Below, in pieces: positions 1 to 41,029 of a stretch of DNA of 41,029 nucleotides. This DNA is from Candidatus Uhrbacteria bacterium (GTDB taxonomy: Bacteria > Patescibacteriota > Patescibacteriia > JACQRZ01). The position numbers and the translations under genes are program-made. The stretch is taken from assembly GCA_016206155.1 (NCBI GenBank), contig JACQSC010000003.1, positions 1 to 41,029 of the forward strand, given 5' to 3'. Numbering within the stretch: position 1 is the stretch's first letter; every line of letters starts with the position of its first letter. The notes below the pieces were generated by a model. It saw only the letters and a program-made list of their open reading frames with translations, had not been told where the DNA came from and searched no databases.

Positions 1-1
1 C

Positions 2-1498
2 GATAACGGCGATGTCACTCTGACTCATGCAGCAAACTCACTCTCCGTTGCTGGCGGTGATCTGAACGTCGAGATCATTGACGGTCAGACCATTAACCTT
101 GATGGCGACGGTTCACCGACTGCAGACATTCTCACGGTTGGTTCTGGTGATACTTCAGTCACTGACGGTGTTGACGCTCTCCAACTTACTTTCACCGCAT
201 CCAACGCTTCAGGAAACGTTGTTGACATTACCCCGTCAGTAACAAATGGTGGCGCTGGTGTTGCCGAGACATACAACGTCTTTGATGTCGACGCATTCAC
301 CGCAACATCAAACACTAATGCCGGTAATACCCTTGCTCTCAATGGTCTCAATTTTGGCACCCTCACTCAGACAGAGACTCTTGGTACTATCACTGCCACA
401 GCCCTGAACATTGGAACCGGGTGGGACACAGGGCTTTCAATAGGGGACAATACAACAGAAATTGCTCTTACAAGCACAACGGCAACAATCACTGTTGGGA
501 CGGGTATGACTACAGATTCGCTTGATATTAACGGTAACTTAACAATTCATCTTAACGGAACCCAGACTTCTGTCGCATTATGTGGATCTCATACCGGGGC
601 TGGCGGGGCTGCGGTATCAAATGTTCAGATAGTTGACTGTACTGGTACTCCTGCTGCTGACTATGCTGAGCAATATCCAATATATCAGGAAGCCAGAGCA
701 GCCGAACCAACAATCACGTACGGAGATATCGTAGTTCCTGGGACTAAGGTTGTTACGCAAGAAGATGAGTCCAATGGTCAGCGTCAGATCGTGCAGCTCG
801 TGAAATCCTCAAAACCATACCAGGGACCTGTTGCCGGTATTGTCTCAAATAACTATGGCGACTTTACCTCTGCTGGTTATAACATCAAGAAGGAAGACAA
901 CCCGATGCCGGTCGCTCTTGTCGGACGTGTGCCGGTTAACGTGACCAACGAAGGTGGTGCGATTGCGGTTGGTGACTTCGTTACCACCTCATCCACTGCT
1001 GGAAAGGGCATGAAGGCAACCAAGAAGGGTCGTGTCATCGGTATGGCGCTTGGCGCATTTGATGGCACCTCAGGACAGGTTATGGTACAGGTTATAAACA
1101 CCTGGTACGATCCGGAAGATGGCGGAGATAGCGCGGCATCGGCAAAGGACTTCTTTGTTGAAAACAGACTACAACTGGGCGTGGAGACCGTGACGGTTGC
1201 AGACGACGGCGTTGCGTCAAACAAGGCGCTCTCAGTACTGACGCCAAGCACTTCATACGTGGAGATCAAGTGTGAGGATTCCGATGGCTGTAACCTGCAG
1301 GTTGAAGAGACCAATGCTCGCGCAGGAGACCTGTTGTACCTCGCAAGCATTGGCGCCGGAGCGGTAGAGGTTGCGGATCGCGCAGGTGTCTTGAACGGCA
1401 CCAACCCGCTGTTGGCTGAGGATGATACTGCGATGTATATCTACACCAGCGGCAAGGCGAACAACCTCTGGGTGCAGTTGAGCCATTCGGATAACTAG
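2..1498 (+). CDS. C-terminal part of a large repetitive surface protein (5' truncated by window edge)
   Basis: Frame 2 is open from base 2 to the TAG at 1496-1498, so the listed ORF start at 506 is internal. Thr/Ser/Asn-rich beta-repeat sequence is followed by a 'GDIVVPGTKVV...SSKPYQGPVAGIVS...VALVGRVPVNVTNEGGAIAVGDFVTTSS..GKGMKAT..GRVIGMAL' segment resembling the IMC/peptidase-G2-like C-terminal module of surface/fibre proteins. Confidence 0.8.
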   Translation, partial: DNGDVTLTHAANSLSVAGGDLNVEIIDGQTINLDGDGSPTADILTVGSGDTSVTDGVDALQLTFTASNASGNVVDITPSVTNGGAGVAETYNVFDVDAFTATSNTNAGNTLALNGLNFGTLTQTETLGTITATALNIGTGWDTGLSIGDNTTEIALTSTTATITVGTGMTTDSLDINGNLTIHLNGTQTSVALCGSHTGAGGAAVSNVQIVDCTGTPAADYAEQYPIYQEARAAEPTITYGDIVVPGTKVVTQEDESNGQRQIVQLVKSSKPYQGPVAGIVSNNYGDFTSAGYNIKKEDNPMPVALVGRVPVNVTNEGGAIAVGDFVTTSSTAGKGMKATKKGRVIGMALGAFDGTSGQVMVQVINTWYDPEDGGDSAASAKDFFVENRLQLGVETVTVADDGVASNKALSVLTPSTSYVEIKCEDSDGCNLQVEETNARAGDLLYLASIGAGAVEVADRAGVLNGTNPLLAEDDTAMYIYTSGKANNLWVQLSHSDN

Positions 1499-1507
1499 GG
1501 TGAAACA

Positions 1508-1535
1508 GGGTACAGGGTACAGGGTACAGGGTACA
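1508..1535. repeat. Heptamer tandem repeat (GGGTACA)x4
   Basis: Direct reading: gggtacagggtacagggtacagggtaca, just after the stop codon at 1498. Confidence 0.95.
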
Positions 1536-1562
1536 GGGGTTAGTGAAGATGACAAAGAAAAT

Positions 1563-1594
1563 CATGGAGAGCCGGAGAAATCCGGTTCTCCATG
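1563..1594. repeat. Hairpin CATGGAGAGCCGGA-GAAA-TCCGGTTCTCCATG
   Basis: 14-bp inverted repeat (one G.U) with a GAAA tetraloop. Confidence 0.85.
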
Positions 1595-1617
1595 GGAACT
1601 GGAATCACGTTCTTGGG

Positions 1618-1664
1618 CTGGATCCCCCGGCAGAGCCGGGCAAGCTGGCCTTCGCCGGGATGAC
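1618..1664. repeat. Palindromic REP-like repeat, copy A, with a 20-nt nested insertion
   Basis: CTGGATCCC-[CCGGCAGAGCCGGGCAAGCT]-GGCCTTCGCCGGGATGAC; compare the uninterrupted copy at 31929-31955. Confidence 0.75.
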
Positions 1665-1682
1665 AGGAGAAAATAAAGCTCT

Positions 1683-2162
1683 ATGGCGGAACAAAACACT
1701 ACATTGGAGGAAAAAGTTGACGGATTGGTCACAACAGTCGGCGATCTTTCACAAACAGTTGATGGACTGGTTACAACAGTTGGTGACCTTTCGCAAACAG
1801 TTGATGGACTGGTTACAACAGTTGGTGATCTTGCCGTATCAATGGATGAGCTTGCCAGGATGATAAAGGGCGGGTTTGATGCTGTTGACAAGCGATTTGA
1901 TGCCGTTGAAAAAGATGTTGGTCAACTCAAGACAGACGTCAGTGGGCTCAAGACCGATGTGGGGTACCTTAAATCTCAAATGGTGACAAAGGAATATCTC
2001 GACAAGAAGCTTGGCGATCTGTGGGGTGACGTCATTGTTCTATTTCGCAAAGAGGATAAGAGGGTTTCTGGGATTGTTTCAGTGCTTGAAGAAAAGGCAG
2101 TATTCTCTAGTGCGGATGTTCAGCAGCTTGACAAACTTCGGCCGCTGGTAGTGATTGATTAA
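1683..2162 (+). CDS. Coiled-coil protein with tandem DGLVTTVGDLSQTV repeats
   Basis: ORF 159 aa; three 42-bp units at about 1716-1841 encode the 14-aa repeat, followed by FDAV/LKTDV heptad-like repeats. Confidence 0.75.
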   Translation: MAEQNTTLEEKVDGLVTTVGDLSQTVDGLVTTVGDLSQTVDGLVTTVGDLAVSMDELARMIKGGFDAVDKRFDAVEKDVGQLKTDVSGLKTDVGYLKSQMVTKEYLDKKLGDLWGDVIVLFRKEDKRVSGIVSVLEEKAVFSSADVQQLDKLRPLVVID

Positions 2163-2174
2163 GATTAAGGGCAC

Positions 2175-2765
2175 GTGAAGAACGTTCTTTACAGTAAGGT
2201 TTTTCAAAGTATTGCGGGGATCGTCGTGATTGCCGGACTGGTCGGCGGGGGATACTGGGTGTGGAGAGAGCAAAAAACGCCAAAGTTCTACGATCCGGAC
2301 ATTCAGGTGGGGTTCAAGTACTCGCCAGATCTGGTTGGACAGCGGGCATACGATGAGCGTGATGTTGCTGACAAGATTGTGTATCGCATAAAGAACGGCG
2401 AGAAGGTTGATAGCCCGATATTGGTGACCGTGAAGTGGGAGACTGGTTTGCGGAAGGTGAGCAGTGTGCTGCGGTACGACATCCGCGACATTTTGCTTGA
2501 TAACGCCGACAAGCAGTTTGCCAAGCAGTACATCAAGTACGAGAAGAAGAACGAGCGGAAGTTTGACTGGCAAGGCAAGAAAGCGGCTGAGATGGAATTT
2601 GAGTACCTTTCACCTCTTGGCGTCTTCATCCGCCAGCGGATGATGATTCTGATGCGTGATGAGGATACCGCGGTGTACATTTCCGCGCAAACACGGCAGA
2701 AGGAATACGATGCGATAAACAAGAAGTACTTTGAGAAGATATTCAGAACAATTGGGTTTAAATAA
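2175..2765 (+). CDS. Single-pass membrane protein of unknown function (196 aa)
   Basis: N-terminal TM segment IAGIVVIAGLVGGGYWVW then a soluble alpha/beta domain. Confidence 0.65.
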   Translation: MKNVLYSKVFQSIAGIVVIAGLVGGGYWVWREQKTPKFYDPDIQVGFKYSPDLVGQRAYDERDVADKIVYRIKNGEKVDSPILVTVKWETGLRKVSSVLRYDIRDILLDNADKQFAKQYIKYEKKNERKFDWQGKKAAEMEFEYLSPLGVFIRQRMMILMRDEDTAVYISAQTRQKEYDAINKKYFEKIFRTIGFK

Positions 2766-2779
2766 AAACGAGCGATGCA

Positions 2780-2845
2780 AAAAACTACAAGACAGAATTT
2801 AACATTAATTACCTTTGAATTTTGAGTTGTAGTTTTTTCTTTTTA
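2780..2845 (+). terminator. Intrinsic terminator-like hairpin with long loop
   Basis: AAAACTACAA ... TTGTAGTTTT followed by a T-rich tract. Confidence 0.55.
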
Positions 2846-2871
2846 ACCGTTTTTTTGCTTTACACCTTTTT

Positions 2872-4989
2872 ATGAAAAAAATCATCTCCACGGTCTTGCT
2901 CTTCTCACTGATTTTTGGAACCATTGGGGTTGGCGCACTGCCTGCCAGCGCACAGCCGTTGAACTATGCGACAGTCGATGCGACGGTTTCCTTTTCCGGA
3001 TCGGGCAGGACACTCACCATTCGCGCAGGCAGCACTGCCGACTCTCTGCTGATTGGCACCACCAACATGACGGTGAGCATTTCTTCTGGACAGACATTTA
3101 CTGTTCGGGATACGGGAACGACGAATAGCACCTTTCGCAAGATTGATGTGAGCGATGGCACGACCACCGGGTGCGCGTCTGGCAACGTGGGAAGTGAGGT
3201 AATCATCTCAATTGGAACAGGAACTCGCACGGTTATTATCACGCCCACAGATATCAGCGTCTCCTGTAACGCGGTAGCAGTCGCAGCAGGCGGTGGCGGC
3301 GGAGGCGGTACGACAACGACAACGACCACCACAACAACAGAGCAGACAGCCGAGCAGAAAGCCGCCGCTGATGTTGCGGCAAAGGCAGCGGCAGACAAGA
3401 AAGCCACAGATGAAAAGGTAGCACAGGAGAAAACAGCAGAAGCAACCCTCCAGCCCGTGACCGTAAAAACAGTTGACGTAGCGGTGACCGATACAAAACA
3501 GGTGCAAGACGTTGCAACGGGGGTGACCGCTGCCGACCTTGGCGTTGGGACTGTTACGGCTTCAAACCTAACGGTTAAGAAGACAGGCGAGGCAACGAAA
3601 GAGATAGCAGGAGAAAAACCAACGATAGATAAGCAAATCAAAGCCGCGCTGGAAAAGGATGCTCGTGACGACACCGCAAAAAAAGCGCTTACCGATGTTA
3701 GAAGCGCCGTTTCTCTCGGAAGTCTGAAGGCCCTGCCAACGAGCACAAAGGTTGAGTCATTCACCGTGAGTGACAAGACATCGGGGAAGAGCGTGAGCGT
3801 CTCAAAGGTGAGCCAGAGCGTTCAGGCAAAAGAAACACTGCAAAACGTGAAGATTCTCGTCACCATTCCAAAAGACGTTGCAAAGAGCGCGTCAGAGTTG
3901 ACCTTTCCTGGCCTCAAGCCAACAATTATTCAGGACGACCCGATTGTTGAGTGGACCATTGCCGAGCTGAAGGCGGGTGAGCAGGCAGAGCTTTCCTATC
4001 AAGTAAACAAGAAGATTGAGTCGATTGATACGAAGGTTGTCGCAACCGCATCGGCGCCAATTTCAAAAGAAACAGTGTTTGTATTTAAGGACGGCAAGTT
4101 TGTCGCCGTGAGTAAAGAGGAAGCCGCGCGCATTGAAGCAGAAGCGGCGGCATCCGCCGCCGCTAAAGCTCCGGCGCAACCAGAGGAAAAAGCGCCAATT
4201 TCTGAGAAACAGGAGAAACCGGTGTCCATAGAAGTGCCTTCGCCCCAGGCAGTGGCTGTTGCGCGGGCAAAGCACATCGATGATATCGTAAAGAACGAAG
4301 CGCCGGCATTGGCAAGCGCGCTGAGCGTAGCCGCATTCCTTGAAGCGTTGAACCATGCAACGGGACAGGCGCTTGTACGTAATGAGGCGGCAGAAGACAA
4401 GACGATCTCAGACATTTTGCCAAAGCTCAACATCGACCTCAAGGCGCTCCTTGCGGCGGCGCGGCTCAGCATGGCGGCGGTGACCGATAGTAACGGGAAG
4501 CCCGCTTCTATAGATGGGGCGAGCTTAGAGCGTATCGTTGCATACATCACCTATGGCACGCCGACAACGTTGAAGATTGGCGCCGGCGAGCGCGCGGGCG
4601 TGCTCAACAGCTATATAGCCGCGTGCGGCAAGGTGCCAAGCAAAGAGGGCGAGTGGGCAGACCTTCTCAAGATTGCGGGCGGACGATTCCCTGCCGGCAC
4701 GTGCGATCTGACCAAGGAGCGCGCGGGAGCAAACTTCAAACGCGTGTACAAGCGCGATGCGCGCAAGGAAAACGCGAATGATCAGGCGGCGTTGACGATC
4801 ATGCAGTATGGCCTTTTGCCGGTAAAGGCTGTGAAGGTCGGCGAAGGGGCGGCGGTTGTACCGAACCGCGATACGCAAAAAGAAAAACAAGCAATCCTCG
4901 CATTCAAAAAGATCTTTGGCTACTATCCCTCGACGGCAACGGCATGGAATGTTGTCCGCGCCATAGCATACTCCGGCACGCAAAGGTAA
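2872..4989 (+). CDS. Secreted/surface protein with signal peptide, Thr-rich linker and a C-terminal 'FKKIFGYYPSTATAWNVVRAIAYSGT' module
   Basis: ORF 705 aa; MKKIISTVLLFSLIFGTIGVGALPASAQP signal peptide; GGGGGGGTTTTTTTTTT linker. Confidence 0.75.
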   Translation: MKKIISTVLLFSLIFGTIGVGALPASAQPLNYATVDATVSFSGSGRTLTIRAGSTADSLLIGTTNMTVSISSGQTFTVRDTGTTNSTFRKIDVSDGTTTGCASGNVGSEVIISIGTGTRTVIITPTDISVSCNAVAVAAGGGGGGGTTTTTTTTTTEQTAEQKAAADVAAKAAADKKATDEKVAQEKTAEATLQPVTVKTVDVAVTDTKQVQDVATGVTAADLGVGTVTASNLTVKKTGEATKEIAGEKPTIDKQIKAALEKDARDDTAKKALTDVRSAVSLGSLKALPTSTKVESFTVSDKTSGKSVSVSKVSQSVQAKETLQNVKILVTIPKDVAKSASELTFPGLKPTIIQDDPIVEWTIAELKAGEQAELSYQVNKKIESIDTKVVATASAPISKETVFVFKDGKFVAVSKEEAARIEAEAAASAAAKAPAQPEEKAPISEKQEKPVSIEVPSPQAVAVARAKHIDDIVKNEAPALASALSVAAFLEALNHATGQALVRNEAAEDKTISDILPKLNIDLKALLAAARLSMAAVTDSNGKPASIDGASLERIVAYITYGTPTTLKIGAGERAGVLNSYIAACGKVPSKEGEWADLLKIAGGRFPAGTCDLTKERAGANFKRVYKRDARKENANDQAALTIMQYGLLPVKAVKVGEGAAVVPNRDTQKEKQAILAFKKIFGYYPSTATAWNVVRAIAYSGTQR

Positions 4990-4993
4990 GATT

Positions 4994-5021
4994 TTGACAT
5001 TATAGCGAGGTTTGGTACACT
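4994..5021 (+). promoter_or_regulatory. Sigma70-like promoter
   Basis: TTGACA (4994-4999), 16 nt, TACACT (5016-5021). Confidence 0.7.
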
Positions 5022-5041
5022 CGGAGGATTATCATCCTCCG
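5022..5041 (+). promoter_or_regulatory. Inverted repeat CGGAGGAT-TATC-ATCCTCCG between promoter and start codon
   Basis: Perfect 8-bp inverted repeat ending 1 nt before the ATG at 5043. Confidence 0.6.
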
Positions 5042-5042
5042 T

Positions 5043-5738
5043 ATGGACCTTGCGAACAAGCGACAAACAGTAACCCTTCTTCTTGTGTGGGCCGCTCTTC
5101 TTGCGGCGGCCTGGTTTGCTTCACCCGCGTTTATGCGATCGGCGTTGCGGCTTTCTGCTTCGTTGCCGCATCGCGCAGTGACATCCGAGCTTTCCGTAGA
5201 TGATCGTGCGGCAACGCGAGTCGAGATTAATGATCTTCGCAAAAAGATTTTTTCAAAAAAACAGCAAGGTGATACGAGCGTTACTGACGATGCGCTTGAA
5301 CTGGCAATTCGTTATGAAAAGCTCGGCGCGTACTGGAAGGCAAAGCAGAGTCTTTCGCATATCCTAAAGCGTGAGAGCGCCAATGCTCAGGCATGGATGC
5401 ATCTGTCACGCATCTTCGAGGGACTGACGCTCTATAGCGACGCGGCAGAAGCATGGCGCACAACCATTGAGCTTGATCCAAAAAATCCATCCAACTACGC
5501 GCGGCTCGCCTACGTGCTTGACCGGCGCTTCAACGATAGCTTTAGCGCCAACGGTGTGTATGTTGAGGGCCTGGTGCGCTCCGGCAATACGCCAGAGCTC
5601 ATGCGATCGTATGCCCTGTTTCTTGAACGCATCGGAGAGAAGAACGCAGCCCTGCTCTACTGGAGGGCGTTGTTTGAAAAAGAACCTCAAGACACTTCAA
5701 TTCAGGACCGAATCCGTGATCTGGAGAATACAATGTGA
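5043..5738 (+). CDS. TPR-repeat protein with N-terminal TM helix
   Basis: TPR-like helices: 'ANAQAWMHLSRIFEGLTLYSDAAEAWRTTIELDPKNPSNYARLAYVL'. Confidence 0.75.
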   Translation: MDLANKRQTVTLLLVWAALLAAAWFASPAFMRSALRLSASLPHRAVTSELSVDDRAATRVEINDLRKKIFSKKQQGDTSVTDDALELAIRYEKLGAYWKAKQSLSHILKRESANAQAWMHLSRIFEGLTLYSDAAEAWRTTIELDPKNPSNYARLAYVLDRRFNDSFSANGVYVEGLVRSGNTPELMRSYALFLERIGEKNAALLYWRALFEKEPQDTSIQDRIRDLENTM

Positions 5739-5754
5739 TATAATTGTTTCGCAG

Positions 5755-5822
5755 GCCGGTGGCTTGGTGCAGAATCAGAATCGGTACTCTGGATTCTCCG
5801 GGTTCAAATCCCGGCACCGGCT
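5755..5822 (+). tRNA. tRNA-like gene, isotype uncertain (Gln(CTG)?); non-canonical anticodon region
   Basis: Perfect acceptor GCCGGTG/CACCGGC and T-arm CCGGG-TTCAAAT-CCCGG, upstream TATAAT at 5739-5744; total only 68 nt and no clean 5-bp/7-nt anticodon arm. Confidence 0.55.
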
Positions 5823-5847
5823 TTGCAATGTTATCCACAAGACACTC

Positions 5848-5875
5848 TTGACAACTGGTTAAATTGTGCTACTAT
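5848..5875 (+). promoter_or_regulatory. Promoter of candidate small RNA
   Basis: TTGACA (5848-5853), 16 nt, TACTAT (5870-5875). Confidence 0.6.
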
Positions 5876-5881
5876 TATTCT

Positions 5882-5966
5882 AGATTACCGATTCTGGTTC
5901 ATTTGCACCTCGTGTGCTGCACCATGCAGAATCATGAAGAAGCCCCGAAAGGGGTTTTTTCTTTTG
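5882..5966 (+). ncRNA. Candidate about 85-nt small RNA
   Basis: Own promoter, internal GATTCTG...CAGAATC stem, intrinsic terminator; no convincing ORF. Confidence 0.45.
5941..5966 (+). terminator. Intrinsic terminator
   Basis: AGCCCCGAAAGGGGTTTTTTCTTTT. Confidence 0.8.
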
Positions 5967-5968
5967 TC

Positions 5969-5996
5969 TTGAAAAGTATACACAAGCAGGTATACT
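5969..5996 (+). promoter_or_regulatory. Promoter of S8 protease gene, implying a leaderless transcript
   Basis: TTGAAA (5969-5974), 16 nt, TATACT (5991-5996); ATG at 6004. Confidence 0.65.
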
Positions 5997-6003
5997 ATGG
6001 AAT

Positions 6004-8034
6004 ATGAAACGCATTATCCTTGCCGTGATTTTTTTTGTTATTTCCGGGAGCTTGGCGCCCCTTTCTTTTTCTCGTGCTGTCGCAGCCGGCATAACCCCCA
6101 ACGATCCTCTTGTTGGCCGTCAGCGCTATCTTGAGCAAATTGGCGCGCAAGGGGCATGGAGTGTGACAATCGGATCGCCGTCTGTTGTCGTCGCGGTTTT
6201 GGATTCTGGACTCGACATGAACCATCCGGACATTCAAGATGCGCTCTGGACAAACATCGCGGAGATCCCGGGGGATGGCATTGACAATGATGGGAATGGG
6301 TATGTGGATGATATCCGCGGGTGGGACTTCATTAATGACATTCCCGATCCCAACCCAAAGTTTGGCGGCGACTTTCTCTACGCGGGCATTCACCACGGTA
6401 CGCTTATCGCCGGCATCATTGCCGCGCGCGGAAACAACGGTCTTGGCATCGCCGGCATTTCGTGGAAGAGCCGCATTATGCCTCTGCGGGTACTTACCAA
6501 CCAAGGAGAGGGGAACGTGTTTGACGTTGCGCGCGCGATTGATTACGCGATTCAAAAAAAAGCAACCATCATCAATTTAAGTTTTCTCGGAACAGACGAA
6601 AGCGGCTATCTGCGCGGCGCAATCCATCGCGCCATTGATGCGGGCATTGTTGTCATCGCCGCTGCCGGCAACAATGAGGCCGGGAAAAGGGGATTCAATC
6701 TCGATGCGTCTCCGGTGTTCCCCGCGTGTTTTAATAATTCGCTTGACGGTGTGATCGCGGTTGGGTCTATCGATGCGTTGGGCCAGAAAGTTCCCTTCTC
6801 TAATTTTGGTACCTGTATCGACGTTGTCGCACCGGGCCAGGATCTCTACGCGACGCAAGCCGTTAATTATGAACGATTCGGCTTTGACCATTTTTACGGA
6901 GGGGGGTGGTCTGGCACATCGCTTTCAACCGCGATGGTTACGGGCGTTGTTGCGCTCATGAAGGCGGCCAATCCATCGTTGTCGCCCTCAGACATCGCCG
7001 GATTATTCCGGAAGAACTGCGATTCGGTCGATGCCCTTAATCCCAGCTACAAAGGAAAGCTCGGATGTGGGCAATTGAATGCCGCAAAGCTCGTGCGCTC
7101 AGCGCTTGACACCAGAGAGCCGCACAACAGCGGTGCGGGTGCGGCAATCACCATTGCAGGCGCTGACGGAACAGTGCCGGTATCTTTTTTTGATCAAAGG
7201 GGAGTTTCCATAAAGGATAGAAAGCCATTTTTTCCCTTTGCGCCGTTTCGCGTGCCGTATACAATTGGCACATCTTTTCAAAGCGGACTCACGGTTGTCG
7301 CCGCGGGCGCCGGTGGCGGACCACACGTTCGCGTCTTTAATCGAGAGGGCGCGCTTGTGAGCCAATTCTTCGCGTATGATAAGCGATGGCGCATTGGCGC
7401 AGTTGCGGCAATTGGCGATATTGATGGCGATGGAGAGGAAGAGATTGTCACGGCGCCCGCGTCACGGGGAGGCGCGCACGTGAAGATTTTTTCGCTTTCA
7501 GGCATATTTAAGAAAAGCTTCTTTGCCTATTCCAAGGATATGCGTACCGGCTATACGCTGGCTCTTGGCGACATAAACAACGACGGCAAAAAAGATATTG
7601 TGATCTCAGCCGCCGGCGGTGCCGCTGGAGGATCAGTCAAGGTTTTTTCCTGGGAGGGGAGACTCCTGACTCAATTTGTCGCATATCCAAACAGCGCCAT
7701 TGATGAGCTAGCCCTCGCGATTGGCGATGTAAATGGCGATCAAGAAGAAGAGATTGTCGTAGCACCGGCACGAGGACGCGCACCGCTCGCTATTTTTTCA
7801 AAAGCTGGTGTATTGATGCACGCGGCATTTCCGTATGGGCAGGGATATGAGCGCGGCATGTCACTGGCTATTGGCGATGTCGGCGGGAATGGTCGAAATG
7901 AAATCGTCGCAGTTCCGCGCACACGCGCACCGGCGCATGTGCAGATTCTTGACGGGAGCGGCAAGACCGTAGGGACCTTTTTTACTTCATCGCCAGACGT
8001 ACGCACGGGTTTTATCATAACACTTGTTCCATAA
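6004..8034 (+). CDS. Secreted subtilisin-like (S8) serine protease with C-terminal FG-GAP/VCBS-type repeats
   Basis: Asp motif VVVAVLDSGLDMNHPDI, His motif HHGTLIAGIIAA, Ser motif GTSLSTAMVTGVVAL; repeats such as AIGDIDGDGEEEIVTAP, ALGDINNDGKKDIV, AIGDVNGDQEEEIVVAP. Confidence 0.93.
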   Translation: MKRIILAVIFFVISGSLAPLSFSRAVAAGITPNDPLVGRQRYLEQIGAQGAWSVTIGSPSVVVAVLDSGLDMNHPDIQDALWTNIAEIPGDGIDNDGNGYVDDIRGWDFINDIPDPNPKFGGDFLYAGIHHGTLIAGIIAARGNNGLGIAGISWKSRIMPLRVLTNQGEGNVFDVARAIDYAIQKKATIINLSFLGTDESGYLRGAIHRAIDAGIVVIAAAGNNEAGKRGFNLDASPVFPACFNNSLDGVIAVGSIDALGQKVPFSNFGTCIDVVAPGQDLYATQAVNYERFGFDHFYGGGWSGTSLSTAMVTGVVALMKAANPSLSPSDIAGLFRKNCDSVDALNPSYKGKLGCGQLNAAKLVRSALDTREPHNSGAGAAITIAGADGTVPVSFFDQRGVSIKDRKPFFPFAPFRVPYTIGTSFQSGLTVVAAGAGGGPHVRVFNREGALVSQFFAYDKRWRIGAVAAIGDIDGDGEEEIVTAPASRGGAHVKIFSLSGIFKKSFFAYSKDMRTGYTLALGDINNDGKKDIVISAAGGAAGGSVKVFSWEGRLLTQFVAYPNSAIDELALAIGDVNGDQEEEIVVAPARGRAPLAIFSKAGVLMHAAFPYGQGYERGMSLAIGDVGGNGRNEIVAVPRTRAPAHVQILDGSGKTVGTFFTSSPDVRTGFIITLVP

Positions 8035-8046
8035 CATATACCCTCT

Positions 8047-9084
8047 ATGCAGGATCGCATCAATGTACTCGTAACCGGCGGCGCAGGCACCGTCGGGTCA
8101 AATCTCTGCGACCATCTTCTTTCGCAGAAAACGTATAACGTGATTTGTGTTGACAATTATTTTTCCGGTGTCGAGCACAATATAGACCGGCTGTTGTCAG
8201 ACCCGCATTTTGAGTTTATCCGCCACGATATCTCAGAGCCCCTTGACTTTGCCCACTATCCGGGGGTTGAGCGGTTCAAGACAGCGTTCGTGGGGGTGCA
8301 GGAAATCTATCACCTCGCAATTCCCGATGCGCCGCGCGCCTATCTTCCCTCGCCCGCCGAGGTGCTGATGCTTGGCGCGACAGGAACGAAGCATATCCTG
8401 GACCTTGCGCTGCGCCATCGCGCAAAAGTGTTGCTTGCGTCAGATACGAACGTTATCGGCACCATGCCTGAAGGCGAGGCGATCACCGAGGATACTCGTG
8501 GAGCATTTGACTTCCTGGATCCTCTGTCGGTGTTGGCGTCTGCGCAACGGTATGCGGAGACGATCTGCGAAACATATCGACGCCTCTACAATCTTGACGT
8601 TCGGATTGTGCGCATGCACAACGTTTATGGCCCGAATATGCATTTTGGCGATGGGCGCTTTATTCCCGAAATGATCGAGCGCGCACTTGCGGGCGAGGAG
8701 ATAGTGATTACACCGTCGCTGACCGCCGCGCCATTTCTCTTTCTTTCCGATGCCGTTGATGCGCTCGTGCGCGTGATGGGGCTGCGTACACCGGACATCT
8801 ATAACCTTGCGCATCCCACACTGTACCCACTTCAGGAGGTGGTACAGGTAATCATTGCACTGACAGGATCATTATCCACTGTACGGCAGGGACCAGCGCC
8901 AGCCGATGAGCAGGAATTGTACGCAGTGTGGCAGCGGAGCTGCCGTGCGGTGAGCATTGCAAAGATCAAGGAAGACGCCGAATGGTTTCCTGTTGTTCTG
9001 TTGCGCGACGGTCTCTCCCAAACCATCGATTATATGAAGTCTGTCCGCGGATTGGCGGATCTTCGCAGTATTCATAAGAAGTAA
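8047..9084 (+). CDS. NAD-dependent epimerase/dehydratase (extended SDR, UXS-like) with substituted catalytic YxxxK
   Basis: Rossmann motif VTGGAGTVGSNLCDHLL; UXS-like AETICETYRR..NLDVRIVRMHNVYGPNMHFGDGRFIP. Confidence 0.88.
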   Translation: MQDRINVLVTGGAGTVGSNLCDHLLSQKTYNVICVDNYFSGVEHNIDRLLSDPHFEFIRHDISEPLDFAHYPGVERFKTAFVGVQEIYHLAIPDAPRAYLPSPAEVLMLGATGTKHILDLALRHRAKVLLASDTNVIGTMPEGEAITEDTRGAFDFLDPLSVLASAQRYAETICETYRRLYNLDVRIVRMHNVYGPNMHFGDGRFIPEMIERALAGEEIVITPSLTAAPFLFLSDAVDALVRVMGLRTPDIYNLAHPTLYPLQEVVQVIIALTGSLSTVRQGPAPADEQELYAVWQRSCRAVSIAKIKEDAEWFPVVLLRDGLSQTIDYMKSVRGLADLRSIHKK

Positions 9085-9090
9085 TACCCT

Positions 9091-10341
9091 ATGAACACAA
9101 CACGACCATCATCTCTTTTGCTCACAGCGGCAGTAGCGCTTCTCTGCGGAATTTTTGGCGGTGCGATTGCCATAAAAGTCATCAAGAACACTCCATCGGA
9201 GTCTCCACCCGAACAAGCGCGCACCGTTGAAATTCGTGGAAGCGAGGAGGAGCGCGTTGTCGATATGGTAAAAAATTCGTCGCCGTCTGTGGTGAGTATC
9301 ATCGTATCAAAAGACCTTGCGACCGTGTATCGGCGCACGGGGAATGTATTTCCCTTTGATGATATTTTTGACCAGCTGGGATTGCCGTTTGAATTCCGCA
9401 CGACGCCCGCACCGCGCCAACAGGAGAATACGCAAGAGCAGCCCGAAAAAAAGAAGGAATCGAAAAAGCAAAAAGTTGGCGGGGGAACCGGCTTTGTTAT
9501 TTCAGAAGACGGACTCATTATGACCAACCGCCATGTGGTGTCTGAAGAAGACGCAGATTACACGGTTGTCTTTGGCGACGGAAAAGAATACAAGGCGACC
9601 GTTCTTGCGAAAGATCAAATTCTGGATCTCGCCATTGTTAAAATTGATGCGAAGAATTTAACGCCACTGCCGCTTGGAGACTCTGACGCGATTCAAATAG
9701 GGCAGACCGTCATTGCTATTGGCAACACGCTTGCGGAATACAAGAACACGGTAACGCGAGGCGTGGTTTCCGGCATTGATCGGGAGGTGCGCGCGATGGA
9801 TGGCCGCGGGCAATCAGAGGTGATTCAAGAAGCGATTCAGACCGACGCCGCAATCAATCCGGGCAACTCCGGCGGCCCTTTGTTGAACTTGAAGGGGGAG
9901 GCGATTGGCATCAATACGGCAGTGAACCGCGAGGGGCAATCCATAGGGTTTGCCATTCCCATCAATCTCGCGAAGCGGTCGGTCGAGAGCGTGAAAAAAT
10001 ATGGAAAGATCGTGCGTCCATGGATCGGTGTTCGGTACACGTTGATCGATAGCGAATTCGTAAAAAACAATAACCTGCCGATCGATCACGGCGCGATGAT
10101 TATCGGCGACCCCACTCAGAAGGTTATTGGCGTTATTCCAAAGAGTCCGGCTGACAAGGCGGGACTGCGCGATGGGGATATTATCCTTGAACTGGACGGT
10201 AAAAAAATTGACCAAAGCCACTCGCTCGCCGGCGAGGTTGCGCGCCACGCACCAGGCGATGAGGTGACGCTAAAAGTGTTCTCAAAGGGAGATACGCGCG
10301 AGGTAAAGGTGAAGCTTGAGGAGTTTCAGGAGCAAAAATAG
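9091..10341 (+). CDS. HtrA/DegP-like trypsin-family protease with PDZ domain
   Basis: Triad TNRHVV / LDLAIVKID / NPGNSGGPLLN; C-terminal PDZ 'GVIPKSPADKAGLRDGDIILELDGKKI'. Confidence 0.95.
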   Translation: MNTTRPSSLLLTAAVALLCGIFGGAIAIKVIKNTPSESPPEQARTVEIRGSEEERVVDMVKNSSPSVVSIIVSKDLATVYRRTGNVFPFDDIFDQLGLPFEFRTTPAPRQQENTQEQPEKKKESKKQKVGGGTGFVISEDGLIMTNRHVVSEEDADYTVVFGDGKEYKATVLAKDQILDLAIVKIDAKNLTPLPLGDSDAIQIGQTVIAIGNTLAEYKNTVTRGVVSGIDREVRAMDGRGQSEVIQEAIQTDAAINPGNSGGPLLNLKGEAIGINTAVNREGQSIGFAIPINLAKRSVESVKKYGKIVRPWIGVRYTLIDSEFVKNNNLPIDHGAMIIGDPTQKVIGVIPKSPADKAGLRDGDIILELDGKKIDQSHSLAGEVARHAPGDEVTLKVFSKGDTREVKVKLEEFQEQK

Positions 10342-10343
10342 AT

Positions 10344-11429
10344 ATGGCCGACATTGCTTCTGAGATACACACACTGGAAGAAAAAATTCTCGACCTGCGC
10401 GAGCGGATCGGGATTGAGGCAAAACGCGCGCGCATTGTTGAGTGCGAGGCAGAGATGGCCGGGGAGCGTTTTTGGCTCGATCGTGACGCGGCCGCGCGGA
10501 TCAGCCAGGAGTTTGCCGACCTTAAAGAAGAAGTTGATGGGTGGGACGCGCTCTTGCAAGGAACACGCGACCTCTCAGAGCTTACAAGGGACGCAAGCCC
10601 CGAGCTGCTTGAAGAAATCGAACTGTCGTTTGTTGAGCTGAAAAAAAAGTTTTCCCAAACAGAATTTCGCGTTCTTCTCTCCGGTCCCTATGATCGCAAC
10701 AGTGCGCTTCTTGCGATTCACGCCGGCACCGGCGGCGTTGACGCCATGGATTGGGCAGAGATGTTACTTCGTATGTATCTGCGGTTTTGTGAACAGAAAA
10801 AATGGCGTGTGCGTATTCTCGATGAACAGCGGGGAGGCGAAGCGGGCGTGAAGAGCGCGGTTGTAAGCATCGAGGGAGCGTACGCCTATGGATATTTGAA
10901 AGCGGAGCACGGCGTCCATCGCCTGGTGCGTATCTCACCCTTTGATGCGGAGAAAATGCGCCATACGAGCTTTGCGCTGGTTGAAGTGATTCCTGATTTG
11001 GGCGATATCGCAGAGATTGACATACGACCAGAGGATATTCGTATCGATGTATTTCGTTCCTCGGGCGCCGGCGGACAGAGTGTGAACACAACCGATTCGG
11101 CGGTGCGCATCACGCACGTTTCAACCGGTATCGTTGTGTCGTGCCAGAACGAGCGGTCGCAGAGCCAGAATAAAGAAACAGCGCTTCGTTATCTGAAGGC
11201 AAAGCTTCATAGACTTAAAATAACAGAGCGAGAGGAAGAACGACAAGCGCTTCGCGGGGCATACAGCGAAGCGGCCTGGGGAAACCAGATTCGCTCATAC
11301 GTGATCTATCCCTATAAAATGGTAAAAGACCATCGGACGGAATACGAAACATCGGACACCCAAGGCGTACTTGATGGCGACATCTTACCGTTTATAGAGA
11401 GTTATCTACGCCATACGATCAAACCATAA
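10344..11429 (+). CDS. prfB: Peptide chain release factor 2
   Basis: GGQ motif SSGAGGQSVNTTDSAVRITH; SPF motif HRLVRISPFDAEKMRHTSF. Confidence 0.95.
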   Translation: MADIASEIHTLEEKILDLRERIGIEAKRARIVECEAEMAGERFWLDRDAAARISQEFADLKEEVDGWDALLQGTRDLSELTRDASPELLEEIELSFVELKKKFSQTEFRVLLSGPYDRNSALLAIHAGTGGVDAMDWAEMLLRMYLRFCEQKKWRVRILDEQRGGEAGVKSAVVSIEGAYAYGYLKAEHGVHRLVRISPFDAEKMRHTSFALVEVIPDLGDIAEIDIRPEDIRIDVFRSSGAGGQSVNTTDSAVRITHVSTGIVVSCQNERSQSQNKETALRYLKAKLHRLKITEREEERQALRGAYSEAAWGNQIRSYVIYPYKMVKDHRTEYETSDTQGVLDGDILPFIESYLRHTIKP

Positions 11430-11456
11430 TGGGGACGTAGGTCCTGAAAAGCTATC

Positions 11457-12917
11457 GTGTTTACACGCTATCGCATCTTCCGATACGCGCTTGGCTCTTT
11501 CTTGATTGGCGTTGCCGTGGCGTCACTGTTGCCGCTTGGGATATTTGAAGCGTATGTTGGGATGCTTGGCGCTATGTGCATTGGCGTTCTTGGCCGGAAC
11601 ATACTGTTTCTTCGTATCACAGCATTGTGCGTGGGTATTTCTATGCTTGGCATTCTTCGCGTTGGCATCTCGGCAGGGGAGCGGTTTTTTCTCCCTGAGC
11701 ACACCCCGTTTGCATTTGCGGGAACAGTGATTGCAGAGCCGACGCTTCGCGGATATTTTCAAACAGCCTCTGTTGATGTGATACGGGAGGGCGAATCACG
11801 GGGGATTATGCGCATTCGTCTTCCTATGATTCCCGAAGTACGGGTCACAGATGTGGTGCAAGGAACGTGCACCACCCTGCTTCCTGAGTGGAGAGCTCCG
11901 GGCGGCCGCCTGTTTCCTCCGTTATGCACGCAAAGCACAACAGAGATTCAATTCTCGTCGCGCCCCTCATTTTGGCGCATCCTTGCCGACGTTCGGCATT
12001 CATTCCAAGACGTTATTGACCGCGGTCTCTCTCCTCCGGCGTCGGACCTGCTTGGCGGACTGCTACTTGGCGTCCAGCAAACTTTTTCCGCAACGCTTAA
12101 GGAGGACTTCCGCCGCTCCGGCGTCTCCCATATCGTGGCAGTGTCGGGATTTAACATCACCATTATTATCGCGGCGCTCTGGAGTGTGTTCAAGCGGACA
12201 CCTTTGGGAAAGCGGCGAAGTTTTTGGCTTCTTGGCGGAGGAGTGGTGTTGTTTGTCTGCCTTACCGGCGCAGCGGCCGCGACAGTCCGCGCTGCGGTGA
12301 TGGGCCTCTTGGTGCTGTTTGGCGAGTCTCGCGGACGATTATCTCAAAGCGGACACGCGCTTTTTATCGCGGCCGCCGCAATGGTTGCGTGGGACCCCGC
12401 ACTTCTTCTTTTTAATGTCGGATTCCAGCTTTCAATAGCTGCAACTGCCGGCCTCATTGGTATCTCTCCAATCATTGAACCATATGTTCGCGCGCTTCCA
12501 TCGTGGGCGGGATTGAAGGATATTGGCATTCAAACACTATCCGCATTTATTGCAACGACGCCCATTATTACGGGCATGTTCCACACATTTTCTTTTGTCG
12601 CTATTCCCGCCAATCTTTTGATTGTTCCGCTTGTTCCAATGACCATGGCGGCCGGATTTGTATGGGGAGTGGCCGCAACCGTCGCGCACGGGTGGTTTAT
12701 TGATTTGCTAGCGCTTCCCGCAGTCGCCCTTCTCAACGCAATTATCGCTCTTGCGCAGTTTTTTTCCCATCTTCCGTTCGCTCAGGTGTCAGTTTCACTG
12801 TCAGCGCCGCACTCAATCGCCGTCGTTGTTGGCGGGTATCTGTTGCTTGGTATAGTAGTTATGGTTGCCAAGAGACAGTTGCGTTTAGCCAATCAAGAGG
12901 GTACAATAGCGGCATGA
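11457..12917 (+). CDS. ComEC/Rec2 membrane channel domain protein (no MBL domain)
   Basis: GTG start; multi-TM; 'LLLGVQQTFSATLKEDFRRSGVSHIVAVSGFNI' ComEC signature. Confidence 0.9.
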   Translation: MFTRYRIFRYALGSFLIGVAVASLLPLGIFEAYVGMLGAMCIGVLGRNILFLRITALCVGISMLGILRVGISAGERFFLPEHTPFAFAGTVIAEPTLRGYFQTASVDVIREGESRGIMRIRLPMIPEVRVTDVVQGTCTTLLPEWRAPGGRLFPPLCTQSTTEIQFSSRPSFWRILADVRHSFQDVIDRGLSPPASDLLGGLLLGVQQTFSATLKEDFRRSGVSHIVAVSGFNITIIIAALWSVFKRTPLGKRRSFWLLGGGVVLFVCLTGAAAATVRAAVMGLLVLFGESRGRLSQSGHALFIAAAAMVAWDPALLLFNVGFQLSIAATAGLIGISPIIEPYVRALPSWAGLKDIGIQTLSAFIATTPIITGMFHTFSFVAIPANLLIVPLVPMTMAAGFVWGVAATVAHGWFIDLLALPAVALLNAIIALAQFFSHLPFAQVSVSLSAPHSIAVVVGGYLLLGIVVMVAKRQLRLANQEGTIAA

Positions 12918-14149
12918 ATAAGAGAATAATTATTACCCTTTTTCTTTTTTTAAGCATCGCGCCGGCGGTTGCATCGGCGCAACTGCTCGTTACCCAAGAT
13001 GAGTGGGTCGGCATGCTTGATGCAAATACGGTCAAGCGCGGCTATACCATGACGACGCAATCGCGAGAAGGTTCAATTGGTATTCCCGCAAACGTTCTTC
13101 CCGGTCCAACACGCGCCCTCCTGCGGAGAAGTGTCGATCGGGAAGCGGCAGCATCAGCGCTTGCGCCGCGTGACGGTATGCGGTATGCGAGCGATCTTTT
13201 TTATTACGAGTTTTTTGATGTGGCGGCGCTGCAAGGCGAGGTTGTTTTGGCGCTTGAGAGCAAGCCGGTTGTACGCCGCGCGGGAGTATATCTCTTCGAT
13301 CCCCGGACGCAGCAGTGGTTTCCTCTGCGAACGACCGCCGTATCCTCTCACTATTTCCGCGCACATACCGACGTGCTTTCCGGATATGTCGCTGTGCTCG
13401 AATATGAAAATGACGACGCTGAATTCCTTTCGCTTATCGCAAGCGCGCGCGCTGTCGTTGCGGCTGATGGAGACGACCATCTCTATGTCGCTCATCACTC
13501 TCGAGACGTGTATCCAATTGCAAGCCTTACCAAGCTGATGACGGCGCTTATTTTTCTTGAGCACAATCCAGGATGGAATACGCGCGTTACCATAGCAAAA
13601 CAAGACGACACACCGCCGGCAAAGCTCGCGTTCCAAACGGGCGATGTTGTTACGGCGCGCGCTCTTTTTGACAGCATGCTCGTCGGATCAAAAAATAACG
13701 GTGCGCAAGCATTGAGTCGCGCGTCAGGTCTTTCACGGAACGAGTTTGTTAAAAAAATGAACGAGAAGGCGCAAAAACTTGGCATGAAAGATACTCGCTT
13801 TGTTGACGTCACGGGCTTGAGTCCCGGCAACAAGGGGGCTGCGCGCGATATCGCGCTCCTCGCGCGCGCCGCACTGAGTAACGGCGATATCCGCAGCGCG
13901 GCTGGCAAGAGAGCCGCGTCGGTCGGATTACTCAATCGCAAAAAAACGTTTTATGTTCCAACGACCAACGATCTTATTGCCAGCGGCATGAAAACGCTCG
14001 GTAAAACAGGGTATTTGCCAGAAGTGGGGTACAACCTCGCGCTGATAAAAAATCAGAACAACAAACCGATTGTCTTTGTGATTCTTGGCGCGCCAACATC
14101 AGATGATCGGTTTGCGCTCGGTAAGCGGTTGTTGGAGCGTCCATGGTAA
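12914..14149 (+). CDS. D-alanyl-D-alanine carboxypeptidase family (peptidase S11)
   Basis: SxxK (SLTKLMTALIFLEHN), SxN (SKNNGAQAL), KTG (GKTGYLPEVGYN). Confidence 0.9.
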   Translation: MNKRIIITLFLFLSIAPAVASAQLLVTQDEWVGMLDANTVKRGYTMTTQSREGSIGIPANVLPGPTRALLRRSVDREAAASALAPRDGMRYASDLFYYEFFDVAALQGEVVLALESKPVVRRAGVYLFDPRTQQWFPLRTTAVSSHYFRAHTDVLSGYVAVLEYENDDAEFLSLIASARAVVAADGDDHLYVAHHSRDVYPIASLTKLMTALIFLEHNPGWNTRVTIAKQDDTPPAKLAFQTGDVVTARALFDSMLVGSKNNGAQALSRASGLSRNEFVKKMNEKAQKLGMKDTRFVDVTGLSPGNKGAARDIALLARAALSNGDIRSAAGKRAASVGLLNRKKTFYVPTTNDLIASGMKTLGKTGYLPEVGYNLALIKNQNNKPIVFVILGAPTSDDRFALGKRLLERPW

Positions 14150-15039
14150 GGGCAGACACCGCGCTGCGCCGTTTTATCGTTGTTGCCGGAGGACTTTTTT
14201 TGTGCCTGACTGTTTTTTTGGGCATTACCGCATTTGCTGAAATACCTGATGAGCTGGAGATTGATTTTTTTGACGTTGGGCAAGGGGATGCGACGCTCAT
14301 TCAGACGCCGACGCACCATACTATCTTGATCGACGGAGGAAGAGATGCAACCGTGAGTCGGAAGATTGCGGCAGAGTTGCCATTCTATGATAAAACAATC
14401 GACCTTGTCATTCTCACGCATCCCGACCTCGACCATATGGGGGGACTGCCAGATGTGCTTCGCCGCTATCGAGTCGGTACTATTTTTTCTTTGGATGTGT
14501 CCAAGGATTTGGGCGCCTATCGTGCGATGATGGATCGCGCGCACGCAGACGGAATTCCTGTGGTTTCCGTATATGCGGGTGATACCATCCGTTTTGTGCC
14601 CGGTCTTGAAATGGTTGTCCTTGCACCGGAAAAGGGACAGATTAGGGAGGAGGACTTGAACAATTCCTCAATCGTTGTTAAACTCACGTACAATACTAAG
14701 CACTGGCTTTTTACTGGGGATGCGGCGGAGGAGAGCGAGAATCGCATGCGCGCTCGCGCACAGCCGCTTTCTGCCGACGTATTAAAAATAGGCCATCACG
14801 GAAGCCGCTTCTCAAGCAGCGCCGCATTTTTGCAGGCGGTTGGTGCGGATGTCGCCGTTATTTCGACGGGCGCGAAGAATCCATATGGCCACCCGCACCC
14901 AGAAGCGCTTGAGCGCGTGGCGCGCCAAGGTATGACAGTGTATCGAACAGACCGACAGGGCGATATTGAGATGCGAAGCGATGGAACGTTTATGACCATC
15001 ACCACCGAAAAACCCGAAAGACCAGCATCACCATTTTGA
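14143..15039 (+). CDS. MBL-fold hydrolase, ComEC C-terminal-domain type
   Basis: 'EIDFFDVGQGDATLIQTPTHHTILIDGG', 'VILTHPDLDHMGGLPDVL', 'VLKIGHHGSRFSSS'. Confidence 0.9.
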   Translation: MVRADTALRRFIVVAGGLFLCLTVFLGITAFAEIPDELEIDFFDVGQGDATLIQTPTHHTILIDGGRDATVSRKIAAELPFYDKTIDLVILTHPDLDHMGGLPDVLRRYRVGTIFSLDVSKDLGAYRAMMDRAHADGIPVVSVYAGDTIRFVPGLEMVVLAPEKGQIREEDLNNSSIVVKLTYNTKHWLFTGDAAEESENRMRARAQPLSADVLKIGHHGSRFSSSAAFLQAVGADVAVISTGAKNPYGHPHPEALERVARQGMTVYRTDRQGDIEMRSDGTFMTITTEKPERPASPF

Positions 15040-15623
15040 TTTTTAACATGAATGTTATGGAGTCCAACGAAGAGCGATCACTTTTATTACTCAAGCCCGA
15101 TGCGGTTCGTCGTGGGCTCATCGGGGAGATTGTTCAGCGCTTTGAACAGCGCGAGTTTACCATTTGCGCGATGAAGATGATTCACGCAGGCAAAGAGCAA
15201 ATGCGGGCGCATTATGCGGCAAACGCCAACAATCCCGAATGGTTGAGCCGTGTTGGCCAGAACACGATTGAGGCATTTCGTGAAAATGGTAAAGATCCCA
15301 AAGCGGAGCTGGGCACCGATGACGTCCTTGAGGTTGGAAAACTCGGCATTGAATGGCTTGTTTCTTTTATGACAACGGGGCCGCTTGTTGCGATTGTGGT
15401 GAAGGGTCCCGACGCAGTTGCGATGGTGCGAAAAATTATCGGAAGCACCATGCCGTCAAAGGCGGATATCGGCTCTATACGTGGCGACTATTCTATTGAT
15501 TCGCCGGTCATCGCAACATTGGAAAAAAGAACAGTTCAAAATCTTATTCACGCATCCGGAAGCCGCGAAGAAGCAGAGTTTGAAGTGGGGCACTGGTTTA
15601 CAAAAGAGGAGCTATGTCGTTAA
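15036..15623 (+). CDS. ndk: Nucleoside diphosphate kinase with insertion
   Basis: LLLLKPDAVRRGLIGEIVQRFE; RGDYSID; active-site NLIHASGS; about 40-aa insert after AHYAANANNPEW. Confidence 0.93.
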   Translation: MIFNMNVMESNEERSLLLLKPDAVRRGLIGEIVQRFEQREFTICAMKMIHAGKEQMRAHYAANANNPEWLSRVGQNTIEAFRENGKDPKAELGTDDVLEVGKLGIEWLVSFMTTGPLVAIVVKGPDAVAMVRKIIGSTMPSKADIGSIRGDYSIDSPVIATLEKRTVQNLIHASGSREEAEFEVGHWFTKEELCR

Positions 15624-15632
15624 CGCGCGCAC

Positions 15633-15704
15633 TGGACCTGACGGGAATCGAACCCGCGCCACGCGTATGTCAAGAACGGTATGCTGCCATTACACCACAG
15701 GCCC
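15633..15704 (-). tRNA. tRNA, Val(GAC)-like anticodon loop TTGACAT; isotype uncertain
   Basis: Minus strand: acceptor GGGCCTG/CAGGTCC, T-arm GCGGG-TTCGATT-CCCGT, D-arm GTGTAATGGCAGCAT, 72 nt; anticodon stem pairs poorly. Confidence 0.7.
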
Positions 15705-15734
15705 AGGTCCATGCGCAGAGATAATTGTAACACA

Positions 15735-15767
15735 AAAAGAACCCCTTTGCGAGGTTCTTTTTGTGAC
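15735..15767. terminator. Intrinsic (bidirectional-looking) terminator
   Basis: AAAAAGAACC ... GGTTCTTTTT. Confidence 0.7.
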
Positions 15768-15831
15768 ATACGCGTAGACCCGTAGTGTTACGGTACCGCC
15801 TTTAACTATAAGAATAGCAAACGTAAAAAAA

Positions 15832-16974
15832 ATGTCAAGTATTTTGAAGAGGATTCTCAAGTTTATTCGAAAGGCGCGCACACACTATACGACGCTTGTT
15901 TCGGTGCGCATTTCTCTGTCAACGCTTCAGAATAATCTCAGGGCATTTCAAAAAACGTTTCCAAGCCTCGCCTTTGCGCCGGTACTCAAAAGCAACGCAT
16001 ACGGCCATGGGCTGGTTGCTGTTGCGCGCCTATTTGATCGTGACGGCCTGCCCTTTTTTTGCGTTGATTCCTACGCAGAGGCGCTTATTCTGCGCAACGA
16101 GGGAATCAGGACGCCGGTTCTTATTATCGGATATACGCTGCCAGAGAACATGCGCGCGCATCGTCTGCGCAACGTTGCGTTTACCATTGCAAGTATTGAA
16201 GTGCTGAAGGAAGTGGCGTCATTGAACATTCCGCTTGAATGCCATCTTAAAATTGATACCGGCATGCATCGGCAGGGGATTTTACCCGACCAGATTCCTG
16301 AAGCTCTTGCACTCCTGGCGCATGCGCCACAGATGCGCCCCACCGGCATCATGTCGCATCTCGCCGATGCGGATGGGATTGACGACGCATTCACACGGGA
16401 GCAAATCAAGGTATGGAATGAAACAGCCGCACGCCTCAAGGTCGCATTACCCGCGTTGCGGTTTATCCATTGTTCGGCGACAGAGGGTAGCCGCTATGCA
16501 GACGGAATCGCCGCCAATGTTTTGCGTTTGGGGATTGGTCTGTATGGATGCACGGAAACAGCGCCGGTCGCGGTTGAGCCCGCGCTCGAACTTGTTTCAT
16601 CTGTAAGCTCAATACGAACAGTCAAAATAGGGGAGAAGATAGGATATGGAGCAACCTACACAGCGCCGCGCGATATGCGTGTTGCGACCGTGCCGGTAGG
16701 ATACGCAGAAGGCATCGACCGGCGACTTTCAAATATCGGCATAATGATGGTGCACGGACAACCGTGTCTTATTGTTGGGCGCGTCAGCATGAACATGACG
16801 ACCATTGATATCACCGATGTCGAGCCGACAGTTCATATCGGGGATGAAGTAGTGGCAATCAGTAGGCGACGCGAAGATGCAAATTCGTGCGAATCAATCG
16901 CCCGCCAATGCGGAACGATCCCTTACGAAATTTTGGTACACATTCCAGCAACCTTGCGCAGGAACATCGTTTAG
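15832..16974 (+). CDS. alr: Alanine racemase
   Basis: PLP lysine motif FAPVLKSNAYGHGLVAVA; LKIDTGMHRQGI; VGRVSMNMTTIDITDV. Confidence 0.95.
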   Translation: MSSILKRILKFIRKARTHYTTLVSVRISLSTLQNNLRAFQKTFPSLAFAPVLKSNAYGHGLVAVARLFDRDGLPFFCVDSYAEALILRNEGIRTPVLIIGYTLPENMRAHRLRNVAFTIASIEVLKEVASLNIPLECHLKIDTGMHRQGILPDQIPEALALLAHAPQMRPTGIMSHLADADGIDDAFTREQIKVWNETAARLKVALPALRFIHCSATEGSRYADGIAANVLRLGIGLYGCTETAPVAVEPALELVSSVSSIRTVKIGEKIGYGATYTAPRDMRVATVPVGYAEGIDRRLSNIGIMMVHGQPCLIVGRVSMNMTTIDITDVEPTVHIGDEVVAISRRREDANSCESIARQCGTIPYEILVHIPATLRRNIV

Positions 16975-17224
16975 TAGAAAATGGGGTCAGTAGATGCTGG
17001 TGCCAAGATTCAGAACTCGTTTATATGCATCCAACTGGATACTTTTTTGATACGCTTCATTGTAGTCCTGAGTTGTTTTGAGACTGGTGAAAAATGTTAT
17101 ACCTCTTTCTTCTCCCTCTCTTTACAAACGTCAAACGCTTATTTTTCGTACTGGATTCCGGATATTGCTCGCCAATTGGCGATCTGTGTGATGAGCCTGT
17201 AGCATTTTTCTGTAGACTCAAGTT

Positions 17225-18778
17225 TTATTGTGCAGAAGAAGATGACGCTCCAGATAGTGTTGCTTGAATCTTCTTGGTTATCGGGCCAGAGACCGTTGTC
17301 ATAAGATCAAGTGTTCCGGATTTTACATACCCGCCAAACGGTCCCCAGTCGGCGTAGACGTCATATTTTGCTTTTGTTTTCACTTGATTCGTGGCCTTAT
17401 GGAACGATCCAACGACAATCCTGTCGCCGTCCCAGACAGCAAGCGCCATCGGTTTATAGACTGCCGTTTGAGGATCTCCACCCTCCGGGACGAGTGTTAC
17501 GAATTGAATGGATCCGAGGCTGCTGTCTCTGTTCGGATACTCAAGATCGATCTCGACGACGATCTCGTGTCCCTCCTGTCGGTCAACTGCCGACTGCTTT
17601 GATTCGCCCGTCGTGACATTAATGGTGACGGTAAGTTCTTCCTTTACGGCGGTCAGATCGAGTGTGCCGACCGCGGTTGATGCAGAGCCGGTGTTCGTGT
17701 AGACCGTATATTTTTTTCCGATCTGAGGCGTGTTGGTCGCTTTGTGAAACGATGCCGTGACGCGCTTGTCGCCATCCCACACGGCGATGGCGGTTGGCTT
17801 GTAGCTAGCGGTCGCAACATTCTGGCCCTCAGGAACGAGCTCGACAGTGACGATTCCATTGAGCGCGCTATCCTTTGCCGGATACTGCAAGATGACTTGT
17901 ACTGGAACTTCGGAAGCGCCACTGGTTGACGGAGAGGCTGTGCCACCCTCCTTCAGATAGGTGATGGTGTGGTGCCAGTTGTTGTAATCGTATTCAAAGC
18001 GGATCTGCGTGCCGCTGATGAGTTTTCCCGGACCGCGAAGCTTAGATTCAGAAAGAACAATGGTATCACCGGTGACCGTGAATGTTCCCTTTTCACTTGA
18101 GACCGTATAGGCACCATCCTTGTTGAGCACAATGGGCGCAAAGAGCCGACAGTTGCCGCCCCCGCCCCCGCTGACGTTATAGCTCCAGCACCGATACGAG
18201 CCCGCATATGCTGAGAGATCATGTGTGCCTGACCCCGTTTGCTCTGACCCCGTTTGCTCGGGGTCTGTATATTTTTTTGCGGTTGGGATTTTTCCAATGT
18301 CGGTATTTGAGACGCCCAAACCAAGGTTACGCATGACAGAGAAGGCGTCGCTCGGTCGGCCGAGGTAATAGCGTTTCAGATCAACAGGGTTGATATACCA
18401 CGCCTCTCCCGCAGCTTGCACTTGAAGTAAAATTTTTCCCGCCAGCCGCCGCGCAAGTTTTGCGTCACCCGGATCGCTGTCACCGGATGCTGAAATTTTT
18501 TCAAGATCGGCAGTCGTAATGCCAAGGCCAAGTTCTCGCATGATTCGAAAGGCGTCGCTGGGTCGGCCGAGATAGGCGCGCTCCTGAGAGGCGGGATTGA
18601 TATACCACGCCTTGCCCTTCTCTTGAACTTGAAGAACAATGCGGCCCGCCAACCGCTCTGAGAGCGTAACGGCGTCGGCGCCAAGAGGGGCCGCGGCCCA
18701 CAGGCCAAGGAGTATCAATGACGTAAGAAACGCAATAGTACACTGATTCCGCGCGCCGCGCGTGAATTGATGGGTCAT
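17225..18778 (-). CDS. Secreted protein with two tandem 'RLAGRIVLQVQ..GKAWYINP...RAYLGRPSDAFRIMRELGLGI' repeats and two C-terminal Ig-like repeats
   Basis: ORF 517 aa, signal peptide, internal duplications visible in the translation. Confidence 0.85.
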   Translation of the reverse strand: MTHQFTRGARNQCTIAFLTSLILLGLWAAAPLGADAVTLSERLAGRIVLQVQEKGKAWYINPASQERAYLGRPSDAFRIMRELGLGITTADLEKISASGDSDPGDAKLARRLAGKILLQVQAAGEAWYINPVDLKRYYLGRPSDAFSVMRNLGLGVSNTDIGKIPTAKKYTDPEQTGSEQTGSGTHDLSAYAGSYRCWSYNVSGGGGGNCRLFAPIVLNKDGAYTVSSEKGTFTVTGDTIVLSESKLRGPGKLISGTQIRFEYDYNNWHHTITYLKEGGTASPSTSGASEVPVQVILQYPAKDSALNGIVTVELVPEGQNVATASYKPTAIAVWDGDKRVTASFHKATNTPQIGKKYTVYTNTGSASTAVGTLDLTAVKEELTVTINVTTGESKQSAVDRQEGHEIVVEIDLEYPNRDSSLGSIQFVTLVPEGGDPQTAVYKPMALAVWDGDRIVVGSFHKATNQVKTKAKYDVYADWGPFGGYVKSGTLDLMTTVSGPITKKIQATLSGASSSSAQ

Positions 18779-19449
18779 AGTGATGACGCATTAAGAGCTA
18801 TCGGAACACAGAGATCTTTATTTTTTTTCGCGAACGAAAAAGCGCTGTCCAGTTCTGCGAAAAGAACCGGATGAGTCTTTTGCGCAAGGGGAAGGGCGTA
18901 GTGTTCTATTTCTTCATACCAGCGGGGAAGCTTTTTTTGCGCCATGCTGTCACAGGGAATATTGGGCCACGATCGAACATTGTCCAGCACGTCGGCACAT
19001 TTTATCAGGCGCGTTCGTTCATCCTTATCCATAATCGCAAGAAATTTTTGCGCCTTGTCTTTGCTGATCAGTTCATCGTCTTCACAGAGGGGACGGGGGC
19101 GCGTGACATTGCGAACCAAACGCGCGACCTCTCCTCCAAAGTCGCGCGCGATTGAATCGTTGGTTACGGGGGTATCTTCAATGACATCGTGAAGAAGCGC
19201 CCCGCAGAGAGTATCGACATTGGTGATGCCGCATTCGTCGATAAGGCAGAGCGTGGCGCGAAGCGGATGAAGGATATAGGGTGTTCCATCGTCGCGCATT
19301 TGAGGAGCGTGCGCCTCCTTTGCCCCTTGGTATGCTTTTGTGAGCAGCGCCTGCGCCGATGTGTGGAAGTGTTGGATGAGAGTAAAAAACCGCTCTTCCT
19401 GCACTGAAAGAGTATGAAAGTCTGAAGGTGGGGGAAGGCGGATCGCCAT
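18775..19449 (-). CDS. Stand-alone HD-domain hydrolase of the RelA/SpoT/MESH1 type
   Basis: 'DDGTPYILHPLRATLCLIDECGI', 'LCGALLHDVIEDTPVT', 'RLIKCADVLDNVRSW'; no synthetase domain. Confidence 0.85.
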   Translation of the reverse strand: MAIRLPPPSDFHTLSVQEERFFTLIQHFHTSAQALLTKAYQGAKEAHAPQMRDDGTPYILHPLRATLCLIDECGITNVDTLCGALLHDVIEDTPVTNDSIARDFGGEVARLVRNVTRPRPLCEDDELISKDKAQKFLAIMDKDERTRLIKCADVLDNVRSWPNIPCDSMAQKKLPRWYEEIEHYALPLAQKTHPVLFAELDSAFSFAKKNKDLCVPIALNASSL

Positions 19450-19471
19450 AAATAAACAGTTAAAAACCTTC

Positions 19472-19488
19472 TCTCGGAAACCGAGAGT
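19472..19488 (-). promoter_or_regulatory. Hairpin CTCTCGG-AAA-CCGAGAG in the 5' region of the HD gene
   Basis: Perfect 7-bp inverted repeat between a TATACT-like -10 (minus strand) and the start codon. Confidence 0.55.
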
Positions 19489-19817
19489 TCATATATATAG
19501 TATAGCACATCTATGACAAAAACAAAAGGAAATGCTCTGGTCCATGATACAGTAAACAGGTAAGGAGGGGCTAAAATATGTTGAAAGAAAGGTAATTTAA
19601 TAAAAGGTTTATCAGGTAAACGGTGTCGCGGGATAATATCCGGTCAACATGGACAATGAAGCGATACAGAAGAGTTTCCGTAATTCAAAGTAATTGAGGA
19701 AATAATCCTCATTATCCCACATGCAAAATTCAAATCGAAAAATACATTTTTCTCAAATCAACCCTTGATGAAAAGGAAGCGATGGGGTATGCTGGAAATT
19801 AATTGATCACGAGTGAT

Positions 19818-22076
19818 ATGTACATATTTAAAGTCCCAATAATTGAACGAAAAGAGATTGCCAAAGAAACAATTGAGGTGAGCCTTGGGCTTGACGGAAA
19901 ACAATTTAATTTTTTCGCGGGACAATACATACGTCTGACAATTCCGGAATTGCGCTATCCCGATAAAAGAGGAAACTATCGCGATTTTTCTATCGCTTCT
20001 TCACCGAATAATCACAACACTCTTCAAGTCGCGATGCGGAAATCGGAGAGTGGTTTTAAGCGAACGCTCATGGAGGTGCCACTTGGCACCGAAGTGGAGA
20101 TCACTGGTCCACACGGAGATCTCACGCTCATTAAAAATTCGAAACGCACGGTTGTGTATCTCGTCGGCGGTATTGGCATTACGCCAGTTATGAGCCAGCT
20201 TCGGTTTGCCGCAGAAGAAAAATCGGATGCTGAATTCATTTTATTCAACAGCAATACGAGCGAAGAGACCGCAGTATATCTTGAGGAACTTGAAACGCTC
20301 ACAAAAAATCTTCCTCATTTTACCGTGGAGAATATTTTTGGGCTGATAGAGGAAAAGCACATCCGAGAGCGGATATTGAGCGTCATGGAAATTACCGCGC
20401 CATCTTGGTATCTTTCCGGCCCGCCACAAATGCTTGACGCGTTGTATAAGATTCTTTTTGATCATGGACTTTCCGAAAAAGATATCCACTGTGAGATGTT
20501 TCTTGGGTATGAATCTGGAATAAGCATTGAATCTCAAACCATATCGCGCCGGCTCGCAAGCACGGAGCAGGATGTTTCGGGGTATCGAATGTCTCGCGCC
20601 GAAACGTTGCTTAAGGCCTTGGAGAGCATTGCGCTCGTCAGTGAAGATGATGTTGAGGGAACTATTACTTTTGTAAATGATAAGTTTGTTGAAATATCAA
20701 AATATAGCAGAGAGGAACTGATTGGGCAAAATCACAGACTCTTGAAATCAGGTCACCACCCCCAATCTTTTTATAAAGATTTATGGAAGACAATTTCATG
20801 CGGTCTTGTATGGAGGGGCGAGATTAAAAATAAGGCAAAAGACGGGTCGTTCTATTGGGTGGATGCCGTGATCTCACCGGTTCTCGGGACTGATGGCAGG
20901 CCGCGGAGCTATGTTGCCGCCCGCTTCCCGATTACCGACCGGAAAAAATTAGAAGAGGTATCTGCAAAAGAAGAAGCGATTTTAGATTCCATTGGTGATG
21001 GATTTTATTGCGTTGATACTGATTCTACCATACTGATAATGAATAAAGTGGCTGGTGAGCTTATTGGTGTATCACCGGACGAATGTGTTGGAAAAAAATA
21101 TTATGATATTTTTGTTGCAAAAGATAATGCGGGAGCAACGGTACCCGCAGGAAATCTACCGATACATACTGCTCTTACAGGCGGCCAGACCACCGCTACT
21201 ACTACTGATTACTATCTTGTTCATAAAGACGGAACGCAATTTCCTTCCGCAATGACCATAACGCCCATCATCCTTGATGGAGACATTATTGGAGCGATTA
21301 ATATCTTTCGCGATATAACTCGCGAGAAAGAAATAGATCGGGCTAAAGACGAATTTGTTTCACTTGCGTCCCACCAGCTGCGCACCCCCCCAACGAGCAT
21401 CAACTGGTTTTTGGAAATGCTTCTTACGGGCGATGCCGGTCCTCTTAATGAAAAACAAGAAGAATGCGTCAGAGGGGCCTATCAAAACAGCCAGCGGATG
21501 GTTACCCTTGTAAATACGCTTCTGGACATTTCACGCATGGAACTCGGCGTTTTTCCTGTCATTCCGGAACCTGTCGACATGATCGTTTTTACCAAAGATA
21601 TTTTTGAGGAATTTAAACTTACGATCAAAGAAAAAGAGCTGACAGTAAAAGAACAGTATGCGCCCCACCTACCACTGATACCCGTTGACCGAAAGCTTTT
21701 AAGGATTGTTGTGCAAAATATTATTTCCAATGCGGTGAAGTATTCGCCCACAAAAGGAACAATACGCATAACGGTTTCCTTGCAAAAAGAGGGAACAAAT
21801 ATCGGCGGGCGAAAACTAACAATCGACAGCGTCGTCATTAGCATATCTGATACGGGGTATGGAATCCCGCGCGATCAATTCGATAAAATTTTTACCAAGT
21901 TATTTCGCGCCGATAACGTGAAAGACAAAGCTACCGATGGCATCGGTTTAGGTTTGTATCTTGCAAAATCAATTGTTGACCGTGTCCAGGGTGATGTGTG
22001 GTTTGAGTCAGTTGAAAACAAGGGATCGACGTTTTACCTTTCACTTCCAAGCAAAGGCATGGAAAAAAAGGAATGA
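19818..22076 (+). CDS. Ferredoxin-NADP reductase-like domain fused to PAS-PAS-histidine kinase
   Basis: FNR motifs NYRDFSIASSP, LVGGIGITPVMSQL, SGPPQMLDAL; two PAS domains; H-box DEFVSLASHQLRTPPTSINW; N/G boxes NIISNAVKYSP, DTGYGIP, GIGLGLYLAKSIV. Alternative TTG start at 19803. Confidence 0.93.
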   Translation: MYIFKVPIIERKEIAKETIEVSLGLDGKQFNFFAGQYIRLTIPELRYPDKRGNYRDFSIASSPNNHNTLQVAMRKSESGFKRTLMEVPLGTEVEITGPHGDLTLIKNSKRTVVYLVGGIGITPVMSQLRFAAEEKSDAEFILFNSNTSEETAVYLEELETLTKNLPHFTVENIFGLIEEKHIRERILSVMEITAPSWYLSGPPQMLDALYKILFDHGLSEKDIHCEMFLGYESGISIESQTISRRLASTEQDVSGYRMSRAETLLKALESIALVSEDDVEGTITFVNDKFVEISKYSREELIGQNHRLLKSGHHPQSFYKDLWKTISCGLVWRGEIKNKAKDGSFYWVDAVISPVLGTDGRPRSYVAARFPITDRKKLEEVSAKEEAILDSIGDGFYCVDTDSTILIMNKVAGELIGVSPDECVGKKYYDIFVAKDNAGATVPAGNLPIHTALTGGQTTATTTDYYLVHKDGTQFPSAMTITPIILDGDIIGAINIFRDITREKEIDRAKDEFVSLASHQLRTPPTSINWFLEMLLTGDAGPLNEKQEECVRGAYQNSQRMVTLVNTLLDISRMELGVFPVIPEPVDMIVFTKDIFEEFKLTIKEKELTVKEQYAPHLPLIPVDRKLLRIVVQNIISNAVKYSPTKGTIRITVSLQKEGTNIGGRKLTIDSVVISISDTGYGIPRDQFDKIFTKLFRADNVKDKATDGIGLGLYLAKSIVDRVQGDVWFESVENKGSTFYLSLPSKGMEKKE

Positions 22077-22122
22077 AACAAGGAGCTTGAGAACAAATTA
22101 ATAGATTAATAAGATAATATGT

Positions 22123-22494
22123 ATGGAAAAAGCAAAGAAAAAAATTCTCATCATCGAAGATGAAAAATCAATGGCACGCGCGCTTGAACTGAAGCTTGCG
22201 TTTGCCGGTTTCGAATCTAAAGCTGCGGGAAACGGGGAGGAGGGACTTGCGCTTCTCGAAAAAGAGACGTTTGATCTTGTTCTCCTTGACATCATTATGC
22301 CGAAAATTGATGGATTTGCGGTGCTCGAAGCGCTCAAAGAGAAAAAAATAAAAACACCAGTCATAGTACTTACCAATCTGAGCCAAGACGAAGATGAAAA
22401 ACGCGCGAAATCGCTTGGCGCGAAAGATTTTCTTGTGAAGTCAAATACGTCCATCGCGACCATTGTCGAGAAAGTAGGGCAGTTTTTGAAGTAA
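22123..22494 (+). CDS. Single-domain response regulator (CheY-like receiver)
   Basis: IIEDE, phospho-acceptor FDLVLLDIIMPKIDG, VLTNL, AKDFLVKS. Confidence 0.93.
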   Translation: MEKAKKKILIIEDEKSMARALELKLAFAGFESKAAGNGEEGLALLEKETFDLVLLDIIMPKIDGFAVLEALKEKKIKTPVIVLTNLSQDEDEKRAKSLGAKDFLVKSNTSIATIVEKVGQFLK

Positions 22495-22501
22495 ATACTG
22501 T

Positions 22502-24181
22502 ATGGAGGACGCACAATTAAAAAAAATACTTCTCGCGGGGAATTACGTGAGCGAGCGCGATCTTGCCAATGCCCAGGACGATGCCATAAAGAATCATCGT
22601 CCAATTGCCGATTATCTTTTTTCGGAGGGGTTGTTGACAAAAGATATCATGGGGCAGGCAATCGCCGAATCGCTTGACGTGCCGTATGCAGACCTGAATT
22701 CCAATCAGCCGCCGCGTGAGCAGGTGCTCAAAATTCCTGAAGAAACTGCGAAGAAATTTCACGCAGTTCTTTTTGATCAGAGTGATGTGTCGGTATCTGT
22801 CGCATCCGATGCGCCGACGGAAAAGGGTTTGAGTGAAGCGCTCACACCGCTATTTCCAAACAAGAAAATAGTTCTTTTATATTCATTGTTCGAGGACATT
22901 GCCACGGCACACACCCACTATCAAAAGTCTCTTGACACGCGTTTTTCAAAAATATTGGAAAAAAAACATCGCATCGCGCCGGAACTTCTCGATGAAATTT
23001 TTTTAGATTCTTTGACATTCCATGCATCCGATATTCACTTTGATCCGCAAGCACATGAAGTGGTTGTGCGATTTCGCATCGATGGCGTGCTTCATGAAGC
23101 GGGGAGGTTTCCACGTGAGCATTATCCGAATATCTTGAATCGGGTCAAGGTCATGAGCGCGATGAGAATCGACGAACATTTTGCCGCGCAAGACGGTTCA
23201 TTGCAATTTATCCACGATGAAAAGGCGGTTGATATGCGCACGTCGATAGCTCCAACCATTCAAGGGGAAAAAGTAGTTCTTCGTGTGCTCAAGGCCTATG
23301 TCGAGGGATTCGCGCTTGGCGACTTGGGTCTTTCTCCGCGCGACCAATCATTGCTTGAAGATGCGGCGCACAAGCCCTTTGGCATGATTGTTGTGGCAGG
23401 ACCGACTGGATCAGGAAAAACCACCACGTTGTACTCGCTTATCAAATCGTTAAATAGGGCAGAGATAAATATTACGACCATCGAAGATCCGGTTGAATAC
23501 CGGGTGCCCGGCATCAACCAGATCCAGGTCAATCCTTTGACAAATCTTACCTTCGCAAAGGGTCTTAAATCGATCGTGCGGCAGGATCCCGATATGATTC
23601 TTGTGGGTGAGATTCGCGATGAGGAGACAGCCGAGATTGCTGTCAACGCGGCACTGACGGGCCACTTGTTGTTTTCGACATTCCACGCCAACGATGCGGC
23701 AACAGCGATTCCGCGATTGCTCGATATGGGTATCGAACAGTTTTTACTCGCATCGACACTCGAGCTTATTATTGCCCAGCGCCTCGTGCGTAAAATTTGC
23801 GAACAGTGCAGGCAAAGCGACCCCATCCTCGCAAAAGATATGCCATCTTCACTTGCTCCGCACATAGAAAGCGGGAAGAAGAAGGTTTCTTTTTATCGAG
23901 GCAAGGGATGCGATACCTGCGGTCAGAGCGGCTATCATGGGCGTATTGGAATTTTTGAATTCATACGCATAACACCAGCCATGAAGGAACTGGTACTAAA
24001 ACACCCATCAACACAACAAGTTCTGGAGCTTGCGCGAGAAGAGGGTTTTCGATCGTTATTTGAGGATGGTCTTGAAAAAGCGCGGCTTGGTGTTACCACG
24101 ATTGAAGAGTTACTCCGTGTCGCGCCGCCCAATCCGGACACCGCGCGGTTTTCCAAAAAGAAAAAGAAGTCCGCCGTATGA
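22502..24181 (+). CDS. pilB: Type IV pilus assembly ATPase PilB/GspE
   Basis: Walker A GPTGSGKTTTLYSLI, Asp box, ILVGEIRDEETAEIAVNAALTGHLLFSTFHAND, zinc motifs CEQC/CDTC. Confidence 0.95.
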   Translation: MEDAQLKKILLAGNYVSERDLANAQDDAIKNHRPIADYLFSEGLLTKDIMGQAIAESLDVPYADLNSNQPPREQVLKIPEETAKKFHAVLFDQSDVSVSVASDAPTEKGLSEALTPLFPNKKIVLLYSLFEDIATAHTHYQKSLDTRFSKILEKKHRIAPELLDEIFLDSLTFHASDIHFDPQAHEVVVRFRIDGVLHEAGRFPREHYPNILNRVKVMSAMRIDEHFAAQDGSLQFIHDEKAVDMRTSIAPTIQGEKVVLRVLKAYVEGFALGDLGLSPRDQSLLEDAAHKPFGMIVVAGPTGSGKTTTLYSLIKSLNRAEINITTIEDPVEYRVPGINQIQVNPLTNLTFAKGLKSIVRQDPDMILVGEIRDEETAEIAVNAALTGHLLFSTFHANDAATAIPRLLDMGIEQFLLASTLELIIAQRLVRKICEQCRQSDPILAKDMPSSLAPHIESGKKKVSFYRGKGCDTCGQSGYHGRIGIFEFIRITPAMKELVLKHPSTQQVLELAREEGFRSLFEDGLEKARLGVTTIEELLRVAPPNPDTARFSKKKKKSAV

Positions 24182-25215
24182 ACACGAACTATTTTTTAGA
24201 GCAGTTGAGCATGTTGGCTTCATCGGGCATGACGGTGTCTCATGCTCTTGGCGCAATCGAGGGGGAGATGAAGTCGCGGTCGATGAGAGCATTTGTTGCA
24301 GGCATTTCACAAGATATCGAATCGGGCGAACCGCTGTGGAAGGCGTTTGAAAAAACCAAGTCGTTTGGCGAACACGTTATATCGCTTGTGAGGATCGGGG
24401 AAGAGTCGGGAACGCTTTCACAAAACATACGCGTCATAGCGCTTCAACAAGAAAAAGAACGCATGTTTCGTTCAAAAATTCGTTCGGCATTTTTGTATCC
24501 GGTTTTTGTTCTTGTTTTAATGGTCGTCGTCGGAGTCGGTATCGCGTGGTTCATCTTACCAAAACTTGCACTGGTGTTTTCCCAGCTTCATCTTATACTT
24601 CCACCGGTAACGCGAGTGGCAATAGCAGTTGGATTATTTTTGCAAAACTATGGGGCAGTCGCCGTGCCGGCAGGTGTTCTCGCGGCGTTCGGTTTGTGGT
24701 ATATCCTGTTTTATTTTCCACAGACAAAGAACATCGGCCATACGCTGTTGTTCGTTTTACCGGGACCACGGAGTATTATCAGGCAAGAAGAGATCGCTCG
24801 ATTTTCCTATATGTTGGGAACGCTGTTGCAGGCGGGGATGCCAGTGGTCGCATGCTTGCAATCCATTGAAGGTGCGACGGTATTTACGCCCTATGCGCGA
24901 CTGTATGCGAATATGAAAAAGCATATCGAAGAAGGCGATTCATTTCAAAAAAGTTTTTCGCGCGAGCACCATCTTGCTTCTCTGGTGCCGATGTCTGTTC
25001 AGCAGATGATTGTTGCTGCAGAGCAGTCAGGGCAGTTGTCGCAGGTGCTGTTGCATATAAGCGGATATTACGAAGAAAAACTTGATACGGCAACCAAGAA
25101 TTTGGCAGTGATTTTGGAGCCCATACTCTTGGTTGTTGTATGGCTTGGTGTTGTCGCGGTTGCGCTTTCCGTTATTTTGCCCATTTATCAGCTGGTAGGG
25201 CAACTCAATCAGTAG
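24178..25215 (+). CDS. pilC: Type IV pilus inner-membrane platform protein PilC/GspF
   Basis: T2SSF-like double repeat, 'GTLLQAGMPVVACLQSIEGAT', 'AEQSGQLSQVLLHISGYYEEKLD'. Confidence 0.92.
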   Translation: MNTNYFLEQLSMLASSGMTVSHALGAIEGEMKSRSMRAFVAGISQDIESGEPLWKAFEKTKSFGEHVISLVRIGEESGTLSQNIRVIALQQEKERMFRSKIRSAFLYPVFVLVLMVVVGVGIAWFILPKLALVFSQLHLILPPVTRVAIAVGLFLQNYGAVAVPAGVLAAFGLWYILFYFPQTKNIGHTLLFVLPGPRSIIRQEEIARFSYMLGTLLQAGMPVVACLQSIEGATVFTPYARLYANMKKHIEEGDSFQKSFSREHHLASLVPMSVQQMIVAAEQSGQLSQVLLHISGYYEEKLDTATKNLAVILEPILLVVVWLGVVAVALSVILPIYQLVGQLNQ

Positions 25216-25218
25216 GAG

Positions 25219-25647
25219 ATGAAAGGATTTACCATTATTGAGCTCTTGCTCTCTGTCGCGCTTGTAGGAGCGTTGGCTATTTTTTCATTTCCTGTCTATC
25301 AATCGTTCCAATCGCGTTCTGATGGTGAGAATGCCGCCGTCATTGTGGCGCAGACAATGAGGCGCGCTCAAGCGCTTTCCCATGCAATGGATGGAGATAT
25401 GAGCTGGGGGGTAAAAATTCAGGGCGGGTCCATCGTTCTTTTCAAGGGGGAAACATACGCGAGCCGCGACACAACGACAGACGAGGTATTTGACATGCCT
25501 TCTGATATTACGCCATCAGGAGCAAATGAAATTGTGTTCGAAAAATTTTCCGGTCTCCCGCAATCAACGGGAACCGTAACACTTACATCAAATACCAATG
25601 AAACGCGAAACATCACAATCAATGCGCAAGGTACTATCACCTATTAG
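25219..25647 (+). CDS. Minor prepilin (GspH/FimT-like)
   Basis: MKGFTIIELLLSVALVGALAIF prepilin signal. Confidence 0.88.
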   Translation: MKGFTIIELLLSVALVGALAIFSFPVYQSFQSRSDGENAAVIVAQTMRRAQALSHAMDGDMSWGVKIQGGSIVLFKGETYASRDTTTDEVFDMPSDITPSGANEIVFEKFSGLPQSTGTVTLTSNTNETRNITINAQGTITY

Positions 25648-27082
25648 AAACCATATTCAAGGAGGATTCTCCCTCGTTGAAATTATTTGTGCGAGCGCTC
25701 TTTTTGCATTGCTTGTCGTTGCGCTTCTCGGCGCGTATCTATACGGTGAGGAGGCGCAAATGCTTGCCGGGAATCGAGCGCGAGCAGTCCTGATTGCGAA
25801 AGAGGGACTGGAAGCGGCGCGTAATATTCGTGATGCCAGTTTTGCAAATCTTTCAGACGGAGCTCATGGACTGATCACATCGGGCAATCAATGGTCGTTT
25901 TCGGGTACCAGTGATACGTCGGATATATTCACTCGTCAAATTGTCATCAGTTCAATAGACGCAAAGAGAAAAAATGTTACCGCGAACGTGACGTGGCGCC
26001 AGAACGAATTGCGTAACGGTACGGTATCGTTGGCAACCGAGCTTTCAAGTTGGCTTGGCGCGAAAAAGGGTTCGGCGCCATCGCTAATCGCGTGTATGAA
26101 TCTTGACGTTGCAAACAGCGGGAACGAAGCGGCTGACGGCATCTCAATAGCGACACAGGGTAATTACGTATATCTTGGAAGACAAAACAATAACGGCTAT
26201 GAATTTTTTGTTTTTGATGTCACGACACCATCCACGCCTGTTTTGCTTGGGAAAGTCGCGACAGGTGATACCGCAAACGATATCGCCGTGAGCGGTAATT
26301 ACGCCTACATCGCCTCAAGCGATAATGCCGGAGAGCTGACAGTTGTTGATGTTTCCGCTCCAACGGCCCTGTCTGTTGCGGCAAAATTTAATTTAACCGC
26401 GGCAAACAGTGGAAACGCGAATGCGGACGGACTTGCGGTTGCAATCGGCGGGGGAGATCGTTTGTATCTCACTCGTACGAAAAGTGCGGGCAAAGAATTG
26501 TATGTTTTTGATATTTCTGCCCCGACCGTGCCGGCTCTTTTGGGTTCCGTCGATTTAAACGGTGACATCAGAGAGATCGGAGTAAGCGGGAATTATGTCT
26601 ACGCGGCATCTGGCGACAACACGCAGGAGTTTCAGGTTATCGATGTCGCCACACCGTCCGCTCCAGTACTTGCAGCATCCCTCAATCTTGATCAGGGGGC
26701 AACGCAACCCGACGCATTTTCCATCGCAATAGGTGTCAACACGGTGTATGTCGGGAGGGACGGTTCTGCCGCCTCCGAATTTTATATCATCGATACGACG
26801 ACCCCAACGAGCCCGTCGATTGTGAGCACACTTGATGTTGGTACCCATATTTTGCAATCGATAGATTATAATGATGCCCTAAAGTTTGTATTCTTCGCAA
26901 ACACCGCGACGGGAGCGGAAGATTATCAGGTGATCGATGTAAGCAATCCTGCCGCACCAACGCTTCTTACCAATGTTAATTTAAACGGTACGCCGTATAA
27001 GGTGGTATATTCTTCGGCAAAAGACGCTGTGATGATCGCGTCAGGGTACGATTCGTGCGAGCTTCAAATAATTTCCCCCTAA
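25622..27082 (+). CDS. Prepilin N-terminus fused to LVIVD-type beta-propeller
   Basis: GGFSLVEIICASALFALLVVALL class III signal, then repeated 'NYVYLGR...FFVFDVTTPSTPVLLGKV..GDTANDIAVSGNYAYIAS' units. The listed ORF starts at 25598, but ATG 25622 is more plausible. Confidence 0.88.
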   Translation: MRKVLSPIRNHIQGGFSLVEIICASALFALLVVALLGAYLYGEEAQMLAGNRARAVLIAKEGLEAARNIRDASFANLSDGAHGLITSGNQWSFSGTSDTSDIFTRQIVISSIDAKRKNVTANVTWRQNELRNGTVSLATELSSWLGAKKGSAPSLIACMNLDVANSGNEAADGISIATQGNYVYLGRQNNNGYEFFVFDVTTPSTPVLLGKVATGDTANDIAVSGNYAYIASSDNAGELTVVDVSAPTALSVAAKFNLTAANSGNANADGLAVAIGGGDRLYLTRTKSAGKELYVFDISAPTVPALLGSVDLNGDIREIGVSGNYVYAASGDNTQEFQVIDVATPSAPVLAASLNLDQGATQPDAFSIAIGVNTVYVGRDGSAASEFYIIDTTTPTSPSIVSTLDVGTHILQSIDYNDALKFVFFANTATGAEDYQVIDVSNPAAPTLLTNVNLNGTPYKVVYSSAKDAVMIASGYDSCELQIISP

Positions 27083-27089
27083 AGCACAT

Positions 27090-27602
27090 ATGAAGATATT
27101 TGCCAAAAGAGGATTTACCCTTGTTGAGTTGCTGCTGTACGTCGGTATTCTTGCGACACTGATGCTTGTCACATCACTATTACTTTCTGCTATTTTGCAG
27201 GCGCGGGTAAAGAGTCAAACGATTGCCGAAGTGGAACAGCAGGGCGCGCAAGCAATGCATGTGATCACGCAAACGCTTCGCAATGCCGATGGCATTAACT
27301 CACCAGGACAGGGCCTTGGTGCCGCATCGCTTTCTGTCAATACCTATACCCTCGCAAATAACCCGACACTGTTCGATCTTTCGGGAGGTATTGTGCGTAT
27401 TACTGAAGGTGCGGGGCAGGCAACTCCGCTAACGAATACGCGCGTTACCGTGTCGTCCCTATCATTTCAAAATTTTTCCAGAAGCAGTACGCCGGGTACC
27501 ATTCGCATACAGTTTATCGTAAGTGCAGTGAATGCATCGGGCAGTAATGAGTATGATTTTCAAAAAACATTTATCGGATCGGCCTCACTGCGCCAGCCAT
27601 GA
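27090..27602 (+). CDS. Minor prepilin (PilW/GspJ-like)
   Basis: RGFTLVELLLYVGILATLMLVTSLLLSAI. Confidence 0.88.
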   Translation: MKIFAKRGFTLVELLLYVGILATLMLVTSLLLSAILQARVKSQTIAEVEQQGAQAMHVITQTLRNADGINSPGQGLGAASLSVNTYTLANNPTLFDLSGGIVRITEGAGQATPLTNTRVTVSSLSFQNFSRSSTPGTIRIQFIVSAVNASGSNEYDFQKTFIGSASLRQP

Positions 27603-27605
27603 TAT

Positions 27606-28013
27606 ATGAATGAGAAAGATTATAACAATCATAATGGATACGCCGCATTGATAAGCGTGCTTATTGCAGGTGCCATTGGAGTAGCTGTTGCGACATCATT
27701 GCTTGTATTTGGTGTGGGGGTATCTCGAACCACTTTTTCTCGTGAACAATCTGGACAGGCACAGGCATTGGCCGATGCCTGTTCCGAAGAGGCGCTCCAG
27801 CAAATACGTGATGCTACTGTCTTTTCGGGCACCGGATCTCTGACACTGGGACAGGGGACGTGCATATATACCGTCACAAGTCAGGGCGGATCGAACCGCA
27901 CAGTCACGGCAAGCGGCACCGTCGGCGCGACCGTACGGAGAGTAAGAGTTATCATTAATGCAATTAATCCTACAATGAGTCTTGTATCATGGCAGGAAGT
28001 TGCGGATTTTTAA
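27606..28013 (+). CDS. PilX-like pilus accessory protein
   Basis: [32 protein letters not shown]-terminal helix and position in the prepilin cluster. Confidence 0.65.
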
Positions 28014-28014
28014 G

Positions 28015-28043
28015 TTGTTTTGTTCTTATACCTTTGCTATACT
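28015..28043 (+). promoter_or_regulatory. Promoter upstream of major pilin
   Basis: TTGTTT (28015-28020), 17 nt, TATACT (28038-28043). Confidence 0.55.
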
Positions 28044-28057
28044 ATAAAGATACATAT

Positions 28058-28516
28058 ATGAAAAGTTATCCACACCATTTTAATCGTCGTGCGGCCGGTT
28101 TTACTCTTCTTGAAATTTTGCTTGTTGTGGCGGCAATCGCCATTCTCGCCGGTATCGTTATTCTCGCAATTAATCCAACAAAACAGCTTGGCGATACGCG
28201 CAACGCCCAGCGTCGCGCCGATGTCAACACTATTTTGAATGCGGTGTATCAGTATACGATTGATAATAACGGAACATTACCCAGCACAATTACAACGACC
28301 CCAACAGGAATTTGTAAGACCGGCGGAACATGCACGAGCCTTATTGACTTAACAGTGCTGACGACAAGCGAAAAATATCTTGTATCAATGCCGTTTGATC
28401 CAACGACTTCAACAACGAACAGTACAAACTACACAATTTCAAAGAGCGTAAATGGCCGCGTCACAGTCGCAGCGCCTGGCGCCGAACAGAGCGCGACAAT
28501 TAGCGTGACACGATAA
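28058..28516 (+). CDS. Type IV pilin (PilA/GspG-like), copy 1
   Basis: [58 protein letters not shown] at 28058 preferred over 27989. Confidence 0.9.
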
Positions 28517-28517
28517 T

Positions 28518-28979
28518 ATGACAGTGAAGCGAGGATTTACCCTGATTGAAATTTTATTGGTCGTGGCGGCTATCGCCATTCTCGCCGGTATCGTCATCGT
28601 GGCAATCAATCCGGCAAAGCAACTTGGCGATACGCGCAACGCGCAAAGACGCAGCGATGTTCGAGCGCTCCTCGATGCCGTTCATCAATACGCCATTGAT
28701 AACAATGGCGACATTCCAATTGCCATCGTTCAAACTAATGATTGCGCCGGCATCTCCACCAACGAAATTTGTAAATATTTAACGTCCGGCAGTTGCAGCG
28801 GACTTGTTGAACTTTTTGTCCTTACGGATGATAAAAAATATCTTACCGCGCAACCAATCGATCCTTCGGGATCAACTACCAGCGGTTCGGGATATTTTAT
28901 TACCAAAGACGCAAAAAATCGTATCACTGTCTGTGCGCCTCGTGCTGAGCAGGGGGCCACAATTAGCGTGACGCGATAA
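28518..28979 (+). CDS. Type IV pilin paralog, copy 2
   Basis: [54 protein letters not shown]; shares C-terminal EQ(S/G)ATISVTR with copy 1. Confidence 0.9.
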   Translation: MTVKRGFTLIEILLVVAAIAILAGIVIVAINPAKQLGDTRNAQRRSDVRALLDAVHQYAIDNNGDIPIAIVQTNDCAGISTNEICKYLTSGSCSGLVELFVLTDDKKYLTAQPIDPSGSTTSGSGYFITKDAKNRITVCAPRAEQGATISVTR

Positions 28980-29043
28980 ATGGGCATCACGGCATTATGA
29001 AAATTCCAGGATCATTGGGAGGCGGTCGGAAATTGTATCCTGG

Positions 29044-29114
29044 TCGGGCTGGAGGGAATCGGACCCTCTCTACATGCACCCCATGCATGCGTACTACCGG
29101 TATACTACAGCCCG
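29044..29114 (-). tRNA. tRNA-Pro(GGG)
   Basis: Minus strand: CGGGCTG/CAGCCCG, anticodon arm CATGC-ATGGGGT-GCATG, T-arm GAGGG-TCCGATT-CCCTC. Confidence 0.9.
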
Positions 29115-29128
29115 GTGCCTCCCGATGC

Positions 29129-29356
29129 CTACTTTTTCTTTGCTGGTGCCGCTTTCTTTTTCGGAGCGGCGACAAAAAGTTCCGGTCGTTTTCCTTTGAG
29201 CGTTTTGAGACAGTTCGTACACAGGAGCATCTGGCTGCCGTCGATCCAACGTTTTTGCAGATTGACCTTTTGCCTTCGGTTTGTTCCTATGTTAGAATGA
29301 CTTCTGCTTTTTGCTTTCAAGGAGCTTCGCTGACAGAGATGACATTGTCGTGCCAT
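29129..29356 (-). CDS. rpmB: Ribosomal protein bL28
   Basis: MARQCHLCQRSSLKAKSRSHSNIGTNRRQKVNLQKRW..LLCTNCLKTLKG; Met at 29356 preferred over 29389. Confidence 0.88.
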   Translation of the reverse strand: MARQCHLCQRSSLKAKSRSHSNIGTNRRQKVNLQKRWIDGSQMLLCTNCLKTLKGKRPELFVAAPKKKAAPAKKK

Positions 29357-29422
29357 AGATTTTTTTGCTACCATACAAGGGTCGCACATATGATAAAGTG
29401 ATTTTCAGTATATCAGAGTATT

Positions 29423-30067
29423 ATGGATCAATCAAGTATTATTGCAATTATCGTCTCGGTTGCCGCTATTTTTCTGGCCATTACAGTCCATGAGTTCTCT
29501 CATGGCCTTATGGCGTATATCCAAGGGGACAAGACCGCGTATGACTCCGGACGGCTGACACTCAACCCCATTGCGCATATCGATCCGATAGGAACAATTC
29601 TGATTCCCGGCCTGTTGATCTTGTCCGGGTCGCCATTTCTTATCGGCTGGGCAAAACCGGTCCCGTTTAACCCCCATAACCTTCGCAGTGGCAGATTCGG
29701 GTCATTTTTGGTCGGCCTAGCAGGACCGCTGTCAAATTTTATCATAGCGATCATCGCCGCAATTGCGCTCAAGGCGCTCTTTCCAGCTTTGGGCGTGACA
29801 AACTTTCTTATTATTTTTCTCGCGCAGCTTTTTTTTATCAACATTGTTCTGGGAACATTTAACTTGATTCCGGTGCCGCCACTGGATGGATCGAAGATTC
29901 TCTTTAACCTTTTGCCACCGCGCTTTGATCGCATCGCCGAGTGGTTGGAGCTCTACGGTTTCTATATTCTTATCGGGATTCTTTTTTTTGGCCAGGGGGT
30001 CATCGGCTCGATTGTTCATGCCGTCGTCGGTGTCTTCGCCGGCGCATTCGATTTACCGCTATACTGA
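29423..30067 (+). CDS. Site-2-type zinc metalloprotease (M50)
   Basis: TVHEFSHGLMAYIQGD and NLIPVPPLDGSKIL motifs, multi-TM. Confidence 0.92.
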   Translation: MDQSSIIAIIVSVAAIFLAITVHEFSHGLMAYIQGDKTAYDSGRLTLNPIAHIDPIGTILIPGLLILSGSPFLIGWAKPVPFNPHNLRSGRFGSFLVGLAGPLSNFIIAIIAAIALKALFPALGVTNFLIIFLAQLFFINIVLGTFNLIPVPPLDGSKILFNLLPPRFDRIAEWLELYGFYILIGILFFGQGVIGSIVHAVVGVFAGAFDLPLY

Positions 30068-30096
30068 CCATTCACACATAGCTTAACGAATAAGCC

Positions 30097-30225
30097 CATG
30101 ATTTCGACAACATCCTTGCTGTTCACAGCAAAAAATCCTCACCGTGAAAATGGTGTCAGTGAAAATGGTGTCAGGAATAGTTTCTGCAAAAACTATTCCT
30201 GACACCATTTTCACCCGAAATCATG
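30097..30225. repeat. Inverted-repeat element: 10-bp outer arms, duplicated GTGAAAATGGTGTCA, 25-bp perfect hairpin
   Basis: CATGATTTCG (30097-30106)/CGAAATCATG (30216-30225); direct repeats 30144-30158 and 30159-30173; hairpin 30159-30183/30190-30214. Confidence 0.85.
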
Positions 30226-30252
30226 ACCTTCTTTGTATTAACCTGTGAGTGA

Positions 30253-30441
30253 AGGGTCAGTAAACGTTTTGGATTTATTGAAGACCGCCGGAAAGGAAGT
30301 CATCTTGTGCTCTATCATCCTCAAACAGGAGATCGTACGGTAGTGCCCATCCATGAAGGACGCACCATGAAGAAGGGGTTGTTTTTTGGTATTTTGAAGG
30401 ACGCGCTATTTACCGTTGATGAATTCTCAAAGGAGCTTTAG
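30253..30441 (+). pseudogene. 5'-truncated HicA-family toxin remnant
   Basis: Frame reads ...RVSKRFGFIEDRRKGSHLVLYHPQTGDRTVVPIHEGRTMKKGLFFGILKDALFTVDEFSKEL*; the HicA-like N-terminus and a start codon are missing. Confidence 0.7.
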
Positions 30442-30490
30442 AAAAACCCAGACCTGACACCGGTTTCATTGGTTGTCCACAGACGAAGGA

Positions 30491-30528
30491 TTGACAAAAA
30501 AGCCATTATGGCTATAATAGCTATTATA
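30491..30528 (+). promoter_or_regulatory. Promoter plus 16-bp palindromic operator of the TA module
   Basis: TTGACA (30491-30496), 16 nt, TATAAT (30513-30518); palindrome TATAATAG-CTATTATA (30513-30528) covers the -10 and reaches the start codon. Confidence 0.8.
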
Positions 30529-30800
30529 TGCATACTGCGACTGACACCATTGTTTTCTCGGCACGAGACGCAAAGAACAGTTTTGGTCGTCTTTTAGACG
30601 AGGCGCGCGACCGGCCAGTGTTTGTAGAGAAGCACGGACGGCGCGTTGCTGTTATGATGTCGCTCCGCGCCTATGAGGAGCTGGAAACGATTCGCGACGC
30701 CAATCTGTATGCACGCGCTATGGCAGCAGACAAAAGGGGATACCTCGGCGTGAAGCAGAGCGCCAAGGTGCTGAAAAACATTCTCCATGCTCGCGATTGA
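30528..30800 (+). CDS. Phd/YefM-family antitoxin
   Basis: FSARDAKNSFGRLLDEARDRPVFVEKHGRRVAVMMSLRAYEEL. Confidence 0.92.
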   Translation: MHTATDTIVFSARDAKNSFGRLLDEARDRPVFVEKHGRRVAVMMSLRAYEELETIRDANLYARAMAADKRGYLGVKQSAKVLKNILHARD

Positions 30801-31062
30801 TCTCTCCCGCGAAACACAAAAATTCCTTCGTCGTCTTCCAGTAAAACACGCCCAACAGATCGCGCGGAAGATTTACGCACTTGCAGAGGATCCGTTTCCC
30901 TCGGATAGTGCACAGCTACGCGGTCACAACGAATACCGTCGAGCCGATATGGGCGAGTACCGTATTGTCTATCGGATTTTTTCAGAAACAATTTTTATCA
31001 CGTTGGTTGGCAAAAGAAACGACGACGATGTTTATCGTCGCATGAGAAGGTTGGTTCGTTAA
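30787..31062 (+). CDS. RelE/ParE-family toxin
   Basis: ETQKFLRRLPVKHAQQIARKIYAL..LRGHNEYRRADMGEYRIVYRI; overlaps the antitoxin. Confidence 0.92.
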   Translation: MLAIDLSRETQKFLRRLPVKHAQQIARKIYALAEDPFPSDSAQLRGHNEYRRADMGEYRIVYRIFSETIFITLVGKRNDDDVYRRMRRLVR

Positions 31063-31089
31063 ATGTTCGACATCGGATGTCGGACATAA

Positions 31090-31128
31090 TAAGCCCCGCA
31101 GGCGCATGTCGTTTGCGGGGTCTTTTTT
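31090..31128 (+). terminator. Intrinsic terminator of the TA module
   Basis: AAGCCCCGCAGGCGCATGTCGTTTGCGGGGTCTTTTTTT. Confidence 0.8.
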
Positions 31129-31286
31129 TGTATTTTCAAAACTTTTCCACTTGACAGCGAATGGGGGGGTACCATTAGCGTTTGTACCGTCTGTGGAGGC
31201 ATTGGGCCGAACCTGCAGTTCTGTCTTCCGAGAGGAGGGTGGAGCGAAGAAGGACGGGAGAAACCGGACTCAGGAGGGTCGCAACA

Positions 31287-31493
31287 ATGACCAACCGGAA
31301 CCTGGGTTCGACGAACGACGTTTCGATCAACGCCAACGCGCAGAGCGCGCGACGGCAGAGCTCGACGATGATCGCCGGCCACACCACGACGTCCGACGCA
31401 CGCGGCAATGCCAGTGGTCATGCGGTCGGCCAGGACATGAGCCTGGCCAATGCGCAGACCAGCAATCGCCAGCAGTTCCGCAGCCGGAACTAA
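31287..31493 (+). CDS. 68-aa Asn/Gln/Ser/Ala-rich small ORF, unknown
   Basis: AGGAGG (31272-31277) 9 nt before ATG 31287; MTNRNLGSTNDVSINANAQSARRQSSTMIAGHTTTSDARGNASGHAVGQDMSLANAQTSNRQQFRSRN. Confidence 0.5.
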   Translation: MTNRNLGSTNDVSINANAQSARRQSSTMIAGHTTTSDARGNASGHAVGQDMSLANAQTSNRQQFRSRN

Positions 31494-31499
31494 GTCGAC

Positions 31500-31760
31500 G
31501 CCGTCGGGCCCCCGAGGCCTAGAGGTTTAACGACCTAACTCGGAGCGGCAGGGAAGGAATTCCGCTACCCTGCTGCAACTGACCGCGGACCTCTGGGGGA
31601 CCTCAGTTCCCCAGCTGGTAACTTCCATGTCGATTGATGCTCTTCATTGTTGAGCGTCAATCGGCTTAGCCGGTCGGCACAACCCCACCTAAGAGGTTGG
31701 GGGGCCCCTGAAAAGGACCTAATCATCAACCCTTTCGGGGATGCTGCCAGATCGGCCGAA
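31500..31760 (+). ncRNA. Candidate structured RNA (series of strong consecutive hairpins)
   Basis: 31545-31553/31568-31576 (9 bp), 31593-31600/31607-31614, 31631-31642/31652-31663 (12 bp), 31683-31690/31694-31702; strand not determined. Confidence 0.45.
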
Positions 31761-31824
31761 GCATCGAGTAATCCACCGTGATTCTTGAGGCTTTCGATTT
31801 TTTTAATCAATTCACACCCCTGGG

Positions 31825-31852
31825 TTGACATATTTCGTGTATTTTCTATACT
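31825..31852 (+). promoter_or_regulatory. Promoter upstream of str operon
   Basis: TTGACA, 16 nt, TATACT. Confidence 0.75.
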
Positions 31853-31887
31853 GTCTCTATTCTTAAACAAGAGAAGAAAAGAGCATA

Positions 31888-31914
31888 AAGAACCCTTTTC
31901 GGGGTTATTTTTTA
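31888..31914 (+). terminator. Terminator/attenuator-like hairpin between promoter and rpsL
   Basis: GAACCC-TTTTCG-GGGTTATTTTTT. Confidence 0.6.
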
Positions 31915-31928
31915 TCTGATGAAAATGT

Positions 31929-31955
31929 CTGGATCCCGGCCTTCGCCGGGATGAC
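31929..31955. repeat. Palindromic REP-like repeat, copy B (uninterrupted)
   Basis: CTGGATCCCGGCCTTCGCCGGGATGAC, 7 nt before the rpsL ATG. Confidence 0.8.
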
Positions 31956-31961
31956 ACTAGT

Positions 31962-32378
31962 ATGTCAACAGTCAATCAACTCATTAGAAAGGGACGTAGC
32001 AGGATCGCCAAGAAGTCAAAATCGCCGGCGATGCAGTTTGTCACCAACACGCTCAAGCGCAAGAAAACCAATGTGCACGGGCCGTTTCGTCGCGGCGTGT
32101 GCTTGAAGGTGACAACCAAAACGCCAAAAAAGCCAAACTCAGCATTGCGCAAAATCGCCCGTGTCCGTCTGTCAAACGGCATGGAGGTGACCGCATATAT
32201 TCCGGGCATGGGGCATAATTTGCAAGAACACTCTATTGTATTGATCCGCGGGGGCCGCGTAAAGGACCTTCCCGGTGTGCGTTATCACATTGTACGCGGG
32301 GTCTACGATACATCCGGTGTATCAGCCCGCCGCCAGGGCCGATCGCTCTACGGCGCAAAAAAACCCAAAAAAGGTTGA
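31962..32378 (+). CDS. rpsL: Ribosomal protein uS12
   Basis: [64 protein letters not shown]. Confidence 0.97.
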
Positions 32379-32396
32379 AAGGTTGAAAGGTTGAAA
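32373..32396. repeat. Octamer tandem repeat (GGTTGAAA)x3 overlapping the rpsL stop codon
   Basis: Direct reading; rpsL TGA = 32376-32378 lies in the first unit. Confidence 0.95.
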
Positions 32397-32446
32397 GGTT
32401 AGAAGGCCTCCTAACCTGCAAACCTCATAACCTCCTAACTTAATAT

Positions 32447-32932
32447 ATGAGAGGAAAACCAGCACCAAAGAGAAACATTCTTCCTGATCCGAAATATCGC
32501 AACACCATGGTTGCGAAATTTATCAATTACATCATGCGGGAAGGAAAAAAGGCAACCGCACAGGCTATTCTGTACAGTGCATTTGATCGCGTGAAGGAGC
32601 GTATCAACATCGACCCGCTCGACGTGTTTGACACCGCAATAAAAAATATTGCGCCGCTCGTGGAAGTGCGCGGACGCCGCGTTGGCGGCGCTAATTATCA
32701 GATTCCGTTTCCGGTGCGTGGAGAGCGAAAATATGCGCTTGCATTCCGATGGATTCTCGCCGCCGCGCGCAACAAAAAGCGCAAAAGCATGGCAGAAAAA
32801 CTCGCCGATGAATTTGTCGCGGCATTTAACAAAGAAGGGGATGCAATGAAGAAGCGTAACGATGTGCATAAAATGGCGGAGTCAAACCGCGCATTTGCAC
32901 ACTTCGCCCGGTTTAGCAAAAGAAAGAAATAA
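32447..32932 (+). CDS. rpsG: Ribosomal protein uS7
   Basis: MRGKPAPKRNILPDPKYRNTMVAKFINYIMREGKKATAQ. Confidence 0.97.
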   Translation: MRGKPAPKRNILPDPKYRNTMVAKFINYIMREGKKATAQAILYSAFDRVKERINIDPLDVFDTAIKNIAPLVEVRGRRVGGANYQIPFPVRGERKYALAFRWILAAARNKKRKSMAEKLADEFVAAFNKEGDAMKKRNDVHKMAESNRAFAHFARFSKRKK

Positions 32933-32935
32933 TCT

Positions 32936-35014
<2,079 letters not shown>

Positions 35015-35060
35015 TTGGCATTTTTGCCGCTTGACAACAGCTATTATCTGAATGGCGCGC

Positions 35061-35088
35061 TTGACACTTTTTTCTGTTTTGCTACACT
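35061..35088 (+). promoter_or_regulatory. Internal promoter for tuf
   Basis: TTGACA, 16 nt, TACACT. Confidence 0.7.
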
Positions 35089-35167
35089 GAAGTTCACCTT
35101 TTGTCTATGGTTAGTGGCAAAAAACATAAAATCATAAATTTTAAATTGTAAATTTTTAATTATCTAT

Positions 35168-36358
<1,191 letters not shown>

Positions 36359-36372
36359 GTCCGGGAACGGGC

Positions 36373-36418
36373 TCATCCCGAGCGCCTGCCTGCGGTAGGC
36401 AGGAAGGCGAGGGATCCC
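36373..36418. repeat. Palindromic REP-like repeat, copy C (inverted orientation), with 19-bp nested palindrome
   Basis: TCATCCCGAGCG-[CCTGCCTGCGGTAGGCAGG]-AAGGCGAGGGATCCC. Confidence 0.75.
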
Positions 36419-36442
36419 GATATCTATCAGAACCATAACGTA

Positions 36443-36799
36443 ATGACCACCACATCCGTTCATTCAAAAAAGCACGACGAGAAAGAAGCCGAGAAGCCAC
36501 GTATTCGGATTAAGCTTCGCGCGTTCGACCACAAGATTATCGATGCTGCCGCAAAAAGCATCATCGACGCGGTCCTTCGTAGCGGCGCTCAGGTCAACGG
36601 CCCTATTCCCTTGCCGACTGACACGAATAAAGTAACGGTTCTCAAGTCAACATTCGTTCACAAGGACGCTCGCGACCAGTACGAAATGCGGGTTCACAAG
36701 CGCCTTATCGATATCATTGAGCCAACCAGCAAAACGACCGATCTTCTGACGACCCTTGTCCTACCCGCTGGTGTCGGGCTTGAAATTAAAACACTGTAA
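36443..36799 (+). CDS. rpsJ: Ribosomal protein uS10
   Basis: [40 protein letters not shown]. Confidence 0.97.
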
Positions 36800-36810
36800 T
36801 TTTTGTGTGA

Positions 36811-37030
36811 GTGGCGTTTCCCGCCCACATGCGTTTCAAAAACATCGTTTTAGAAAGGCACGTGGGCGGGAGCACCGAATCAATAACTCTTCTCAGTGGA
36901 GAAGAAAGTGTTGAAGAGGAGCGCCATCACAAGGAGACGCCACCGTCCCATTACGAGACTTTGAGTACTTAAAAGAAGTGAGTCCGGCACAGAAAGAAAA
37001 GCCCGGTTCTTTTAAGAGCTGGTTTTTTTT
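36811..37030 (+). promoter_or_regulatory. Structured rplC leader (three-way-junction-like plus terminator-like stem)
   Basis: GTGGCGT (36811-36817)/ACGCCAC (36937-36943); TCCCGCCCAC (36819-36828)/GTGGGCGGGA (36862-36871); TCTTCTC-AGTG-GAGAAGA (36888-36905); CTTAAAAGAA (36968-36977)/TTCTTTTAAG (37007-37016), then T8 to the ATG. Confidence 0.6.
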
Positions 37031-37762
37031 ATGAAATACATCTTGGGGAAAAAGCTAAACATGACACAGGTCCATACCGACAGCGGTATGGTTGTTCCTG
37101 TTACGGTTGTAAAAGCGGGCCCCTGTGTCGTATCCCAGGTGAAAACAACAGACAGGGATGGGTATAACGCAATTCAATTTTGTTTTGGAGAGAAGAAGAA
37201 AGCGCACAAGCCCCAAAAACAACAGTGTGCCGGATTGCCGGGGATTACAAAAAATCATGGGGCGGCATTGGTCAGGGAGGTACGCGTATCCGCGCCACTC
37301 GAGCATGCAAAGCGCGGTTCGGTTGTGTCTGTAAAAAGTTTTGTTCCGGGAGATCATATTTCCGTTACGGGTGTATCAAAGGGGCGAGGATTTGCTGGCG
37401 TTGTAAAGCGCCATCACTTTCATGGCCATCCGACAACTCACGGCCACAAGGATCAAGAGCGTATGCCCGGTTCAATCGGTTCTGGCGGTGTGCAGCATGT
37501 GTTCAGGGGCCAGCGTATGGCAGGCCGTCTTGGCGGTGAACAGGTTACTGTTCACAATCTTGAAATTATTGCAGTTGATGAGGAGAATGGCCTTCTCCAT
37601 GTGAAGGGCGCGCTTCCCGGCAGCCGCAATGGTTTTGTTGCGCTTTTCTCGAAAGAAGGGGAAGTGGCCTTTGAAGAGGGTCCTGCCGAACTAACTCATG
37701 AGCAAACTCATGAGCAAACTCCTGAGGAAATTTCTGAAAAACCCATAACCCCTAACCCCTGA
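37031..37762 (+). CDS. rplC: Ribosomal protein uL3 with C-terminal extension
   Basis: MKYILGKKLNMTQV..GRGFAGVVKRHHFHGHPTTHGHKDQERMPGSIG; tail THEQTHEQTPEEISEKPITPNP. Confidence 0.97.
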   Translation: MKYILGKKLNMTQVHTDSGMVVPVTVVKAGPCVVSQVKTTDRDGYNAIQFCFGEKKKAHKPQKQQCAGLPGITKNHGAALVREVRVSAPLEHAKRGSVVSVKSFVPGDHISVTGVSKGRGFAGVVKRHHFHGHPTTHGHKDQERMPGSIGSGGVQHVFRGQRMAGRLGGEQVTVHNLEIIAVDEENGLLHVKGALPGSRNGFVALFSKEGEVAFEEGPAELTHEQTHEQTPEEISEKPITPNP

Positions 37763-37776
37763 AGCCTTCTGGTGAT

Positions 37777-38469
37777 ATGATCAAGAGAAAAGACACACCG
37801 CCAATACCGCCAATTACCCTTGATGTCTACAATCAAGAAGGTGCGGTTATTTCAAAAAAGGAGCTCCCGGGAGATATTTTTAATATTCCGGTAAAAGAGG
37901 AGCTTGTTCACTTTGCCGTTACCGTACAGCAATCGCGCACGCGCGCGGGAACATCTGCGACAAAGACGCGTGGTGAGGTACGCGGCGGCGGCAAAAAACC
38001 ATGGAAGCAAAAAGGAACAGGGCGCGCGCGGCACGGATCGATTCGTTCCCCGCTTTGGAAGGGTGGTGGAGTTGTTTTTGGTCCCCGCACGGCGCGCAAC
38101 TGGGTATTACGCATCAATAAGAAGGTGAAGAAGAAGGCGCTTCGTATGGTACTATCTGATAAAGCGCGTTCCGGCTCTCTTGTTATTCTTGACGCGCTTG
38201 AACTTCCAAACGCAAAGACAAAGGATGCGGTTGCCGCACTTTCACGTCTTCCGCTTACTGGCACACAGGGGCTGAAACGCGGTCGTGTTGGTGTCGTTAT
38301 ACCGCGCAACGCTCCCGCTCTTTCTCGCAGTATGCGCAACGTCCCCAAGACCATGCTGCTTTCCCCGTCGCGCCTTAATGTTGTGGATTTTTTGAAGTGT
38401 CAAAAACTGGTTATTCCGCTCAAGAGCTTGGATGAGATGATCGAGATATTGAATATCCCAAAAAAGTAA
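37777..38469 (+). CDS. rplD: Ribosomal protein uL4
   Basis: SRTRAGTSATKTRGEVRGGGKKPWKQKGTGRARHGSIRSPLWKGGGVVFGP. Confidence 0.97.
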   Translation: MIKRKDTPPIPPITLDVYNQEGAVISKKELPGDIFNIPVKEELVHFAVTVQQSRTRAGTSATKTRGEVRGGGKKPWKQKGTGRARHGSIRSPLWKGGGVVFGPRTARNWVLRINKKVKKKALRMVLSDKARSGSLVILDALELPNAKTKDAVAALSRLPLTGTQGLKRGRVGVVIPRNAPALSRSMRNVPKTMLLSPSRLNVVDFLKCQKLVIPLKSLDEMIEILNIPKK

Positions 38470-38472
38470 CAT

Positions 38473-38889
38473 ATGGCCTGGAATGTTTTTAAAAAGAAAG
38501 GATCCACACCAGACGCGTCATCTGCATCGGCGGCTGTACCTGTCGACACGCAAAAGGAGCAACGTCCTGCGGTGCAAAAGGTGGTGCCGGCAAAGAAGGT
38601 GTCGAGATTTTCTGTTTCAGCCGATGCCATATTTATTCACCCTCTGGCAACGGAGAAAGCTCTTGCAGCAGTGCGGCACGATGTCTATGCGTTTCAGGTG
38701 CGGACGAAGGCGACAAAAATTGATATTAAGAAGGCGTTTGCCAATCTCTATGGCGTTATGCCGACTGGCGTACGCACCATGCGTATGGATGGAAAGCGGG
38801 TGCGATTCGGCCGGCGCGAGGGTACGCGCGCGAGCTGGAAAAAAGCGCTCATAACCGTTCCGAAGGGGACAACGATCGACATATCATAA
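38473..38889 (+). CDS. rplW: Ribosomal protein uL23 with about 45-aa N-terminal extension
   Basis: IFIHPLATEKALAAVRHDVYAFQVRTKATKIDIKKAFANLYGV. Confidence 0.93.
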   Translation: MAWNVFKKKGSTPDASSASAAVPVDTQKEQRPAVQKVVPAKKVSRFSVSADAIFIHPLATEKALAAVRHDVYAFQVRTKATKIDIKKAFANLYGVMPTGVRTMRMDGKRVRFGRREGTRASWKKALITVPKGTTIDIS

Positions 38890-38892
38890 TCT

Positions 38893-39032
38893 ATGCCCCG
38901 CACTTAACTACGATTGCTGCCACTCATCATCCATCATATGAAACAAGATAAACACATATTATTCATTATCTCTCCGATCTCCCGTGCTGACGTGTCGCAG
39001 CACGAGGATGATCGTAGTTAAGTGCGGGGTAT
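38893..39032 (+). repeat. 140-nt intergenic element, copy 1 (22-nt terminal inverted arms)
   Basis: ATGCCCCGCACTTAACTACGAT (38893-38914) / ATCGTAGTTAAGTGCGGGGTAT (39011-39032). Confidence 0.95.
38938..39021 (+). CDS. 27-aa ORF inside element copy 1
   Basis: MKQDKHILFIISPISRADVSQHEDDRS*, in frame with rplB, TAA 9 nt before its ATG. Confidence 0.5.
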   Translation: MKQDKHILFIISPISRADVSQHEDDRS

Positions 39033-39870
39033 GGCCGTAAAAATATACAAACCAACCAGCCCCGGAAGACGCAAGTCAAGCGTTGGTGATTTTAGCATGC
39101 TGACAAAAAAGCGGCCCGAGCGCTCTCTTATCGTTATCAAGAAGAAAACGGGCGGCCGCAATAACCAGGGAAAAATTACCACGCGCCATCGCGGCGGCGG
39201 AACCAAGAGGTATTATCGCATTATTGATTTTGCCCGTCGCACGCATGACGTGCCGGCGCGTGTTATTTCCCTTGAATATGATCCTAATCGCAGCGCCAAC
39301 ATCGCGCTGATTGAATATGAAGGCGGTGTTCGCTCCTATATCATTGCGCCACAGGATCTCAATGTCGGCGATACGATTGTTTCATCGCAAAAGAAGCAGG
39401 ATATTGTTCCGGGTAATCGTTTGTGCCTCAACAACATTCCGGTTGGAACATTTATCCACGCATTGGAGATTACGCCCGGGAGGGGAGCGCAAATGATTCG
39501 TTCTGCCGGTGTGTTTGCTCAACTGATGGCGATCGACGGTGATACGGCGCACGTGCGGCTTCCTTCAGGGGAGGTGCGCCTCTTCCGAGTTTCGTGTATG
39601 GCAACGATCGGCCAAGTAGGAAATAGCGACCATCAGCATATTCGCCTTGGAAAAGCTGGCCGCCGCCGCCATCTTGGATGGCGTCCATCGGTTCGCGGTA
39701 AGGCGATGAATCCTGTTGATCACCCCCACGGCGGCGGAGAAGGCAATCAGCCAATCGGTATGAAGGGACCCAAGACTCCGTCGGGTCGTCCTGCGCTGGG
39801 CTTGCGCACACGCAAGAAAAAGAAGTATTCAAATAGCTTGATTCTTAAACGCCGGTCGAAGAAACGATAA
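39031..39870 (+). CDS. rplB: Ribosomal protein uL2
   Basis: MAVKIYKPTSPGRRKSSVGDF..GGRNNQGKITTRHRGGGTKRYYR..NPVDHPHGGGEG. ATG 39031; GTG 39022 is the alternative. Confidence 0.97.
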   Translation: MAVKIYKPTSPGRRKSSVGDFSMLTKKRPERSLIVIKKKTGGRNNQGKITTRHRGGGTKRYYRIIDFARRTHDVPARVISLEYDPNRSANIALIEYEGGVRSYIIAPQDLNVGDTIVSSQKKQDIVPGNRLCLNNIPVGTFIHALEITPGRGAQMIRSAGVFAQLMAIDGDTAHVRLPSGEVRLFRVSCMATIGQVGNSDHQHIRLGKAGRRRHLGWRPSVRGKAMNPVDHPHGGGEGNQPIGMKGPKTPSGRPALGLRTRKKKKYSNSLILKRRSKKR

Positions 39871-39873
39871 TAT

Positions 39874-40013
39874 ATGCCCCGCACTTAACTCCGATTGCTG
39901 CTATTAATCATCCGTCCTATGATATATACTACACACAATTTATTCATCATCACTTCGATTTCCTCTGCTGCCGTGTCGCAGCATGAGGATGATCGGAGTT
40001 AAGTGCGGGGTAT
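39874..40013 (+). repeat. 140-nt intergenic element, copy 2
   Basis: ATGCCCCGCACTTAACTCCGAT (39874-39895) / ATCGGAGTTAAGTGCGGGGTAT (39992-40013). Confidence 0.95.
39919..40002 (+). CDS. 27-aa ORF inside element copy 2
   Basis: MIYTTHNLFIITSISSAAVSQHEDDRS*, in frame with rpsS, TAA 9 nt before its ATG. Confidence 0.5.
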   Translation: MIYTTHNLFIITSISSAAVSQHEDDRS

Positions 40014-40341
40014 GTCACGAAGTTTGAAAAAAGGACCCTATGTTGATCCGCGGCTGCTTGCAAAAGTTGCCAAATTGACCGTTGGCGAAAAAACGGTGAT
40101 AAAGACATGGTCGCGTGCTTGCGTTATTACTCCTGAGATGGTTGGCTTTACATTCGGCGTCCATAATGGTAAATTGCATCTTCTCGTGACGGTTACCGAG
40201 AATATGGTTGGCCATAAGCTTGGTGAGTTTTCCCCAACGCGAAAGTTTACGCGGCATGGAGGGAAGATGGCAAAAGAGCAAGAAAAAGCAAAGGAAGCGC
40301 CACCCGCGCCCGCCGCCGCTCCTGCCCAGAAAAAGAAGTAG
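40012..40341 (+). CDS. rpsS: Ribosomal protein uS19 with Lys/Ala/Pro-rich C-terminal tail
   Basis: [52 protein letters not shown]. Confidence 0.96.
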
Positions 40342-40361
40342 GAAGAAAGAGAAAAATAGGT

Positions 40362-40943
40362 ATGAATGGAATAAGCGCCATCGCACGAAATATCAGACAA
40401 TCACCACGCAAGGTCCGTCTTCTTGCGAGCCTTATTCGTGGCCTGGAGGTATCCGATGCATTTGCACAGCTTTCGTATACGGCAAAAGCCGCACGACAGC
40501 CCATTGAAAAACTTCTCCGTTCTGCCGTTGCCAACGCCGAGAATAATTTTCAGAAAAGCCGCACACATCTGTTTGTTCAAGAAATTCGTGTTGATGAGGC
40601 CGCGGTGTTGCGCCGCTGGCGCCCTCGCGCATTCGGCCGCGCGGCGCCTATTCGAAAGGCCGCATGCCATATTGTCATTCGCCTTGGCGAGCGCGCGGGC
40701 GTATCGGCTGATGTGACAAACACGGTTTCATTGCCACGCGGTACCTCGACTGAACACGATGAACAGAAATCATTTTCGCATACTACCGATGATCACGAAC
40801 CGGCGCAGAGCGCCTCCGCGCCGCCCAAAGATAGTGTGGACACATCACGCACCGGTCGCGCAGAAAGGATACACCACGCGGATGCCAAAGAAAAAAAATT
40901 CAAGGGATTTATGAAAAAAATTATTCAACGTAAAACCGGCTAA
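40362..40943 (+). CDS. rplV: Ribosomal protein uL22 with about 70-aa C-terminal extension
   Basis: ARNIRQSPRKVRLLASLIRGLEVSDAFAQL..SAVANAENNFQ..RRWRPRAFGRAAPIRKAACHIVIRL. Confidence 0.95.
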   Translation: MNGISAIARNIRQSPRKVRLLASLIRGLEVSDAFAQLSYTAKAARQPIEKLLRSAVANAENNFQKSRTHLFVQEIRVDEAAVLRRWRPRAFGRAAPIRKAACHIVIRLGERAGVSADVTNTVSLPRGTSTEHDEQKSFSHTTDDHEPAQSASAPPKDSVDTSRTGRAERIHHADAKEKKFKGFMKKIIQRKTG

Positions 40944-40984
40944 TTACTAGGGATTGGGGATTAGGTTATAGGGATTAGTAATAC

Positions 40985-41019
40985 TAACCCCTAACCCCTA
41001 ACCCCTAACCCCTAACCCC
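40985..41019. repeat. Heptamer tandem repeat (TAACCCC)x5
   Basis: Direct reading at the end of the window, 42 nt after the rplV stop. Confidence 0.95.
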
Positions 41020-41029
41020 AGTATGGGTC

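Follow-up and report, generated by a model that had tools for sequence, protein, structure and literature searches.

A palindromic MITE-like element at the start codons of unrelated genes in a patescibacterial genome

Short palindromic repeats of bacterial genomes are known in several forms. The prokaryotic MITEs ERIC, Correia and QMITE2 (PMC10969869) are short and dispersed, carry terminal inverted repeats and target duplications, give transcripts that fold into stable stem-loops, and occasionally contain small ORFs; all this they have in common with the element described here. A further parallel is provided by the Rickettsia palindromic elements (RPEs), palindromes of about 100-150 nt that are spread through the genes of a reduced genome in a manner compatible with expression. 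The REP sequences associated with RAYT (PMC3733652) are likewise repeated palindromes present in many copies. In CPR bacteria, the GIY-YIG proteins encoded within rRNA genes were all found in insertions that resemble neither intron type and that seemingly stand outside spread by homing, and many uncharacterised insertions in these genes are shorter than 200 bp (PMC11270868); that study concerns rRNA genes only, and its main text says nothing of inverted or palindromic repeats. What it shares with the present case is the occurrence of non-intron GIY-YIG insertions in the same bacterial group. Finally, models of translational coupling by unfolding and by reinitiation, and short ORFs that deliver ribosomes to a following gene, have been reviewed (PMC12548453). 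Coupled gene pairs and delivering uORFs of this kind have a structured start codon that is opened by translation of an upstream ORF, with a stop near the next start, and the arrangement that we propose for the locus analysed here resembles it.

Two copies of the element at rplB and rpsS

The window, i.e., the whole stretch of 41,029 nt that was analysed, contains two copies of the element in consecutive spacers of the S10 operon, all of whose features described below lie on the forward strand. Copy 1 (38896-39029) is 134 nt long, begins with CCCCG and ends with CGGGG, and precedes rplB (39031-39870; ribosomal protein L2, Pfam PF00181/PF03947). Its left arm, CCCCGCACTTAACTACGAT, occupies positions 38896-38914, and its right arm, ATCGTAGTTAAGTGCGGGG, positions 39011-39029. 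The sequence and a scan for 4-bp duplications revealed a TATG direct repeat on either side, at 38892-38895 and 39030-39033, and the ATG of the latter (39031-39033) is the rplB start codon. Between the arms, an ORF of 27 codons with a start in the TATG context (38938-39021; MKQDKHILFIISPISRADVSQHEDDRS) runs into the right arm, where it ends with TAA 9 nt upstream of the rplB ATG. Copy 2 (39877-40010, also 134 nt) is arranged in the same way in front of rpsS (40012-40341; ribosomal protein S19, Pfam PF00203): it is flanked by TATG at 39873-39876 and 40011-40014, the ATG at 40012-40014 is the rpsS start codon, and the internal ORF (39919-40002; MIYTTHNLFIITSISSAAVSQHEDDRS) ends with TAA 9 nt before it.

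The initial annotation had described these copies as two gapless elements of 140 nt, and it placed them correctly; over these 140 nt, they are 84% identical without a gap. It was also right about the matched change in the arms (A38910/T39015 in one copy versus C39891/G39996 in the other, A-T to C-G) and about the conservation of the inner TGCTGC/GCAGCA pairing. The arms of 22 nt that it proposed do pair along their full length, but the G.U pair that it regarded as conserved belongs to the TATG direct repeat, whose two copies, outermost in the stem, can pair with each other solely through G.U wobbles. As the outer TATG is a direct repeat, the element proper is the 134-nt CCCCG...CGGGG unit. Its transcripts are predicted to fold with energies of -57.6 (z = -8.4) and -60.5 kcal/mol (z = -7.8), compared with means of about -29 and -30 kcal/mol for dinucleotide-shuffled sequences, of which none out of 200 folded as well as either copy. 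A search of the window against Rfam returned two tRNAs only and no match to a curated riboswitch or leader family at the gathering score.

Other repeats were seen in the window as well, namely a GTGAAAATGGTGTCAGGAATAGTTT palindrome at 30159-30214, which is one of several REP-like copies dispersed in the genome, and tandem-like AACCCCT repeats at places where genes join (37740-37762 and 40986-41020).

Distribution in the host genome and among relatives

The account based on two copies proved to be real but incomplete. A search of the whole assembly of the host genome (913,686 bp in 10 contigs, ~94% complete) identified 14 copies, and an exact-arm scan of ~99.5% of the assembly found no additional ones. 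In all 14, the right end, ...TTAAGTGCGGGGTATG or a near variant of it, is joined directly to the start codon of a co-oriented gene. The downstream genes are rplB, rpsS, rpsN, rpmC, scpB, rpiB, ftsX and ruvA, with Pfam support, rplF, ftsA and the genes of a Clp-type ATPase and an ABC transporter, which were identified from the translation alone, and two more that are unnamed; genes of ribosomal proteins make up 5 of the 14. A simple ORF-based count gave 6840 TATG sites in this genome, comprising 513 ORF starts, 742 intergenic sites that are not starts and 5585 coding sites. If only insertions at starts and intergenic sites survive, the probability of finding 14 of 14 copies at starts is ~4e-6, and no copy was found on any of the 742 intergenic non-start sites. 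As the terminal repeats are symmetrical, the common orientation of all copies also wants an explanation.

Inverted repeats with arms of 14-21 nt terminate nearly every copy. Over the 14 copies, 96.1% of stem cells pair, and six stem pairs show two-sided changes, in 20 cells versus 5.6 expected from shuffles; in a sliding-partner control the covariation signal was lost. The covariation proposed from two copies thus holds over the whole family. The pairing of the stem is maintained by a function of the RNA or of the DNA, and the data fit both; the arms can remain complementary because both ends need to be recognised as DNA. Hairpins with CCCCG-type arms number 18 in the host genome and 4 in its reversed-sequence control. 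At one contig end (C1:9-141, 4548-4676, 5420-5548 and 7354-7484), the host genome also carries ATAACGTCCGCGCCTA palindromes spaced by 0.9-4.5 kb, which are possibly recombination sites of a cassette array.

When ten genomes of the same family were searched with a covariance model of the 14 copies, there was no match, and members of the same element family were found in none of 144 genomes; genome G042 has a related one. In those same-family relatives whose junction could be read, rplB starts directly after the spacer, usually as TATG, without the element, and the same is true of rpsS. Other genomes of the class contain related families with CCCCG...CGGGG ends, unlike arms and 4-bp target-site duplications; in this superfamily the duplicated tetramer is TATG at start codons and other tetramers elsewhere. 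The pattern CCCCG-N(112-142)-CGGGGTATG occurs in 28 of the 381 genomes of the class and is repeated in a few of them (25, 13, 10, 10, 5, 5 and 4 matches, versus 0-2 per genome when read backwards); outside the class there were single matches, which equals the control level, and two look-alikes. An unbiased hairpin scan of G042 (611 kb) gave 91 calls, some of them overlapping, versus 1 in the reversed sequence. Many of these hairpins are flanked by exact 4-bp repeats (TATG, TAAA, TTTA, TTCA, TGAA, TCTA, TAGA, TCAA, TCCA, TTGA, TGTG and CCAG), and several insertions, the one at rplB among them, are missing from the orthologous TATG start codons of a genome of the same genus. Taken together, target-site duplications and empty sites argue for a mobile element, and with its terminal inverted repeats, target duplication, and dispersed, multicopy and lineage-variable occurrence, the element corresponds in structure to a MITE and is presumably mobile.

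In the host family itself, TATG flanks most copies; TATGA is found on both sides of copy c14, and the 5' repeat is missing in c04 and c09. As these are its only flanks, duplication in this family is argued from the superfamily; its TATG repeat could in principle belong to the element itself, and only c14 speaks directly to this point.

Several relatives lie at other kinds of sites. A superfamily element at G042 C6:15856-15968 is seemingly in frame and free of stops in the part of an apparent ligA gene that encodes a zinc finger. CCCCG/TCCCG-type hairpins at L056:5015-5139 and G042 C17:5248-5352 surround a complete tRNA gene and themselves split another, apparently broken tRNA, and an exact-arm scan of GTDB hit a single contig, on which a tRNA-Gly gene lies inside the hairpin. 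Two elements (G042 C4:224-460 and C4:65462-65666) lie directly 3' of CIRCE-like operators and 5' of apparent hrcA and clpB. A virus-borne origin was considered and rejected, as exact arm patterns in IMG/VR gave chance coding matches or nothing. A search confined to the open-access literature, with subscription papers outside its scope, found no description of such elements.

Internal ORF, GIY-YIG relatives and start signal

In 13 of the 14 copies, an internal TATG opens an ORF of 26-27 codons, whose TAA stop lies in the right arm, 9 nt upstream of the gene ATG; in c08, the internal ORF overlaps this ATG as ATGA. The stop of the CCCCGTTAGAA family is a TAA 6 nt upstream of the gene ATG, and across the superfamily it lies 6-12 nt upstream of the host gene ATG or overlaps it, as is found in translationally coupled units. 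Among 35 element clusters from many genomes, which are not fully independent, 25 have a uORF of at least 13 codons, where 6.3 would be expected from dinucleotide-shuffled loops (P < 1e-5); the other 10 lack one. T precedes the ATG in 22 of the 25 uORF starts, and in 9 of 45 other internal ATGs. The same T at -1 is found in 63% (host genome) and 60% (G042) of long ATG-started ORFs genome-wide, while SD-like motifs in the host genome precede 12% of starts versus 13% of any ATG, i.e., they are not enriched. The starts thus carry a UAUG, SD-poor signal, although the apparent 16S gene ends in an intact anti-SD (CCTCCTTTCT). The uORF peptides have a pN/pS of 0.75 and no third-position excess, so that a function of the peptide is unlikely, and yet the frame remains open. 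An open frame with a drifting peptide fits selection for being translated, not for the product. SD-mediated bridging over the closed hairpin was rejected as a general mechanism, because a clear upstream SD is present only in c05 (AGGAGG) and c04 (GGGAGG).

A longer relative at G042 C13:7615-7899 (285 nt, TATG on both flanks) contains a single ORF, which encodes a GIY-YIG protein (Pfam PF01541, E 2e-14) and stops 8 nt before the end of the element, as in the short elements. Relatives of this type measure 275-344 nt and encode one GIY-YIG nuclease of ~85 aa with its stop in or adjoining the right repeat. Of the ~29 GIY-YIG loci that were examined after a search with this ORF, 13, in several genomes, are enclosed by inverted repeats with the superfamily ends and flanked by direct repeats, compared with 1 of 113 control windows. 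Judging from this organisation, the GIY-YIG-bearing repeats are likely full-length elements and their nuclease is likely the mobility enzyme, which would then carry out transposition; the short elements look like internal-deletion or parallel derivatives of them. No GIY-YIG element bounded by exactly the termini of the host family was found in the 99.5% of the ~94% complete host assembly that was scanned. Two further GIY-YIG loci were observed: in the host genome, C1:25783-26013 is a GIY-YIG ORF between duplicated tRNA pieces, outside CCCCG repeats, and at L180 a GIY-YIG version of the element lies within the TGCTAA of a CIRCE-like operator.

Interpretation and comparison with known systems

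We consider it probable that the element is a transposable palindrome which inserts at UAUG starts and brings a translational relay along. A non-autonomous palindromic element with CCCCG...CGGGG ends would insert with a 4-bp target duplication, and the host family would occupy TATG, the normal start motif of its host (T at -1, no SD enrichment), so that the duplication would leave an intact TATG ahead of the gene. The steps that follow insertion we infer to be these: the transcript would fold so that a stem of ~20 bp hides the start codon of the gene, a ribosome would enter at the UAUG in the loop, translate the short ORF through the 3' arm and melt the stem, and, as this ORF stops 6-12 nt before the gene AUG or overlaps it, would be passed on to the gene by translational coupling. 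The probable full-length relatives have the ~85-aa GIY-YIG nuclease in the position of the short ORF.

The same elements might instead be plain MITEs that hit many TATG sites in a compact genome in which only the insertions that spared genes were kept, the uORF being a relic of the nuclease ORF without a role and the stem being the ends recognised by a transposase. Target duplications of several sequences, the presence of elements at stop-codon-like TAAA and intergenic sites too, and the common end point of uORF and nuclease ORF (-8 in both) fit this reading. It does not explain why the intergenic non-start TATG sites of the host genome are all empty, why symmetrical ends gave one orientation throughout, or why the peptide drifted in frames that stayed open and kept their T(-1)ATG start, and we regard it as rather unlikely. 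The initial annotation had named a MITE-like repeat as its main alternative; this was closer to the truth than its preferred reading, except that the random sites and orientations of a MITE were not seen.

That preferred reading, a cis-acting RNA controlling the translation of L2 and S19, is supported in so far as an arrangement around the start codon bears on translation, but not as a dedicated regulator of the S10 operon: the copies precede 14 functionally unrelated genes, the superfamily has target-site duplications, and in the ten same-family genomes the element is absent and the orthologous rplB and rpsS sites, where readable, are empty. A broader version, in which a structured leader, protein-bound or responsive to a signal, was domesticated to coordinate a translation and division regulon, could draw on the covarying stem, the conserved inner helices and the share of ribosomal proteins among the genes; we find it improbable given the mixed functions of its targets, the lack of an Rfam match, its absence from the ten relatives, and the unrelated arms and loops of related elements elsewhere. 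Least probable of all, by a little, is a hairpin acting mainly at the level of the mRNA, where RNase III would cut it or it would stabilise the transcript, with a processed end near UAUG that would allow nearly leaderless AUG initiation. The stem is indeed long and perfect, some copies have a promoter-like -10 box close upstream (e.g., ctatactattttaTATG at c07), and the hosts show no Shine-Dalgarno enrichment, but the excess of uORFs would be left unexplained.

If the relay on UAUG starts is real, a transposon persists in one of the most compact bacterial genomes by landing on start codons and bringing its own means of passing ribosomes on, and attention would be drawn to a UAUG, SD-poor start signal in Patescibacteria. 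More tentatively, with the odds somewhat against it, the superfamily may constitute a class of minimal transposable elements: a palindrome of ~280 nt with a ~85-aa GIY-YIG nuclease as its sole protein, which moves with a 4-bp target duplication, lacks a known transposase and is adapted to the UAUG starts of SD-poor Patescibacteria, and whose non-autonomous derivatives serve essential genes as portable translational relays. It would then stand as a candidate among the smallest autonomous mobile elements, with GIY-YIG as the sole enzyme, and would suggest where the short and GIY-YIG insertions in CPR rRNA genes, so far unexplained, come from. In G042, the 530 loop of a 16S rRNA gene carries an element of 101 nt flanked by duplicated CCAG (C19:26262-26362), directly downstream of what seems to be the 3' end of a group I intron; the rRNA should need either to lose this element or to tolerate it. 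It is plausible that the present elements are a source of the insertions in CPR rRNA genes. What is added here to the earlier survey (PMC11270868) is the repeats, their target duplications, the sites at start codons and the non-autonomous derivatives.

The REPs measure 20-40 bp and carry GTAG or CGTC as a tag, in contrast to this superfamily, whose members are 100-300 nt long, have CCCCG ends and are flanked by target duplications; the 134-nt element is not a REP. Nor does it behave as a leader of ribosomal protein genes, which would be conserved before orthologous genes: ten same-family genomes are without a model match, and the readable junctions are empty. RPEs fuse in frame within coding regions, as the relative in ligA at C6:15856 seems to do, whereas the host element terminates the ORF that it carries and spares the start codon of the host gene, all 14 copies lying at start codons and outside ORFs. 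Unlike coupled gene pairs, the coupling unit here would be mobile and inserted afresh upstream of unrelated genes. In contrast to known MITEs, every copy of the host family coincides exactly with a start codon and all have the same orientation, and the full-length members of the superfamily encode only a GIY-YIG nuclease and no known transposase. The element is thus best described as a variant on the known MITE-like kind, with a real chance that it represents a new class of GIY-YIG mobile elements.
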